From assembly GCA_030606485.1 (NCBI GenBank), contig JAUWGH010000003.1, positions 186,001-250,000 on the forward strand: 64,000 nt of DNA, given 5' to 3'. Under the pieces are notes generated by a model. That model saw only the letters and a program-made list of their open reading frames with translations, did not search any database and was not told the DNA's origin. The stretch is from Promethearchaeota archaeon. GTDB lineage: Archaea > Asgardarchaeota > Lokiarchaeia > Sigyniarchaeales > SOKP01. Both the position numbers and the translations under genes were made by a program. Positions 1 through 64,000 of the stretch are shown piece by piece. Every line of letters starts with the position of its first letter. The stretch's first letter is position 1.

Positions 1-1139
1 ATAGAAGATTCAAAGGCTAATTCTGAAGCGGAAACCTTTAAGCCCATCGTTTGTTGAGCCATCTGTTTAGAGGTTCCTAATTGTGGATTCTGATCCAAAT
101 TCCTGGCATGATTAATTATTGCTGCGATTAATGGATTTAACTCACGAACGCTTTTAGATATTGGAAATCTCATAATTTGATATTGATGGAGTAATTTTTT
201 GAACTGTTTGCGTTGCAATGCAAAAGAATATGAATAAAGCAATTTTTTCATAGCATCACCGAGTGCTTCAGCACTTATAATTAATCTTTCTTCAGTTAAT
301 TGATGAAATGCAATACCTAATCCACTTCCTTGGAGTAAATTCTTTTTAGGTATCCTAACTTCATCGAATATTAGACAGCTAACAAAAGCGTCCTCCATAC
401 CGAATGTATTTACTCTACTAGCTTTAAAATTTTGTAGTTGCTGTTTTTCAGTATCAACAATAATTGCACCAATTTGTCCCTCATTTATTCTACCGTATAA
501 TATTAGATAATCACAAATCATACCGTTTGTTATAAAGAGTTTTTTTCCTTTTGCAATGACTTCATCTCCATTTATTTGAAGATTTAATTCCATTCTTACA
601 ATATCACTGCCAGCATTAAATTCAGTCATTCCGGAGGCGGCAACCGCCCCATCTCTTGCAACAGGAACTAAGAACCTTTCTCTTTGATATTCATTCGCTT
701 TATAAGCCACAGGATTGCAAAATAAGGTCCCGCCAGATAGACGGCCCATCTCTACGCTCCAATTACCCGCTATATATTCCTCTCTTGTATCTGACCATCC
801 TCCCCCAGATAAACCATAAGCAATAAGGACGTTTCTCATTATTCTCCCAACTTTATGTTTTTCCGGATTGAGAATGGTACTATAATATTCTTTTTTTGCC
901 AACTTTTTAATTATTTTAACTATAAGATCTTTTTTTTTATCCTGAGTTGGTTCTTCCACAAAATAATTTAATTCTTCTAAAGCTTTTAAGTCTGTGTAGA
1001 GTTCTTTTTCTAAAAAATCATAAAATTTGGCTAGAAATTCCTTTTCTTGAGAATTTAAGAGTGAACTGTTCAATAAGTCCAATTCTGGAACATATTTTTG
1101 TATTTGAATTTCTTCAAATTCTTTTAATCTTGTATCCAT
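1..1139 (-). CDS. acyl-CoA dehydrogenase, C-terminus cut by window edge
   Basis: The protein begins MDTRLKEFEEIQ and runs off the left edge after about 379 codons. It oxidises an acyl-CoA to the enoyl-CoA with FAD in the cytoplasm. Visible family features are the flavin/substrate segment MTEFNAGSD (family form ITEPxAGSD), the mid-domain VRIPKKNLL, and the helix segment EERLIISAEALG. That segment carries a glutamate where isovaleryl/long-chain-type dehydrogenases keep their catalytic base. An unusually long N-terminal lead of about 90 residues precedes the first recognisable dehydrogenase motif. The C-terminal part with the GTSEIQ segment is outside the window. It lies 138 bp downstream of the glycyl radical enzyme on the same strand, so co-transcription is plausible but unproven. 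Confidence 0.85.
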   Translation of the reverse strand, partial: MDTRLKEFEEIQIQKYVPELDLLNSSLLNSQEKEFLAKFYDFLEKELYTDLKALEELNYFVEEPTQDKKKDLIVKIIKKLAKKEYYSTILNPEKHKVGRIMRNVLIAYGLSGGGWSDTREEYIAGNWSVEMGRLSGGTLFCNPVAYKANEYQRERFLVPVARDGAVAASGMTEFNAGSDIVRMELNLQINGDEVIAKGKKLFITNGMICDYLILYGRINEGQIGAIIVDTEKQQLQNFKASRVNTFGMEDAFVSCLIFDEVRIPKKNLLQGSGLGIAFHQLTEERLIISAEALGDAMKKLLYSYSFALQRKQFKKLLHQYQIMRFPISKSVRELNPLIAAIINHARNLDQNPQLGTSKQMAQQTMGLKVSASELAFESS

Positions 1140-1276
1140 AATGATTTACACTTTTTTCTATTACTTATAAATAAATAAGGTTGATTTTAAGATAACAATA
1201 TATAAAACATATATAAAAATTAAAATTTAATTCTAAAAAGAAAAGTTGAATAAAAAAAAGAAGAATAAATTTTTTA

Positions 1277-3673
1277 TTATAGTGAACACTCTGTTCGAGC
1301 AATAATATCGTCTTGTGCATTTTGCGATAATTCAGTAAACAGAACAGAATAACCTGCAATTCTTACAACCAAACCTCTATATTCATCTGGATTTTTTTGA
1401 GCATCAAGAAGAATTTCTTTACCAACAATATTGAATTGTACCTGGAAACCACCATCAGGTCCAAAAAATGTTCGAATCAGAGCAGGAAATAATTCTAGTT
1501 TTAATGTATTTGGATGAAATGCCAAAATAAGCGAATTTCCGTTAGTCATTAAATGATTCTGAAGTTTGCCGACCGAGTTAAGAATAGCTGTGGGGCCATT
1601 TTTATCCATGCCATTTGAAGGACAGAGACTAGCTGAAAGGAAATCCCTTGATTTTCTTCCATTAGCAGAAGCACCTGTAAAGAAACCAAAAGCTAAATGA
1701 AATGATGTTGAGTAGAAACCAGGATTAAATTTTCCACCTCGATAATTTATATGCTTTGTAATTTCATCACAATATACTTTTACCACATCCATAGCAATTT
1801 GATCAACATAATCATCATCATTACCAAATTTAGGAACTTTATTAATAAATAACTGCCTCCATTCTGTTCCTTTTTTCCCTTGGTATATTCCTCTGTAGTT
1901 TTTTCTAAGCATTTCCACTAAATCTTCGAACGGGAGAATCTTTTCTTCAAAAACAAATTTCTTAATTACTGCAAGACTATCTACTACCGTAGCAAAGCCA
2001 ACTAATTGTGGTCCAGTAAAGTCATATACTGCACCACCATTTGTTATATCAAGTCCTCGTTCAATACAATCATCTATAGTTGCAGATAGAAATGGCTGAG
2101 GATTAAGTTCGGAAATTGCTTTATCAAGGGCATTCATAGTTGAAACCATATAGTTAATAAAATATGTCATTTGATTAACAAAGGCATCCCAAAGATCATC
2201 ATAACTGGCAATTTTCTTATCATTTTTATATCCATATTCCCTTCTAGTAAACATATCAATTCCATTTGTTAATGCTAATTCTAAACATTTAACGATATTA
2301 ATTTGGTTTGCGTTGGTTGACCCAAATGATTTATGTGGATGCTGCGGTTCAACACAGCCGATTGGTGCATATTCACGAGCATCTTCAAGTGTAAAACCAA
2401 GATTTACAAGTCCTTTTATCATCACTTGATCATTAAATAAAGCAATACTTGCACCTGATTTTATGGATTCTCCAACTTTAAAAAGAAAATCTTCTGGTGT
2501 CTCTTTATGAATTCGAACGGAAAAAGTTGGTTGAACAGTTTTTAAATTAGTATATGCATCTAAAAAGAGGTATGATAATTCATTTGTTGCATCGTTTCCC
2601 TCACGGTCAACTCCTCCTATCGTTAAATTTTCTGCTATCGGGGGCCCTTCTGAAGCAACAATCCCTTTACTTAGAAGATAATTCCACAATGTTGTTAATT
2701 TTATAAAAAATAATTCAATTAGAAATTGTACTTCTTCGTTTGAAATTTTTCCTTCATTTTTGTCTTTTAAATAATATGGGTATAAATATTGATCTAATCG
2801 CCCAATACTTATTGCAAAGCCACCATCTTCTAAACCAGATATTAAATGAGTAAAATGAATAAGTTGAAGAGCCTCTTTAAAAGACTTTGGTGGATTTTCA
2901 GAAATATTGTGACAAATTTCAGAAATTTCAAGAAGTTCTTCTTGACGTTTAGGATTTAATTCATTTTTCGCTAAATCTTTAGCCAAATTTGAAAATCTTT
3001 GAATGAAAGATTTTACTGCATTACAAACAATTGTAACAGACTGTAAAAAAATTCTTTTTTTGATATTTTCTGGAGTCGAACCATAAAAAATCTTCATTTT
3101 TTCCTCAGCTTTTTGAATTAGACCATTTATTCCATATTTTAAAACATTTTCATGTCCAGGAAAAAAATGACCAACACCATTAGAAAGTTCGGCATCAACA
3201 ACAAAAACAATTTTTTCCATCATATCTATTTCATCGGAATTTAAATAAGTCAAAAATCTTGCCCGAACAGTTTGTTCTTCATTTTTCCAATAAGGAATTA
3301 TCACTTCCTTTAGCATTTTTCTCTCTTCATCCGATATGATAAGTGGTTGTACAGGGCGACTCTCATAAGTATCACAATCTTGTTCAATTGTATCAACTCG
3401 AATTTCGGGATATAACGGAGTTCCTACAAATTTAGTCGTTCGGTTACCGACTATAAATTCATTATCCCAAATTATTATAGTCATATTAGATAAATAATAT
3501 TCCATAGCTTTTGCGAATCGAATTATTGGATTTTCTCCTTTTGTTTTTTTAAATGATTCCGTGATTAATTTGGCTCTTTCCATACAAATTTCTTTAGGCT
3601 GCTTCACAACTTTTTTTTTCATTTCTAGAGTTCTTTGTTTATAATTTAAATGGGAAACTTGCTCTAACTGCAA
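1277..3673 (-). CDS. glycyl radical enzyme (PflD/diol dehydratase-like)
   Basis: This 798-residue protein of the pyruvate formate-lyase superfamily has the full family architecture. The thiyl-radical cysteine lies in GCVEP (Cys440, with the adjacent Val-Glu-Pro of dehydratase and C-N-lyase types rather than the Cys-Cys pair of PFL). The C-terminal glycyl radical loop RIAGYSVLF has its glycine near residue 774. The N-terminal segment ICMERAKLITESF with EFIVGNRT is typical of the family. The substrate cannot be read from sequence; dehydratase, C-N lyase, decarboxylase or a fumarate-adding enzyme are all possible. No radical-SAM activase is present in the window. The first start is a TTG; the ATG 18 codons later is an alternative, and neither has a clear ribosome site. 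It is downstream of the thiolase/DUF35 operon on the same strand. Confidence 0.88.
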   Translation of the reverse strand: MQLEQVSHLNYKQRTLEMKKKVVKQPKEICMERAKLITESFKKTKGENPIIRFAKAMEYYLSNMTIIIWDNEFIVGNRTTKFVGTPLYPEIRVDTIEQDCDTYESRPVQPLIISDEERKMLKEVIIPYWKNEEQTVRARFLTYLNSDEIDMMEKIVFVVDAELSNGVGHFFPGHENVLKYGINGLIQKAEEKMKIFYGSTPENIKKRIFLQSVTIVCNAVKSFIQRFSNLAKDLAKNELNPKRQEELLEISEICHNISENPPKSFKEALQLIHFTHLISGLEDGGFAISIGRLDQYLYPYYLKDKNEGKISNEEVQFLIELFFIKLTTLWNYLLSKGIVASEGPPIAENLTIGGVDREGNDATNELSYLFLDAYTNLKTVQPTFSVRIHKETPEDFLFKVGESIKSGASIALFNDQVMIKGLVNLGFTLEDAREYAPIGCVEPQHPHKSFGSTNANQINIVKCLELALTNGIDMFTRREYGYKNDKKIASYDDLWDAFVNQMTYFINYMVSTMNALDKAISELNPQPFLSATIDDCIERGLDITNGGAVYDFTGPQLVGFATVVDSLAVIKKFVFEEKILPFEDLVEMLRKNYRGIYQGKKGTEWRQLFINKVPKFGNDDDYVDQIAMDVVKVYCDEITKHINYRGGKFNPGFYSTSFHLAFGFFTGASANGRKSRDFLSASLCPSNGMDKNGPTAILNSVGKLQNHLMTNGNSLILAFHPNTLKLELFPALIRTFFGPDGGFQVQFNIVGKEILLDAQKNPDEYRGLVVRIAGYSVLFTELSQNAQDDIIARTECSL

Positions 3674-3878
3674 TTTAAATCACTAAAAGACATCGAATTT
3701 TTATTTTAATTTAATAGATTAAATAAAACTATATATTTAATTGAATAAAAAATTATCGAAGATAAAATGTAATTTGATTCATAAATCAAAAATTGGTTGA
3801 AGATAAAACAGTTTTTCCTTACATAGAAAAAGAAGATTAAATATGAAAATAAAAAAAAAGTATAAAATAGATTTGTAT

Positions 3879-4355
3879 TTAGATTTTTTCTTCAAAATAT
3901 AGGATATCTTTTAATGTTCCTTCCCTTTTTTCTTTGGGTTTAAATACAGCCTTAACCTTTACACCGCAAAAATCTCTTTTTAAATCTTTAGTTTTAATTA
4001 TCCCCAATAAAGCACCATCTGTTTTATCAATGTCAATCAGAGCAATGATCTTAGGTTCTTCCATTTTTTTTCCATGGGCATTTATCGTCGCAACTGTGAA
4101 AACTCTAACTGTGCCAGTTGCAGGAACCTCTAGCCAATCACTTTCGGAAATTTCCTGGAAACAATCCTCACAATATAATCTTGCGGGGAATAATACTTTT
4201 CCACATTTCTTACATTTTGTTGCAAGGAATGTATCTTTTTCCATCAAGTGTCTAAAGAATCGATCCCCTGCAACACCATTTGTATACATGTAGTCTGCTT
4301 GCATATCTCCACGCCAATGCATGGGGGAAGTTGGATCTGTCTGTTTTTCTAACAT
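3879..4355 (-). CDS. DUF35 zinc-ribbon/OB-fold acyl-CoA-binding protein
   Basis: A 158-residue DUF35 protein. The rubredoxin-like zinc ribbon CKKCGKVLFPARLYCEDC lies at about residues 48-65. It is followed by the OB-fold with TGTVRVFTVATI and a final VKAVFKP strand. In archaea these proteins bind thiolase-superfamily partners and channel CoA thioesters. Here the gene is last in a four-gene operon with a second DUF35 and two thiolase-like genes. Its ATG directly follows the stop codon of the preceding gene, whose last codons form the ribosome site GGAGGTGAAG. That arrangement implies translational coupling. Confidence 0.9.
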   Translation of the reverse strand: MLEKQTDPTSPMHWRGDMQADYMYTNGVAGDRFFRHLMEKDTFLATKCKKCGKVLFPARLYCEDCFQEISESDWLEVPATGTVRVFTVATINAHGKKMEEPKIIALIDIDKTDGALLGIIKTKDLKRDFCGVKVKAVFKPKEKREGTLKDILYFEEKI

Positions 4356-4907
4356 TTATTCTTCACCTCCTCTAAAAGGTTTGAAGTATTTTATATCCGT
4401 AATTGACCCTTCTCTTTCGTTTTCTGGCTTCCAAACCGCTTTGACTTTCATACCAATCTTAAGTTCTTCAGGTTTCATCTCTCCAAAATAGTGCATAAAG
4501 CCATGCTTGGGAGATGCTCCGTCAATGGATATAACGCCAATAAGGATTGGTTCTTCAATTCTTCTTGCATCTGCGTCAAGATATGATAAGGAGAAGGTCT
4601 CTACCGTACCCGTATCTTTTAAATATACCCAATCGCTAGTTGGTCCATAGCAATATTCACAAAACATTCTAGGGGGAACTATTACTCTCCTGCATCTATT
4701 ACATTTTATGCCAATAATTTTCCCTGCTTTTAGTTCCTGCAAGAATCTACTCATTGCAGGGCCTAAACTCCAACTATACTGAACTTCTGGCTCCCACCAA
4801 GTGTATGTAATTTTTCGCTCATATATATCTTTATCATGTACGTGCGTTCCTGGGGCATATTTCGGATATGATTCTTTTTGTTCTTTCTTTTCAGTCATTT
4901 CTTTCAC
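4356..4907 (-). CDS. DUF35 zinc-ribbon/OB-fold acyl-CoA-binding protein
   Basis: A 183-residue DUF35 protein with zinc ribbon CNRCRRVIVPPRMFCEYC near residues 63-80 and an OB-fold containing TGTVETFSLSYLD and VKAVWKPE. The N-terminus is longer than in its neighbour and contains a Trp/Tyr-rich segment (TWWEPEVQYSW). The gene overlaps the end of the upstream thiolase-like gene by 4 bp (ATGA-type overlap) and is abutted by the next DUF35 gene. It therefore probably forms a stoichiometric partner of one of the two thiolases. The role as a CoA-ester-binding accessory subunit is known for the family; the pairing is inferred. Confidence 0.9.
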   Translation of the reverse strand: MKEMTEKKEQKESYPKYAPGTHVHDKDIYERKITYTWWEPEVQYSWSLGPAMSRFLQELKAGKIIGIKCNRCRRVIVPPRMFCEYCYGPTSDWVYLKDTGTVETFSLSYLDADARRIEEPILIGVISIDGASPKHGFMHYFGEMKPEELKIGMKVKAVWKPENEREGSITDIKYFKPFRGGEE

Positions 4908-6064
4908 CTCCTAAGCACAATAACGGTTGCCATTTGCATAATATCTCCCCACGCTTGGCCTACACCAACTCTTGGGTCTCCTGGTATCTGTCTTTTACCT
5001 GCTTTACCTGCTAATTGCCAATATACTTCGCAAACTTTTTGTCCCATTGTAGCTGCAATTGGGTTACCCACACCTAATAAACCTCCGGATGGACATATAG
5101 GAAGGTCGCCATCTCTTTGAGTAACGCCTTCCCGCGTTAGAATGGGAGCTTCACCCTTTTTACATAACAAAAGGCCTTCCATATGATGTAGTTCTTTGTA
5201 ATCAAATGGATCGTAAGGCTCTGCAAAGTCTATATCTTTTGGTGGGTTTGTAATTCCCGCCATTTTATAGGCCATTTTTGCAGCTGTTGCTACATAACGT
5301 GGGAAGCATAAGTCTCGATTAGTCCACATAGTACTGTCAATACCCCAACCCACACCATCTACCCAGATTGGGTCATCTGTAAACTGATGTACTTTATCTT
5401 TGCTACAATAGATTAATGCCGATGCTCCATCACTTGGAGGGCTAACATCTAATCTCTGCACAGGCCAAGCCATAACTTCAGAATTCAAAACATCATCAAT
5501 AGTGATGTTTGGATCTGCTAACTGGGCACATGGATGACCAACGGCATTTCTTTTGTTTTTCACAGCCACTCGTGCTATGTCTTCTTTTTTTATGTTGTAG
5601 ACCGTCATATATCTGTTCATTTCCATTGCAAATAACCAAATCAGATTGGGGTTGAGCGGTCTATCAATAATAGGGTCCCAAATATGTCTAAACGCTGTCT
5701 GAGGATGTGGATAACAAGAACCCATTTTTTCTTCGCATACTACCATTACAATATCAGCAACGCCTGATGCTACATGCCACCATCCTGCAATAGGAGCAAA
5801 AACACCTGTTCCCCCACCATTAAACACTCTAACATATGGCTTTCCTGCCGCAGCTGCACCATCTATTAGATTCTCTCCCTTCATATGAATGCCATCGAAA
5901 GCGTCAGGAGCACTTCCCATGACTACCATATCAAGATCTGACTTTTGAATGCCAGCTTCTTCTAAAGCCATTTTTGCTGCTAAAAAAGAAAGTTCCTTTC
6001 CAGTTTCCTTTAACCGTCTGCGGAACAAAGTCATCCCAGCTCCAATAACTGCTACATCTTTCAT
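4904..6064 (-). CDS. thiolase-like protein without nucleophilic Cys (SCP-x/Ltp2 type)
   Basis: A 386-residue thiolase-fold protein of the SCP-x/lipid-transfer subfamily. The N-terminus MKDVAVIGAGMT and the C-terminal CPSGGLLGVGNPIAATMG are typical. The position normally holding the nucleophilic Cys (family RVEGACASG) reads RVFNGGGTG, so it is Gly84. The thiolase GHP histidine is Asn334. The usual His-Asp-x-Phe motif is YDPF, with Tyr284. Loss of Cys with gain of this Tyr recalls the steroid side-chain retro-aldolase Ltp2, which works with a DUF35 partner. I therefore infer an aldolase or C-C lyase rather than a Claisen thiolase. The start is supported by GGAGGTGG upstream. It lies between a second thiolase-like gene and two DUF35 genes. 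Confidence 0.85.
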   Translation of the reverse strand: MKDVAVIGAGMTLFRRRLKETGKELSFLAAKMALEEAGIQKSDLDMVVMGSAPDAFDGIHMKGENLIDGAAAAGKPYVRVFNGGGTGVFAPIAGWWHVASGVADIVMVVCEEKMGSCYPHPQTAFRHIWDPIIDRPLNPNLIWLFAMEMNRYMTVYNIKKEDIARVAVKNKRNAVGHPCAQLADPNITIDDVLNSEVMAWPVQRLDVSPPSDGASALIYCSKDKVHQFTDDPIWVDGVGWGIDSTMWTNRDLCFPRYVATAAKMAYKMAGITNPPKDIDFAEPYDPFDYKELHHMEGLLLCKKGEAPILTREGVTQRDGDLPICPSGGLLGVGNPIAATMGQKVCEVYWQLAGKAGKRQIPGDPRVGVGQAWGDIMQMATVIVLRR

Positions 6065-6078
6065 TTTTTTTCCACCTC

Positions 6079-7323
6079 CTATCCCCTCTTAAATATTGCT
6101 ACTGCCCCACTTCCCGAGGGTATTCCACGCCAAGCTTGCGCAATACCAATTTCTGCACCTGGAACTTGTCTCTTTCCTGCGTATCCTCGCAACTGAGTAA
6201 CAATTTCTAAAGACTTTTGCAATCCTGTGGCTTCAAGGCTATTTCCCACTCCTAAAGAACCGCCAGAAGTGTTTGTTGGAAAGGACCCCTTTACATCCAG
6301 TACCCCTTCTTCAAGCATCTGAGCTGCTTCCCCTGGTCTTGCCAGTCCCATTGCTTCTAGATGTTGAAGTTCCTTATAGGAAAATCTATCATCTACTTCT
6401 GCGATGTCTATCTCTTTTCTTGGTTGTAGTATCCCTGCCATTTTATAAGCCATCTTTGCTGCTTTGGTTGCATAGGCAGCATCCATGCCCCTTGTTGAAA
6501 GCCATGGCGTTTCAGAGCTCCAACCAAATCCTGATAGGTAAATAAGTTCTACACCCAAATTCTTTGCTGTTTTCTCATCAGCAAGAACAAAACTCACTGC
6601 CCCATCGACATTGGGGCTAATATCCAATCTTTTTATGGGTTTGAAGAGATATTCAGAACTCATTACATCATCAACACTTATTTTTGCTTCATAATCTGCA
6701 TATGGGTTATTAAAAGCGTTTTTCTTGTTTTTTACTACAACTGATGCGCACTGTTCTTCTGTGGTGTTTGTTTTTCTTAGATAATGCTGCATCTCTAACC
6801 CTGCTAAAAAGTAAGGGTGAATTCGCTCTTTTTCATCTGTACTACCTACAAGAGGTTTTGGGCGCTCTTTGGAGTATGAAGGACTACCCGCATAATTTGG
6901 CCTTTCAACAGGCCCAGAAATTGGCCTTTCAAAAATTGGATCATAGGCAAACAGTACAATGTCTCCGTACGTAAGCATATCCGAAGCTTTACTATGAGCT
7001 TCTACTGCTACTACATCTACTATACCAGTCTTTATTTGCATATAAGCATTTCCTAATCCATATATTCCATCACCACAAACCGTACAACAAGGTCTCAATA
7101 CCGCTCCAATTTGATCGGGCACAAATTCATCGAAAATACTAAATCCTTCCCAATAATCTTCAGCACATGTTATAAAACTGTCTATATCTTTTCTAGGATC
7201 AACTCCGGCATCTACATATGATTTCTGACAAGCTTCATACATGATTTCTTTCCATTGCATATCTGGAGTCATGGAATTGAAATCTGTATGGCCAATTCCA
7301 ATAACACATACTTTCCTTGACAT
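6079..7323 (-). CDS. thiolase-like protein, divergent active site
   Basis: A thiolase-superfamily protein, about 414 residues from the preferred ATG. That ATG is preceded by GGGTGGTG at suitable spacing. A GTG four codons earlier lies inside this ribosome site and is less likely. The N-terminus reads MSRKVCVIGIGHT, and the C-terminus has NTSGGSLGVGNSLEATG, with Asn where thiolases have the GHP His. A cysteine is present near the usual nucleophile position in CCTVCGDG, but the register is shifted by one. The HDxF motif is replaced by DDRF. It is first in the four-gene operon. I infer it is the non-identical partner of the following thiolase-like protein, possibly structural, though activity cannot be excluded. 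Confidence 0.83.
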   Translation of the reverse strand: MSRKVCVIGIGHTDFNSMTPDMQWKEIMYEACQKSYVDAGVDPRKDIDSFITCAEDYWEGFSIFDEFVPDQIGAVLRPCCTVCGDGIYGLGNAYMQIKTGIVDVVAVEAHSKASDMLTYGDIVLFAYDPIFERPISGPVERPNYAGSPSYSKERPKPLVGSTDEKERIHPYFLAGLEMQHYLRKTNTTEEQCASVVVKNKKNAFNNPYADYEAKISVDDVMSSEYLFKPIKRLDISPNVDGAVSFVLADEKTAKNLGVELIYLSGFGWSSETPWLSTRGMDAAYATKAAKMAYKMAGILQPRKEIDIAEVDDRFSYKELQHLEAMGLARPGEAAQMLEEGVLDVKGSFPTNTSGGSLGVGNSLEATGLQKSLEIVTQLRGYAGKRQVPGAEIGIAQAWRGIPSGSGAVAIFKRG

Positions 7324-7682
7324 CTTTTTCACCACCCTTTATGAGGGTTTTTTCTATTTTTTGTTTTATAATTAGATTTAATCATATATTATCATCTTTG
7401 AATTTTTTTTTTTTGAAAATTTTTGTTAATAATTTATTACATAAAGGATTATATTAAAATTAATTAGATTAAGATGATTATTTATTTTTCTGATTTCATA
7501 TCGTTTCAATCTCTTAATTTAGTAAATCATTCTAAATTCTTGATATTGACAAATTTTTATTCTGTTATAATTAGATTTGTATTTTAAGAATAGTGAATTT
7601 AATTGTGAAACTAGAATCTTATATCTTATCTAATAATTAAATAATTATCAATATTCAATAAAAGCAAAAATGAACGGTTAAA
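7324..7682. other. AT-rich divergent intergenic region
   Basis: About 360 bp between the minus-strand thiolase operon and the plus-strand acyl-CoA dehydrogenase. It holds no ORF or RNA that I can support. It is very AT-rich and must contain both divergent promoters, but no single TATA/BRE pair stands out. Confidence 0.6.
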
Positions 7683-9218
7683 ATGGTTGAAGTAGAGACT
7701 TTTTTTTGGTGGAATGATGAACAGAAAGAATTTGCTAAAAAAGTTGCTCAGTTTGTAGAGGATAATTTAGAGGAAGCAGAACTTTATTTTTGGAAGCAAA
7801 AATTCCCTCATTCAATAGTAAAAAAAGTTGCAAAAGAAGGTTTTTTCGGACCTGGCGTTCCAAAGAAATATGGAGGGTTAGAATTGGGAGCTACGGGAGG
7901 TTGCATTGCAGCCGAACAATTAGGGAGGTTATATGCAGTTGGACATGTCTTTACAGTATCAATGTTGGCCGGATTAGAACAAATTTTAAGATTCGGTACA
8001 GAAGAACAAAAGGAGGTGTGGCTTCCTTCTGTTGCAGATGGTTCGGAAATAGGGGCAGTATGTATTACGGAACCATTTGCAGGGTCGGATGCGGCAAATG
8101 TTATGACAACGGCAACTAAAGATGGAGATGAGTGGATTTTAAATGGTAAAAAGAGAATGATAACTGCTGCTGGAGTTGCTGATAGGTATTTTATATACGC
8201 TAAAACGAGCGACGATCCTGCGAACCGAAAGCAGTACGCGCATATAACCAGTTTTGTGGTCAAGAAAGGTACTCCAGGATTTAGTCTCGAAAAGATAAAT
8301 CCTCTTATAGGTTTTGATAATGCTCCTAATGGTTATATAGATTTTGATAACGTTAGGATCCCCGATTTCAATAGAGTTGGTGAAGTAGGGAAAGGATGGG
8401 CTGTTATGATGGCAGCTTTAAATTTTGAGCGGTTGATTGGTTCTGCAGTTTTAATAGGTGGGGTTAAGGATATCATCAAATTTGTCTTCCACTATACTAA
8501 ACGCAGAATTCAATTTAATAGGCCCATTAATCGTATCAGAAACATTCAGTTTGACATTGCTGATATCATCACTAAATACAAAATAGCGAGGTTATACTCA
8601 TATCATACTGCACATCAACTCGATTCCGGTATGGAGCCGATGATTGAAGCGTCAATTGCGAAGCTAATGAACACTGAATATCTTGTAGATATAACAAGAA
8701 AAGCCATACAGGTTTGCGGTGGCGACGCTCTTACTAAATTTTATCCCCTCGAAAGAATGTATAGAGAAGCGAAAATAGGTGAAATAGTAGCTGGAACTTC
8801 TGAAATCCAAAGATTGATTATATATCGCTTTTCAGCGATGCTTCCGAGGTGGAATGTCCCTATAAAATTCAGATGGAACGATGAGGTAAATGCTCCTTTA
8901 ATATCAAAGAGAGATTCCAGGTTTAAAGGTTTAGAAATTAACGAAGAAAATTTATTAAAAATAATTGCGGATGATTATAGGATAAATCCAGGGATTTACA
9001 TGACATTAGATGATATCAGAGAAGATATCGGGGGAAGTAGAGTTAAAATAAAACAGGGTATTGAATCTCTTGAAAATCAAGGATTGATTGTTTGTCATCG
9101 TGATCGAAGTGGAAAGATTGGTCTTGTTAAGGCTACATACAAAGGACTTTCAGAAGCCTTTCCAAAAGAATATTATAGATGGTTTCCTTCTTGGTATGAT
9201 GAAGCAGATAAATTCTAA
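7683..9218 (+). CDS. acyl-CoA dehydrogenase with C-terminal winged-helix-like domain
   Basis: A 511-residue protein. Residues 1-385 are an acyl-CoA dehydrogenase: ITEPFAGSD near 128-136, DFDNVRIPDFNRVG near 220, and IVAGTSEIQRLII at 368-380. Ala replaces the MCAD-type catalytic Glu, while Glu249 in NFERLIG matches the base of isovaleryl/long-chain types. Residues of about 420-492 form an added module (LLKIIADDYRINPG, MTLDDIREDIG, VKIKQGIESLENQGLIV) with the helix-turn-helix-wing look of a winged-helix domain. An aromatic tail ending FPSWYDEADKF follows. Family dehydrogenases are about 380-400 residues, so this is a fusion or extension. It could regulate, bind a partner or dimerise. The gene appears monocistronic and divergent from the thiolase operon. 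Confidence 0.88.
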   Translation: MVEVETFFWWNDEQKEFAKKVAQFVEDNLEEAELYFWKQKFPHSIVKKVAKEGFFGPGVPKKYGGLELGATGGCIAAEQLGRLYAVGHVFTVSMLAGLEQILRFGTEEQKEVWLPSVADGSEIGAVCITEPFAGSDAANVMTTATKDGDEWILNGKKRMITAAGVADRYFIYAKTSDDPANRKQYAHITSFVVKKGTPGFSLEKINPLIGFDNAPNGYIDFDNVRIPDFNRVGEVGKGWAVMMAALNFERLIGSAVLIGGVKDIIKFVFHYTKRRIQFNRPINRIRNIQFDIADIITKYKIARLYSYHTAHQLDSGMEPMIEASIAKLMNTEYLVDITRKAIQVCGGDALTKFYPLERMYREAKIGEIVAGTSEIQRLIIYRFSAMLPRWNVPIKFRWNDEVNAPLISKRDSRFKGLEINEENLLKIIADDYRINPGIYMTLDDIREDIGGSRVKIKQGIESLENQGLIVCHRDRSGKIGLVKATYKGLSEAFPKEYYRWFPSWYDEADKF

Positions 9219-9227
9219 ACATTATTT

Positions 9228-9250
9228 CTTATCTTTTTTTTATTTTATGT
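9228..9250 (+). terminator. candidate T-tract terminator
   Basis: An eight-T run (9234-9241) with further T-rich sequence lies just after the acyl-CoA dehydrogenase stop. Archaeal termination commonly uses such T tracts without a hairpin. The assignment is by composition and position only. Confidence 0.35.
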
Positions 9251-9373
9251 ATTAATATTATAATTTTCAAATATATTAAAAGAGCTTTAGAACCTTTTTA
9301 ATTCATAATAAAAATTTATAAAATAAATCAATAAATTCTAATTATTTCTTTTACCAATAAGTTTTTCATTTGA

Positions 9374-10366
9374 GTGAATGATTTGGAACATAACGTTGAA
9401 AACAAAACTGAAGATAAGAAAAGATATCTTAGTATAGATGTATTTAAAGGATTGACCATTGTATTAATGGTTTTTGTAAATTCAGTCCAATTATTTGAAA
9501 GTGTTCCTGCTTGGACTAAACACGCAGGAGATTATGGACTTACCTATGCAGATCTAATTGCTCCATTCTTTGTTTTCATGATGGCACTCAATTTTAAAAC
9601 ATCATTTCAGCGTCGATTAGAACAAAATGGAAGGTTAAAAGCATATATTCACTTTATTCGGAGATATTTAATACTAATTGGAGTTGGACTTCTAATGAGC
9701 ATTAATGAAGATATGGGAGTTATTTATTTTAGATGGGGCACACTTCAAGTGCTTGGTATATCGGGTCTTATATTATTGCCATTAATCGAATTAAAACCAG
9801 AGATAAGGATAATTTTTGCATGTGTAGGACTGGTTTTATATCAAATTCTAATAGGAACCGATGTGAGTGAAATAATATATGATGGAGTTGAAGGTGGAAT
9901 TATTGGCTCACTTTCTTGGGGTGTAATGATGATTTTATCTTCTGTTATAGCAGAAGGATTAGTTAAAAGAAAAACTAATATATATTTTCTGTTAGGGGGA
10001 ATAATTTGCACAATTTTAGGTATTAGCACACATTTTATCTGGGGAATTAGTAGGCCTTATGTATCTAGTCCATATATTTTAATAAGCGTTGGAATTGCTT
10101 CTTTATTATTTTATGGGATCTATTATATCTTCGAAATTTGGGGTAGGGACTATAAATTTTCACAAAAAGATAATTTTTTAAGTGTTATGGGGAAAAACGC
10201 CTTTATATTGTTTCTTTTGCATTGGCTTTTATTTATTATTACATATTTAATACTTCCATCAGACACTCACTTCTTAATTGTGTTTATTTGTGCTTTTATA
10301 AATATTTTTATCATTTGGATAATTGCTTTTATTATGAATCGAGAAAAGATATTCATTATAATATGA
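9374..10366 (+). CDS. membrane acyltransferase, HGSNAT/DUF5009-like
   Basis: A 330-residue integral membrane protein. After a hydrophilic N-terminus it has YLSIDVFKGLTIVLMVFVNS near residues 22-41, the signature start of the heparan-alpha-glucosaminide N-acetyltransferase/DUF5009 group. About ten hydrophobic segments follow, and the C-terminus is membrane-embedded. In known members, an acetyl group from acetyl-CoA is moved across the membrane to a sugar. The acceptor here is unknown, perhaps a cell-surface glycan or lipid. The start is a GTG with no strong ribosome site; a TTG three codons on is possible. There is no obvious operon partner. It is about 30-50 residues shorter than many homologues but looks complete. 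Confidence 0.72.
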   Translation: MNDLEHNVENKTEDKKRYLSIDVFKGLTIVLMVFVNSVQLFESVPAWTKHAGDYGLTYADLIAPFFVFMMALNFKTSFQRRLEQNGRLKAYIHFIRRYLILIGVGLLMSINEDMGVIYFRWGTLQVLGISGLILLPLIELKPEIRIIFACVGLVLYQILIGTDVSEIIYDGVEGGIIGSLSWGVMMILSSVIAEGLVKRKTNIYFLLGGIICTILGISTHFIWGISRPYVSSPYILISVGIASLLFYGIYYIFEIWGRDYKFSQKDNFLSVMGKNAFILFLLHWLLFIITYLILPSDTHFLIVFICAFINIFIIWIIAFIMNREKIFIII

Positions 10367-10502
10367 TTGCTGTATAAGTTTTTAATTTTCCTTTCTCTAA
10401 AGAGTTATACTTACTAAATTTATTTGAAAAATAATAAAAAATAACAATTATTAATTCTTTTACTGAAAAGAATTATGTCAATATTTAATTGAGGTTAAAA
10501 AA

Positions 10503-11735
10503 TTGGAAAAAGTAGCAATAATTGGTATAGGAATTACTCCTTTTAAAGCACGTTATTTAGATAAAACCTATTTTGAGTTAGCTTATGATGCAACTAAATT
10601 AGCTCTCGAAGATGCAAATAAACAAGGCGCTGAAATTACACATAAAGATTTACAATCTACCGTATATGGGATTTATAATGAGTTATTTGAACGTCAATTT
10701 ATGCCAGATATATTTATTAATAGTTATATAGGGATGAACAATAAGCCAGGAACACGAATTGCTTCAGGTGGCGCAACTGGAGGATATACTGTGAGAATGG
10801 CTTACGCAGAAGTTGCTTCTGGTTTGTCAGATTTGTGCTTATGCTTAGGTGTGGAAAAGTGCAACGACTGTTATGATATACAAACCGGAACGACCACCCC
10901 CGAAGTTCTGAATGCGATTGCTTATTCAGCTGACATGACATATGAGTACCCAATGGGAATGATGGCAGCGTCCTCGTATGTATCTATGGTTAATGCCCAT
11001 TTCGAAGAGTTTGGTAGTCCAACGGAAGAGCAGATGGCACTTGTCAGTGTAAAAAATCACGGGAACGCAATAAATAATCCAAAAGCTCAATCACCAATGA
11101 AAATAACCGTAGAAGATGTAATGAATTCGAGAATTATTTGTTATCCGTTTAAAATGTTAGATTGCTGTTTATATTCAGAAGCATCCGCGGCATTAATTTT
11201 AGCCAACGAAGAAAAAGTTAAGGAATTGAAGATCGATAATCCAATCTGGATTACTGGTGTAGCTGCCGCAAATACAGATTGTTTTATTGGAAACAGAGAG
11301 GATATGGGAAGACTTTATTCAAATATATACGCAGCAAAAGCAGCCTATAAAATGGCAGGATTAGATTATAATAAAATCAAGGAACAAATAGATGTTGCAG
11401 AATTACATGACGCATTCTCTGGGCAAGAAGTAATTAGCTATGAAGAGCTAGGATTTGTTCCTTTCGGCGAAGGTGGTAAATGGATTGAAGAAGGAGGTCC
11501 TATGATAGATGGAGAATTACCTTGTTGTCCCTGTGGAGGATTGATTGGATGTGGACATGCTGTTGGGGCAACTGGAATAATGTCAACTGGCGAAGCGGCG
11601 CTTCAATTAAGAGGTGATGCTGGAAAACATCAAATAATAATTGAAAAGGGACGGGGTTTAGCGCATTCAATCGGAGGTCCTGGTGCAGCATATGCAGCTA
11701 TAATAATAATGGAAAATCAGGAGGCGAAAAAATAA
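10503..11735 (+). CDS. thiolase-like protein (SCP-x type) without nucleophilic Cys
   Basis: A 410-residue thiolase-superfamily protein starting at TTG, preceded by GAGGT at 7 nt. It keeps two SCP-x thiolase motifs lost in its paralogues: LHDAF (His302) and CGGLIGCGHAVGATG (His352). The C-terminal GLAHSIGGPG is also typical. The nucleophile position, however, reads RIASGGATGG, with Gly90 in place of Cys. Classical thiolase chemistry therefore looks unlikely unless another residue takes over. The gene is followed 1 bp later by a DUF35 gene and then an SCP2-domain gene. In other organisms the SCP-x protein combines thiolase and SCP2 domains in one chain, so this operon looks like its split form plus a DUF35 subunit. 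Confidence 0.85.
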   Translation: MEKVAIIGIGITPFKARYLDKTYFELAYDATKLALEDANKQGAEITHKDLQSTVYGIYNELFERQFMPDIFINSYIGMNNKPGTRIASGGATGGYTVRMAYAEVASGLSDLCLCLGVEKCNDCYDIQTGTTTPEVLNAIAYSADMTYEYPMGMMAASSYVSMVNAHFEEFGSPTEEQMALVSVKNHGNAINNPKAQSPMKITVEDVMNSRIICYPFKMLDCCLYSEASAALILANEEKVKELKIDNPIWITGVAAANTDCFIGNREDMGRLYSNIYAAKAAYKMAGLDYNKIKEQIDVAELHDAFSGQEVISYEELGFVPFGEGGKWIEEGGPMIDGELPCCPCGGLIGCGHAVGATGIMSTGEAALQLRGDAGKHQIIIEKGRGLAHSIGGPGAAYAAIIIMENQEAKK

Positions 11736-11736
11736 A

Positions 11737-12228
11737 ATGGAATTTCAAGCACATCAAATAAAAGATATACTTAAAATTGATTATAGGTATACTATGGGAG
11801 GACAATCTAAGTTTTTCATAGAGTTGATGAATAATAAAAAACTATTAGGCACAAAATGTACTAAATGCGGAAAGATTTGGATGCCTCCAAGAATAAATTG
11901 CTCGGAATGCTACGAACCAGCGGAGTGGGTCGAGATGAAACAAACCGGAACAATAGAAGTTAGCACCATTGTATGGTATACTACATCTGCTTTTATTAAG
12001 GCGATTCCCTACGGAATTGGTTTTATTAGATTAGATGGTGCGGATACAGCGATGCTTCAAGGAATATTTTCCGAGAATTTAATTCCATCTAAAGTAAAGA
12101 AAGGAAAAAAAGTAAGAGCAGTATTTCAAAAAGAAAGGGAAGGAAAAATGACAGATTTTTTCTTTGTGCCAGAAGATGAATATGAATCTTGGATAATAAA
12201 ACCAGAATATGAGGGGGGTTCAGAATGA
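11737..12228 (+). CDS. DUF35 zinc-ribbon/OB-fold protein
   Basis: A 163-residue DUF35 protein with zinc ribbon CTKCGKIWMPPRINCSEC at about residues 46-63 and an OB-fold including TGTIEVSTIVWY, FIRLDGADTAML and VRAVFQKE. It begins one base after the preceding thiolase-like gene and overlaps the following SCP2 gene by 4 bp, so the three are translated as a unit. It is probably the acyl-CoA-binding partner subunit of the thiolase-like protein. Confidence 0.9.
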   Translation: MEFQAHQIKDILKIDYRYTMGGQSKFFIELMNNKKLLGTKCTKCGKIWMPPRINCSECYEPAEWVEMKQTGTIEVSTIVWYTTSAFIKAIPYGIGFIRLDGADTAMLQGIFSENLIPSKVKKGKKVRAVFQKEREGKMTDFFFVPEDEYESWIIKPEYEGGSE

Positions 12229-12590
12229 ACGAAGCTAGAATAGAATTTGAAAAAATAATTGATTTAATAAATAAAACACCAAAATCAAAACAAGTTTTCG
12301 AATCAGAGGATTGGAGATATACTATTCAATTTAAATTGGATGGAGAAGATGATCCTTTTTTTCTCGTTGTCAAGGATGGAATTGGAAAAGTTATTGTAGG
12401 TGAAGATATTAATGCGGACATGTTAATCACTGGTGATAACAATAGTATTATAAAAACCAGTCAAGGGAAAGGTGATTTTACTCACGGAATTAGTCGTGAA
12501 GAGATTTCTGTTGAAAAAGGAAAAGTATTTGAATTAATGCGGATAAGTAGAGCAATCGGAGTTGCATTGAAAATACAAAAAGGGAAATAG
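12225..12590 (+). CDS. SCP2 sterol/lipid-carrier domain protein
   Basis: A 121-residue single SCP2 domain. It shows the typical order of an amphipathic N-terminal helix, strand YTIQFKLDGEDDPFFLVVKDG, the alternating segment ADMLITGDNNSIIKTSQGK, and a C-terminal helix with KVFELMRISRAIG. SCP2 domains bind fatty acyl-CoA or other hydrophobic ligands in a tunnel. It overlaps the upstream DUF35 gene by 4 bp and closes the thiolase-DUF35-SCP2 operon, which implies hydrophobic CoA esters as substrates. Confidence 0.85.
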   Translation: MNEARIEFEKIIDLINKTPKSKQVFESEDWRYTIQFKLDGEDDPFFLVVKDGIGKVIVGEDINADMLITGDNNSIIKTSQGKGDFTHGISREEISVEKGKVFELMRISRAIGVALKIQKGK

Positions 12591-12762
12591 AATTTATATT
12601 TCAATCAAATTATCTTTTTTTATTTTAATAATGTTCAATCATAAATTTTTAAAATTATTGTCATATCCTGTATAAATTGTGTTACCTCAATTTCAATTAT
12701 TTATCTTTAATGATGTTTAAAATAACATAATTATAAATATGTGTATGTGTATGTGTATAAAT

Positions 12763-13002
12763 ATGACATCAAAAAATATTAGTATCACTAAAGAAGTGTA
12801 TAATAAATTAAAAAAAATTAAGGCTGAAAATGAAAGCTTTTCAGAACTATTTTTAAGATTACTTAAAGTTCAAAAATATAATATCGAAAAATCTTTTGGA
12901 GTATGGAAACTTTCAGAAAAAGAAATGGAAGATATTTGGGGAAATATTAATAATCGTGCTGGAAGACGTTGGAAAAAGTTAGATATTGGTGAAATAAAAT
13001 GA
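12763..13002 (+). CDS. vapB: VapB-type antitoxin
   Basis: A small antitoxin of about 79 residues. MTSKNISITKEVYNKLKKIK, with a following SFSELFLRLL, is the DNA-binding form common in archaeal VapB (DUF217-like) proteins. An in-frame ATG 8 codons upstream lies in an ATGTGT repeat and would add the improbable MCMCMCIN, so the ATG at 12763 is preferred. It overlaps the PIN-toxin gene by 4 bp. As in other modules it should bind the toxin and repress its own promoter. Confidence 0.78.
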   Translation: MTSKNISITKEVYNKLKKIKAENESFSELFLRLLKVQKYNIEKSFGVWKLSEKEMEDIWGNINNRAGRRWKKLDIGEIK

Positions 13003-13406
13003 TTGTTCTTGATACTTCAGCTTGCATTGATTATCTAGATGGTAATGAGAAGTTAAAGGAAATTATTTTTGTACAGGAATCAATTATTCATATTACAGCA
13101 ATCACTGTTTATGAAATTAATATTGGATTAGAAAGAACAAAAAGGAAAATTTCTGAGGAGAGATATAAATATCTTTATAGAACATGGATGGAATTTATAA
13201 GTAGAATGGAAATTTTTCCGTTAGGGGTCAAAGAAGCTGAAAAGGCTGCGAAAATCTACGATATCTTGGAATCCAAAGGTCAAATAATTGATGATAACGA
13301 TATTTTAATAGCAGGTATTATGCTCACAAACGGGATAAAAAAAATAATTACGAAAAACGTAAAACATTTTGAAAGAATTGAAGGAATTGAGATTATTAAA
13401 TATTAA
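12999..13406 (+). CDS. vapC: VapC-type PIN-domain toxin
   Basis: A 135-residue PIN-domain ribonuclease. The acidic metal-binding residues are visible in VLDTSACIDYL (Asp5), VYEI (Glu) and IIDDNDILIAG (Asp pair). PIN toxins cleave tRNA or rRNA when freed from the antitoxin. It is paired with the upstream VapB through a 4 bp overlap. Its stop lies about 45 bp before a decayed copy of the acetoacetyl-CoA synthetase 3' end, an arrangement repeated at the second toxin-antitoxin module. Confidence 0.85.
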   Translation: MIVLDTSACIDYLDGNEKLKEIIFVQESIIHITAITVYEINIGLERTKRKISEERYKYLYRTWMEFISRMEIFPLGVKEAEKAAKIYDILESKGQIIDDNDILIAGIMLTNGIKKIITKNVKHFERIEGIEIIKY

Positions 13407-13449
13407 TATTAAAAAAAAAGATAAATTAAATCTATTTAAAAATTTAAAA

Positions 13450-13575
13450 TTATTTAAGTTCCTCCTTGATTTTCTCGTAAAAATCGAGAGAAAATGGATT
13501 TCTAAGAGCGCCTCGATTTGCAACTGCTATTTCATGAATGATTTAAGTATAAACAATTTCAACTTTTTTTTTTTG
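13450..13575 (-). pseudogene. remnant of acetoacetyl-CoA synthetase 3' end (copy A)
   Basis: About 125 bp aligns without gaps to the 3' end of the intact synthetase (17540-17665), same orientation. Read on the minus strand it gives KVEIVYT, a TAA stop, then IIHEIAVANRGALRNP and FSLDFYEKIKEELK before the terminal stop. This matches the intact end ...VANRSALRNP...FYEKVKDELK. The internal stop and absence of the other 600 codons make it a decayed fragment. Confidence 0.85.
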
Positions 13576-13623
13576 AAACTTATTAAAAAAGATTTATATT
13601 AATCTTTAAATTAAGAATAGACT

Positions 13624-14457
13624 ATGGAATTTGAAAATTTAATTTATGAAGAAAAGGATCAAGTGGCTTGGATTATACTTAATCGACCTGAAATCTTAAA
13701 TGCATTAAGCATGAAACTTTCTGATGAGTTAGTTGCTGCTATAGAAATTGTAAGGCAATCTACAAAACTTAAATTTTTAGTTATTAAAGGAGCAGGTAAC
13801 AATTTCAGTGTTGGAGATGACATTAAGGAAATGATTAAATGGGGCGATGCTAATGATATAACACGACGAGCGAGATATTATCAAAATATGGCTAATCAGC
13901 TTGAAGAGTTAGATAAAATCACAATTGCCGCTGTAGATGGATATGCTGTAGGTGGTGGCTTAGAAATTACTATGGTATGTGATTTTGTAATTGCCACTGA
14001 GCGCTCAAAATGGGGTATGCCAGAAGTGGATGTCGGAATAACTCCCGGATGGGGTGGTACCACAAGATTAGCTCGACTCATAGGTCGAAGGAGAGCTAAA
14101 GAAATTAATCTTATTGGTGCACTTCATTCCGGAAAAAAGGCGGTGGAATGGAATTTGTGGAACCGGGTTGTACCAAACGATCATCTTGATGATGAGGTGG
14201 AACAGTTATTGGAGGTACTTAAATCGAAAAATCAGCAAGGATTACGTCAATTAAAATTTATAATTAATCGTGGAGTAGAATGTGATTTGTATACTGCTCA
14301 GGGTTTTGAAGTTTTATCTGCTGGTTTAACTGGCGCTGTTAGTGGGATGTGGAAAATAAAAGATGCTGATCAGGGTAAGGGTATAATCGGCTTCACTAAT
14401 AAGGCTGGTCTATGGCAAACAAGAAGACGAATGGCAAAAGACTTTTGGGTTGATTAA
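13624..14457 (+). CDS. enoyl-CoA hydratase/isomerase family protein
   Basis: A 277-residue crotonase-fold protein. The oxyanion-hole segment NNFSVGDDIKEM, the core AAVDGYAVGGGLEITMVCD and the second active-site segment KWGMPEVDVGITPGWGG are all present. Both glutamates used by hydratases (in GGGLE and MPEV) are conserved. Hydration of 2-enoyl-CoA is the likely reaction, though isomerase or other crotonase chemistry is possible. It would follow the acyl-CoA dehydrogenases in a beta-oxidation sequence. It stands alone between a synthetase remnant and an opposite-strand gene. Confidence 0.88.
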   Translation: MEFENLIYEEKDQVAWIILNRPEILNALSMKLSDELVAAIEIVRQSTKLKFLVIKGAGNNFSVGDDIKEMIKWGDANDITRRARYYQNMANQLEELDKITIAAVDGYAVGGGLEITMVCDFVIATERSKWGMPEVDVGITPGWGGTTRLARLIGRRRAKEINLIGALHSGKKAVEWNLWNRVVPNDHLDDEVEQLLEVLKSKNQQGLRQLKFIINRGVECDLYTAQGFEVLSAGLTGAVSGMWKIKDADQGKGIIGFTNKAGLWQTRRRMAKDFWVD

Positions 14458-14575
14458 AAGATTTTAATCTTAGATTATTTCCCTAAATGTTATTAGTTTT
14501 TTTATAAATTTAATTTAGATAGAGATATGATTTTTAAAAAATTAATAAAAAAAAATATTTTTTTTGAAGATATGA

Positions 14576-15418
14576 CTAAATTTTTAAAATTCGGTTTTCT
14601 TTTAGCCAATCTATTCCAAAGTCTACTATAGCTCGCAGTGATATTAATCGAGCTTCTGCCAAACCAATTTTACCAGGGCTATAATTAATTTTAGACTCAA
14701 AATCCTTTCCAAATTGCTTAAAATCATCACTATTATGATCCAAACCTTCCCATTCTACCCATCGTCTCTGAGTATTCACAGTCATTGCACATCCATTCGA
14801 AATAAATTTTTTTCCAGGGAAATCACTTCGATATTCTGCAAGATGCAATGAAGAGTTATTCTCATGGGTAACACCCACTAATAATATTTGTCCATCAAGA
14901 TCATAAAGACGGGAAATAGGAGAATCTTCCCCCAAATCTGCTGTTAATTTATGATTTTCAGTAATAAATTTTGCATATTTTCCCCAAGCAGCGAATGATG
15001 ATATGGGATGATTACTCCGTAAGACATTAGACCAATTTCTAAAAGTCTCTGCAATAACTCCCATTACTCTTGTAGGTGTTATTTTCGGCTTGAAGGCGGG
15101 CATCTCTTGTCTAATTGTATTCCACCAACTTTTAGGTACAGGAGGATTTTCCCATCGAGACGGGTCTGAGTTATCGCTAGTAAATGTTGGCATTACTAAT
15201 GTACCCTCTGAGGTTAGAACTTGCATTAGAGCTTTAATTACTGATACTGGTCCTCCAACAGTCCAACCTATCTTACTTAGTGAACTATGCAGTATTATTA
15301 TAGATCCATGCTCAACACCGAGTGTTTTAAAATCACGTTTTAATGAAGTTATAGTGTTAGGATATTTTGTTATTTTAACAACATCGCCTTCAGAGATCTT
15401 TTTCATTTCAATTTCCAT
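14576..15418 (-). CDS. AAC(3)-family N-acetyltransferase
   Basis: A 280-residue protein of the aminoglycoside 3-N-acetyltransferase fold (Antibiotic_NAT). It shows SIIILHSSLSKIGWTVGG near residues 38-55, EGTLVMPTFTSDNSDPS near 70-86, a TPTRVMGVIAETFRN segment and NHPISSFAAWG, all in family order. Members transfer acetyl from acetyl-CoA to an amine. Chromosomal archaeal members are more likely to act on amino sugars or other native amines than on antibiotics. It is single and opposite in strand to its neighbours. Confidence 0.82.
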   Translation of the reverse strand: MEIEMKKISEGDVVKITKYPNTITSLKRDFKTLGVEHGSIIILHSSLSKIGWTVGGPVSVIKALMQVLTSEGTLVMPTFTSDNSDPSRWENPPVPKSWWNTIRQEMPAFKPKITPTRVMGVIAETFRNWSNVLRSNHPISSFAAWGKYAKFITENHKLTADLGEDSPISRLYDLDGQILLVGVTHENNSSLHLAEYRSDFPGKKFISNGCAMTVNTQRRWVEWEGLDHNSDDFKQFGKDFESKINYSPGKIGLAEARLISLRAIVDFGIDWLKENRILKI

Positions 15419-15751
15419 AATATATTAAATAACTAATTTAGTTAATTACTTTTTTCTTATAGCAATAGCTTATAGAGAAATACCTTTAACCTTAAATCAA
15501 TATAGAAATAGATTTTTCTATTAAAATTATTGTTATAAAAAACTTTATAGACAAATTACACTCACACGACAAAAACCACCGACTAATAAAATTTAAGAAA
15601 GTTATCAACAGATCAATTTTCTATAGACTTAAATCTATTGGAATTTAAAAAAAATTTTTTATAGTTATTTTTAAGGAAATACTATTAAATATATCATATA
15701 ATATTTAGAATCCGTAGGCATAAAAGATGAGAGAAGAAAAGGTGGATTATT
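15419..15751. other. AT-rich divergent intergenic region
   Basis: About 330 bp between the acetyltransferase and the plus-strand zinc-ribbon gene. It contains a CTTATAG direct repeat around 15457-15475 but nothing that looks like a gene, RNA or mobile element. Divergent promoters are expected here. Confidence 0.5.
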
Positions 15752-16330
15752 TTGGGTCTATTTGATACAATAATGTTTCCAAAACCAATTGGATGTAAAA
15801 AGTGCGGAAAACCTCACAAAAGTACACAAACGAAGCAATTTGAAAATTTGATGGTCACTTATTCAATAGGGGATATGGTCCCCGGAAATGTTATGAGTGG
15901 AGTTATAAAAGAAACTATTTTCTGCGACCATGGGGATATTGAAAACAAAGAAAATTATTCGTTCGATCAACCAATTTTTTTGGTAATATGGCACAATATT
16001 CTAACGGATATAGTAGAAAATTTAGAGGAAGCAGAAAATAAATTATCTAAATTTTCTCTGGGAGACCTATATATTTTATACAGGAATCTATACTTAGAAA
16101 AGATCAATTATCAAGTAAAATACGAAAGATTTAAGGCGCTAACACGAATATTTTTCGAGTATTTGGAGTTACCTCCAGAGAAACAAGAAAAAATTAGAAA
16201 AGGACAAGATAACACATTAGATAATATTCGATATTTGCATATAATTGAACATCTTGATAAAAAAAAACCGATAGAAGAAATTATTAAAAATCTAGATGGT
16301 CAAAAATTTACAGAAAAGCTTATTTTTTAA
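15752..16330 (+). CDS. hypothetical protein with N-terminal zinc-ribbon-like motif
   Basis: A 192-residue protein I do not recognise. It starts at TTG, preceded by GGTGG at about 7 nt; an ATG seven codons later is the alternative. The N-terminus has GCKKCGKPH and later IFCDHGD, a possible zinc site. The middle is charged and helical (NLEEAENKLSKFS, LGDLYILYRNLYLEKINYQ), and the C-terminus is lysine-rich. There is no signal peptide or membrane segment. It precedes the second synthetase remnant. Confidence 0.6.
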   Translation: MGLFDTIMFPKPIGCKKCGKPHKSTQTKQFENLMVTYSIGDMVPGNVMSGVIKETIFCDHGDIENKENYSFDQPIFLVIWHNILTDIVENLEEAENKLSKFSLGDLYILYRNLYLEKINYQVKYERFKALTRIFFEYLELPPEKQEKIRKGQDNTLDNIRYLHIIEHLDKKKPIEEIIKNLDGQKFTEKLIF

Positions 16331-16519
16331 AAAAAATCTACATCCGAAATAATTAAAAATCTAATCTTTAATATGTAATGATATGCTTTCCACATTTAAA
16401 ATTTTTCTAAAAACATTTATCTCCATCAGATTTAAAAGACAACATTATTATATTGTATGAAAAGAACTTTAAATTAGAATTAAAAAAAAAATAAGAAGTA
16501 AAAAATATTGAGAAATACT

Positions 16520-16690
16520 TCTTTATTTAAGCTTTTTTTTAATATTTTCATAGAAGGTAAATGATTCGGGGGGTTTTAAACACCTCTATTTGCCACAACC
16601 ATGTCATATATGATTTTTATAAAAGCAATCTTAACCTTTTTATTACTGAACGTATAAGGAATGCCATCGGGAGGAGTCTATTTTTAAAAA
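16520..16690 (-). pseudogene. remnant of acetoacetyl-CoA synthetase 3' end (copy B)
   Basis: About 165 bp aligns to 17540-17705, the 3' end of the intact synthetase. On the minus strand it reads DGIPYTFSNKKVKIAF then IKIIYDMVVANRGV, a TAA stop, and NPPNHLPSMKILKKKLK. This corresponds to DGIPYTFSNKKVEIAVTKII...ANRSALRNP...KVKDELK. A 2-base deletion breaks the frame upstream of this piece. It is more decayed than copy A and lies just before the second toxin-antitoxin module. Confidence 0.85.
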
Positions 16691-16764
16691 AAAATACTAT
16701 TATCTTAGAAAATCCATATACTTTTCTGAAAAAAAATAAATATTCTGAAAATTATATATAATTT

Positions 16765-17025
16765 ATGACTACTCAAGATAAAACAATTGTTGGAAAAAAA
16801 GGAGAAATTTTACCAAAAAAACCATTACGGGATGCTTCAGGCATTAAGCCCGGAGATGAGGTATTAATTGAAGCCCATCAGGGTGAATTAATTATAAAAA
16901 AGATTTATTCTGTCGAAGAAGCATTAGCTATGCCCACGATTGCGACGGGTACTCCTGAAAGCATTGAAAGAGATATTGAAGAGGAAAGAGAAATGCAGGA
17001 GAAATTAACTAATGAAGAACATTAA
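16765..17025 (+). CDS. vapB: AbrB-type antitoxin
   Basis: An 86-residue SpoVT/AbrB-fold DNA-binding protein. KTIVGKKGEILPKKPLRD, GIKPGDEVLIEAHQGELIIKK and an acidic C-terminus (ERDIEEEREMQEKL) follow the usual order of swapped-hairpin domain and toxin-neutralising tail. It overlaps the PIN gene by 14 bp. It belongs to a different antitoxin family from the one at 12763, so the two modules are not simple copies of each other. Confidence 0.8.
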   Translation: MTTQDKTIVGKKGEILPKKPLRDASGIKPGDEVLIEAHQGELIIKKIYSVEEALAMPTIATGTPESIERDIEEEREMQEKLTNEEH

Positions 17026-17512
17026 TTTAGTTATCCTCGATACAACATATGTTTTACCACTTTTTGGTATTAAAATGGATCTTTCTCCAGATTTTAAAGA
17101 AAAAATAAAAATACTGTGGAAAAATGGATTAAAGGGATATGAAATATATCTCCCCTCAACTTGTCTTATAGAAACTATTTTTAAACTACTTAATGAATAT
17201 AAGAAGAAGGAAGATTTTAGCATTTTAAAAAGATATCAATTAATTCTCCCAACAGTTCTAAATTCTCCTATTAAAATATTCAATCCCGAATTAAATCCAA
17301 AAGCCAGTTTAATAGCTTCAATCATAAGGCATTCTGGTCATCTTGATTTTATGGATTGTTGGATCGCTGGAACAGCAGCGGCTCTTAACGGGATCCTTTT
17401 AACAGAAGATAATGAGTTAGAAAAAGTCCTTAATGGTATTCCTGAAACTAAATCTATAATAGTTTGGTCATGGAATACTTTGGTAACAAAAATATTTAAA
17501 AAGAAAAAATAA
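17012..17512 (+). CDS. vapC: PIN-domain toxin
   Basis: A 166-residue PIN-domain protein with Asp in VILDTTYVLPLFG, Glu in CLIETIF, Asp in LDFMDCWIAG, and a final TEDNEL. The acidic cluster supports metal-dependent RNase activity. It is longer than the first toxin (135 residues), and its partner is AbrB-type. Its stop is only 30 bp from the stop of the convergent intact acetoacetyl-CoA synthetase gene. Confidence 0.78.
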   Translation: MKNINLVILDTTYVLPLFGIKMDLSPDFKEKIKILWKNGLKGYEIYLPSTCLIETIFKLLNEYKKKEDFSILKRYQLILPTVLNSPIKIFNPELNPKASLIASIIRHSGHLDFMDCWIAGTAAALNGILLTEDNELEKVLNGIPETKSIIVWSWNTLVTKIFKKKK

Positions 17513-17542
17513 AATAAAATAAAAAAAGATTAATTTAAAGGT

Positions 17543-19531
17543 TTATTTAAGCTCATCTTTTACTTTTTCGTAGAAATCTAAAGATGTAGGGTTCCTAAGA
17601 GCGCTACGATTCGCGACTTCCATTCCATGAATGATTTTTGTAACAGCAATTTCAACTTTCTTATTGGAAAAGGTATAAGGTATTCCATCTGGGGGTGCTT
17701 CTAGAATGAGTTTAGGAACATGTCTTGGGGAAGTTTTTTCTCGTAAAGTTTTCCTTATCTTATCTTTTAACTCGTCAGTTAATTCATAACCTTCGTTTAA
17801 TAGGACAAACATTATAATACGAATATCTCCCTCCCATTTCTGCCCTATCACAAGAGTATCTGAAATTTCAGTTAGTTGTTCTATCACATTATAGATTTCG
17901 GCAGTACCAATACGGACACCACTAGGTTTTAATACTGCATCTGATCTACCCCAAAATGTAATGCCGCCAGTATCGCTGTGAATTACTATGTAGTCGCCAT
18001 GCCTCCATACATTTTTCCCAATATCCTTAAAGTGGTCAAAATATGCCGATTTATATTTTGTCATATTATCATCATCACCCCAGAAATATATAGGCATTGA
18101 AGGCGCAGGTGCTTCACATACGAGTTCAGCCTGCTCATCAAGGACTGGTTCTGCATTATCGTTATAAGATTTAATTTTCATTGCTAACGCAGGACCTTGT
18201 AATTCACCGGAATAGACAGGAAGAATTGGGATAGCACCAGCAAAGCAGCCATTGATATCCGTTCCACCACTTATTGAGTTAAAATATAGGTCTTTCTTGA
18301 TCTCCTTATAGACATATTCAAATCCTTCAGGTGAGAGTGTGGATGCAGTTTGGGATATTTCTCTTAATGTACTCAAATCGTATTTCTCAGCTGGTTTAGC
18401 GTCAACACCCATTAGATAATGAATGTAGGAAGCACTTGTACCAAAAACTGAAATTTTATGCTTTTCCATGAGTTCAAACATTCTAAGGGGATCCGGATAA
18501 AGGGGATTACCATCATAAAGGAAGATTGTTGCACCTACCGTTAACGAGCTTATCAGCCAATTCCACATCATCCATGAAGGCGCAGTGATATAGTTAATTA
18601 CATCGTTTCGTTTTAGATCTGTCGAGAGGATAAGTTCCTTTAAATGATTAATGAGTACTCCACCTGCTGATTGTACCATACATTTTGGCTTACCAGTTGT
18701 TCCCGAGGAAAATACAACATAAACGGGGTGGTCGAAAGGCAGTTGTTCGAATTGTATTTCTGGTTTATCCTCTTTAGAGATAAAATCATCCCAATGGACC
18801 GCATTAGGAAAACTACTAATATCAGGTTTGCCATCAGAGATATATGAAACAACAATGACCTTCTCTATTGAAGGTATAACTTCAACCACTTTTTTAGCAT
18901 TAGATATTATTTTAAAAATTTTATCTCTATAATAGTATCCATCAACTGTAAAAAGCACTTTAGGTTCAATTTGACCAAATCGATCAATTACAGCACTAGG
19001 TTGTAATTCAGCACCACAAGAAGCCCAAATTGCGCCAATACTAGTCGCAGCGAGCATAGCAATCGCGGTTTCAATCAAATTTGGAATATATGATACGACT
19101 CTATCTCCCACCTTAACTCCTATTTCACGTAGTGATTTCGCTAAACGAGCAACAACTTTATTTAACTCAGCATAAGTCATTTTCCTTGATACTTTTGTTT
19201 CACCTTGAAAAACAAACGCTAATTGCTTATCTTTAAATTTCAACATATTTTCAGCAAAATTTAATTTCGCTCCGGGAAACCATTTTGTTCCTGGATATAC
19301 ACTTAAGTCCTCAACTACCTTTTTATATGGTTGAGATGCTATTATTCCTCCAAACTTCCACATCGCATCCCAAAAATCTTCTATTTTTTCGACACTCCAG
19401 TTATAAAGCTCTTTCCCGGTAGAAATGTTTAGATTATATTTTTTATTAATAAATTCGATAAATCGAGTAGCTTCTGCATTTTTTATCCAATTCTCTGAGG
19501 GTTCCCATAATTTTTTTCGATCTGTTATTAT
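17543..19531 (-). CDS. acetoacetyl-CoA synthetase-like acyl-CoA ligase
   Basis: An ATP-dependent ligase of the AMP-forming acyl-adenylate family that activates acetoacetate or a similar short acid. The phosphate-binding loop FSSGTTGKPKC and later WRHGDYIVIHSDTGG are present. From the first ATG (19363) it has 606 residues and would begin at MWKFGGII. The upstream frame continues to encode family N-terminal sequence (KLWEPSENWIKN, LYNWSVEKIEDFWDAMW). No ATG, GTG or TTG occurs before the stop at about 19543. The best start is ATA at 19531 or 19528, after GAGG, giving about 662 residues, the normal length. It is divergent from the acetoacetate-producing BKACE gene. Two decayed copies of its 3' end lie at 13450 and 16520. 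Confidence 0.88.
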   Translation of the reverse strand: MITDRKKLWEPSENWIKNAEATRFIEFINKKYNLNISTGKELYNWSVEKIEDFWDAMWKFGGIIASQPYKKVVEDLSVYPGTKWFPGAKLNFAENMLKFKDKQLAFVFQGETKVSRKMTYAELNKVVARLAKSLREIGVKVGDRVVSYIPNLIETAIAMLAATSIGAIWASCGAELQPSAVIDRFGQIEPKVLFTVDGYYYRDKIFKIISNAKKVVEVIPSIEKVIVVSYISDGKPDISSFPNAVHWDDFISKEDKPEIQFEQLPFDHPVYVVFSSGTTGKPKCMVQSAGGVLINHLKELILSTDLKRNDVINYITAPSWMMWNWLISSLTVGATIFLYDGNPLYPDPLRMFELMEKHKISVFGTSASYIHYLMGVDAKPAEKYDLSTLREISQTASTLSPEGFEYVYKEIKKDLYFNSISGGTDINGCFAGAIPILPVYSGELQGPALAMKIKSYNDNAEPVLDEQAELVCEAPAPSMPIYFWGDDDNMTKYKSAYFDHFKDIGKNVWRHGDYIVIHSDTGGITFWGRSDAVLKPSGVRIGTAEIYNVIEQLTEISDTLVIGQKWEGDIRIIMFVLLNEGYELTDELKDKIRKTLREKTSPRHVPKLILEAPPDGIPYTFSNKKVEIAVTKIIHGMEVANRSALRNPTSLDFYEKVKDELK

Positions 19532-19735
19532 TAACGCCTCTTATTTGTTTATTTTATTTTAAAAATTTTTATTTAAATAATAATTGAGTAATAAAATAAA
19601 AGATAATTTTTGAAATTTATTTAAATTTAGATTTTTTTAGGGTTAATTAAAAATATTCAAAATATTTATTTTCAAAAATATCTTTATTAAATTGATTTTA
19701 AAATCTAAAAATATGTAAATAAATGGTGTTTTTAA

Positions 19736-20650
19736 TTGGAAGTATTTGAAACTAATCCAGAAAATAAATTGGTAATAAGTGCAGCGTTAGCAGGTGCAGT
19801 AACTAGAAAGGATCAAAATCCTGCAGTTCCTTACTCACCAGAAGAATTTGGAGATGAAGCTAAAAAATGCTATGAAGCGGGGGCCGCAATAGTTCATATT
19901 CATGCAAGAGATGTAGCACAGGGGGGTATTGCCACAGCAAATTTAGAAATTATTAAAGCCACAGTTGAAAATATAAAGCAAAAAGCACCGGACATTATAA
20001 TTAACTTGAGTTCCGCAATTAGCGCGGTAGTTACTGATCGGGAACGAATAATGCCCGTGAGAAAATTCAAACCTCCTTTAGCGTCATTAAACACTAATTC
20101 AATGAATTTTTCGGTCGGAGATTTTAAGGCAGGAAAAGTACTTATGGGTGCTGGAAATATTTTTAATAACTCGTTTAGCACAATTCAAAATTTTGCCAAA
20201 CATATGAGAAAAGCGCAAACCAGACCTGAGATGGAGGTTTATGATTTGGGGGGTATGTATAACATGCTATTTCTCAACAAACAAGAAGGTATGTTTGAAA
20301 AACCTTTACATTTTCAGTTTGTTTTCGGTGTTCTTGGTGGAATACCCTTCAGTCCTCAAAATCTAGGGCGTCTACTGGATTTAAAGCCCTCGGGAGCAAC
20401 ATGGAGTGTTTGTGGAATAGCAAAACAACAATTTCAAGCAGGTATGTGCGCTGCTGCATGTGGTGGGCATATTCGAGTTGGTTTAGAAGACAACATACGT
20501 AATATTAATGGTGATTTAGCTAAAGGCTCATGGGAACAGGTTACTTGGGCTAAAAAAGTGGCTGAAGACGCTGGGCGAAAAATTGCTCAAGGAGCAGAAG
20601 CCAGGAAAATATTCAACCTTTTTCGGGACGATGTAGATTTATCTGATTAA
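19736..20650 (+). CDS. beta-keto acid cleavage enzyme (BKACE, DUF849)
   Basis: A 304-residue TIM-barrel enzyme. KLVISAALAGAVTRKDQNP opens the barrel. HIHAR (His54, His56) supplies zinc ligands, and the C-terminal RVGLEDN segment holds the conserved Glu. The family condenses a beta-keto acid with acetyl-CoA to give acetoacetate and a new acyl-CoA, as in lysine fermentation and carnitine breakdown. The start is TTG; nearby ATG and GTG are out of frame. The divergent acetoacetyl-CoA synthetase gene would reactivate the acetoacetate, a strong functional pairing. The keto acid substrate is not readable from sequence. Confidence 0.9.
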   Translation: MEVFETNPENKLVISAALAGAVTRKDQNPAVPYSPEEFGDEAKKCYEAGAAIVHIHARDVAQGGIATANLEIIKATVENIKQKAPDIIINLSSAISAVVTDRERIMPVRKFKPPLASLNTNSMNFSVGDFKAGKVLMGAGNIFNNSFSTIQNFAKHMRKAQTRPEMEVYDLGGMYNMLFLNKQEGMFEKPLHFQFVFGVLGGIPFSPQNLGRLLDLKPSGATWSVCGIAKQQFQAGMCAAACGGHIRVGLEDNIRNINGDLAKGSWEQVTWAKKVAEDAGRKIAQGAEARKIFNLFRDDVDLSD

Positions 20651-20678
20651 AAAAAATGCTAATAAACTAAGTCTAACC

Positions 20679-20703
20679 TTTCTTTTTTTTTTTTAATTTT
20701 TTT
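20679..20703 (+). terminator. candidate T-tract terminator of the BKACE gene
   Basis: A run of twelve T (20683-20694) in a T-rich stretch lies 30 bp after the BKACE stop and before the convergent ferredoxin gene. It suits archaeal T-tract termination; no hairpin is needed or seen. Confidence 0.45.
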
Positions 20704-20710
20704 CATATTT

Positions 20711-20974
20711 TTAGCGATTTATCAGATAAACATAGAGATCTATTGCATTATTTGGGCATTTTCTTGTACATATATTGCAACCATAACATTGTCCAACTGT
20801 AACTGCCTTTCCATCGAGACCAAACTCTCGAATTTTCAATGGGCAAATTTTTATACAAGTTCCACAAGATTTACACTTAGATAAATCTGTTACTGCCTTA
20901 AATGCTCGTAGTTTTAATTCGTTTATTTTATTTTGTAAGGCAAGAGATGCAGCTTTCATAAACTGAGTTTTCAT
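20711..20974 (-). CDS. 2[4Fe-4S] ferredoxin
   Basis: An 87-residue protein whose C-terminal half carries two cluster motifs, CKSCGTCIKICPLKI and CYGCNICTRKCPNNAID, typical of a low-potential dicluster ferredoxin. About 30 residues of helical N-terminal lead (MKAASLALQNKINELKLRAFK) precede them. It lies about 70 bp downstream of the nitronate monooxygenase-like gene on the same strand and may donate or accept electrons for that flavoprotein. Confidence 0.88.
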   Translation of the reverse strand: MKTQFMKAASLALQNKINELKLRAFKAVTDLSKCKSCGTCIKICPLKIREFGLDGKAVTVGQCYGCNICTRKCPNNAIDLYVYLINR

Positions 20975-21043
20975 ACGTTTTTAATATAATATTTATTTAA
21001 AGAAAAGAAAAAAAGAAAAGATAATAAAATTCTATTCGATAAA

Positions 21044-22066
21044 TTAAGAAATATTTGAGCAAGCTTTCTTTAAGAGTTCTTCAGCTTTCTTAGTAAAACT
21101 ACTTAAGATGTCATCAACACTTAAAATATCATCAATCAATCCGACAGTTTGACCAACAGGTATGGCTCCATCCTCAACATCGCCTTCTGTATATACGATT
21201 TCATATCTGCGTAACTCTTCTAAAAATTCATCTAGATCATAGGCTAATTCTTGGGAAATTTTATCATCCTTAGAAATAATTTCACCATGTTCCAGAGCAT
21301 ATTTATTTTTTAGTAGTCTTATTGGACCAAAACCACCAGTTGTGAGTATAGTATCTCTTGCTGTTGCTGGAGGAATTAAATCCTTGTAATTTTGATGAAA
21401 TTCACTCTCTTTACAGGCAATAAATCGAGTCCCCATAGCAATTGCATCGGCACCCGCAGCAATACCGGCTGCAATTCCTTCAGGACTTGCAAATCCACCG
21501 CAAGCAACTATTAAATGTTCAGGATATTTTCGTAAAACTTGCTGTAGTAGAACTAAGGTTGAAATTTCTTCATAGGATTGATGCCCCCCTCCATCGATAC
21601 CTGTAGCCACAATACCATCACATCCTGCTTTAACGATTTTATCAACCAGCCATAAAGCAGGACCCACATGAAAATGTTTTACATAAGGCATTTTCTTTTT
21701 TATCCATTCAGAGGCAAATCTAGCCCCTCCAGCACTAGTTAATAAATATACTAACTGTTCTCTAATTTTTGGATTCTCTCTCATCCATTTTGGAAGGGTC
21801 CGTATTATTACCTTATGGTCGGTTTGGATCCTTGCAGTTCTAATATTTAATCCAAAAGGTTTATCGGTGCTCTCTATTACATGCATAATCTGTTCTTTCA
21901 TATCTGTAACAGAATTTTTTCCTCGTAAAGTGGCATGGCTCAAAACTCCCAGACCGCCTGCTTCAGAAACCGCAATCGTTAATTCCGTAGTATAAAAGGG
22001 GCCCATTGGAGCGCTCATAATGGGATATTTTAACCCGAACAGTTCAGTTATTCTGGTTTTTATCAT
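21044..22066 (-). CDS. nitronate monooxygenase/FabK-like flavoprotein
   Basis: A 340-residue FMN TIM-barrel protein of the 2-nitropropane dioxygenase/enoyl-ACP reductase II family. The N-terminal FGLKYPIMSAPMG, AVSEAGGLGVLSH, the FMN-site IATGIDGGGHQSYEEI and the phosphate-binding GGFASPEGIAAGIAAGADAIAMGT are all present. In an anaerobe an oxygenase role is unlikely; an enoyl-thioester reductase or other flavin reaction is more plausible. The gene is followed by a ferredoxin gene on the same strand. A 21 bp palindrome lies 30 bp upstream of the ATG. Confidence 0.85.
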   Translation of the reverse strand: MIKTRITELFGLKYPIMSAPMGPFYTTELTIAVSEAGGLGVLSHATLRGKNSVTDMKEQIMHVIESTDKPFGLNIRTARIQTDHKVIIRTLPKWMRENPKIREQLVYLLTSAGGARFASEWIKKKMPYVKHFHVGPALWLVDKIVKAGCDGIVATGIDGGGHQSYEEISTLVLLQQVLRKYPEHLIVACGGFASPEGIAAGIAAGADAIAMGTRFIACKESEFHQNYKDLIPPATARDTILTTGGFGPIRLLKNKYALEHGEIISKDDKISQELAYDLDEFLEELRRYEIVYTEGDVEDGAIPVGQTVGLIDDILSVDDILSSFTKKAEELLKKACSNIS

Positions 22067-22095
22067 ATTTTTACTTCACTTAAAGTATTTTTAAG

Positions 22096-22116
22096 ATTAA
22101 ATAAGTCTTATTTAAT
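22096..22116. promoter_or_regulatory. 21 bp palindrome, possible operator
   Basis: Two 10-base arms (ATTAAATAAG and CTTATTTAAT) around a central T form a perfect inverted repeat. It sits 30-50 bp before the flavoprotein ATG, where a promoter or operator is expected. AT-rich palindromes of this size can arise by chance in 64 kb. Confidence 0.35.
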
Positions 22117-22401
22117 TATATGGATGTTAAATTTTTTATTTTGTATTCTTTTATTATTTCTAATTAATAATTCAATTAAAAATTGAGTATTTCCAGCCTT
22201 TAAAGAAAAAATTATTCCATTTTGTTCGATTTATAATATCTTGATGATTTGAAGTTAAATCTTTCGTATAAATTTCATTAGATATTCTCTTAATAATTTC
22301 ATTAATTATGAGAAATTTAAAATACAATTGAATACAGTATTAATAGTATTAATTTTCTTATTAAAAAAATATTAAAAAAAATTTGAGATGATTTTCAAAA
22401 A

Positions 22402-22860
22402 ATGAAAGGAGAAATTCTAACTACTAAAGGTGCTGTTAGAGCTGAATTTGATTTTTGGGTTGGACTTTATTTAGATAAATTCTTGGATGGTTTAGAGCAA
22501 AAAAAATTTATTGGTAATAAATGTTCTAAATGTGGAAAAGTATATATCCCACCCAGAAAAATCTGCGGAGATTGTTTTGAACACATTGAGGAATATGTGG
22601 ACCTACCAGATATAGGTGTATTAACTAATTTTACATTTACAAAATGGGCAATAAGTGAGAGAAGACCTAGACAATCTAAAAATATCAAAATGATAGGTCT
22701 TGTTAAGCTTGATGGAGCTGATTCAGCAATGCTTTTACCCATATTAAAGACAGAACCGGAAAATCTTAAAATTGGAATGAAAGTTCAAGTTGTATGGAGT
22801 GAAAAACCACAAGGTCAACCAACAGATATAAAAGGCTTTAAGCCAATAGGAGGTGCTTAA
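22402..22860 (+). CDS. DUF35 zinc-ribbon/OB-fold protein
   Basis: A 152-residue DUF35 protein. Zinc ribbon CSKCGKVYIPPRKICGDC lies at about residues 39-56, followed by an OB-fold with IGVLTNFTFTKW, MIGLVKLDGADSAML and VQVVWSEK. First of four genes in a DUF35-thiolase-thiolase-DUF35 operon. Its last codons contain the GGAGGTG ribosome site for the next gene, which starts 2 bp after the stop. It is probably an acyl-CoA-binding subunit. Confidence 0.9.
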   Translation: MKGEILTTKGAVRAEFDFWVGLYLDKFLDGLEQKKFIGNKCSKCGKVYIPPRKICGDCFEHIEEYVDLPDIGVLTNFTFTKWAISERRPRQSKNIKMIGLVKLDGADSAMLLPILKTEPENLKIGMKVQVVWSEKPQGQPTDIKGFKPIGGA

Positions 22861-22862
22861 TT

Positions 22863-24008
22863 GTGGAGAAAGTAGGTATTGTTGGATATTATCAAGTTAA
22901 ACCTGAAACCGATATTCAAATGAGTCGTCCTGAAATGATTTTTTATGCTGCTCGGGGTGCTTTAGACTATGCAGGATTGAAAAGAGATGACCTTACGACA
23001 GTTATTTCTGCTACTAATGATTATTATGACGGAAAAACTATCTCGAATTGTTTTACAGTAGAAGCAGGAGGTGCCTATCTTAAGGATGAGAGTAAAGTTG
23101 AAATGGATGGCGCACATGCGGTAAACTATGGATTAATGCGATGTCTTTCAGGTCATCATAAATTAGCGTTAGTGTGGGGTGCAAGTCAACCTTCAACATT
23201 TTATTATAGTTGTATAAGGGTGCTTGAAAATGATCCAACATTTGACCGTCCAATAAATCTTCTGAACGATTATACAGCTGCTGCACTAGGAATGAGAGCA
23301 TATATGAATAAATTTGGAGTTTCAGTTGAAGATATTGCAAAAGTTGGAGTTAAGAATCATAAAAACGCAGCAAAGAATCCTCTAGCTTGGAATGAAGCTC
23401 AATTACCAGATATTACTGTTGAGGATATTCTTAATTCGGAAATGTTAAGCAATCCTGTTACCAAATTGATGCATGCATTGCCTTGTGATGGAGCTACAGC
23501 ATTAGTATTAGCTCCCGAAGGATTGGCTAAAAAGATTATAGATGATCCTGTTTGGATTACTGGTGTAGGGCTCTGTCAAGAAACATATTATCTTGGAGAT
23601 AGAGATTTAAGTATCAGTGTTTCAATGGAAAAAGCTGCACAAAAAGCATATAAATTAGCGGGAATAAATGATCCGAGAAAAGATATTGATGTAGTAGAAC
23701 TATTTGAACATTCTGCTTATGAGGAATTAGTTCTTGCAGAGGCTTTAGGTTTATGTGAGAAAGGTAAAGGGTCAAGCTTATCTTCAGAGATCAACGGAGA
23801 AATACCAATTAATCCTTCTGGAGGAAATATAGGAGCTTTTACTCCTTGTGCAACAGGAATAACTAGAATAATAGAAGCTGTAAAACAAATTCAAGGAGAA
23901 GCAAAAGGTTATCAGGTAAAAGATGCAAATCGAGCGATTGCTCATGGGCAAATTGGTTTTTGTGCCCAAAATAATATTGTATTTATATTAGAAGGAGGTA
24001 AAAGATAA
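22863..24008 (+). CDS. thiolase-like protein, active-site residues lost
   Basis: A 381-residue thiolase-fold protein starting at GTG. The fold is recognisable from EKVGIVGYYQVKP, NPSGGNIGAF and the C-terminal RAIAHGQIGFC. The key residues are missing: Gly83 is at the nucleophile position (KVEMDGAHA), ELFEH replaces the ELHDxF histidine motif, and Phe replaces the GHP His. It overlaps the next thiolase-like gene by one base (TAATG). I infer a non-catalytic or altered partner in a heteromeric complex, comparable to the pair at 4904-7323. Confidence 0.8.
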   Translation: MEKVGIVGYYQVKPETDIQMSRPEMIFYAARGALDYAGLKRDDLTTVISATNDYYDGKTISNCFTVEAGGAYLKDESKVEMDGAHAVNYGLMRCLSGHHKLALVWGASQPSTFYYSCIRVLENDPTFDRPINLLNDYTAAALGMRAYMNKFGVSVEDIAKVGVKNHKNAAKNPLAWNEAQLPDITVEDILNSEMLSNPVTKLMHALPCDGATALVLAPEGLAKKIIDDPVWITGVGLCQETYYLGDRDLSISVSMEKAAQKAYKLAGINDPRKDIDVVELFEHSAYEELVLAEALGLCEKGKGSSLSSEINGEIPINPSGGNIGAFTPCATGITRIIEAVKQIQGEAKGYQVKDANRAIAHGQIGFCAQNNIVFILEGGKR

Positions 24009-25255
24009 TGGGAGTACAACCAGCAATAGTTAGTGCGGGGTTTAGTGAACACGCATCAAAAAGATCGGATGTAAATATGGCAGAATTGATGAATGAGGCA
24101 ATTGAAGATGCTTTAAACAAATGTAATTGTACAATTGATGATATTGACTGTGTTATCAATGGAAATATGCCTGCATTCGAAGGTGCTAATATTCCAGAGT
24201 TGTGGATGACAGATCATATAGGAGCAAAAAATAAACCATTTATGAGGGTAACCACTGGTGGAACCACAGGAGGTTCAGTAGCGATTGCAGCATATTATGC
24301 TGTAGCATCAGGGTTATATGATACAGTTTTAGCAACATCATTTGAACAACAATCTTGTGGAAGTACTACAGTTGGTTTATCATCAGTTGCTTTAGGTGAA
24401 GTTTCAATATATCTACAATTGGGATATGATTTTGAAAAATTAAGAAGAAATATGGGTGCGGGAGCAGCAATCGGAATTGGTGCATATCAAGCGATAAATT
24501 ATATGAGACGAAGTCATTGCACTGAAGAAGATCTAGCCAGAGTTGTTGTTCAAAATAGACATAATGCTGCAAAAAATTGGTGGACTCATTTAAAAATGCC
24601 AAACATTACAATTGAGCAAATATTAGAAACACCTTATATCTCATATCCCTTGCGATTTGGTATGGTTACACCAGCTTCAGACGGTAGTTGCGCTATGATA
24701 TATACTACTGAAGAAAATGCTAAAAAATTTACAGATACTCCTGTTTATGTGAATGGAGTTGCAAGTGTTAGTAATGAAAATGCAATAGTAGCGCCAGAGG
24801 CTTCTGGTTGTGGGCAAATTGACCCTTGTGAGCAATTAAGCGCTACAATATCTGCAAAATTAGCTTATGAACAGGCAGGCATTTCATTTCCAGAGAAAGA
24901 AATCGATTATGTTGAAGTATATTCACCATTTCCAAATCAAGAATTTATGTGGCTAGAAAGATTGGGGCTATTTGAAGAAAATACCGCACCTATGCAATAT
25001 AGGGAAGGGGTAACAGCCCTTGATGGAGATTTACCGGTAAATTGCTCAGGTGGAGTAAATTCAACTAATGCTATTGGTGCTTCAGCAATGGAAAGAGTAG
25101 CAGAAGCGGCTTTACAGATCATGGGAAAAGCAGGGAATCAAAGTCCAAAAGAGATACATACAGCAATTGGTCATGGTTGGGGTGGTACTATTAATTTAAT
25201 TACATTATCCGTTTTGGCTGATCAACCAAGAAGAAAATATAAAGGAGGGATATAA
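24008..25255 (+). CDS. thiolase-like protein with Ltp2-like Tyr, no nucleophilic Cys
   Basis: A 415-residue thiolase-superfamily protein. The nucleophile site reads RVTTGGTTGG (Gly85 for Cys). The HDxF site is VYSPF (Tyr305), and the GHP site is NSTNAIGAS. The pattern matches the protein at 4904 (YDPF, Gly at the Cys position). This suggests that each two-thiolase operon has one Tyr-bearing catalytic subunit and one degenerate subunit. It is translationally coupled to the upstream thiolase-like gene and followed one base later by a DUF35 gene. Retro-aldol cleavage of a beta-hydroxyacyl-CoA is a reasonable hypothesis. Confidence 0.83.
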   Translation: MGVQPAIVSAGFSEHASKRSDVNMAELMNEAIEDALNKCNCTIDDIDCVINGNMPAFEGANIPELWMTDHIGAKNKPFMRVTTGGTTGGSVAIAAYYAVASGLYDTVLATSFEQQSCGSTTVGLSSVALGEVSIYLQLGYDFEKLRRNMGAGAAIGIGAYQAINYMRRSHCTEEDLARVVVQNRHNAAKNWWTHLKMPNITIEQILETPYISYPLRFGMVTPASDGSCAMIYTTEENAKKFTDTPVYVNGVASVSNENAIVAPEASGCGQIDPCEQLSATISAKLAYEQAGISFPEKEIDYVEVYSPFPNQEFMWLERLGLFEENTAPMQYREGVTALDGDLPVNCSGGVNSTNAIGASAMERVAEAALQIMGKAGNQSPKEIHTAIGHGWGGTINLITLSVLADQPRRKYKGGI

Positions 25256-25256
25256 A

Positions 25257-25778
25257 ATGGTAAGATTAGAATATATTAAAAAACAATATACAAGAACAAG
25301 AAGAGTGCATGGAAATTGGTATTTGGCCTCATATCAATATAAATTCAATGTTAAAAGAATTAATCAGTGTCTTGAACATCTAAGGAAGGGAGAACTAGTT
25401 GGATTGAAATGTCGTTCTTGCAATACAGTGTCTTTCCCTCCCAGACTTATATGTCCCAAGTGTTTAAAAATGCCAGATGAATGGGTTCATTTGAGGGATA
25501 CAGCTACCGTAGCAACTTTTTCTGGAACTTACGCTCAAGAAGCTGGAGATACAGAACCAAGACCTTATCCTGTTGTAGCAATTCGTCAAGATGGTTCGGA
25601 TACAACTTGGCTTGCAAATTTACCGGAAGGCTATGATTTCTTTAAAGTCTATGTTGGGATGCCTTTAAAAGTTAAATGGGCGGAGGATAAAAAAGGAGAT
25701 TTTAGTGATATTGAATATTATGAGCCAATAGAAGATCCAAGCATTGAAATGAACAAAAAAGAGGAAGCAGAGAAATAA
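25257..25778 (+). CDS. DUF35 zinc-ribbon/OB-fold protein
   Basis: A 173-residue DUF35 protein with zinc ribbon CRSCNTVSFPPRLICPKC near residues 56-73. Its OB-fold includes TATVATFSGTYAQE, VVAIRQDGSDTTWL and LKVKWAED. The N-terminus is basic with a Trp/Tyr-rich segment (VHGNWYLASYQYKF), as in the DUF35 protein at 4356. The ribosome site AGGAGGGA lies inside the end of the upstream gene. It is the last gene of the operon. Confidence 0.9.
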   Translation: MVRLEYIKKQYTRTRRVHGNWYLASYQYKFNVKRINQCLEHLRKGELVGLKCRSCNTVSFPPRLICPKCLKMPDEWVHLRDTATVATFSGTYAQEAGDTEPRPYPVVAIRQDGSDTTWLANLPEGYDFFKVYVGMPLKVKWAEDKKGDFSDIEYYEPIEDPSIEMNKKEEAEK

Positions 25779-25820
25779 TTTAAGTATACATTGATTCTCA
25801 ATTATTTATTTTAAATATTT

Positions 25821-25836
25821 TTATTCTTTTTTTTTT
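25821..25836 (+). terminator. candidate T-tract terminator
   Basis: A T-rich stretch with a ten-T run follows the last gene of the DUF35-thiolase operon by about 45 bp. The assignment is by position and composition. Confidence 0.4.
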
Positions 25837-25940
25837 ACTTACTACATCTTAGATTTATATTTTGATATTTTCATAAAGATTTTTAATATAATACTAAGAG
25901 TTATTCATTAAGTAAAATAAAAAAGAGTATAAAAATTTTC

Positions 25941-26903
25941 ATGAAAGCGGCTGTTTTTAAGGGATTAAAAGAAAAAATAAAAATAATTGAAGATTATCCT
26001 AAACCAGTTCCAGATAAGGATGAAATTTTAATAAAAGTTAAATTCTGCGGTATTTGTGGAACCGATGTATCTAGCTATTTTTATCAACTAGGTAATGTTC
26101 CAATTATTATGGGGCATGAGTTTTCAGGCTTTATAGAATCACTTGGAGAGAATGTCAAAAATTTTCAAGTAGGAGACACAGTTTCGGCTTGGGCAGATAA
26201 AGAATATTTCGGGAATGTTGAGGATGGTGGATTTGCTGAATATATAAAAGTAAAAGAGAGTTATGTAGTGAAAAAACCAAATGAAATAACTTTTGAAGAA
26301 ATGTGTCTTGCAGAGCCTGTATCGTGCCTTACTCATGCGCGAGATATTTCGGGAATAGGAAAAAATGAAGGAGTTATTATTTTAGGGAGTGGTGTTATGG
26401 GAATCTCTTTATTGCAAGTATTATTAGCAACGAGAGAACCTAAGTATGTAATAATGGTAGATTTTAATCAAAGTTTACTTGATAAAGCAATGGAGTTAGG
26501 AGCAAGTGCTTGTTTTACACCAAAACAAAAAGTAAAGATAAGGAAATTTATAAAAGAGCATGGAGCTTGTTCTTTTGTATATGATTGTGCTGGAACAGAA
26601 TCTTCTTATTTATTAAGTCTAGAATTAGTTGAAAAAGGTGGAACGGTATTACTCGAGGGGATTAAAAGAGGAAATATTCCAATACCAATGTTTATGATTG
26701 TATATAACGAAATTGTAGTTAAGGGAAGCCTTTGTCAAACCAGAAAAGACTTTTTGGAAGCTATAGAACTCATAAAAAATAAAAAGATAAACACACAAAA
26801 AATGATTTCAGATATAATTCCTCTAGAGAAGGTTCAGGAGGGAATAGAAAGAATGAAAAAAAGTGATAGAACTGAAATTAAAATTTTAATAAAAATATCA
26901 TAA
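25941..26903 (+). CDS. zinc-type alcohol/polyol dehydrogenase (MDR family)
   Basis: A 320-residue medium-chain dehydrogenase. Catalytic zinc ligands are visible in CGICGTD (Cys39) and GHE (His59, Glu60). The nucleotide-binding glycine motif is ILGSGVMGISLLQV, and the next beta strand ends in VDFN, an Asp that favours NAD. The lobe that normally holds four structural-zinc cysteines is shortened to AWADKEYFGNVEDGGFAEY with no Cys, which explains the short length. Sorbitol/threonine-dehydrogenase-like relatives oxidise secondary alcohols; the substrate here is unknown. It is followed 33 bp later by hisS. Confidence 0.85.
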   Translation: MKAAVFKGLKEKIKIIEDYPKPVPDKDEILIKVKFCGICGTDVSSYFYQLGNVPIIMGHEFSGFIESLGENVKNFQVGDTVSAWADKEYFGNVEDGGFAEYIKVKESYVVKKPNEITFEEMCLAEPVSCLTHARDISGIGKNEGVIILGSGVMGISLLQVLLATREPKYVIMVDFNQSLLDKAMELGASACFTPKQKVKIRKFIKEHGACSFVYDCAGTESSYLLSLELVEKGGTVLLEGIKRGNIPIPMFMIVYNEIVVKGSLCQTRKDFLEAIELIKNKKINTQKMISDIIPLEKVQEGIERMKKSDRTEIKILIKIS

Positions 26904-26936
26904 TTTAATAGTTTTTTTCTCATTATTAGTCTTAAG

Positions 26937-28274
26937 ATGAAAGAAAAATTTAATAATCAGCCATTAAGAGGAATGGCAGACCGTTTCCCTCCTGATATGA
27001 GGGAAGAATATTATATAATTAATAAAATTAGGGATATTTCTAAAAAATATATATATGAAGAATTTGAAACTCCACTTTTAGAACCTATAGAGATTTATGC
27101 TGCAAAATCATCAGACGAGTTAATATATGAGCAATCATTTACTTTTACGAGTAAAGGTGGAGATGAATTAATACTAAGACCAGAATTAACTCCTTCTTTA
27201 GCCCGAATGATATCAAGAAAGAGTCAAGAAATGAAGAAACCCATTCGTTGGTTTAGCGTTCCAACTTGTTATCGCTACGAAAGGCCACAGAGAGGGCGAG
27301 CGAGAGAGTTCAAACAAGTTAATTTTGATATTTTAGGCGAGATTAGTTTATTAGAAGAAGTTGAAATACTTAATATATCTATAGATATTTTTACATCATT
27401 TGGTGCAACAAGTGATCAATTTCAAATATATTATAATAACAGACGTTTAATTGATGCGATTTTTAAATTCATTCTTAAAATTCCTGATACCTTTTATATG
27501 AAAGTTTATAAGACACTTGATAAATCTGATAAAATGGAAGATGAGGAATACCAAAAATACTTGATGGATACTTTTAACGATGATAAATTAGTAAAGAATA
27601 TTTTACAATTAAATGAGATTAATGATATTGAGAATTTACCTTATGATAACATTCCAAATGAATTTTATAATTCTCAGGGATATAAAGAAATAAAACAGTT
27701 GCAAAAATTATTAAAAGAAACAAATTTGGAAGAATATTGCACCTTTTCAGCTGGTGTAGTAAGAGGTTTAGATTATTACACAGGAACTGTTTATGAAGTA
27801 TATGATATGGGAGAAGAAAATAGAAGGGCTATTTTTGGTGGTGGTAGGTATGATGATTTATTAACTTTATTTTCCAATGAACAGATATCTGGGATTGGTT
27901 TTGGAATGGGACTCTTATCATTTAAATTGTTTTTACGAACCTATAAGCTGATTCCAGAGAATGTAAAAGAGTTAGATTATTCAAATATTATTTATATAAC
28001 AACGTTTAATGAGAAACTTGCTCCTTTAAGCATTAAATTATCTCAAAAACTTAGAAAAATGGGTTTTGAATGTCTTATTGACTATTCTTGTGGAAAGTTG
28101 GGAAATCAAATAAGCAAAGCTAATGAATTAAATTGTAAAGCAGTTGTAATAATTGGACCAAAAGAACAGGAAGAAAAATCAGTAACTATTAAAAATTTGC
28201 TCACTAATACTCAAAAAACACCAAAATTAAAAGATTTAAATGTAAAAGTTTTAGAAGATATACTTAAAAAGTGA
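26937..28274 (+). CDS. hisS: histidyl-tRNA synthetase
   Basis: A 445-residue class II synthetase. Motif 1 region PLRGMADRFPPDMREEYY, motif 2 CYRYERPQRGRAREFKQVNFD, the histidine-specific LDYYTGTVYEVY, and motif 3 GIGFGMGLLSFKL are in order. The C-terminal anticodon-binding domain is present (DYSNIIYITTFNEK to the end). It charges tRNA-His. It ends in a genuine TGA stop, showing that UGA is a stop codon in this genome. pyrF follows 6 bp later. Confidence 0.95.
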   Translation: MKEKFNNQPLRGMADRFPPDMREEYYIINKIRDISKKYIYEEFETPLLEPIEIYAAKSSDELIYEQSFTFTSKGGDELILRPELTPSLARMISRKSQEMKKPIRWFSVPTCYRYERPQRGRAREFKQVNFDILGEISLLEEVEILNISIDIFTSFGATSDQFQIYYNNRRLIDAIFKFILKIPDTFYMKVYKTLDKSDKMEDEEYQKYLMDTFNDDKLVKNILQLNEINDIENLPYDNIPNEFYNSQGYKEIKQLQKLLKETNLEEYCTFSAGVVRGLDYYTGTVYEVYDMGEENRRAIFGGGRYDDLLTLFSNEQISGIGFGMGLLSFKLFLRTYKLIPENVKELDYSNIIYITTFNEKLAPLSIKLSQKLRKMGFECLIDYSCGKLGNQISKANELNCKAVVIIGPKEQEEKSVTIKNLLTNTQKTPKLKDLNVKVLEDILKK

Positions 28275-28280
28275 ATTTTT

Positions 28281-29258
28281 ATGGGCAAAAATTTTGCGGA
28301 TGAATTGATTTCACAAATTCAGGAGAAAAAATCAATAATTTGTATCGGTTTGGATCCTCGGCTCCCGGGTGATAATGAAACAAATTTCATCCCACAATTT
28401 CTAATAGATGAATATAGTGATAATTCTAAGGTGATTTTTGAATTTAATAAAAGATTGATTGATGCCACAGTTGAATTTACTCCAATCTATAAACCCAACA
28501 TAGCTTTTTATGAAAAATATGAAGCATTAACAGGATTAAAAAAAACAATAAGATATATTCAAAAAAAAAATGCATTAGTTATTTTAGATGCAAAAAGAGG
28601 AGATATCGGAACTACATGTCAAGCATATGCTTCAAATCTTTTTGAAGGGTATAATGCTGATTCAATAACATTAAATTCTTATTTTGGAAGTGACGGTGTT
28701 ACGCCATTTTTATCCTATAAAGAGAAAGGATTTTTTACTCAAGTTAAAAATTCAAATAAGAGTTCTGCAGAATTTCAAGATTTATTCTCAATTCGTTTAG
28801 AAAATGTCCCAATTGAACAAGTTGCAATTGAGATTGAGAAAATTAAAGGAAAAAAAATAATTTTAGAGAGAAATTTTATTCATATGGCGCGTTTAGTTAA
28901 AGAGTGGGGTAAAGAATTAATAGGAACAAATGAGTACAGCTCATTTGGCGCTGTAGTGGGAGCAACTTTTCCTGAACAGATGATCTCAATTCGAAAGATA
29001 ATAGATAATTGTTTTCTATTAATTCCGGGTTATGGCACACAAGGTGCTACAGCGGAGGACGTGGTTCATGGAGTAAACGACGATGGATTAGGAGCAATTA
29101 TTAATTCATCTCGAAGCATTGATTTTGCATATCAGAAACTGAATTATTCTAAAAAATTCTCTCCCGAAAATTTTGATAAAGCAGCAAGTGAATCTGCATT
29201 GAAAATGAGGGAAGACATTAATAAAAAATTAAAGCAGAATAATAAAAGGATAATTTAA
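28281..29258 (+). CDS. pyrF: orotidine 5'-phosphate decarboxylase
   Basis: A 325-residue TIM-barrel enzyme of the longer PyrF subtype that converts OMP to UMP. Catalytic DAKRGDIG (Asp103, Lys105, Asp108), the substrate segments CIGLDPRLP and KPNIAFYE, and the phosphate-binding LIPGYGTQGA and INSSRSI are visible. It is longer than most members because of an inserted helical part around residues 170-190 and a charged C-terminal tail. It is probably co-transcribed with hisS. Confidence 0.93.
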   Translation: MGKNFADELISQIQEKKSIICIGLDPRLPGDNETNFIPQFLIDEYSDNSKVIFEFNKRLIDATVEFTPIYKPNIAFYEKYEALTGLKKTIRYIQKKNALVILDAKRGDIGTTCQAYASNLFEGYNADSITLNSYFGSDGVTPFLSYKEKGFFTQVKNSNKSSAEFQDLFSIRLENVPIEQVAIEIEKIKGKKIILERNFIHMARLVKEWGKELIGTNEYSSFGAVVGATFPEQMISIRKIIDNCFLLIPGYGTQGATAEDVVHGVNDDGLGAIINSSRSIDFAYQKLNYSKKFSPENFDKAASESALKMREDINKKLKQNNKRII

Positions 29259-29270
29259 ATCTCCAATTTT

Positions 29271-29660
29271 TTATATTTCTCCCATTAATGGTGCAATTAT
29301 TGACATTGCGACTGTAATAGGAATTATTAATAAAACCGTAATAAAAATTGCCTTTTTAATTCCGGTGTCATGGAAAATATTAATCATATTTGTCACAATG
29401 AATGTAGCTAGAGCTGCTAACCCAAGAATTGGAACAATACTAAAACCTCTCATTTCAATAAACATTAATTGCATCATGATAAACATGATTGTTCCCAAAT
29501 AAATGAGATAATATATTAAAACTTGCTTCATACCCGTCTTTTTTTCCGCTTTAACGATAACCAATCCCACCTTTAATAATAATATTCCAATCAATGAAGC
29601 CACTGATATTATCACTATTTGGATAATCATTTCAACAGGAATTCCATTTTGAAATAACAT
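29271..29660 (-). CDS. small four-helix membrane protein
   Basis: A 129-residue protein, mostly hydrophobic, with four predicted transmembrane stretches (such as IQIVIISVASLIGILLLKVG and FITVLLIIPITVAMSIIAPL) and short basic loops (KAEKKTG). I do not recognise a family. It lies convergent to pyrF and divergent from hdrA, with no obvious partner. Confidence 0.55.
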   Translation of the reverse strand: MLFQNGIPVEMIIQIVIISVASLIGILLLKVGLVIVKAEKKTGMKQVLIYYLIYLGTIMFIMMQLMFIEMRGFSIVPILGLAALATFIVTNMINIFHDTGIKKAIFITVLLIIPITVAMSIIAPLMGEI

Positions 29661-29836
29661 ATCAATACCTTATTGTAAAAAGTAATTTATTTATAATTTT
29701 GTTTATATTTTTACAGATAAAAGATTTAAAGTTAAATTTAATTTATCTAACTTAATTATAATTAATCAAAAATAATACACTTTAATAAATTTGGAGGAAT
29801 ATTTTAAAAGGAAAAATAAAAATTAAGGTCATTGGA

Positions 29837-31801
29837 ATGGAAACTGAAGAAATAAGAATATTTGTAGCAGTATGTCGTTGAGGGATAAATATTGGTGGAT
29901 ACATCGATACAAAAGCTTTAGCTGAATATGCCAAAACATTACCTAATGTTGTAGCATCAAAAGACTATATAAGTATGTGTACTGAAGGTGGTGCAGTATT
30001 TATAAAAGACAACATGGAAGAGGCCAATTGCAATAGACTAATAGTTTGTGCTTGAACCCCTATAACACATGAACCTGTATTTAAGAAGGTTCTGGAAGGA
30101 ATTAATATTGATCCATCTTATTTAGAATTTTGCAATATTAGGGAGCATTCATCATTAGTCCATATGCATGATAAAGAAGGAGCATTAAAGGTGGCAAGAG
30201 ATTTGCTTCGTTCTGCTGTAGCAAGAGCCTTAAAATTAGAAAAAGTTCTAATTAGAGAGGTTGATGTAATCGATAAGATATTAATCATTGGTGGAGGAGT
30301 TGCGGGATTAAAGACTGCTATTGAATTAGCAGATGAGTATTTTGATGTATTTTTAGTAGAAAAAGAACCCACAATTGGTGGGAAGATGGCGATGCTTGAC
30401 AGAACATTCCCTACTGACGATTGTAGCATTTGAATTTTAGGACCTATAATGTTAGATGTTGCCCGAAATGAAAAAATTAGATTATTTACATATTCTGAAG
30501 TAACAGATATCTCAGGATATATAGGGAATTTTTCCGTTGAAATTACAAAAAAGCCAAGATATGTGAAGGATATTTGCAATGGCTGCAGTGCATGTATGGA
30601 TGTTTGCCCCGCGCGTGGTTATAACGAATTTAATCTTGGATTAAATCCTAGACCTGCGATTTACATTAGTTTTCCACAGGCAGTTCCTTCACTTGCCCAA
30701 ATTGATATGGATAAATGCATCAAATGTGGCTTATGCATTGGGGCCTGTGAGTTAGAAGCAATAGATTTTGACCAAAAAGCTGAAAAAATAAATGTAAAAG
30801 TAGGAACAATATCTGTAGCTACTGGTTGGGACGAATATATTCCAGAGGATGGTTACTTAGGATATAATAAATATGATAACGTAATTACTCAATTACAACT
30901 TGAACGAATTTTGGCACCAAATGGACCAACAATGGGCCAACTTGTAAGACCATCTGATGGGAAGGGACCCAAAAGGATTTTATTTATACAATGTGTTGGC
31001 TCACGAGATTTTAATAGAAACGTATATTGTTCAAGTGGAGTATGTTGTATGGTAAGTATAAAGAATTCAAAACTTATTAAACAGCATTACCCAGATGCAG
31101 AGATTACCGTTGCTTACATGGATATACGTGCATCGGGAAAATATTATGAGGAATATTATACTGCTTCTAGAATAGCAGGTGTAAAGTTTTTAAGAACTAA
31201 TATTTCTCGAATTGAAGAGGTTCCTGAAACGAAAAACTTGAGAATTTTCGTCCAAGATACATTAAGAGAATCTTTAGGTGTTCAAGAGATGGAATTTGAT
31301 TTAATTATTTTATCTGCTGCTATGATACCTAATTATGATATATTATCGCTGAATAAAATATTAAAATTGGAAGTTTCTCCTGATGGTTTTTTCAAAGAAA
31401 CACACCCAAGATTAGAACCAATAAATACTAAAATTCCAGGTATATCGCTTGCAGGAGTTTCTCAAGGGCCAAAGTCTATTGCTGAATCGATTATGCAAGC
31501 CGGGGGATCTGCAGCTTCAGCTGGGAAATTAATGATACGCAAAAAATACAAAATAGATCTGATAATTGCAGATGTCGACAAGGAAAAATGTAGCAAATGT
31601 GGATTATGTATATTAAACTGTTCATATAATGCTATTGATATGACGGAAGATGGAGCTGAAGTTGATGATATTAACTGTAGGGGTTGCGGTTCATGCCTTT
31701 CAAATTGTCCAAGTGAAGCAATAACTTTAAGATATTACAGAGAATCACACTATGAAGCCCAAATTGATGCATTATTAAAAGAGTTTGAAGAGGTGGCGTA
31801 G
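29837..31801 (+). CDS. hdrA: HdrA-like flavoprotein with three in-frame UGA (selenocysteine)
   Basis: A 654-residue heterodisulfide reductase subunit A read through three TGA codons at 29879, 30053 and 30431. They give Sec15 (VCRUGINIGG), Sec73 (VCAUTPITHEP) and Sec199 (DDCSIUILGP). Each stands where HdrA proteins have Cys. The FAD fold is at 148-182 (IIGGGVAGLKTA). Four iron-sulfur motifs start near residues 247, 294, 584 and 613, for example CIKCGLCIGAC and CRGCGSCLSNC. HdrA is the electron-bifurcating flavin subunit of Hdr complexes, and Sec-containing HdrA is known in methanogens. UGA is an ordinary stop elsewhere here (hisS). The frame is open with full homology between the UGAs, so a pseudogene is unlikely. 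The ATG is preceded by AAGG. A strong GGAGG further up (29793) has no standard start nearby. mvhD follows 5 bp later. Confidence 0.9.
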
Positions 31802-31806
31802 AAAGA

Positions 31807-32223
31807 ATGGAAAATTTAAAAATTCTGGCTTTTCTTTGTTTGAAATGAGGATATGGGGCAGCTGATATGGCTGGGACGATTCGAGCACAATATCCTACCA
31901 CAATTAGACCAATTAGGGTAAACTGTACAGCAAGAGTAACTCCAAGCTTAATCATGAGATCAATTGGTAATGGAGCCGATGGTGTTTTAGTAGTTGGATG
32001 ATATCCAGGTGAATGTGATTATGAAATTGGGAATAAAATTGCTTTAAAAAATGTGGAATACGTGCAAGAAATATTAGAAGTTATTGGTTTTAGCCCAGAG
32101 AGAGTATTTATGGAGTATTGTAGCTCAGCGGAAGGAGATAAATTCCAAAAAACTGCAATAATAACTTCGGAAAAGATTAATAAGCTTGGAAAAAGTCCCC
32201 TCAACAAATTAAAAACCGAATAG
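31807..32223 (+). CDS. mvhD: MvhD/VhuD-like electron-transfer subunit with two in-frame UGA
   Basis: A 138-residue MvhD-family protein read through two TGA codons at 31846 and 31999. They give Sec14 (FLCLKUGYGAAD; family CNWCxYxxAD) and Sec65 (VVGUYPGECDYEIGN; family GCHPGDCHY). MvhD holds a [2Fe-2S] cluster and links a hydrogenase or formate dehydrogenase to HdrA. The second Sec position is a Sec site in methanogen VhuD. It begins 5 bp after hdrA and is clearly in its operon. No hydrogenase, hdrB or hdrC gene is adjacent, so its partners must be encoded elsewhere. A candidate SECIS hairpin lies 28 bp after the stop. Confidence 0.9.
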
Positions 32224-32250
32224 AATGAATAATATGAATAAATTTTAGTC

Positions 32251-32290
32251 GTATTATGACTTCCTATCGCAATAGGATTCGGAATTATAC
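32251..32290 (+). promoter_or_regulatory. candidate SECIS element in the hdrA-mvhD 3' UTR
   Basis: A 40-nt hairpin. The outer stem GTATTAT/ATTATAC has one T.T mismatch. Next come tandem G.A/A.G pairs (TGAC at 32257-32260 opposite GGAA at 32281-32284), a small asymmetric loop, and an apical six-pair stem TCCTAT/ATAGGA closed by CGCA. The G.A tandem is the hallmark of eukaryotic and Lokiarchaeota-type SECIS cores. Position after the UGA-containing genes fits archaeal selenoprotein mRNAs. It is shorter than eukaryotic elements. Confidence 0.6.
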
Positions 32291-32436
32291 TTTTTTAATT
32301 TTTATATGGAAATATTTAAAAAAACTTAATCAAAATTTGCTTTTCTATTAAAATTCAAATATTATGACTTTTTATAAAATTTAAAAAATGAAATTTTTTA
32401 TTTTTTAATAATTTATTCAATCAGCAGAGATTTCCC

Positions 32437-33759
32437 ATGAAAGAGAGAGATAAACAAAATTTAATCGAATCTGCAAATAAAAAATTAAATAAAGCAGAAA
32501 GATTTTTCGAAATTGAGAATTATAATAAAGCCGCGAAACATTTCAAAAAAGCTGGAGAAGATTTCTTTAAAGTTGGGGAATATGATGCTGCTGAAAAAAT
32601 CTTTTCAATGGTAAGCAAATCTTATGAATACAGCCAAGAATATGAGAACATATCAGATTATTACAGGAAAGCAGCCAATGCCAGTTTAATGATAGATGAG
32701 TTTAATAAGGCAGGGCAAAGTTTTCAATTAGCGGCAAAATATGCTTTAAAGAAAGAAAGGTGCAAAGATCGAGATTTTAATGCATTGGTTTGTAGTAGTT
32801 TTTCATATTTCTGTTTTTTTTTATTGGGACGACAAGATAAAGGGTTAACATATATAAAATCAATAAAAGTCAAGGTGGATATGGATTCTTTTAGAGAGAA
32901 CATATTAACTCAACTAATAAAAAACATAACAACTGCAATCATTGAGAAAAATATTGAATCCCTGGAGGAAATTGAAAATAACCTAGAGAAATACAAATTT
33001 AGAAGGGGAGAATTACGATTAATAAAATTTGTATTACTTTTAGCTTATACTAATATTTCAATAAAAAATCAGCTAAATTTTAAAAAGGATAATTTCACAA
33101 CTGATGAAAAAATTGATTGTTCTCTTGATATTAATACAAAACCTTTACTTAATTTGACAGAAGATAAAGGTTTGAATTTTGAAATCAAAAAACTAACTTT
33201 TAATAATATAAGAATTACCGCTTCAAATAATTTATCAATAATAAGAAGGCCACAATTACCAATCGAATTGAATAAAGGAGAAAAAATGAATTTAAAGTTT
33301 AAGGCCGTTTCAAATTTTCCTGATCCAAAATCATTTTTTGGGCCAATATTAATAACTTCAAAAATAAATGAACTTTTAACATTTTATATAAAATCAAAAA
33401 TACAACATTTAAAGATTAGTTCTCCTCCTACGCAACTTGGAGTTTATTTTAAAAATTTAAGACCTCCATTAATAAATCAAACTTTTCCAATGGAGATAAC
33501 CGTTTCTAATAAAAGCACTGGAGAAGCTTTAGAAATTGAAATTGAACTAGAATTCCCTAAGGAATTAAAAGTTATGCGCGGGACAACTAAAAAACAATTA
33601 TATTCAATCAGACCAAATGAAGAGATAAGATGGGAAATTCAAGTTAAGCCACTTGAACCAGGTGAATTTGATATAAATACTACAGTAAAATATAATGATA
33701 GTGATAATAACATTATTGGTCCAAAATCAAAAGCATATCCAATAAAAATAAAGTTATAA
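32437..33759 (+). CDS. TPR-like helical repeat plus C-terminal beta-domain protein
   Basis: A 440-residue protein with no signal peptide. Residues 1-205 are TPR/SNAP-like helical repeats (KAERFFEIENYNKAAKHFKKAGEDF is one; YDAAEKIFSMVSKSYEYS another). Residues of about 245-440 look like two beta-sandwich domains, with LPIELNKGEKMNLKFKA and FPMEITVSNKSTGEALEIE, then LEPGEFDINTTVKY. They resemble CARDB/Ig-like or adaptor appendage folds. Such an arrangement recalls intracellular trafficking adaptors, but similarity is by general look only. The gene is single, between the Hdr operon and an opposite-strand phosphorylase. Confidence 0.65.
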   Translation: MKERDKQNLIESANKKLNKAERFFEIENYNKAAKHFKKAGEDFFKVGEYDAAEKIFSMVSKSYEYSQEYENISDYYRKAANASLMIDEFNKAGQSFQLAAKYALKKERCKDRDFNALVCSSFSYFCFFLLGRQDKGLTYIKSIKVKVDMDSFRENILTQLIKNITTAIIEKNIESLEEIENNLEKYKFRRGELRLIKFVLLLAYTNISIKNQLNFKKDNFTTDEKIDCSLDINTKPLLNLTEDKGLNFEIKKLTFNNIRITASNNLSIIRRPQLPIELNKGEKMNLKFKAVSNFPDPKSFFGPILITSKINELLTFYIKSKIQHLKISSPPTQLGVYFKNLRPPLINQTFPMEITVSNKSTGEALEIEIELEFPKELKVMRGTTKKQLYSIRPNEEIRWEIQVKPLEPGEFDINTTVKYNDSDNNIIGPKSKAYPIKIKL

Positions 33760-33801
33760 AAGTTATTAAAAAATTAAACTTATTTATGCCTTTGTTTTAT
33801 T

Positions 33802-35052
33802 TTAAATACGCTCAATTATCATACCTCCTAAAATTACCGGACTTGATGCGTTAAAAATTTTTGTTGCTTTCTCTAATTTAGAACTATTTTTCGCATAAAT
33901 TTTAAAAATTAGGTCTCCTTCCTTAACCAATGCACCAATTTTTTTGAAGAGTTGGACCCCAGCTAATTTTTCTTGCGGACAGCCAGCTGTTTTAGCAATT
34001 TTATTAATTATTGAATTATCAATATCGGTTACATAGCCTGATTTAGCTGAGAAGAATTCTGCTTCTTCGGGACCCACTTCAATATCTTCAGGTTTGATAT
34101 TTGGATTTCCCTCTTGGATTTCTATGATTTCCTTCATTTTTTCTAATGCTTTTCCAGATTTTAATATATTTTTTGCCATTTGTTGTCCTGTTCCTTGTTG
34201 GGCTTTTCCACCCATTTCTAATAGTATACCCGCTAAATCAGTTGATTTTTCAATTAAAGAATTTGGTCCTTTCTTATAATCATATAAAAGGTGTAAGGCT
34301 TCCCGTGCTTCAATAGCTGGACCTACACAATGTCCAATAGGTTGAATTGCATTTGTTAAGGCACATTCTGTGTCAATTTTTACTTTTCTCGAGATTTCTT
34401 TAAAAAATAACGCGAATTTTCGCCCTTCATCAGCGTTCTTAAATTTAGTACCTTTTCCACAAGGAATATCTAAAACTAATTTTTTCACGCCCATAGACAT
34501 TTTTTTAGCTAAAATTGATGGAATCATTAGACCAAATGGATCTAAGTGTAAATTTTTCTCAATTCTAATTAAAATCGAGTCTGCGGGGGCTGTCTCAAGG
34601 TGTCCCCCCAATATAATACAAGCACCATTATTTTTTATCATTTTTTTAACCTCATCAGATTTAAATTTAACAGGTGCAAGGACTTCCATTGAGTCAGCCG
34701 TACCAGATGGAGAAGTAATCGCTCGCGTTGAAGTTTTTGGAATAATTAAACCAGCTGCTGCAACTATTGGGACAATTATCAAACTCACTTTATTCCCTGG
34801 AACTCCACCAGTGCTATGTTTATCATATACATCCGAACCAAAATCAAATAAATCTCCAGTACTTACTTCTGCTTGTGTTAAATTAATAATTTCTTCATTT
34901 GTCATTCCTTGGATTTTAATTGCTGTAATCAAAGCAGCAAGTTCTATATCTGATAATTTTCCATTAACTGTATCTTTTATAATTTCTCTAATTTCTAATG
35001 CGGATAATATTTTTCCTTTAATTTTTTTTAAAATATAATCGTAGCTTGACAT
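33802..35052 (-). CDS. AMP/thymidine phosphorylase-like protein, N-terminal domain absent
   Basis: A 416-residue nucleoside phosphorylase. DKHSTGGVPGNKVSL and KTSTRAITSPSGTADSMEVL match the archaeal AMP phosphorylase type more than thymidine phosphorylase. AMP phosphorylase turns AMP plus phosphate into adenine and ribose-1,5-bisphosphate in the archaeal nucleoside/RuBisCO pathway. Archaeal AMP phosphorylases have about 500 residues, including an N-terminal domain of about 85 that drives large assemblies. This protein starts directly at the helical lobe (KKIKGKILSALEIREII), so that domain is missing. The substrate (AMP, other NMP or nucleoside) is therefore uncertain. Confidence 0.85.
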   Translation of the reverse strand: MSSYDYILKKIKGKILSALEIREIIKDTVNGKLSDIELAALITAIKIQGMTNEEIINLTQAEVSTGDLFDFGSDVYDKHSTGGVPGNKVSLIIVPIVAAAGLIIPKTSTRAITSPSGTADSMEVLAPVKFKSDEVKKMIKNNGACIILGGHLETAPADSILIRIEKNLHLDPFGLMIPSILAKKMSMGVKKLVLDIPCGKGTKFKNADEGRKFALFFKEISRKVKIDTECALTNAIQPIGHCVGPAIEAREALHLLYDYKKGPNSLIEKSTDLAGILLEMGGKAQQGTGQQMAKNILKSGKALEKMKEIIEIQEGNPNIKPEDIEVGPEEAEFFSAKSGYVTDIDNSIINKIAKTAGCPQEKLAGVQLFKKIGALVKEGDLIFKIYAKNSSKLEKATKIFNASSPVILGGMIIERI

Positions 35053-35226
35053 AAAATCACATTAAGTAAGTATCAATTAAATTTCATAAAAAAATGACTT
35101 ACTAATTTATTATAGATATTAGAAATACTTAACTTTAATCATATTCATTCAAAATAAGGAGAGAGATGAGAAAATATTGAAATTAATTCAAATAAATAAA
35201 AATTTGGAAAAAAAAGTATTTTTCTG

Positions 35227-35562
35227 TTAATATTGCACCCATATTCCTATAATATGACCCAATAAAAGAAGAAGTAATGGTAATACAATTATTATAAATA
35301 TTAAAATAAGAATGTTTTTTATAGTATTGCGATAAATATGATATTTTTTGCCCATTTTGTGTTGACGATAAAAATAAACACAAATAAAAATAGTAAGTAT
35401 TGGAATGGTTATTATCCAATAATACAATAAAATATATCCTAAAAAAGCAACAGCTGCAATAATTAATGGGAAAAGAAAAAAACAAGAAATAAATGCTACA
35501 CATAAAATAGTTAAAAGAACAAGAATTTGAATATCCTCTTTCTCTAATTTGTCAAACGGCAT
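35227..35562 (-). CDS. small multi-pass membrane protein
   Basis: A 111-residue protein starting MPFDKLEKEDIQIL, with three to four hydrophobic segments separated by a basic loop (YFYRQHKMGKKYHIYRN). No family recognised. An overlapping ORF in another frame is less protein-like. It is the likely downstream neighbour of the M28 peptidase on the same strand, with a 160 bp gap. Confidence 0.5.
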   Translation of the reverse strand: MPFDKLEKEDIQILVLLTILCVAFISCFFLFPLIIAAVAFLGYILLYYWIITIPILTIFICVYFYRQHKMGKKYHIYRNTIKNILILIFIIIVLPLLLLLLGHIIGIWVQY

Positions 35563-35725
35563 AAAAATCTTAATCTCATTTATTATTAATATTATATATT
35601 AAGTTTTTATTTATAAAGTGTTTGGTTCCGTTATTATACGAGCTCGGTAAAAAATATCTTGGAAAATCTGCTTATCTCATCAAAATGATTGAGTTAAATT
35701 AATTAAGGGATATTATTTTTCTAAA

Positions 35726-36883
35726 TTATTCTCCTTTTAAATCTATTGATTTAATTACGTTAAAACAAATTTCCAAACAACTATTGAGAATTTCAGGAGA
35801 ACATTTATCGGGAGTATCTTTTACTGAATGTATAAATTTACAATCTTTAACTGAATGAATACAGCATACTTGAAATTTTTCATTGGTTTTTTCAGAAAAT
35901 GACTTAAATGATATATGGTCGCTTTTAATTGGAATATTACTATTAAATTTTATTAAGGAAATATTCAATTTTTTTGCTGTTGCTTCAATAATACTATTTA
36001 AATTATAATTAACATTTTTCTTTTTAATTAAACCAATTTTTTCTTCAAGTCCAATATAGGTACCAACCATATCAATATTAATATTAAAAGAATTAGAGAG
36101 ATCAAATTTTTGATTTAATTCATCAAAATATTTCTCACAAAATCTTTTTGAACCATATAAACCAAATTCTTCGGCACCGCACCATAAAAATAGTAGATTT
36201 ACATTTTTAAGGGAATTTTTATTAAATAATTTCACCAATTCAATTAAAATAGCAACCCCACTCGCATTATCAATTGAACCAGTAGATTCACTTTTTTTGG
36301 AGCTGAACATTAAAACAAATAATGGAAGTATATATGTGCCTACTAAAGAAGATATTGTAACAAATGATGGAAAGAAATCATCAATAGGTAATTCATAATA
36401 ATAAAAAAAAGTAATAATTACAGAAAGGAATAAAATAAATAAATAAAATGGTATGATAATAATTTTTAATACTAAATTAAATAATTTGTGCCATTTTAAG
36501 GGTAATATTGATACCATAGAATCGTAGTGAGCTGAAATAATAATTAAAGGTTGCCTAATTTTATTATTTTTTGCTGATATTTCTACAATAATATTTCGTG
36601 AATTCTTTTCCTTTATTAATGAAATACCACGTGTTTTATACGACATGGTTTTTAATAAGAGAAATATTAATAGAATTAGAACTAAACGTAGAATGAGCAT
36701 ATAACATATGAGTATTATATATATAGTTCTTAAAACAAGACGATTAGGATTAACCCATTTGAAATACTCAATATTAGTTTCAATATTCTCTTTTTTTAAT
36801 TCATTTTTAATATAGTCAATAGCGTTTATTTCGCCTATAGTCGAAGCTTCACGGTTAAAGGCTAAAGATTTAATATGCCCCAT
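35726..36883 (-). CDS. membrane-anchored M28-family metallopeptidase
   Basis: A 385-residue zinc aminopeptidase-like protein. Metal-site motifs are AHYDS, GSIDNASGVAIL, WCGAEEFGLYGS, NIDMVG and SDHISF, in M28 order. Hydrophobic segments after residue 50 and in the middle (KIIIIPFYLFILFLSVIITFF; FVTISSLVGTYILPLFVLMF) interrupt the domain, so it is a multi-pass membrane peptidase. Substrates are probably peptides or N-terminal residues. The nearby Opp importer suggests a link to peptide use, which is inference from proximity. Confidence 0.82.
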   Translation of the reverse strand: MGHIKSLAFNREASTIGEINAIDYIKNELKKENIETNIEYFKWVNPNRLVLRTIYIILICYMLILRLVLILLIFLLLKTMSYKTRGISLIKEKNSRNIIVEISAKNNKIRQPLIIISAHYDSMVSILPLKWHKLFNLVLKIIIIPFYLFILFLSVIITFFYYYELPIDDFFPSFVTISSLVGTYILPLFVLMFSSKKSESTGSIDNASGVAILIELVKLFNKNSLKNVNLLFLWCGAEEFGLYGSKRFCEKYFDELNQKFDLSNSFNINIDMVGTYIGLEEKIGLIKKKNVNYNLNSIIEATAKKLNISLIKFNSNIPIKSDHISFKSFSEKTNEKFQVCCIHSVKDCKFIHSVKDTPDKCSPEILNSCLEICFNVIKSIDLKGE

Positions 36884-37149
36884 TGTTGCCAGAGAATTAT
36901 AATTTATTAAATCTGAAATAGGAAATCACATTATATTTAATTATTAAAATTTATATCTACTTAATATTGTCTATTTATTAAAATTATGGCAATTATTGCC
37001 TATTCTTAAACACAGATTTAACATATTTTTAGGTATTTAAGCCTTGATCAACAAAATTCTATCCCTTGCAATTTGAAATTTATCAAATTCAAAATAAAAA
37101 ACAAATAGAAAAAGATTTTTTATACAAAGTAGAAAATTTTTATACCTTC

Positions 37150-38172
37150 TTAGAATTTCTTTCCATTTTTAAATGGTTGGCACCAAATGTGATGGGTTTC
37201 ACTTATAGAGATTTTCGTTGGTTCCTCTATGTTACAACCGATATGATCTTCCATTTCTGGGCATCTTGGATGAAAATAACATCCAGAAGGTGGATTTATT
37301 GCACTGGGAACTTCACCTTCTAATATAATCCTATTTGATCTTGTAGTAGGATCGAAAGTAGGTCGAGCTGATAATAATGCTTTGGTATACGGTTGTGTGG
37401 GATGGTAAAAAACATCATCAATAGTTCCTTCCTCTACAAATTTACCTAAGTACATTACTTCAATTCTATCTCCGATATGCTGAATTACACTTAAATCATG
37501 AGTAATGAAAAGAAGAGCTAAATTAAATTCTATTTGAAGATCTTTTAATAGATTTAGGATCTGGGCTTGGACGGAAACATCAAGAGCCGATGTGGGTTCG
37601 TCTAATATTATCACTTCAGGATTACATGCGAGGGCTCTAGCAATTACGATTCTTTGTTTTTGTCCGCCAGAAAATTCATGTGGATATCGATCCAAGTGTT
37701 CAACTTTCATGGAAACTGTTTCTAGAAGTTCTAGAACCCTTCTACGAATTTCTCTCCGCTTTTTCATTCCTTCCAATATTCTTAGAGGTTCACCAATAAT
37801 ATTAACTATTTTCCAGCGAGGATTTAATGATGAATCGGGATCTTGAAATACCATTTGAATCTTTTTACGATAATCCTGTGTAAAATTATTATCAATCCTA
37901 TCATCTTCAAAATATATCTCTCCCGATGTTGCAGGGACTAGATTTAAAATTGTATTCCCAATAGTTGTTTTCCCACACCCACTTTCTCCAACTAATCCTA
38001 GGGTTTCACCTCTATAAAGATCAAAAGAAACATCATCTACAGCTTTAACTACTCCAATTTTTCGGTGAAAAAGACCGCCAAAAATCGGATAATATGTCTT
38101 TAAATTTCTTACTGTGATTACAACATTTTTTTTTCTTTCTGAGATTTTTTCTTTTTCATTAATAACTGTCAT
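37150..38172 (-). CDS. oppF: oligopeptide ABC transporter ATPase (OppF type)
   Basis: A 340-residue ATP-binding subunit. Walker A is GESGCGKTT, the Q-loop VFQDPDSSLNP, the signature FSGGQKQRI and Walker B VIILDEPTSALD, followed by the switch HDLSV. The C-terminal oligopeptide/dipeptide domain has PSGCYFHPRCPE, where Cys can bind an iron-sulfur cluster in some members. It is last in the opp operon, about 40 bp after oppD. Together they energise peptide import. Confidence 0.93.
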   Translation of the reverse strand: MTVINEKEKISERKKNVVITVRNLKTYYPIFGGLFHRKIGVVKAVDDVSFDLYRGETLGLVGESGCGKTTIGNTILNLVPATSGEIYFEDDRIDNNFTQDYRKKIQMVFQDPDSSLNPRWKIVNIIGEPLRILEGMKKRREIRRRVLELLETVSMKVEHLDRYPHEFSGGQKQRIVIARALACNPEVIILDEPTSALDVSVQAQILNLLKDLQIEFNLALLFITHDLSVIQHIGDRIEVMYLGKFVEEGTIDDVFYHPTQPYTKALLSARPTFDPTTRSNRIILEGEVPSAINPPSGCYFHPRCPEMEDHIGCNIEEPTKISISETHHIWCQPFKNGKKF

Positions 38173-38213
38173 TTCTTCACGTTCTTTTTATTTAAAACAA
38201 AATCTATTTATTA

Positions 38214-39491
38214 TTATACTTTATAAGATTCCTCACTTTCAGTTTCATCCCATTGGTATTTGGGCGATTCCTTATATTCAGGATCGAAAAGATGACACGC
38301 AATGAAGTATCTATCATTGATTTCAAGAAATCGGGGTTTAATCTTATCACAAATTTCCAAACGTTCAGTACATCTTGGATGGAACCTACAACCTGATGGG
38401 GGATAAATTAGATTTGGAACCATTCCCCGAATGACTGTTAACTTTGTATCTTTCTTTTCAACACTGGGAATAGCTCCTATCAATCCTTGTGTATATGGAT
38501 GCCGTGGATTTTTAAATAGATCCTCAGCCGTTGCATATTCTACTATATTCCCGCTATACATCACAGCAACCCTATCGCACAGTTCTGCAATAATTCCTAA
38601 GTCATGTGTAATCATAAGAATTGAAGTATCGAATTTCTTTTGTAAATTTTTCATTAAATCAAGAATTTGAGCTTGAATGGTAACATCTAAAGCAGTTGTT
38701 GGTTCATCGGCAATTAATAGTAGTGGGGTGCATGAAAGTCCCATTGCAATCATAATACGTTGCCTCATACCACCACTTAACTCATGTGGATATCTTTTTA
38801 GGATCTGTTTCGCATCTGCAATTCCGACTTCTTTTATAATTTGTTCTGCTTTTTCTAATGCTACATCTTTTAAATTTGGTGCTTTTGGTATTTTTTTTTT
38901 TAAATCTTTAATTTTTACCTTAAATTCTTCCTTTTCCGTTTCAGATAATTGTTCTTTATTTTCTTTAAATTCCTTTTTTAATTCTTTTAATTCTTGAACC
39001 AGTTTATCCCTTTCTAATAAACGCACATCTATTATTTTATTAAGCTCTTCTTCTTGATGCAACAAGAATACTTCCGCTACTTGGTCGCCAGCTAAAATAA
39101 CAGGATTTAATGAATTTAGAGGGTCTTGAAAAATCATGGTAATATCATTACCACGATGACTCCTCATTTCCTCTTCGGATAATTCCAGCAAATTAACGTT
39201 ATTAAACTCTATTGATCCTTCGATAATTTCTCCCGGCGATCTCACTAAACGTAATATTGAGAGGGCTGTGACAGATTTCCCACAACCAGTTTCACCGACA
39301 AGTCCAAGTACCTCATTTTTAAATATATTAAAGGAAACACCATCTACTGCCTTAACAATTCCTTCTTCGGTATAGAAGTATGTTTTAAGATTTTTTACCT
39401 GAAGTAAGAGGTTTGAATCTTCCTTTATAGCTGATTTCATTTGATTTTTTCTATTTTCTTCAATTATTTCTTTTTTTTCTGTGAGTGTCAT
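38214..39491 (-). CDS. oppD: oligopeptide ABC transporter ATPase (OppD type) with charged helical insertion
   Basis: A 425-residue ATPase with Walker A GETGCGKS (66-73), Q-loop IFQDPLNSLNP, signature LSGGMRQR (238-245), Walker B LLIADEPTTALD and the C-terminal SGCRFHPRC motif. OppD proteins are about 330 residues long. The excess is an N-terminal lead of about 28 residues and an insert at about 147-208. The insert is rich in Lys/Glu heptads (RDKLVQELKELKKEFKENKE) and looks like a coiled coil. It sits in the helical subdomain between the Q-loop and the signature, near the coupling region with the permease. It forms the importer with the neighbouring opp genes. Confidence 0.92.
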   Translation of the reverse strand: MTLTEKKEIIEENRKNQMKSAIKEDSNLLLQVKNLKTYFYTEEGIVKAVDGVSFNIFKNEVLGLVGETGCGKSVTALSILRLVRSPGEIIEGSIEFNNVNLLELSEEEMRSHRGNDITMIFQDPLNSLNPVILAGDQVAEVFLLHQEEELNKIIDVRLLERDKLVQELKELKKEFKENKEQLSETEKEEFKVKIKDLKKKIPKAPNLKDVALEKAEQIIKEVGIADAKQILKRYPHELSGGMRQRIMIAMGLSCTPLLLIADEPTTALDVTIQAQILDLMKNLQKKFDTSILMITHDLGIIAELCDRVAVMYSGNIVEYATAEDLFKNPRHPYTQGLIGAIPSVEKKDTKLTVIRGMVPNLIYPPSGCRFHPRCTERLEICDKIKPRFLEINDRYFIACHLFDPEYKESPKYQWDETESEESYKV

Positions 39492-39545
39492 ATTCTTTTT
39501 CCAAAAATTTTATTAATTTAATTTATAAATAGGTTGAATAAAATA

Positions 39546-40568
39546 TTACAAGTTTCTCAATCTCGGGTCTAAAGCATCTCTTAACCCATCACCAAACAGC
39601 ATAAAGCCCAAAACAGTTATCAAAATCATAATACCAGGCCACATAGCCCCCCACGGTGCGTCATATAAATGCATTCTTGCATCGGCAATATCATTTCCCC
39701 ACTCAATTAATTGAGGATCACTGAAACCCAAAAAACTTAAACCAGCTAAACTCAAAATAATCCCACCGATGTCGAATGTGAATGAAATTATAACTGGTTG
39801 GATACAATTCGGTAATATGTGTTTAAACATAATTCTCCAGTTTGATGCCCCAGCGACTTTTGCCGCTTGTACATAGGGCAACTCTCGAGCTTGTATGACT
39901 GATCCCCTAATTAAACGTGAATAATAGGGAATGCCAATAATTCCATAAGCTATCATTATATATTCAATATGTTGCCCCCAAATTGCGATAAATACCATAG
40001 CAAGAATTAATCCTGGAAATGCAAGAAAAACATCCATAATTCTCATTATAATCGACTCTGACCAACCTCCATAGAATCCAGCAATCACTCCAAAAATAAC
40101 TCCAAAAACAAGACTAAAAGATATAGCTGGTAAAGCGATTGTTAAAGAAGCTCTGGCACCATATATTATTCTCCCTAAAATATCACGTCCTAAAGTGGTT
40201 TGTCCTAAAGGATGTTCTGGAGATGGTGGATCCCACATACCTGTGTGAACACCAGCTAAATGTTCAAATGAATACAGTGAAAACCATGGAGCAAACACAG
40301 CTAAAGTAACAATAAAAAAGATAATTGCTATTCCCAAGATTGTTAATGTAGATTTCAATCTTCTAATGAATTTTCTTTTACTTATTTTCATTTCATACTC
40401 GCGTTCTCGAGACGTCAAATCGTCTAATCTAGAAGCGGGTATAAGTAGAAATTTAATATTATTTATAACCCAAGATAAAATATTTTTTATAACATTATCG
40501 CTCTCTTTAGATTTTGTTTTTTTCTCAGGTTCCTGTTTCAAACTTTCATGTTCCATAATATTTTTCAC
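39546..40568 (-). CDS. oppC: oligopeptide ABC transporter permease (OppC type)
   Basis: A 340-residue permease. A hydrophilic N-terminal extension of about 75 residues precedes six membrane helices. The typical WDPPSPEHPLGQTTLGRDIL periplasmic-side segment follows the first helix. The EAA-type coupling loop is AKVAGASNWRIMFKHILPN. The family ending GDGLRDALDPRLRN is intact. It lies between oppB and oppD. Confidence 0.93.
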   Translation of the reverse strand: MKNIMEHESLKQEPEKKTKSKESDNVIKNILSWVINNIKFLLIPASRLDDLTSREREYEMKISKRKFIRRLKSTLTILGIAIIFFIVTLAVFAPWFSLYSFEHLAGVHTGMWDPPSPEHPLGQTTLGRDILGRIIYGARASLTIALPAISFSLVFGVIFGVIAGFYGGWSESIIMRIMDVFLAFPGLILAMVFIAIWGQHIEYIMIAYGIIGIPYYSRLIRGSVIQARELPYVQAAKVAGASNWRIMFKHILPNCIQPVIISFTFDIGGIILSLAGLSFLGFSDPQLIEWGNDIADARMHLYDAPWGAMWPGIMILITVLGFMLFGDGLRDALDPRLRNL

Positions 40569-40598
40569 TTCAATTCTTTTTTATTATTTATTTTTCCT

Positions 40599-41615
40599 TT
40601 AATATCTTATTCTCGGATCGATTAGTCCATAAATTAGATCAGCACCTAAATTAACCATAACAAATGTTAGTGTTATGACAAACACAACTGCATTTAAGAC
40701 CCAGTAATCAGTATTTCGTATAGCAATCATTACTAGAGCACCAACTCCGTTTAAATTAAAAGTTGTTTCTGTAAGAATTGCTCCTCCTAATAAACCGCCA
40801 AAACTCATTCCAATAACCGTGACTACAGGAATCATAGCATTCTTTCGGGCATGTATATTTATTACATCTTCTTCTTTACATCCTTTTGCTCTTGCTGTTC
40901 TTACATAATCCTGTTCTAAGACTTCCAACATACTTGAACGAGTTTGTCTAACAACCGAAGCAAGACTAATAAAGGATAAACAGAATACCGGTAAAATTAG
41001 ATGGTATAAATAATCAATAATCAAATAGATTTGTCCGGATAATATTGAATCAATTACTCTGAAATTAGTAATAATAGGCGGATCTCCAATACCTGGACTT
41101 TTATAATTAAGACCTGGAAATAGTGGAATATAATAAGAGAATACCAATCGAAGGATCATTCCCATCCAAAATACGGGAATAGCAACACCAACAAGGGCCA
41201 TTCCCCTAAATATTGTGTCTTTAGGTTTATTTCTGTTAGTAGCCGAAATTATTCCAGTTTTAATACCAACTATTGCGGAAATAATAATTGCCATAATGGC
41301 AATATCAAAAGTCCTTGTGAATCTATCTAGAACAAGATCCCAAACTGGTTGACCTTTATTAATAGAAACAGAAACACCCCATTGACCTGTAAATAAATCG
41401 CCCAAATATATAAAATATTGTTCTATTATTGGTTTATCTAGGCCAAGTCGATGCAATTGAAAATTATATTGTTCTGTTGTAAATCGATCACCTAGAAAGG
41501 CTAAAACTGGGTCTCCTGGCATAAATCTAGAAAGTACAAAAGTCAAAGTCAAAACTCCAAATAATACAGGTAATAAAGCAATAAACCTTCTAACTATATA
41601 TTTAATCAAACTCAT
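40599..41615 (-). CDS. oppB: oligopeptide ABC transporter permease (OppB type)
   Basis: A 338-residue permease with six membrane helices. It begins LIKYIVRRFIALLPVLFGVL and FVLSRFMPGDP as the family does. The coupling loop is RTARAKGCKEEDVINIHARKNAM, and it ends with LIYGLIDPRIRY. It pairs with oppC to form the membrane channel of a peptide, or related solute, importer. Confidence 0.93.
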   Translation of the reverse strand: MSLIKYIVRRFIALLPVLFGVLTLTFVLSRFMPGDPVLAFLGDRFTTEQYNFQLHRLGLDKPIIEQYFIYLGDLFTGQWGVSVSINKGQPVWDLVLDRFTRTFDIAIMAIIISAIVGIKTGIISATNRNKPKDTIFRGMALVGVAIPVFWMGMILRLVFSYYIPLFPGLNYKSPGIGDPPIITNFRVIDSILSGQIYLIIDYLYHLILPVFCLSFISLASVVRQTRSSMLEVLEQDYVRTARAKGCKEEDVINIHARKNAMIPVVTVIGMSFGGLLGGAILTETTFNLNGVGALVMIAIRNTDYWVLNAVVFVITLTFVMVNLGADLIYGLIDPRIRY

Positions 41616-41652
41616 AAGACTTAAAATCCCCTTCTTATTCTGTTATTATTTT

Positions 41653-42114
41653 TTAAACATCTTCAATTTTTTTTAATTTTTCAATATATCTTTTATATTT
41701 CTCTTTTAAGATAGCAGCGCTAATAGCACTTACAAAGTTAATTCCAAGAAGTGATATAATTGTTAAATATCCTTCTATACACGTAAAATAAACACCAATT
41801 AAGGCTATATTAAATCCGTTAAGTAACCAATACCAAAACCACGATAATAGGATTATAATTGGAACGAGCCATATACTATTTCTAATTCCATATTCAAAGA
41901 AATTTTCTTTAATTACCATTAAAAATATAATTGCAATGAGAATTACTAATGATAGAATAGTGGATGGATTAAATAAAATCTGATATAAAAATACTAGTTC
42001 TTCCTCAATAGTTCTTAGATAAATATTACATATAAATCCGAAAAAAACAAAATGAATTAATAGAATAGCTAAGATAAAATTACCTTGCCTACTTAGATCA
42101 ATTTTAATTTTCAT
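41653..42114 (-). CDS. membrane protein of unknown function inside the opp operon
   Basis: A 153-residue protein with four hydrophobic segments (FILAILLIHFVFFGFICNIYL, the segment with LSLVILIAIIFLMVI, WLVPIIILLSWFWYWLLNG and YLTIISLLGINFVSAISAAIL) and a basic C-terminal tail. No family is recognised. It overlaps the preceding unknown gene by 4 bp and is followed 37 bp later by oppB, so it is transcribed with the importer. Confidence 0.6.
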   Translation of the reverse strand: MKIKIDLSRQGNFILAILLIHFVFFGFICNIYLRTIEEELVFLYQILFNPSTILSLVILIAIIFLMVIKENFFEYGIRNSIWLVPIIILLSWFWYWLLNGFNIALIGVYFTCIEGYLTIISLLGINFVSAISAAILKEKYKRYIEKLKKIEDV

Positions 42115-42968
42115 AATAAGTGCTCTAAATCAATAATTTCCAATTTAAATTTTGTTAAATCACATTCGGGGTTGAATTTTTCAATATTAGATCGTTTATA
42201 TATTATTCCATTATCACTCCATATTTTCAAATTGATTTTGTTCTCAAAACCTTCATGTAATAATTTCTTATTATAAGAAAAAACATCAAGAATATCATCA
42301 TAAATTAAATACGGGACAAAATGCATTTTCTTTATTTTATTCTTTAAATTTTTCACTTTAACAGAAACAATTTCTGGATAATATTGATCCTTTTTTTCTT
42401 TATAAAATTGTACAATTCTTTTGATATTTTTATTTTCAATTTCAAATTTATTTTGTTCAATTCTTTCCTTAAAGTAAATAAATACATTTTCACAATATTT
42501 TATAAGCTCTGAATGATATTCTTCATTTTTTGAGTCTATTCCTTGATTTTCACAATAAGCATAAAACTTTAAGAATTCTGAAAATAAAAATGTGAAATCA
42601 TCTGTGAGGCTTGGAATATTTGTTTTTAATTCAAGGGATTTTTCAAACCAACGGGTTATTGTTTCTGGTTTTAAAGTTAAGAATGTCTTTTCTTTAAATT
42701 TATTTTTTGCAAAATTTATTAAATTTTTAATTCCAGCTAATAAAAAAGATTTCATATTCAAAACAAGATCCAACTCGTTAATTAGCCGATTCAATTTAAT
42801 CATATCAGGTAATATGAAAAATGTTGATTCACCTTTGAATAATCTATCAATTCTCATTGGAATTGGCATTACGGGAATCCTAAAAATTTCCGAAGTAAAT
42901 ATATCAAAATAGAAGCCCACTGGCGCGAGATCACTCTTATATGTTTTCATTAATTTATTTGAGCTCAT
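42111..42968 (-). CDS. unknown soluble protein inside the opp operon
   Basis: A 285-residue protein with no signal peptide or membrane helix, rich in Lys, Phe and Asn. N-terminal MSSNKLMKTYKSDLAPVGFY, a helical middle (KYCENVFIYFKERIEQNKFE) and a beta-looking C-terminus. Four-base overlap with the following membrane-protein gene suggests that the two act together. I do not recognise it. Its position between oppA and oppB suggests a role linked to the importer. Confidence 0.55.
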   Translation of the reverse strand: MSSNKLMKTYKSDLAPVGFYFDIFTSEIFRIPVMPIPMRIDRLFKGESTFFILPDMIKLNRLINELDLVLNMKSFLLAGIKNLINFAKNKFKEKTFLTLKPETITRWFEKSLELKTNIPSLTDDFTFLFSEFLKFYAYCENQGIDSKNEEYHSELIKYCENVFIYFKERIEQNKFEIENKNIKRIVQFYKEKKDQYYPEIVSVKVKNLKNKIKKMHFVPYLIYDDILDVFSYNKKLLHEGFENKINLKIWSDNGIIYKRSNIEKFNPECDLTKFKLEIIDLEHLL

Positions 42969-43081
42969 TTTAAGTGTAATAGAAATTTAATAATAGAAGC
43001 ATAATAAAAAAATAATAAAAAAAAGAAAATTTAATTAATTTTTATACATATAGTCAGTTTTATTTATCACATAGGATTGTA

Positions 43082-44719
43082 TTATACGAAATAGATGGTA
43101 TCAAACACATCTTTCATTGCGTTTTGCATGTATCCTCTTAGGTTGGCAACACCGCACCATGGAGCATCGGAGACATAACCATAAGCCCATGGATATATTA
43201 CTTCAGCACAGCGTTGTTGTATATTGTCGTATAATACTTTTCTTGCAGCTGGATCGATTTCAGTTACGGCGGCTTCCATCCATGTTTGTAACTGTGCATC
43301 ATCAATTTTAGCCATATTAGAAGCAATTGCTGTATTTGTCATCAACATATTGATGAAATTGCTTGGATCGTTATAATCAGGAATCCAACCAAGCCACCAT
43401 AGTTCCAACATATTTCTATGAAGGTCACCTACTTCATATCCTCGTTTAATATACTCTCCCCAAGTCATACCAGTATCTGTGATTGCGACTCCAATTTTTG
43501 CAAAATTATCTTGGCATACAATCAACATATCTTCTCGCATTTCATTCCCGATATTATAAGTATAGTTATATGTTGCAAGTGGAGTACTACTTGCAGCTAT
43601 AGCCTCCCAAGCAGCGCCATCAGTTACAGTTAATCCCGCGGTTCCTGGCCAATTTGCATCTAAAAGAGCCTGTCTTGCTATTGTGAGATCGAGAACAGGG
43701 TAATCAAAAGCATCGTTATGATATAATATACCTTTTGGAATGGGTGATGTCATTCTCATGGCATAACCTTGCATGAGTTCATCGATAAGATAGTCATAAT
43801 CAAGAGCGTAACAAAGTGCTTTTCTCATTTCTACCGGAATTAACTCGTTATTTATTCCAAGATATTGAATTGACAAGGATGGTGCTGCATCAACTACTTG
43901 AATATTCGGGTCTGCTTCAAATGTTGGGATCATTGAAAGCATAGCAGAATCAATCAAGGAAATCTCCCCTGTTAATAATGCGGCGTTCTTCGCATCTGCA
44001 TCAGTAATTATTGCGAAAATCATATCATCAACTGCTGGCTTACCATCCCAGTAATTTGGATTTGGAGTGAATGATACCTCAACTTCAGCTTCAGTTCCGT
44101 CATAGATATATGGTCCAGTTCCAACTAGATCTCCAGTTGCTGTATCAATAAGAGCAGTCTTATTAGTTGCTGCAGGTGACATGAAATATGCGCTCCAAGA
44201 AGCTAATAATCCTAAGAGTGGAGCGTATGGTTCATTTAACACGAGCTTTACTGTGTAAGTATCAACTACTACAGTTTCTTTAATAATCCATTCGTGAGAT
44301 GGGAGAACCCATAGTTCTGCTATTTGGATTTCGTCAATCAAGCCATATAATCTGTCAAAATTCCATTTCACTACTGTAGCATCAAAGTCAGTTCCATCAT
44401 GGAATTTAACTCCTTGTCTTAGTACAAATGTAATTTCTTTACTATCAGTGCTCCATGAGTAGGATGTTGCTAAGTTAGGTATAATGGCTAAATCTGGATC
44501 AGCTACATCAACGTCTAATAAACCCTCAACAACAGCATGAATTACATCAATTGAAGCACTATCCCATGCTTGATGTGGATCAAGGTCCACAGGACCATAC
44601 ATCACTCCAAAGACGAATTTACCACCTTTTGGCATATTCATATACACAACCACGCCAGAAACACCTGCTATTGCAATAATAGCAACTATTCCTATTGTTA
44701 TGTATTGTTTTTTTTCCAT
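43082..44719 (-). CDS. oppA: peptide-type extracellular solute-binding protein (family 5)
   Basis: A 545-residue binding protein. The N-terminus MEKKQYITIGIVAIIAIAGV is a membrane anchor rather than a lipoprotein signal, since no Cys follows it. Family features include LDPHQAWDSASIDVIHAVVEGLLD, KEITFVLRQGVKFHDGT, VDTYTVKLVLNEPYAPLL and a late DYNDPSNFIN segment. It should capture oligopeptides or similar solutes outside the cell and deliver them to the OppBC channel. The gene heads the operon; a promoter is expected in the gap after 44719. Confidence 0.92.
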   Translation of the reverse strand: MEKKQYITIGIVAIIAIAGVSGVVVYMNMPKGGKFVFGVMYGPVDLDPHQAWDSASIDVIHAVVEGLLDVDVADPDLAIIPNLATSYSWSTDSKEITFVLRQGVKFHDGTDFDATVVKWNFDRLYGLIDEIQIAELWVLPSHEWIIKETVVVDTYTVKLVLNEPYAPLLGLLASWSAYFMSPAATNKTALIDTATGDLVGTGPYIYDGTEAEVEVSFTPNPNYWDGKPAVDDMIFAIITDADAKNAALLTGEISLIDSAMLSMIPTFEADPNIQVVDAAPSLSIQYLGINNELIPVEMRKALCYALDYDYLIDELMQGYAMRMTSPIPKGILYHNDAFDYPVLDLTIARQALLDANWPGTAGLTVTDGAAWEAIAASSTPLATYNYTYNIGNEMREDMLIVCQDNFAKIGVAITDTGMTWGEYIKRGYEVGDLHRNMLELWWLGWIPDYNDPSNFINMLMTNTAIASNMAKIDDAQLQTWMEAAVTEIDPAARKVLYDNIQQRCAEVIYPWAYGYVSDAPWCGVANLRGYMQNAMKDVFDTIYFV

Positions 44720-44868
44720 ATTTAAATCACTTAAATATTTTTGTTTTATTTTAATAATTTTTTAAATACTTTTTATTAAATTGTTGTTACACAATTTTTA
44801 GATATTGTAATTTATAAGTTTTATCTTTTTTTTTTCCTATCTTCCAATGGAGATATATTAAATGAATT

Positions 44869-45042
44869 ATGTTTAAATCGTTAAAAAGTATCGGCTTTGG
44901 CACTTTTTTCTTATTTTGGGCAAATATTCCCATAACTTTATCACTAGTTTTTATTATAAAAGATTTAATATTACTAAGAATTGGAAGATTATTAAAACTA
45001 AGTGAAATAAAAGAGTTCGTTAATTTTCGCTATGCCGCTTAA
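44869..45042 (+). CDS. possible small single-pass membrane protein
   Basis: A 57-codon frame, MFKSLKSIGFGTFFLFWANI followed by a hydrophobic stretch (PITLSLVFIIKDLILL) and a basic amphipathic tail ending FRYAA. It occupies much of the 378 bp gap between oppA and the DNA ligase. A weak GGAG lies 16 bp upstream. Residue makeup is protein-like, but length alone cannot prove it is real; it may be a decayed fragment. Confidence 0.35.
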   Translation: MFKSLKSIGFGTFFLFWANIPITLSLVFIIKDLILLRIGRLLKLSEIKEFVNFRYAA

Positions 45043-45096
45043 AATCTATTAATAAAAACCTTAAAATTTTAAAAGATATGGTTTAATGAGTTGAGT

Positions 45097-46854
45097 TTAT
45101 TGTTCATAGTAGAAGTTTTTAATTTCTTGAGTTGTTGTTATTTGAGAAGGAGATTTATCATCTCTGAAGCGCAAGAAAACAGGAAATCGTATTGAAAAAC
45201 CAGTTTTAGATTCAGAAGATTTTCCAGCGTCAAATTTTTCACTTATAGTAATCTCATCACCAATAATTTCTATTACTACTTTAGGTTCAAACCAGATATC
45301 TGGCTCTTCCTTAGCGATAACATTAATTGGTTTTTTCCCAATCTCGTACTCCTTCATTTTCTCTAAGATATCGTCCATAATTTCATCAGTAAATCCTGAA
45401 GCAATTCTTGTTAATGCCTCAAATTTATTATTTTCAGGATTATATATCGCACCTAATAATGTGCCATATACTCCTTTTCTTCTACCACGACCCCAATACC
45501 CTCCAATAAGGACGACATCAACTGAGTCCTTCATTTTTCCTCTTTCTAGACTTTTTAATTTAATCCACAAAAAGCCTCTATTTCCTGGTTGATAAAAAGA
45601 ATCTTCTTTAATGGATTTATTTATAATACCCTCACATCCAATTTCTCGCGATTCATTGAAAAATTCTACCATTTCGTCAGTGTTATTAATCTCTTTAGAA
45701 ACAACTATCTGAAGTTCATCCCGTTTAATAATAATTTCTTCTAACTTCTTTTTCCGTTTAAGAAATGAATGATTAATATATTCTTCTCCTTCACACATTA
45801 AAAGATCAAACAAAAAAACCGTTACAGGAATTTCTTTTGCCATTTTATCAATATCATATTTTCTTCTTCGTTTACTTAATACTTGAAAGGGGAGCATCTT
45901 TTCATAGAAAGGATCCATTGCAATCACTTCACCTTCAAATATAGCTACGTTTGCTTTAATATTCGATTTAATAATTTCACACACATCAGGATATCTATCG
46001 GTTATTTCGAGTAATTGTCTAGAAAATAATTTAATCTCATTATTTTTTTTATGGATTTGAAGGCGTTCTCCATCTAATTTCTGTTCTGCAATAAATTTAG
46101 GACCTAATTTATCCATAATTTCAGAATAATCTAATCTACTAGCGAGCATCATGCGTATTGGAACTCCATAAATAATTTTTAATTTTTTTAATGCATCAAG
46201 ACCTTGAGTAATTAATATTTGAGCGATTTCACCTAAATCAGGATGAATGTTGAATGCACGTTCAATTTCTTCTCTATTATTTTTATTATCGGTTAATCCT
46301 TCAGCTAATGCATCAATAATGGTCATGGTAGACACACCCATCCTTAATGTAGAAGTTATTATTCTAAGCAAAAACTTAGCCTCTAAAGGAGAGCATTTTC
46401 CAAGAATACCTCTTAAAGATCTTAATTTTATATCTTGAGACCCTTTACCTGAAGCTTGCGATATCTTCAATAGCTCTGAATATATCTCTGAAATAGTTAA
46501 TGATTTTGTATCTCTAAATAGGGTTTGTTGTTGCTTTTTTTTCTTTAATATAATCTCAGCAGCTGAACCAATATCACCTTTTTTTAATAAAATCTCCTTG
46601 ATTCTCTTAGGACCCAATCCAGAATGAGTAGATAATGCCTCAATGATCATTTTTTCAGCAAGTCCAATCTTAGGGAATTGTTTTATGTTCGAAGTTAATT
46701 GACCTTGAGAGAGGTATATTACTTTATCAAAATCTATATACTTATTATTTTTCTTTAAATCTCGAAAAAAAGTAGAAAGAATATCTATCTTTTCAAGTCT
46801 TTTGGAAGTCTCCTCAAGGGATGCAAAAATTTTTGTTAAATCCTTAAATTCCAT
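45097..46854 (-). CDS. lig: ATP-dependent DNA ligase
   Basis: A 585-residue replicative-type ligase. Adenylation motif I is EQKLDGERLQIHK (lysine nucleophile), with later motifs FEGEVIA (III), EGIINKS (IV) and LWIKLKSLERG (V). The N-terminal DNA-binding domain has LGPKRIKEILLKKGDIG, and the C-terminal OB domain has VVLIGGYWGRGRRKG and RFPVFLRFRDDKSP. It seals nicks in replication and repair. It ends with IKNFYYEQ, suggestive of a PCNA-type terminal motif, though not an exact one. Confidence 0.95.
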   Translation of the reverse strand: MEFKDLTKIFASLEETSKRLEKIDILSTFFRDLKKNNKYIDFDKVIYLSQGQLTSNIKQFPKIGLAEKMIIEALSTHSGLGPKRIKEILLKKGDIGSAAEIILKKKKQQQTLFRDTKSLTISEIYSELLKISQASGKGSQDIKLRSLRGILGKCSPLEAKFLLRIITSTLRMGVSTMTIIDALAEGLTDNKNNREEIERAFNIHPDLGEIAQILITQGLDALKKLKIIYGVPIRMMLASRLDYSEIMDKLGPKFIAEQKLDGERLQIHKKNNEIKLFSRQLLEITDRYPDVCEIIKSNIKANVAIFEGEVIAMDPFYEKMLPFQVLSKRRRKYDIDKMAKEIPVTVFLFDLLMCEGEEYINHSFLKRKKKLEEIIIKRDELQIVVSKEINNTDEMVEFFNESREIGCEGIINKSIKEDSFYQPGNRGFLWIKLKSLERGKMKDSVDVVLIGGYWGRGRRKGVYGTLLGAIYNPENNKFEALTRIASGFTDEIMDDILEKMKEYEIGKKPINVIAKEEPDIWFEPKVVIEIIGDEITISEKFDAGKSSESKTGFSIRFPVFLRFRDDKSPSQITTTQEIKNFYYEQ

Positions 46855-46904
46855 CTTAAGAAGCCTTTTTTTAAAAAAAATAAGAAGAAATTAATTCTTT
46901 TATA

Positions 46905-47771
46905 TCATTTTAACATTTTTGAAAGTTCTACAAATCTTTCTTGGATAGCGGTCTTTTTTTGAGCGTCTATTCCCTTGAAAGAGTTTATTGAAAATTTAAT
47001 ACCTGTGCCTTCAATTTGAAATTCACACACCGGCCCATCCATAATCTCGACTGCTATACTTCCATCATCCTTTTTACTTGCCCAAACATCATTAAACTCT
47101 TCTAAAATTGAAACTAGGACAAATCCAATTCTTGCATCAGAGATAGTTGGGATTTCTTTTAAGGGTGTTGGCTCTTTTTCAACTGTTTTTGGAGGTTCTT
47201 CAATAGGAATTTTTGGTTCTGGTATTACAGTTTTAGGTATCTCCTTTTTAAGTTCATATTCTGTTGCGGGAGAAATAATTTTCTCTTCTGTCTTTACAGG
47301 TTTTAATTCAGGCTCTGAAATTTCCACTTTTTTCGGTTTTTCTTTAAGTATAGGGACAGAAGGAACTGCTGGTGTGGGCTTAGGGATTTCTTCAGGAGGT
47401 TTTTCTTTGCCAACGAGAGTAAAGGAAATAATATTATCTCCTATCTCTTGGTATTCACGATCTAACAATTTTTGAAATTCTTCATTTACTGCATCTGTTT
47501 CGGGATCCCTACCTATTTTTCTTTCATCAATTTCAATTAATTGTTTAATATCTCTACCCAGAATAGATTTTCCAATTTGATAACCATGTCCCTTAAGCGC
47601 TTCTGCTTGCCTTAAAGCTACTCTACGGGAGACTAAATTTTGTCTTTTTCCATGCCATAGCCATAATTTAAGATTCCCTTCGTCTAAAACAATAATTGAG
47701 CTATCAGATATAAGATTTTCTTTACCCCACTTAATTGGAGTAGAAACTCCACCTTCTTCAACGTTAAACAT
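46905..47771 (-). CDS. gelsolin-like domain protein with Pro-rich linker
   Basis: A 288-residue protein. Residues 1-120 read as a gelsolin-type domain: IIVLDEGNLKLWLWHGKRQN, then VSRRVALRQAEALKGHGYQ, matching the strand-helix core (family FILDxGxxIYVWxGKxA...A). A Pro/Glu/Lys-rich linker (about 125-205) contains several KTVIPEPKIPIEEP-like stretches. The C-terminal domain of about 75 residues (ISDARIGFVLVSILEEFNDVW to KMLK) is unrecognised. Asgard archaea encode gelsolin-family proteins that act on their actins, so an actin-binding or scaffold role is plausible but inferred. Neighbours are DNA ligase and a HisC homologue, without functional hint. Confidence 0.65.
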   Translation of the reverse strand: MFNVEEGGVSTPIKWGKENLISDSSIIVLDEGNLKLWLWHGKRQNLVSRRVALRQAEALKGHGYQIGKSILGRDIKQLIEIDERKIGRDPETDAVNEEFQKLLDREYQEIGDNIISFTLVGKEKPPEEIPKPTPAVPSVPILKEKPKKVEISEPELKPVKTEEKIISPATEYELKKEIPKTVIPEPKIPIEEPPKTVEKEPTPLKEIPTISDARIGFVLVSILEEFNDVWASKKDDGSIAVEIMDGPVCEFQIEGTGIKFSINSFKGIDAQKKTAIQERFVELSKMLK

Positions 47772-47983
47772 TAATAAATATGCTCGTGATTCAGATATTT
47801 TAAAACACCTGTTATTATTAATTTTTGATATTTATGTTTTTATGATTATTTTTTAGATTTACTATTATAATTAATATTAATTTTATTATAGTTAATTATT
47901 TTTTTAAAAACATTTAAAGATTAAAATTACCAATATTGAAATAATTATTATTGAGCGAAAACTAAAAAATTGTTGCATCATAA

Positions 47984-49072
47984 ATGGATTTAGAAAATTT
48001 ACTTAGAGAAGATTTTGACAAGATAGAACAATATATACCAGAAGAACAACCATCTGAAGCAGGATGGATTAAGTTAAACATAAATGAGAATCCATATCCC
48101 CCTCCACGGGTAATTTTAGATGAAATTAAAATGGCGATTAATGATAAGTTAAGATTATATCCCGAGCCAACTGGAAAAGATTTAAGGAAAATGATTAGTT
48201 CAGTTCTTTTAGTAGATAAAAAGACGCTAACTAATCCAAATAACATTTTTATAGATAACGGAGCCGATGGAGTTTTGGAAAATATTATGAAAGCTTTCAT
48301 CAATCCAGGAGATGAGGTAATTTATTTTTATCCAACATATGGATTATATAAAACATTGAGTACGATTTATAAAGCTAAAAAAAATGAAATAAAATTAAAT
48401 GATGATTTCTCAATTCCCGAAAGTGCATATTCACTAAAAGGTAAATTAATATTTATTAATTCACCAAATAATCCAAATGGAAAAGCATTCTCAAATGATG
48501 TAATTTTAAAAATTTGTAAGAATTTTCCAGGAATTGTTATTGTCGATGAGACTTATGGAGATTTCAGTCAAACTACCTCTTTACCTTTATTAAAGGAATT
48601 TAAGAATCTAATGATTGTTAGAACATTTTCTAGCTCATTTTCACTTGCTTCATTGAGAATTGGATACGCTGTTGCAAATGATAAAATCATTAAAGCAATG
48701 AATAAAGTAAGATTACCTTATAATGTTAACTATCTTGCGCAGATTGCCGCTATTTCTTGTATAAAACATCGAGATTTAGTCTTTAAGCAAAACCAGAAGG
48801 TAATTTCAGAAAGGAAAAGATTAGCAGAAGTATTATCTAAATACAATGGAATAAGTGTGGAACCTTCAGATACAAATTTTATATTCGTAAAATTCTCAGA
48901 TAAAAGTATTTGTTTAAAATTTATATGGGATTTAAAAGAAAAAAAAGTATTAGTACGACATATAAGTAGACCCGGATTATATCAATATATGAGAATTACA
49001 ATAGATACACCAGAGAATAATAATAAATTTTTAGAGATATTTAATGAACTTTCAAAAAAATATTTACAATAG
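47984..49072 (+). CDS. HisC-like aminotransferase homologue lacking the PLP lysine
   Basis: A 362-residue fold-type I aminotransferase homologue of the histidinol-phosphate aminotransferase group. INENPYPPPRVILDEI, INSPNNPNGKAFS (Asn165), IVDETYGDFS (Asp188), LRIGYAV (Arg225) and YMRITIDT are conserved. The Schiff-base segment, RTFSKAFxLAGLR in HisC, reads RTFSSSFSLASLR, so the lysine is Ser217 (AGC at 48632). Without it, normal transamination is not expected. The protein may be inactive, repurposed, or the site of a sequencing or assembly error. No other his gene is nearby, consistent with a non-biosynthetic role. Confidence 0.85.
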   Translation: MDLENLLREDFDKIEQYIPEEQPSEAGWIKLNINENPYPPPRVILDEIKMAINDKLRLYPEPTGKDLRKMISSVLLVDKKTLTNPNNIFIDNGADGVLENIMKAFINPGDEVIYFYPTYGLYKTLSTIYKAKKNEIKLNDDFSIPESAYSLKGKLIFINSPNNPNGKAFSNDVILKICKNFPGIVIVDETYGDFSQTTSLPLLKEFKNLMIVRTFSSSFSLASLRIGYAVANDKIIKAMNKVRLPYNVNYLAQIAAISCIKHRDLVFKQNQKVISERKRLAEVLSKYNGISVEPSDTNFIFVKFSDKSICLKFIWDLKEKKVLVRHISRPGLYQYMRITIDTPENNNKFLEIFNELSKKYLQ

Positions 49073-49109
49073 TAATTAAAAAAAAATAATAGAAAAGAGC
49101 CATTAACTC

Positions 49110-50279
49110 ATGCTTTTTGGAAGAGAATTAGAAAAAATTCAATGTAAAAGTTGTGGTTATGTAATAACTAAACCATTTCCATTGGATCAATTATGCCCAA
49201 ATTGTAAAAAATTTCTTCCAAATTTATTTGAGGTTTTAGCAAAAGCGGAAGATGAGAAAAAACTAATAAAAGGGATTCCAAAAGAAATTCAAAAAGTAAC
49301 TAAAACTCCAGCATCTGAACTTTCTAGTAAAGTAAAAGTGAAAAAAAAAGCGGTTAGGACAATAGAATTATCTAATGATGAAATTGAAGTTAAAACAGGA
49401 GAAGAGTATATTAAATTATTAGGTATTATCACCCAAAATCGGATACCTATATTTTGCAGCAATGTAAGATATAATTATTTACTTGAACTTGCTTGTAATC
49501 TTGATTTTATAGCAAGTAGTATTTTGGGTGGGGAATTAGACCAAATGATGTTAGAATCAATAGAAACTCAAAAAATGGAGAATTGTATTTTTGTAATAGA
49601 TAAAAGCATAATTTATATACTATATGGAAAATTTCCGAATAAAAAAGGGTACTGGCTAATAGAACAAATGAAAAAAAACCTTGATGCCGCCCTAGAGGGC
49701 TTAGATCCAGATCAGTTAGAAAAAATTCAAGCCCATAACATTTCCCTGAAATTGGAATCTGCATTAAAATATTGCATACTGGAATATATTAAACTTCAGG
49801 AAGTATTTAGTGATAAAAAAATCCCATTTGTCGAGGACACACTGAGAGTTCATTATTTTGGATTATCATCTCAATCAATTGGAATTATATCATTATTATT
49901 AGGTGAAGAATTACCAATTGTATATAAAGGTCCAACTTCTTCCCCTCAAGAAGAATTAGAAATAAAAGAGTCATTAGTAACTGCTACGGTAGAAGCGATG
50001 GCAGCAAATACAGCTGGAAATACCGGTGCTATGCCTAGATGGATTGCAGTAAAATTAGGTTTTCAAAATTATCGTTTCTTAACCTTTACACAATTAGAAA
50101 AAGATTATATTATTAATATGTTGAGTGAAGGTAATATTGAAAAACTGGAAAAAGTGGAAAAATTATTACAAAATGTTGTACAAGATGCAGTACAAACCAA
50201 ATTCCACGGTGATTTAAGACCGTTTAATAAATTAAAAACTGATTTAAAAATCTTTTTTGAAAAAAAAGTATTTTCTTAG
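49110..50279 (+). CDS. unknown protein with N-terminal zinc ribbon
   Basis: A 389-residue protein that begins with a zinc ribbon, CKSCGY...CPNCKKFLPN, at about residues 11-36. A Lys-rich linker and a mostly helical domain follow (LLELACNLDFIASSILGGELDQ; LEGLDPDQLEKIQAHNISLK; VTATVEAMAANTAGNTGAMP). There is no membrane segment. I do not recognise the family. It follows the HisC-like gene by 37 bp on the same strand and may be co-transcribed with it. Confidence 0.6.
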   Translation: MLFGRELEKIQCKSCGYVITKPFPLDQLCPNCKKFLPNLFEVLAKAEDEKKLIKGIPKEIQKVTKTPASELSSKVKVKKKAVRTIELSNDEIEVKTGEEYIKLLGIITQNRIPIFCSNVRYNYLLELACNLDFIASSILGGELDQMMLESIETQKMENCIFVIDKSIIYILYGKFPNKKGYWLIEQMKKNLDAALEGLDPDQLEKIQAHNISLKLESALKYCILEYIKLQEVFSDKKIPFVEDTLRVHYFGLSSQSIGIISLLLGEELPIVYKGPTSSPQEELEIKESLVTATVEAMAANTAGNTGAMPRWIAVKLGFQNYRFLTFTQLEKDYIINMLSEGNIEKLEKVEKLLQNVVQDAVQTKFHGDLRPFNKLKTDLKIFFEKKVFS

Positions 50280-50388
50280 CAGCTTTAATAATAACTATTA
50301 AAAAAAGAAAAGATCATTATTCTTTATCAAAAACATATCCACCAACAACACATTTAAATATTTTGATGCAAAAAGAGATTAAATTCTT

Positions 50389-51081
50389 TTAATTTTTCTT
50401 TCTTCCTTTCAATTTTAATGAATAGAATGTATTTATAAAAATTATAGAATATACCAGAATTACCAGTAATAGATACCACCATTGTGTGAAGATCGCCGTA
50501 ACCCATTCTTGATGGGCAATTGGAAATATAATTAAACTCTCAATAATTAAAACCAAAATTAACCATAAAGGCGCTGTTGAAATGCTGATTAGGAAGCCGA
50601 GAAATCCTAAAACGATCCCAAAAATTACATCAATGAAATAATGGGAACCAAGATAGATCCTACTAAAACATACTAAAAAAGAAATAATAACTAAAAATGG
50701 AATAAGTATCCATAAATTTAATAAAAATATAATTGCACAAGACATCGAAATTATATTGTAACAATGCCATGAAGGAAAACTTGGGGAAATTTGTGGTCTA
50801 TCCAAAAAAATAATTCCATCAATTTGTTGAAAAGGGCGCTTTCTCTTAATGATATATTTTAAAGGCACAACTAAATAGATTCCTGCTAATAAATTTCCTC
50901 CAAGAACGATGAAAATATTTGGATCATACCATATAAATAGAAAAAATGCCAAAATACCTAACCATATAGGTTCCTGACCAAAAAATGCAAAAAATTTAAT
51001 GATAGGAGTTAAATAATTATTCTTAAAACTATTAAGTCTTAAGGTTATTTCTTTATCAAATAGAATAATCTTCTCGAACAT
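50389..51081 (-). CDS. PAP2-family membrane phosphatase
   Basis: A 230-residue, about six-helix membrane protein with the three phosphatase motifs: KYIIKRKRPF, SPSFPSWHCYNI and SRIYLGSHYFIDV. The second motif has PSWH where PSGH is usual. It probably dephosphorylates a lipid phosphate such as an isoprenoid diphosphate or phosphatidate at the membrane. Single gene, with a 520 bp largely empty region upstream. Confidence 0.85.
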   Translation of the reverse strand: MFEKIILFDKEITLRLNSFKNNYLTPIIKFFAFFGQEPIWLGILAFFLFIWYDPNIFIVLGGNLLAGIYLVVPLKYIIKRKRPFQQIDGIIFLDRPQISPSFPSWHCYNIISMSCAIIFLLNLWILIPFLVIISFLVCFSRIYLGSHYFIDVIFGIVLGFLGFLISISTAPLWLILVLIIESLIIFPIAHQEWVTAIFTQWWYLLLVILVYSIIFINTFYSLKLKGRKKN

Positions 51082-51601
51082 ATTTTTAATAAAAAATCCG
51101 TATTTAATTTTTTATATGTTAATAACAGAAAAAATTAAATCTTTTTTAAATAGTAATCTAATTATTTTAACTATATAGTTACCAAAAATAATAAATTCCA
51201 TAAAGATTAATATCGGTTGATAATATCCTTGAATTCTTTAGAGTTTTTCACTTTATAGAAAATCTGTTGTCTTGTTAAATTTAAATGCTTATTTTGCTTG
51301 TTTATTACAAGAAAGAATTAATTTTGCATCGGATCAGCTCCGAGGGTATCCCTCAATTGTGGAAAAGAATTCCCATATCGGGAAAATAAAACGGAAAGTA
51401 TTCCCAAATACTCTTGTAGTGGATGGGATAGAGGCGTTCGGACTAATGCCACAAGTAGTTTGTCAAAATCTGTTTGATAATATTATTTGAAATAATTTGA
51501 ATACAATTTTATTCATTTTAATAGTCTGAAGATTTTATATATTTAGTAATGTAATATATATCTATTTAAAATAACAATTTTACATAAAAAGGAATTTAAT
51601 C
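51082..51601. other. 520 bp divergent gap, contains a doubtful 72-codon ORF
   Basis: Between the PAP2 and MFS genes. Bases 51272-51490 (+) hold a 72-codon frame, less AT-rich than its surroundings (its middle reads KIKRKVFPNTLVVDGIEAFG). This could be a small gene or a decayed fragment; no family was recognised. A 14 bp palindrome lies at 51168-51181. Otherwise nothing is seen. Confidence 0.35.
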
Positions 51602-52924
51602 ATGACTGAAAGTAAATCCAATTCAAAATGGATTGTATTGGTAATTATTTTAGCAGCAATGATTGCTTGGATGCATGATGGATACTCATTAGTTTTAATT
51701 AGCCTACTTGCTAACGATTTAAAGGCATATTTCGCAGTAAACGATGCTGCAATTGGTCTTGTTATATCGCTTCAATTCGTGTGCACAGTGCCTGGCGCCA
51801 TAATATTTGGCGAATTGGGAGATCGATTTGGACGTAAAAAAGCATTAATTATTTCAATAGCATGGGATGCAATTTTTTCATCATTAACTTCATTAGTCCC
51901 ACCAAATGGTTTTATACTTTTTGCTGTATTAAGAATGGTTTCTGGACTTGGTGTAAGCTGGGGAATTTCTTTCTCTTTAATTTCAGAACATTTTTCACCG
52001 AAAAAAAGAGGGGCTGCTGGTGGGTTGGTTCATTCGACATTTGTTGTTGGATATATCGCTGCGATTATCGTAACATTATTAATTGCACCGTTTGGATGGC
52101 AATTCTGCTTTATAACGGCTTTATTTCCCATACCATTTCTAATACTCTTCTGGTTTGCATTACCCGAATCGGAAATTTGGTCAGAATATGATAAAATAAC
52201 GAAAGAAAAAAAGGTTAAGCAAAAATTAAGAGTTAAAGAAATTTTTAGCGGAAAATGGCTAAAATTAACATTATCATTAATAATACTCTTCTGGTTGTGC
52301 GAAACGGCATATCACACATTAGTAGATTTTGCACCAGTTTTTTTTGAATACCTTTTTGCTCATCTAGGTTATTCAAATCCAGCAACTAGTTCATTAATGT
52401 TTATGCTAGTCCTTATGTTAATAGCAGCATTTGTATTAATTGGTTTCGGCGCATTAAGTGATTTTATCGGCAGAAAAAAGGCGTTTCTTATTGATAATAT
52501 ATTCGGCATTGTAGGTGGCTCAATATTTGGAATATTTCTTTTACTGATGTTTGATAGTTCAATGATTATGGTAGCGGCAATATTAATTACGGTTTCATTT
52601 GGTCTTCATGGCATCTTTGGTGTGTGGTCTTCTGAATTGTATGATACTGAAGTAAGAGCATCAGCAAATTCCATTATATTTTCAATTGCACGTGGGGCAA
52701 GTCTTGGAGCGTTTTTTGTGGGATTAATTTCTGATAGTTTAAATCCATACACTACTACAGCAGAAAGGTTAGCAAATCCATTTATTTCACTTCAAGCATT
52801 AGGCACTGGAATGTTGCTTTGTCTATTAGCATATATTGGGGTATTTATCGTTTTATTCTTCGTACCAGAACCTAAAGATAAAATAATCACAGCTATAAAA
52901 AAACCGAAAATTCTTGAATCTTAA
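51602..52924 (+). CDS. major facilitator superfamily transporter
   Basis: A 440-residue twelve-helix MFS protein of the sugar/aromatic-acid carrier type. Motif A, GDRFGRKKAL, lies after helix 2 and is repeated as SDFIGRKKAF in the second half. Helix 1 reads WMHDGYSLVLISLLANDL. A cytoplasmic loop (EYDKITKEKKVKQKLRVKE) separates the halves. The substrate is unknown; organic anions are plausible. It stands alone and is followed by a T-tract terminator. Confidence 0.88.
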   Translation: MTESKSNSKWIVLVIILAAMIAWMHDGYSLVLISLLANDLKAYFAVNDAAIGLVISLQFVCTVPGAIIFGELGDRFGRKKALIISIAWDAIFSSLTSLVPPNGFILFAVLRMVSGLGVSWGISFSLISEHFSPKKRGAAGGLVHSTFVVGYIAAIIVTLLIAPFGWQFCFITALFPIPFLILFWFALPESEIWSEYDKITKEKKVKQKLRVKEIFSGKWLKLTLSLIILFWLCETAYHTLVDFAPVFFEYLFAHLGYSNPATSSLMFMLVLMLIAAFVLIGFGALSDFIGRKKAFLIDNIFGIVGGSIFGIFLLLMFDSSMIMVAAILITVSFGLHGIFGVWSSELYDTEVRASANSIIFSIARGASLGAFFVGLISDSLNPYTTTAERLANPFISLQALGTGMLLCLLAYIGVFIVLFFVPEPKDKIITAIKKPKILES

Positions 52925-52940
52925 AATTTAATTTTAACAA

Positions 52941-52958
52941 TTTTTCTCTTTTTTTTTT
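52941..52958 (+). terminator. candidate T-tract terminator of the MFS gene
   Basis: T-rich run (five T, CTC, then ten T) 20 bp after the MFS stop, before the convergent metallo-beta-lactamase gene. Composition-based call. Confidence 0.45.
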
Positions 52959-53034
52959 ATTTTGAGATAACTCATCTTTTGATTAATTAAAAAAACTTAA
53001 GTTTTTAAAAAAAAAATTAGTGGTTAAAATCATT

Positions 53035-54318
53035 TCAATTTAGTTTCAAATCTTTTATTTTCTCTTTAATTTGATAAATTGCATTGTCTATTATATTAGC
53101 TGCTATGAAAGATGTCTCATCGTTTGCTTTTTGTTTCAATATTTTATACTTTAAATTAAAAGCTTCCAAGAGTATTTTATTATGCATTTCATCGGTTCCT
53201 TTTATTATAATATCAAGAATATGAAGGGATAATTGTAATTTTCCTTCTTCAAATAGTTTTTTAGCATGTTCAATATAGTTCTCTTCGCTATTCAATCTCA
53301 AAAATTCTTTTGCAATCTCTTCTGACTTAGCTGGAAACAGATCTGTTGGATTTCCGCTATTATACCAACCATGATATAATCTATAACTTGCATGTATTGC
53401 AAAACGAACACACCCGTACATTGGTCTTAAATATTTATGTTTTTTGAATTTCTCCGGATAAATCTCAAGTATTTCATGGTATATCTGTTCAAACCATTTA
53501 CCTTCATTTAATCTTTTTACAACCTCATCATGTACAAAATGCATAGCCTCTGCTGTAATTGATAAGACATCTTTTACTTTTTCTTTACCTTCAACTAAAG
53601 GACCATGCCCGGGAATTAAATAGTCAGCGTGTTTTTCCATCATCCTTTCCATTGCTATAGCCCATTGTTTAGGATATCGTTGCACTTTATATGGATTGCC
53701 AACATTAGGGAAAGAAGAGACCATCAAATCTCCCGCACATATGAGCTTTTTTTCTGGTACCCATAACCAAATTGAATCGTCAGTTTCACCTTTATCATGA
53801 TAGATATTAAAAGTACAATCACCTAATTTAAATGAATATTCTGCCTTATTTCCATGTATAATTATAGTAGGATCAAGTGTTTCATGTGCTGAAACAAGAA
53901 TCTTTTGTCTCTTACCAGATACGGAAGCAAATTGTTGTTTGTTTAACCAATTATGATAGTTATCTAACATTCTATATTTTTCAAATCTTCTTTCGCAATT
54001 TTCGTGGGCAATTATTTGAGGCATCTCCCAACCTTTTTCCTTAATTTCTTCAATGAACGGTGCATACCCAAAACAATGGTCAAAATGTCCATGTGAATAG
54101 ATAATATATTTAACCTGTTTATTCGTAAATTCTCGAACCTCTTTAAATGTCCTTGGGCCATATTGCACTATGGGAAGATCAAATATTACTAAACCGTCAT
54201 CAGTTTCAATAACACCCGTATTACCCATGCCGGGGATTATATGGCATGAATTGTCTGCAAACGTGGAAGATGGAAACATTCCAAACCAATCACGCATACC
54301 TTGATTTGTAACTCTCAT
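53035..54318 (-). CDS. alkylsulfatase-like metallo-beta-lactamase hydrolase
   Basis: A 427-residue binuclear metal hydrolase. The metal-binding motif is SHGHFDHCFGY, with later YHDKGETDDSIWLW, CAGDLMVS and LIPGHGPLV. After residue 230 a helical domain (VRFAIHASYRLYHGWYNSGNPTDLFP) matches the dimerisation region of SdsA-type alkyl sulfatases. A final helical tail of about 70 residues replaces the SCP2-like C-terminal domain usual in those enzymes. It probably cleaves a sulfate or phosphate ester, or another ester, in the cytoplasm, since there is no signal peptide. Confidence 0.83.
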   Translation of the reverse strand: MRVTNQGMRDWFGMFPSSTFADNSCHIIPGMGNTGVIETDDGLVIFDLPIVQYGPRTFKEVREFTNKQVKYIIYSHGHFDHCFGYAPFIEEIKEKGWEMPQIIAHENCERRFEKYRMLDNYHNWLNKQQFASVSGKRQKILVSAHETLDPTIIIHGNKAEYSFKLGDCTFNIYHDKGETDDSIWLWVPEKKLICAGDLMVSSFPNVGNPYKVQRYPKQWAIAMERMMEKHADYLIPGHGPLVEGKEKVKDVLSITAEAMHFVHDEVVKRLNEGKWFEQIYHEILEIYPEKFKKHKYLRPMYGCVRFAIHASYRLYHGWYNSGNPTDLFPAKSEEIAKEFLRLNSEENYIEHAKKLFEEGKLQLSLHILDIIIKGTDEMHNKILLEAFNLKYKILKQKANDETSFIAANIIDNAIYQIKEKIKDLKLN

Positions 54319-54762
54319 AATTTTTACTTACTCAACATTTTTTTAATTTTTTATTAATTAAAACTATACTTCTTGACTTATATAAAAATTAAACTCATAA
54401 TATAAAATCATTCAACTATTGAATTTTACTAAAAAATCAAATAAAGTAAAGACGATATAATTTCCCATTATTCAAAAATAGAAATTCATTACCTATTTAT
54501 AAACTTGAGAAAAGAGCTATTCCAATTTGTAATATAAGAGTAAAAATATTATTGAATCTTTTTTTATGAAAAATTATAGTTCAAAAATTTACCATTTCAA
54601 TTTAAATAACGGTATCAGAGTTATTAGTCTTAAACATTTTAAACATATTTTCTAAATGAAGATTTTATTGAAAATTCTTATTAATCAATTTTTTTCATTT
54701 CTCTTGTAATTCTCAAATAAATAAGAGAAATCTTAAAATTTACTTAAAACGAAATAAATAGT
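54319..54762. other. 444 bp AT-rich divergent gap
   Basis: Promoter region between the hydrolase and the LutA-like operon. A 9 bp inverted repeat (ATTTCTCTT at 54697-54705, AAGAGAAAT at 54723-54731) lies 32 bp before the start codon. No ORF or RNA is supported. Confidence 0.5.
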
Positions 54763-55500
54763 ATGGTTAAATTAATTTATCATGGTTGTATAAACTTAAG
54801 CAAATTACCAAATCTATGTGAAGCGGGAACAGAATTAATCAAATTTCTTGAGCCAGAATATCAAGAGTTAGAAGACCCTCCTTGTTGTGGCTCATTATTA
54901 TTTCATACTGACGAGGAGGGGGCAAGAAAGAATTGTAATGAGGTCTATGATTGGTTAAAAAAGAATAATGTAACAGAATTAACAACTATTTGTGCGGGGT
55001 GTTATAATTATTTTGTAACGTTTTATCCACAATATATACCTGAATTTGATGTTAAAATAAATCACATATCACAGTTTCTTTCGAAACCAGAATATATGCA
55101 AATGCTTGATTTGAAATATCCCGGAGAAAAGAAAATAAAAATAACATATCATGATCCATGCCATATGAAAAATGCTCGGATTCCAATATTCGAAGAACCA
55201 AGAGTAATACTAAGTAATATAAAGAATGTTGATTTAATGGCTCTTGAGTGGGAGAGAGAATTATCAACTTGTTGCGGAGCAGGAGCTGGGGTATATTCTT
55301 CGTTTAAGGAGGTCAGTAATTTTACTACAGCAGATATTTTTAGGCAAGTTAAAAAGTCAAGAGCTAAAATTCTTATTACTCCATGTAGCTTTTGCTATGT
55401 ATCGTTTAAAAGACTTGAATCAGAAAAAAATCCACGATTTAAAATATTAAAACTTGAGGAATTCATAAATAAATTGAAAAAAGGAGAGGTGATTGAATAA
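54763..55500 (+). CDS. LutA/HdrB-like iron-sulfur protein (two CCG domains)
   Basis: A 245-residue protein with two Cys-rich CCG domains: CIN...PPCCGSL...CAGCYNYF in the first half, and DPCHMKN...STCCGAGAG...PCSFCY in the second. This is the LutA/GlpC/HdrB arrangement, which can bind non-cubane iron-sulfur clusters. In bacteria LutA works with LutB in lactate oxidation. The gene overlaps the LutB-like gene by one base (TAATG). Its likely role is passing electrons from 2-hydroxy acid oxidation to other iron-sulfur partners. Confidence 0.85.
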   Translation: MVKLIYHGCINLSKLPNLCEAGTELIKFLEPEYQELEDPPCCGSLLFHTDEEGARKNCNEVYDWLKKNNVTELTTICAGCYNYFVTFYPQYIPEFDVKINHISQFLSKPEYMQMLDLKYPGEKKIKITYHDPCHMKNARIPIFEEPRVILSNIKNVDLMALEWERELSTCCGAGAGVYSSFKEVSNFTTADIFRQVKKSRAKILITPCSFCYVSFKRLESEKNPRFKILKLEEFINKLKKGEVIE

Positions 55501-56780
55501 TGACATCAGGAAAAGAATTATATGAAAATAATAAGGAAAAACTTAAGAAACTTCTTGATGAAACGAGCGAAGAGTATCAATTTGCTGATTTTTGGGGTAA
55601 TCTTGCATCAGTTAAAAAGCACCGAGAATTTGATGAGGATACTAAAGAATATGTTGATAAATATGTAGATAAATTAAGACCAATGAGAGAAGAATTAGTA
55701 AATAATCTTGAAAAATATACTGAACAAGCAATGAAATCAATAGAAAAAACTGGCGCCAAAGTTTATCTAGCTAAGACTAATGAGCAAGCTCAAAAATTAT
55801 TTTTACAAGAATTAGGAGATGAACGAACTCTATATAAATCAAAAAGTGCAGATGCAAAAGAAATGGGCATTTTAGATGCTTGTAAAAAAAATGGAATAGA
55901 GGTTATCGAAACAGACCTTGGAGATGTTTTGGTGCAAATGTTTGAATATGAACTGCCATCATATCAATTAGCACCGGGAGTGCATTTTCACCCTAGTCAA
56001 ATTGCAAATAAAATAAAAGAAAAATATAATGTTGATGTAGAACCTAATGGTCCAGCAATCGTTAGTTTTTTTAGAAAAACTCATAGACCGAAGATCCTTA
56101 ATGCAAATATCTCACTAACGTCAGCAAATGCCGTAGCAGCAGATGATGGTTCCATTGTTTTAGTAGAAAATGAGGGAAATATAAGTTTATTAACCCGTCT
56201 GCCTCCTAAACATATTGTAATTTGTGGCATTTCAAAAATTGTTCCCACCGTTTATGATGCATTATTACAGGTAAATATGCAAGAAAGATGGAATACATTA
56301 ATTGGAAGTTATATTTCATTTATTAGAGGTCCGTCCTCAACAAATGATGTCTATGGTCAAAAAGTAATCGGCATGTATGGAGCTCAAGAAGTAGCAATCA
56401 TACTTGTGGATGATTGGAGGACAAAAGCAGTTAAAGAAAATAGCTTTCTTAAAGAATTTCTTCATTGTATAAGTTGTAAGGCGTGCAATTATGTATGCAC
56501 TGCAAGCAGAGCAGTTGGAAATATATACGCTTCAAAAATGGGCCTCGGGGCGTGCGGTATTATAAAAGATTATATTCATAATGGAATTGAATCTGCTGTG
56601 AAAAATGGGTTGTTTTTATGTACTTCTTGCGAAAATTGTAAAAATTTCTGCCCAGTTCAAGTTGATTTACCAAAAATAATGAGAGAATTAAAAAAAATTG
56701 CCGTCAGTAAAAATCTAGCGCCACCACCCTTAAAATCATATCTACAAAATATTACAACTAAAAAAAATCCATTTAAATAA
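55500..56780 (+). CDS. LutB-like LUD-domain iron-sulfur protein
   Basis: A 426-residue protein. The LUD domain (about residues 60-300) includes SANAVAADDGSIVLVENEGN and RLPPKHIVICGISKIVPT. It is followed by ferredoxin-type motifs CISCKACNYVC near residue 320 and CTSCENCKNFCPVQVDLP near 380. LutB-type proteins carry electrons in lactate or other 2-hydroxy acid oxidation. No LutC or FAD-linked dehydrogenase is adjacent, so the dehydrogenase must be elsewhere. It is coupled to the LutA-like gene upstream. Confidence 0.88.
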   Translation: MTSGKELYENNKEKLKKLLDETSEEYQFADFWGNLASVKKHREFDEDTKEYVDKYVDKLRPMREELVNNLEKYTEQAMKSIEKTGAKVYLAKTNEQAQKLFLQELGDERTLYKSKSADAKEMGILDACKKNGIEVIETDLGDVLVQMFEYELPSYQLAPGVHFHPSQIANKIKEKYNVDVEPNGPAIVSFFRKTHRPKILNANISLTSANAVAADDGSIVLVENEGNISLLTRLPPKHIVICGISKIVPTVYDALLQVNMQERWNTLIGSYISFIRGPSSTNDVYGQKVIGMYGAQEVAIILVDDWRTKAVKENSFLKEFLHCISCKACNYVCTASRAVGNIYASKMGLGACGIIKDYIHNGIESAVKNGLFLCTSCENCKNFCPVQVDLPKIMRELKKIAVSKNLAPPPLKSYLQNITTKKNPFK

Positions 56781-56867
56781 TACTATTTCAAATTAAAAAC
56801 ACAAATAATTAAAAAAAAAAGAAAAAACAAAAAGAGATTAAATAATTTTTTTTTCTTAAATTTTATT

Positions 56868-58637
56868 CTACTTTGATTTCCAGAGAGAATCTGCCTCTTG
56901 GAGCGCTCTTCTCTGAACTTTTCCTAGAATACTCTTTGGAACTTCGTCAATAAATTCAAAAATTGCCGGACATTTCCATTTTGTTAGATTCTCTTCTGTC
57001 CAAGCTTTTAACTCATCTTCGGTAATCTTTCCTTTATATTCTGGTTTTATCTCCACCCAAGCTTTTGCAATTTCGCCTACTTTTCCTTCTGGATCGGGTA
57101 AACCTGCAACAGCCGCTTCGGAAACTGCTTCATGCTTCATAAGCATTGACTCAACTTCTTTCGGAAAGACGGAATGACCTGCTACTTTAATTAATTGTTT
57201 CTTACGATCTCGAATCGCTATTGTCCCATCTTCATTCATGAACCCAATATCTCCCGTGAGAAGCCATATTCGATTATCCCATTCTTTAAGAGTTTCGGCA
57301 GTTTCTTCTGGCTGGTTTAAATATTCTATCATAACTTGAGGTCCGCAACAACAAATTTCTCCCGAATATTCCTCACCGTATTTCGAACCGGGCAACCCAT
57401 CTGCAATTATACCTTTACTAAAATCTTCACCATCAAAAATAGCCCAGTCAGTTCCAGTAAATGGCATACCTATAGTGCCGATAGGACTTTCTCCAAATAG
57501 ATTTCCTGCACTAACAACGGGACTTGCTTCAGAAAGACCATATCCCTCAACTATTCTGCCGCCAGTATTCTTTTCAAATGCTTCTGCGACCGGTCCATGT
57601 AAAGGTCCCGCTCCTGAAACACACAACCTTAATTTACCCTTAATATCAAACTCTTTAATCAGTGGAAAATCAGCGAGACGTTTAAACAAAATTTCTGCGC
57701 CAGTATATAAAAAACCTTTTGGTGCCGGTAAATCTTGAATTGTCTCAAGTAATTCCTCAGTTGGAGGAGGTCTCGGAAATAGCATCATCCAACCACCGAG
57801 TGCAATACATGCATTCATAACCGTAGTCATAGCAAACGAGTGAAATAATGGTAAAACACCGACATCACCTATTCCAGGCTCTTCACCACCAAACCATGAA
57901 ATACATTGTCTTGCATTAGATACTAAGTTAAAATGAGTTAATACCGTGGCTTTTGGTACACCGGTTGTACCACCCGTCATTATGTATGTTGCGGGAAGAT
58001 CAATTGGGTCAATCTCGACATCAGGGAGATTTGGCTCAGTTTTTAATAGATCCAACAACTTATAAGCCGGCTCAAAATCAACTTTCCCTTTTGGAATCTT
58101 ACCGATCAATTTACCAATAAATTTAATCGCACCTGAAAGACCAGAAGCTAAATCTGCAACGTTTGTATATACTATAAACTCAATGTTGGTCTTAGCAATT
58201 ATAGGCTTAACAAATTCACCATACAAGGCATCCAATATAATTAAAGCTTTCGGATTAGTCGTCTCAATCTGATATAAAACTTCAAGAGGTTTGTAGGTAG
58301 GATTAATTCCAGTTGCAATAACGCCAATCTTTGCGCATGCATAGAAACTAATGATATATTGAAAACTATTTGGCAGAAGTAATGCACATACATCCCCTTT
58401 TTTTAACCCCAAATTAGAAAGAGCAGTCGCAAGGGAATCCATAGCCTTACCAGCCTCATCATACGTCATCCATGAATGCAAAAACCACATCATATTATCG
58501 TTTGCATATTTCCTTCTCTGCCCTTCAAAAAATTCTCCTAATGAAATCTTCTCAAATTCCATGTTCTTAGGACATTTTTCTGGCCACCATTTTTTAAACC
58601 AAGCTTTATCTTCATTTACTTGCCATTCTTTTGCCAT
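56868..58637 (-). CDS. acyl-CoA synthetase (AMP-forming)
   Basis: A 589-residue acyl-adenylate ligase, probably for medium or long fatty acids. ATP-binding MTGGTTGVPKATVLTHFN, the A5 motif YGLSEASPVV, LLTGDIGFMNEDG and the C-terminal catalytic-lysine region SILGKVQRRAL are present. It would supply acyl-CoAs to the dehydrogenases and hydratase in this window. It is a different subfamily from the acetoacetyl-CoA synthetase at 17543. Single gene, convergent with the LutAB pair. Confidence 0.92.
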   Translation of the reverse strand: MAKEWQVNEDKAWFKKWWPEKCPKNMEFEKISLGEFFEGQRRKYANDNMMWFLHSWMTYDEAGKAMDSLATALSNLGLKKGDVCALLLPNSFQYIISFYACAKIGVIATGINPTYKPLEVLYQIETTNPKALIILDALYGEFVKPIIAKTNIEFIVYTNVADLASGLSGAIKFIGKLIGKIPKGKVDFEPAYKLLDLLKTEPNLPDVEIDPIDLPATYIMTGGTTGVPKATVLTHFNLVSNARQCISWFGGEEPGIGDVGVLPLFHSFAMTTVMNACIALGGWMMLFPRPPPTEELLETIQDLPAPKGFLYTGAEILFKRLADFPLIKEFDIKGKLRLCVSGAGPLHGPVAEAFEKNTGGRIVEGYGLSEASPVVSAGNLFGESPIGTIGMPFTGTDWAIFDGEDFSKGIIADGLPGSKYGEEYSGEICCCGPQVMIEYLNQPEETAETLKEWDNRIWLLTGDIGFMNEDGTIAIRDRKKQLIKVAGHSVFPKEVESMLMKHEAVSEAAVAGLPDPEGKVGEIAKAWVEIKPEYKGKITEDELKAWTEENLTKWKCPAIFEFIDEVPKSILGKVQRRALQEADSLWKSK

Positions 58638-58926
58638 TGTTTATCACTTTTAATATTAACTTTTATCAGATTATAAGAACAATAATAAAAAATTCGTAAA
58701 TAATCTTATTATTTTCAAATTATTGATATTTAAAGATCATCAAAATCAGTATCAAAAAGCCAAATCAGAGAATCAAATATTTAAATTTATTATAAATATT
58801 TAATTTTTCCTTATGTTATTTATGTGTTCTTATGAACTGATCTCTCTATCTTGTTAATCCATTTAGATTTTTAATAGTAAAAAAAGAAAAAAAAGAAAAA
58901 AAAAGAAAAATTTAAATTTAACTTGC

Positions 58927-61152
58927 CTATCTTATCAATTTATTCTTGCGTCGTGTAATTAAAATCGTTGCTACTCCAATTAAGGTAATACCACCTAAGA
59001 GGAGGACAATAGAAATAATGGATTGAGCCTCCCAAGTCATGAAAACGCTAAATACAGGGTCATGTAAGATTCCATCACCGCTCCCATCGAATGTTGGATA
59101 ATTTACAGAATATAACATTACATTGAATTCAGTTTGAATAAAGGCTTCAGAAGTAAATGATGCACTAGGAGTCTCTTCATCCATGTGAGTTGAGAAGTCT
59201 GAAACTCCAGCTTCGAATAATCCCAGAGGAATTATGCTCGTACTGGCGGGGTATTGAGTTGTATTAGTTGGGCTTACCTGGTCATAATAAGGTCCAGCAA
59301 TATCAACGAAAGGAACAACTGGGGCTTCTGGCATATAATTACCGATATATAAAGCGTGTTCTTCTTCGTGGTAATCGTCTTCGGTTAGCATCGGATGATC
59401 TCTTTGTTCATCGTAGGCTAGGATTTTTTCTTGAGATACTTCATCTAAACTTAGATTGAAATGAATGTGCAAAGCAGTCGAGAGATAAATAAATGCCATA
59501 TCTAGGCCAGAAATGTCGGCATTAGGTCCTTCACCATCATTCCATGGCGCAAAATACTGATCCAATTTAACTTTACCCGATGCTAATTGAATAGTCTTTG
59601 TGACTCCATCTTCTTTGATCTCAACAGAATCTGTGATATTTGGTATGAATGTAAAACCAAAGAATATAAAATCAAGGTTTTCTTCAGGGATATCTCCGAC
59701 ATAATCTTCCATTTCAACGCATAATGGCACAGTAGAGATATTAACGTCATTCATTTGCATACCCCAAGAAATAGATTCTGGAACATCAAACTCATTTTTA
59801 TTAATTGTTGGTTCTTTAACTTCGAAATCGTCTACTTCTCCAAGATGAATTCGATGAGTTACTTCTGTAGATTTTGGAACTTGGACATATGTATTATTTC
59901 TCATTATGGGATTCCCATCTTCATCGGTGACATTTACATATTCAACTGTAATTTTTCCATCTTCATTTTCATCATTATATAGGAAAGCTCCTGAAAGATG
60001 GTGAGTAAATAAGTAGAATTCAATATCACATCCATCGAAAATTGCAGCGGGATTAATACCTTCAAATGGATCTCCAGAATTACTATATCCATCCTGGGAT
60101 GTCATAAATGTCCCACCACCACCACCGCCATTACCTGTAGGTATAGCTTGACTAAGTAATTGCATTATGGCATTTGCATCAATTTCGACGTGAAAATTCT
60201 TAATCCACAACTGAATAAGGTCAAAAGTAAAGTGAGTCCATTTTTTCACACGTTTACTTGCAATATCTGGTTTTGAAAGGAGCCATAGCATATATTCATC
60301 ATTATGATCTTCAGCCATGGTTTTCCAGCCCCAACCAGCAATCAATGGCTCAGGTATTACAGACCCATTTGCATAATACCACGTCTTAGTTATTTCGAAG
60401 TCAGCACCAGTTGTAATCAACAACGTTTGATAAGTAATGGGGTTTAACATTATTAATTCATCGCCGTTGATAATATCATTAATGTGGATGAGTAAATAAG
60501 AAACAACATTAGCGATTTTTCCAACCATTTTTGTCGCCGCTTTTGTAGCTTCTGCTTCGGTTGGTGGATTTTCCTCGAAATGTTTAGCCATTCTAAATAA
60601 TTCCTTACCCACGTCAATAACTTTTTGCAGTGCTTTTATAAGTGAGCCATCACTATCCCAAATAATGAATGTAACTGCGGCACCAGATGTAAAGTTGTAA
60701 TGAACACTTCCTTTTTTGCCAACGACACAATAGGGATTGCCCCAACCAATTTCTTCTTCAGTACGATTAGATAGATATCCCCATGGAACCCAATAATGCC
60801 TTCCATCTTGTTCCTGATAATATTCAGTCCAATTATGTGTGTCTTCCATGGATGCGTTTAATACAAAAACCCCTGGAAGCATTTCTTTTGAAGATATGTC
60901 TAATCCTTGCATAAAAAGCGTCATTATTACTTTCCCAAGAACGTCTCCAGCAGGTCCAAATTGTCCAAACATTCCCATTGCTCTTCCCATTCCACCCCAG
61001 AGAGCAGAAGGATTGCCCATCATGCCTCCATCTGGGGTTCCAGGTGCAGATGAGACACCATATTCTTGTCCAGAAACCATCAGTGGTAATGAAATAGAAG
61101 AACTGATAAGAAAGGCGATAATCAAAAAGGTTTTAAATCCAATTTTTGCCAT
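58927..61152 (-). CDS. large secreted, C-terminally anchored surface protein
   Basis: A 741-residue protein with an N-terminal signal peptide (FLIIAFLISSSISLPLMVSG) and a single C-terminal membrane helix (IVLLLGGITLIGVATILIT) followed by RRKNKLIR. The mature part has a Gly/Met-rich start, several N-x-S/T sequons, a GGGGGG linker near residue 345 and acidic beta-rich domains. I do not recognise a family. It looks like an outward-facing cell-surface protein. Two membrane-protein genes and an ABC ATPase gene lie upstream on the same strand. Confidence 0.65.
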   Translation of the reverse strand: MAKIGFKTFLIIAFLISSSISLPLMVSGQEYGVSSAPGTPDGGMMGNPSALWGGMGRAMGMFGQFGPAGDVLGKVIMTLFMQGLDISSKEMLPGVFVLNASMEDTHNWTEYYQEQDGRHYWVPWGYLSNRTEEEIGWGNPYCVVGKKGSVHYNFTSGAAVTFIIWDSDGSLIKALQKVIDVGKELFRMAKHFEENPPTEAEATKAATKMVGKIANVVSYLLIHINDIINGDELIMLNPITYQTLLITTGADFEITKTWYYANGSVIPEPLIAGWGWKTMAEDHNDEYMLWLLSKPDIASKRVKKWTHFTFDLIQLWIKNFHVEIDANAIMQLLSQAIPTGNGGGGGGTFMTSQDGYSNSGDPFEGINPAAIFDGCDIEFYLFTHHLSGAFLYNDENEDGKITVEYVNVTDEDGNPIMRNNTYVQVPKSTEVTHRIHLGEVDDFEVKEPTINKNEFDVPESISWGMQMNDVNISTVPLCVEMEDYVGDIPEENLDFIFFGFTFIPNITDSVEIKEDGVTKTIQLASGKVKLDQYFAPWNDGEGPNADISGLDMAFIYLSTALHIHFNLSLDEVSQEKILAYDEQRDHPMLTEDDYHEEEHALYIGNYMPEAPVVPFVDIAGPYYDQVSPTNTTQYPASTSIIPLGLFEAGVSDFSTHMDEETPSASFTSEAFIQTEFNVMLYSVNYPTFDGSGDGILHDPVFSVFMTWEAQSIISIVLLLGGITLIGVATILITRRKNKLIR

Positions 61153-61460
61153 GATTATCCCTATCTTTTTAAATTTTTTATTATAATTTATTTAGATTTA
61201 TATTTACATATAGAAAATTATCTTTTTATAAATTGAGTTTCTAATATATTAGAAAAATCAAAATTTGCCTTGCTGTGTGCATTTATGATTAAATTAATTA
61301 TTCAAATTCGAATTATCAATTATATTTTTGATAAAAAGGTTCTTATATTTAAATATTTTGATAAATTTATAAAAAACTTTCTTATTTCTTTAAAAAGGCG
61401 GAATTTGGATACAATTTTTAATGCAAACAACAAATTGAGATTATTAATTTAGATTAAAAT
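61153..61460. other. AT-rich intergenic region
   Basis: About 310 bp between two minus-strand genes. A 60-codon plus-strand frame at 61270 is Ile/Lys/Phe-rich with no motif and is not accepted as a gene. It probably holds the promoter of the surface-protein gene. Confidence 0.45.
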
Positions 61461-62486
61461 TTAGCTTTCTACATCTTCTATTTTCAAAAATGTAATAAAA
61501 AATATTAAAATAAAGATAACTGCGGATAGTATTAGGCTCCAAGTTTTTATTGTGTTTCCCAAGTCAAAAATGGGGCCAATATCATAGGTAATTAGGCTTG
61601 AACCCATAAAAACTATTGCGATGAGGTATCCTAAAATGTATGATTTAAATGATCTATCTTCCATCTTTCCTTTAATAAGATTAGCTAATGCAACAAAACA
61701 CACAATAACAAATCCTGCATAATAAAATAAATCTATAATTGGAATTTCGAAAATTTCTAAAAATATAAAGAATAGGAAACAAAAGGCGTCAAAAACTTTT
61801 ACACCCATGAAAAAACTAGCGTCATCTGGTTTCATATATAATTGTTCGTATTCACTTATACCAGACTTCTTAAATATAATAATTAAAGACCCAATGGCAA
61901 GTGCAGTACATAATGCTCTTGAAATTATATAAATATAATCCAATAATGGAACCCAAATATTACTCCATAAATATATTGATAATGTGATAATTTCAGGAAT
62001 GATAATAATTCCGCATATAATAGGGAGAATAATTGCAATTATTACTGCGATTTTAGTTAATAAAGAAGTTTTAGATTGTTCATCCCATTCTTCTCGTCTA
62101 AAAGTAGTTAAACGCCATGCAAACGATGCAAATGCTAAAACTGAAATAATAGGAGTAACTAATGGATAAATTAAAATTAGTAGAACAAATATTGCATTAA
62201 GTCCATAGAAAAATTTCAATCTTAAAGGAACTACTCCAATGGTTTTATCCATCATATCTATTGATGAAGCAGTTCGATTTGCAAAAATTAATAAAAAATA
62301 CACCCAAGAAATGCTAAAAACAAGCGGAATCAGTATTTTTAATAAAAAAAATTGTGTTTGTTCGTCAGCCCATGCTAATTGAAATGGTATAAGGAAAAAG
62401 ATTATGAAAATTAAAATTGGAACTAAAAAAATAGATAAGAGGACTATTAACCTACTTACAATGATACCTTTTATTTTTCTGGACAT
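61461..62486 (-). CDS. multi-pass membrane protein, unknown
   Basis: A 341-residue protein with roughly nine membrane helices (for example LLSIFLVPILIFIIFFLIPF, FVLLILIYPLVTPIISVLAF, YLIAIVFMGSSLITY) and short charged loops (RREEWDEQSKTS; KGKMEDRSFKS). No family motif was recognised. It lies between the zinc-ribbon membrane protein and the surface protein on the same strand. Confidence 0.6.
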   Translation of the reverse strand: MSRKIKGIIVSRLIVLLSIFLVPILIFIIFFLIPFQLAWADEQTQFFLLKILIPLVFSISWVYFLLIFANRTASSIDMMDKTIGVVPLRLKFFYGLNAIFVLLILIYPLVTPIISVLAFASFAWRLTTFRREEWDEQSKTSLLTKIAVIIAIILPIICGIIIIPEIITLSIYLWSNIWVPLLDYIYIISRALCTALAIGSLIIIFKKSGISEYEQLYMKPDDASFFMGVKVFDAFCFLFFIFLEIFEIPIIDLFYYAGFVIVCFVALANLIKGKMEDRSFKSYILGYLIAIVFMGSSLITYDIGPIFDLGNTIKTWSLILSAVIFILIFFITFLKIEDVES

Positions 62487-62699
62487 TCTTAATCATCACA
62501 TTAAATATTTTATCTAATTGATTTATTTTATGATTAAATATTATTTGATTCTATATAAATTTAAAAGTTAAAAAGATGTTTAAACATTTGAACTCTATTA
62601 ATAAAAATGAAATTTTTGTTTGTATAATTAAAAAAAAGAAAGAAAAAATAGAGATTCTTAATAATTTTATTATTAATTAGAGGTTTATTAACTTATTCT

Positions 62700-63500
62700 T
62701 TAAGCTTTAGCTCCACACTTGGTGCAAAATGTGTCTTCTGGCTCTAATTTAGCACCACATTGCATACAAAAGTTTGTGGCTTCAGTGGATGCAATTGCTG
62801 CTTTCTTTTCTACTTCTCCTTTTTCAGCGGTGCCAAATTCCGGTTCTGCATAACTCTTAACTTTTCCTCCTTCTTCTCCCGGTTTATATTTCAGTGATCC
62901 TATAAATGCCCCAAACACACCACCGATTAAACAACCTTCTAAAATTGCTGTTATAACGGCCAATACAAACGGTCTATCCGTTAACCCTTCAAATATATCA
63001 TTAATTAGTTCAGTAATAAAACTTAAATCGATGGGTAAACCTACACCCCCGAGTAACATATTAAGAATTACAGGCATTAAAAGATAGATTACAATAGTTG
63101 GTATCATATAGCCCAAACCTATAGCTACCGAAGTTGTGAGACCTCCCTTTGGGCTATGAGCGAATATGGCTGCTGTAAGTGTACAGCATAATATCCAAGG
63201 GAGAACTACTGCCAGCATCATCATAGGCTCGTCCGGTCTATAAATAAGAATCCAATCTAGCGGAAAGAGCATTAATAAGATGATCCCAAAGGCAGCACCA
63301 CCTAAAATAGGTATTAATGCCCCTAAAGGTCCTAGCATAGATAGCATTGAACTAAGTGTACCTAGAGCTTCACCCAGATTTGTAATTACTCCGCCAGTAA
63401 TTGCTGACCCAAGGTCTAAAAACGTAAAACTGATCCAAGCCATCGGGATGAGACACAACATCCCCAAGCAGCCCGAACAAATTACTCTTTTTAATCCCAT
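62700..63500 (-). CDS. membrane protein with C-terminal zinc ribbon
   Basis: A 266-residue protein with about five membrane helices in residues 1-200, a charged linker and a C-terminal zinc ribbon (CMQCGAKLEPEDTFCTKCGAKA). This layout is common in archaeal membrane proteins of unknown role. It is about 110 bp downstream of the ABC ATPase on the same strand. Confidence 0.65.
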   Translation of the reverse strand: MGLKRVICSGCLGMLCLIPMAWISFTFLDLGSAITGGVITNLGEALGTLSSMLSMLGPLGALIPILGGAAFGIILLMLFPLDWILIYRPDEPMMMLAVVLPWILCCTLTAAIFAHSPKGGLTTSVAIGLGYMIPTIVIYLLMPVILNMLLGGVGLPIDLSFITELINDIFEGLTDRPFVLAVITAILEGCLIGGVFGAFIGSLKYKPGEEGGKVKSYAEPEFGTAEKGEVEKKAAIASTEATNFCMQCGAKLEPEDTFCTKCGAKA

Positions 63501-63609
63501 TATACATCTCTCATAAAATTAGATCTTGTTATTATCTATATTAAAAAAATTATCGTATTTAATTTCACGTATATTTTATATATTAAATAAAAAATAAGAT
63601 AAAAAGATT

Positions 63610-64000
63610 TTATTTTATAGAAATAATTCTTCCTTTATCCATTTTAATTAGTTGATCGCACCATTTAGATAAATCTCGATGAGAAACTATAATCATCGTT
63701 GTATCATAATCTTTATTTAGTTTTTTGAGAAGGTTCATTATCATTGTTTCGGAATCCGGATCTAAATTCCCGGTTGGTTCATCAGCTAGAATCACTCGAG
63801 GGCGATGTACAATTGCCCGGGCGATTGCAACTCTTTGTTTCTCACCACCAGACATTTGGACAGGAAAGTGGTCTTTTCTCTCTAATAAGTCTACATCGCG
63901 TAAAGCTGCGATTGCCCTATTTTCAACTTCTTTATTGCGTAATACCGTTGGCCATAGAGCAGATTCTACATTTTCAATAGCGGTTAAATTATTGATTAAA
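63610..64000 (-). CDS. ABC transporter ATPase (MacB/LolD type), N-terminus cut by window edge
   Basis: The last 129 or so codons of an ATPase that continues beyond the right edge. The sequence reads [13 protein letters not shown], then [20 protein letters not shown] (signature), [13 protein letters not shown] (Walker B) and IIVSHRD (switch His). ADEPTGNLD is typical of the LolD/MacB/FtsE class, which works with FtsX-like permeases in export or extraction of lipids and proteins. Walker A and the permease are not in the window. Confidence 0.88.

What the first reader, a model, noticed from the sequence alone, without database searches (positions are those of the whole stretch)
29837..32223. Five-selenocysteine HdrA-MvhD operon
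hdrA reads through three TGA codons (residues 15, 73, 199) and mvhD through two (14, 65). All five fall at positions that are Cys in the families, and homology continues across each. UGA is a normal stop in neighbours such as hisS and vapB. Known Sec-containing HdrA and VhuD proteins usually have a single Sec each, so this density would make an extreme redox module. Standard gene callers would break hdrA into pieces and miss mvhD.
Basis: partly seen in the sequence, partly recalled or inferred. Interest (0 to 1): 0.85.

Follow-up and report, generated by a model that had tools for sequence, protein, structure and literature searches.

The report
Five-selenocysteine hdrA-mvhD operon, branched SECIS
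In a Lokiarchaeia genome, two neighbouring redox genes are read through five UGA stop codons that almost certainly insert selenocysteine, apparently under the control of one RNA element after the second gene; this is usual for the lineage, but the RNA element has a third arm missing from the published models I could read.

Summary
hdrA (29837-31801) has three in-frame UGAs and mvhD (31807-32223) two. Each sits where HdrA or MvhD homologues have Cys. The genome carries tRNA-Sec, SepSecS, EFSec, a PSTK-like kinase and Sec-type SelD. Across about 100 related Lokiarchaeia operons, UGA at these sites swaps essentially only with Cys codons; 100 of 104 MvhDs share the same two UGAs. Homologues in PDB 9SFI have X (read as Sec) at three of the five sites.

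So the module is real but not extreme. Two Secs per VhuD is known, an adjacent hdrA-frhD pair sharing one SECIS is published for Asgard archaea (PMC11227280), and the window's hdrA pattern occurs in 21 of 101 relatives. This genome alone has four such operons (21 UGAs).

Less expected is the SECIS at 32216-32282. It folds as a three-way junction: lower stem P1, the known AUGA_GA arm P2, and a third hairpin P3. All 18 pairs show two-sided changes over 61 sequences. P3 is also seen in this genome's selD, in Jordarchaeia and in a methanogen, but not in the Asgard models I could read. One such element would serve five UGAs up to 2.3 kb upstream. Mariotti 2016 was not readable, so P3's novelty is provisional.

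The parts
29837..31801 (+). hdrA, 654 codons with three in-frame UGA; N-terminal [4Fe-4S] domain, FAD/thioredoxin-reductase-like domain, two ferredoxin modules
29879..29881 (+). UGA, Sec15 (C-x-U, N-terminal cluster motif)
   Evidence: 85 U / 11 C over 96 relatives with a residue there
30053..30055 (+). UGA, Sec73 (fourth Cys of the N-terminal cluster motif)
   Evidence: 26 U / 70 C
30431..30433 (+). UGA, Sec199 (CSIU, flavin domain)
   Evidence: 97 U / 1 A; X in PDB 9sfi chain A at the aligned position
31807..32223 (+). mvhD/vhuD/frhD, 138 codons with two in-frame UGA
31846..31848 (+). UGA, Sec14 (CxxU)
   Evidence: 102 U / 2 C; X in PDB 9sfi chain K
31999..32001 (+). UGA, Sec65
   Evidence: 100 U / 4 C; X in PDB 9sfi chain K
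32216..32282 (+). SECIS element, three-way junction, overlapping the mvhD stop codon (32221-32223)
   Evidence: MFE structure; covariance model hit 72 bits; 18/18 pairs with two-sided changes
32216..32221 (+). P1 5' strand CCGAAT, pairs with ATTCGG 32277-32282
32225..32228 (+). SECIS core AUGA, opposed by GA at 32258-32259
32229..32257 (+). P2, eSECIS-like upper stem of 9 bp with A-rich apical loop
32263..32276 (+). P3, third hairpin CCTAT-CGCA-ATAGG, with a loop G that is invariant in 61 sequences

Best explanation
This is a two-gene selenoprotein operon of a Lokiarchaeia (Asgard) archaeon. The ribosome inserts selenocysteine at three UGAs in hdrA and two in mvhD, using EFSec and Sec-tRNA-Sec. 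One SECIS just after mvhD is the only such element found and most probably directs all five insertions, at distances of 223 to 2343 nt. The SECIS is a three-way junction whose AUGA_GA arm forms the kink-turn-like core also seen in eukaryotic SECIS, with an extra 3' hairpin, P3, of unknown role. The products are the HdrA and MvhD subunits of a flavin-based electron-bifurcating complex. The Secs replace conserved, probably cluster-binding cysteines along the electron-entry route (MvhD [2Fe-2S], HdrA N-terminal [4Fe-4S] and the flavin domain), where they probably tune redox potential or resist over-oxidation. Shown here by sequence: the read-through frames, the Sec/Cys exchange, the machinery genes and the covarying RNA structure. 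Inferred: Sec insertion itself, shared use of one SECIS, cluster ligation and the redox role.
For: Frames and families. Machinery: tRNA-Sec C2:189906-190018 at 47.1 bits; SepSecS 486.9 bits; SelB/EFSec 263.8 bits; PSTK-like kinase 140.8 bits, below that family's cut-off; SelD with one UGA, 184.2 bits. Site exchange over 101 hdrA and 104 mvhD: only U or C at hdrA 15, 48, 73 and mvhD 14, 65. Four hdrA-mvhD pairs with in-frame UGAs in this genome (3, 3, 3 and 4 in hdrA; 2 each in mvhD). SECIS: window MFE is the junction, z -2.13; 91.9% of cells paired against 72.7% shuffled and at most 47% slid; 18 of 18 pairs with two-sided changes; P3 96.8% paired with 4 of 4 pairs covarying. Another genome (G002) has a junction SECIS after hdrA as well as after mvhD. 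PDB 9SFI has X at the HdrA-199, MvhD-14 and MvhD-65 equivalents. Published: Asgard hdrA-frhD pairs share a SECIS (PMC11227280).
Against: No proteomics or 75Se data. The reported archaeal range between UGA and SECIS is about 70-1500 nt (PMC9499178), and M. jannaschii fdhA has its SECIS in the 5' UTR, perhaps for that reason (PMC2933860); here hdrA's UGAs sit at 1.8-2.3 kb. A lokiarchaeal vhuU SECIS did not work in M. maripaludis (PMC11881835). The count alignment was fitted to the model, which favours that structure; slid and shuffled controls do not fully remove this. That the four Cys of the N-terminal motif are cluster ligands is inferred from invariance, not read from coordinates.
Confidence: 0.9

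Rival explanations
1. UGA is reassigned as a sense codon genome-wide (as in codes 4 or 25), so there is nothing specific about these genes.
For: Several UGAs are read through in adjacent genes.
Against: UGA ends 6 of 37 large ORFs in the window; UGAs here occur only at Cys positions; Cys-only hdrA paralogues without UGA exist in the same genome; the Sec pathway is present.
Confidence: 0.01
2. The genes are decayed pseudogenes or carry assembly errors.
For: Standard gene calling breaks them into pieces.
Against: The same sites carry UGA in some 100 operons from 70 or so genomes, exchange only with Cys, and the rest of each frame has no TAA or TAG.
Confidence: 0.01
3. UGA in hdrA is decoded by another route than the distal SECIS: an unrecognised element in the coding sequence or 5' UTR, or Cys inserted at UGA, with the SECIS serving mvhD only.
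For: hdrA's UGAs lie 1.8-2.3 kb from the SECIS, beyond the archaeal range reported in the readable papers; in G002 a second junction SECIS sits right after hdrA.
Against: No second element of this model was found in the window operon or in most of the others; PMC11227280 reports shared SECIS as the rule in Asgard archaea; eukaryotic SECIS act at up to 5.4 kb (PMC2933860). The 5' UTR was not searched with other SECIS models.
Confidence: 0.07

Closest known systems
Lokiarchaeal / Asgard selenoproteins HdrA and FrhD (MvhD/VhuD) with a shared eSECIS-like element (Huang 2024, PMC11227280; Mariotti 2016, not held)
   Same: Gene order, very short gap, shared 3' SECIS with AUGA_GA core, Sec at Cys positions.
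   Different: The published model covers core, upper stem and apical loop, with a lower stem and internal loop but no third helix; here a covarying hairpin P3 turns the element into a three-way junction. Per-site Sec counts in HdrA are not given in the readable text.
Methanogen Vhu-Hdr selenoproteins (HdrA, VhuD; PDB 9SFI)
   Same: Sec-equivalent positions HdrA-199, MvhD-14 and MvhD-65 (X in 9SFI).
   Different: Additional Sec at 15 and 73 (and 48 in relatives) in the HdrA N-terminal cluster motif; methanogen SECIS uses the GAA/A motif. The Methanothermococcus okinawensis 3' UTR also shows a P3-like hairpin (L108).
HdrA2 (HdrA-MvhD fusion, NF040770)
   Same: The two proteins match its two halves, model positions 1-645 and 647-773.
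   Different: Two genes instead of one; score below the family cut-off; Sec at five sites.
Eukaryotic SECIS type I
   Different: The three-helix junction with P3; no SBP2 reported in archaea.

Membership tests
Archaeal selenoprotein gene | Complete archaeal Sec pathway in the genome | tested here: met
   tRNA-Sec, SepSecS, EFSec and Sec-SelD above cut-off; PSTK-like kinase at E 7e-41 but below its cut-off
Archaeal selenoprotein gene | In-frame UGA aligned to Cys in homologues, homology on both sides | tested here: met
Archaeal selenoprotein gene | Selenium in the protein | not testable with these tools
   needs 75Se labelling or mass spectrometry
Asgard eSECIS-like element, type I (PMC11227280) | GA_[G/A]A core, upper stem 7-15 bp, apical loop 8-20 nt, in the 3' UTR | tested here: met
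   window: AUGA_GA, 9 bp, 11-nt loop; the element starts at the mvhD stop codon
Asgard eSECIS-like element, type I (PMC11227280) | Only two helices with an internal loop, as in the published text and figure legend | tested here: not met
   third helix P3 in the 3' side of the internal loop, 96.8% paired, 4/4 pairs covary; the figures themselves could not be read
HdrA | N-terminal cluster domain, FAD domain, inserted and C-terminal ferredoxin domains | tested here: met
   near full-length match to solved HdrA chains; Fer4 and FAD families
MvhD/VhuD/FrhD | FlpD domain with conserved Cys set | tested here: met
   PF02662 123/123 positions; Cys/Sec at 11, 14, 40, 65, 70 in all 104
Electron-bifurcating Hdr complex | HdrB, HdrC and an electron-donor module acting with HdrA-MvhD | tested here: inconclusive
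   no partner gene beside the window operon; sister operons are followed by FrhB/FdhB-like genes, and C1 also by a CCG protein

The most novel reading that the evidence does not exclude
Archaeal hdrA-mvhD SECIS elements are three-way junctions. The third arm, P3, with its near-invariant UGY loop, is an undescribed and ancestral part of the Sec insertion signal shared by Asgard archaea and methanogens. It may be the docking site for the unknown archaeal SECIS-binding factor, or what allows one element to serve five UGAs over 2.3 kb. In these proteins Sec also ligates the N-terminal HdrA iron-sulfur cluster.
Probability: 0.35. Interest if true: 0.75.

Novelty: new variant of a known kind. Interest (0 to 1): 0.48.

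Why it matters
No SECIS-binding factor is known in archaea, and Asgard SECIS elements are used to argue how the eukaryotic system arose. A covarying extra arm with an invariant loop base gives a concrete, mutable target for finding that factor and a new structural character for linking methanogen and Asgard elements. An operon with one detectable element and five UGAs is also a natural test of how far and how often one SECIS can act in archaea. Because gene callers break these genes, Hdr-based energy metabolism is under-annotated in Asgard genomes.

Tried and rejected
TIGR03149, tried by mistake for a Sec gene, is NrfC and is not used. A genome-wide search with the SECIS model found only three of the four operons, plus weak hits lying inside coding regions; the fourth, C1, scores 28.9 bits in the locus search, and the model does not find the SECIS of other selenoprotein families. 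ARAGORN does not call the tRNA-Sec; Rfam does, at the threshold. RNAalifold on the group-2 alignment does not draw P1 because the columns are out of register, and P3 pairs in that group do not vary, so group 2 supports P3 by conservation only. Single-sequence folding is not convincing for C10 (z -0.14); C1 folds with P1 and P3 but not a clean P2. My three-way-junction scanner left roughly a quarter of the loci without a call; several of these were recovered by the covariance model. Two folds used wrong coordinates and are discarded: L059 and L103 (searches show the right regions).

Full report
What was checked. The two frames are as described: hdrA 29837-31801 with UGA at residues 15, 73 and 199, and mvhD 31807-32223 with UGA at 14 and 65, both ended by TAG and separated by five bases. 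With UGA read as Cys the products match HdrA and MvhD over almost their full length. Under the standard code hdrA falls into pieces and no mvhD ORF of 60 aa is listed. UGA is a normal stop elsewhere in the window, ending 6 of 37 large ORFs.

The organism and its machinery. The window lies in a 3.75-Mb genome rated 100% complete. A genome of the same order, G007, appears to be a named MAG: its contig C11 and JAFGBS010000034.1 (Candidatus Lokiarchaeota archaeon Zod_Metabat.1044) have the same length, 176,726 bases, and the same match. I therefore place the window in Lokiarchaeia, by inference. The genome holds tRNA-Sec, SepSecS, EFSec/SelB, a PSTK-like kinase that stays below its family cut-off and a SelD with one in-frame UGA. 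SepSecS, tRNA-Sec and EFSec lie within 7 kb on contig C2.

How unusual it is. The genome has four hdrA copies with in-frame UGAs (3, 3, 3 and 4) and four mvhD copies with two each, 21 UGAs in four operons, besides Cys-only hdrA copies. Over 83 genomes of the class, 74 have a close mvhD and all but four of the listed matches carry two in-frame UGAs. I fetched 100 operons and tabulated each site. In hdrA, site 15 is U in 85 and C in 11, site 48 is C in 75 and U in 21, site 73 is C in 70 and U in 26, and site 199 is U in 97 and A in one (an outlying Cys-type copy, L267). In mvhD, sites 14 and 65 are U in 102 and 100 of 104 and C in the rest. The window's hdrA pattern is the second commonest, 21 of 101; 46 have Sec at 15 and 199 only; one has all four sites as Sec. 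Readable literature agrees in outline: hdrA and frhD always adjacent and sharing one SECIS in Asgard archaea (PMC11227280), two UGAs in methanogen vhuD (PMC9622424), two Secs listed for FrhD/VhuD and one for HdrA in a 2026 review (PMC13188914). From memory, the abstract of Mariotti 2016 says three of five lokiarchaeal families have several Secs; that paper is not held.

Where the Secs sit. The five sites are cysteines conserved in HdrA or MvhD. PDB entry 9SFI has X at the positions aligned to HdrA 199 (chain A) and MvhD 14 and 65 (chain K); I read X as Sec because the aligned residue is Sec in this family, but the entry's own annotation was not seen. HdrA sites 15, 48 and 73 together with Cys13 are the only invariant cysteines of the N-terminal domain, and that domain binds an iron-sulfur cluster in solved HdrA (PMC12054007), so I infer that Sec binds that cluster. 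In a published Hdr structure electrons pass through clusters that include those of the HdrA N terminus to the [2Fe-2S] of the MvhD homologue and presumably on to the bifurcating FAD (PMC12350162), so the Secs would line the electron entry. The window operon has no Hdr or hydrogenase neighbours; the C1 and C10 sister operons are followed by FrhB/FdhB-like proteins with ferredoxin domains, and C12 by a protein with a weaker FrhB match.

The SECIS. Directly after mvhD, overlapping its stop codon, the RNA folds by minimum energy into a three-way junction: P1 CCGAAU/AUUCGG, P2 AUGA-[AUAAUAUGA...UCGUAUUAU]-GA, and P3 CCUAU-CGCA-AUAGG. The same plan with different pairs is visible at the C12 and C10 copies and, less cleanly for P2, at C1. 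A covariance model from nine relatives found 61 elements at E below 0.001 in 61 loci. On their alignment all 18 pairs have two-sided changes, 91.9% of cells are paired against 72.7% in shuffles and 30-47% when slid, and P3 alone is 96.8% paired with all four pairs covarying. The alignment is fitted to the model, so the percentages lean towards it. A scan that does not use the model gave 68 of 103 loci a junction score above that of every one of 206 shuffled controls. The P3 loop has an invariant G followed by C or U. A second family of sister operons shows the same plan with an unrelated P1 (AUGUG/CACAU). In G002 one junction lies after hdrA and another after mvhD. The selD 3' end of this genome also folds as a junction, as does a Jordarchaeia hdrA-mvhD 3' end, and a Methanothermococcus vhuD 3' end shows P2 with GAA/A plus a P3-like hairpin.

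Comparison. The published Asgard model consists of quartet core, upper stem and apical loop, with lower stem and internal loop described as without highly conserved nucleotides (PMC11227280). A review says lokiarchaeal SECIS has one apical loop whereas most archaeal ones have two (PMC9499178). The third arm is thus a variant relative to what I could read; the original figures could not be consulted. In the window the five UGAs lie 223, 376, 1791, 2169 and 2343 nt from the AUGA; three of them are beyond the 70-1500 nt given for archaea in PMC9499178.

Mechanism and grade. Most likely EFSec with Sec-tRNA-Sec decodes all five UGAs under one SECIS; P3's role is open. Sec insertion, single-SECIS use and cluster ligation are inferred and need protein and RNA experiments. 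The operon itself is a new member of a published kind; the SECIS architecture is what makes me grade it a variant.

Noticed in passing
L001:1501-1613 (-), G000:C2:189906-190018: The tRNA-Sec gene has about 24 extra bases in the anticodon loop, probably an intron; a review reports a 31-nt T-arm intron for lokiarchaeal tRNA-Sec (PMC9499178).
   Followed up: partly
L059 hdrA (G000:C1:56646-58571): This copy has a fourth Sec at a ferredoxin-type Cys (reference position 297, CVEUYAC), a site where the other 97 sequences have Cys; a different ferredoxin Cys (595) is Sec in L230.
   Followed up: partly
L253:2143-2224 and 2654-2737 (G002): Two three-way-junction SECIS elements in one operon, one after hdrA and one after mvhD.
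   Followed up: partly
L278:2500-2595 (selD 3' end, G000:C1): The selD SECIS (type II, with apical ministem) also folds as a three-way junction with a CACCU-GUG-AGGUG hairpin.
   Followed up: partly
L057:11076-12377 (+): The C10 Sec operon lies next to a divergent seryl-tRNA synthetase gene, the enzyme that charges tRNA-Sec.
   Followed up: no
window 32437-33759 (+): 440-aa protein downstream of the operon with no Pfam match at E 1e-5.
   Followed up: no
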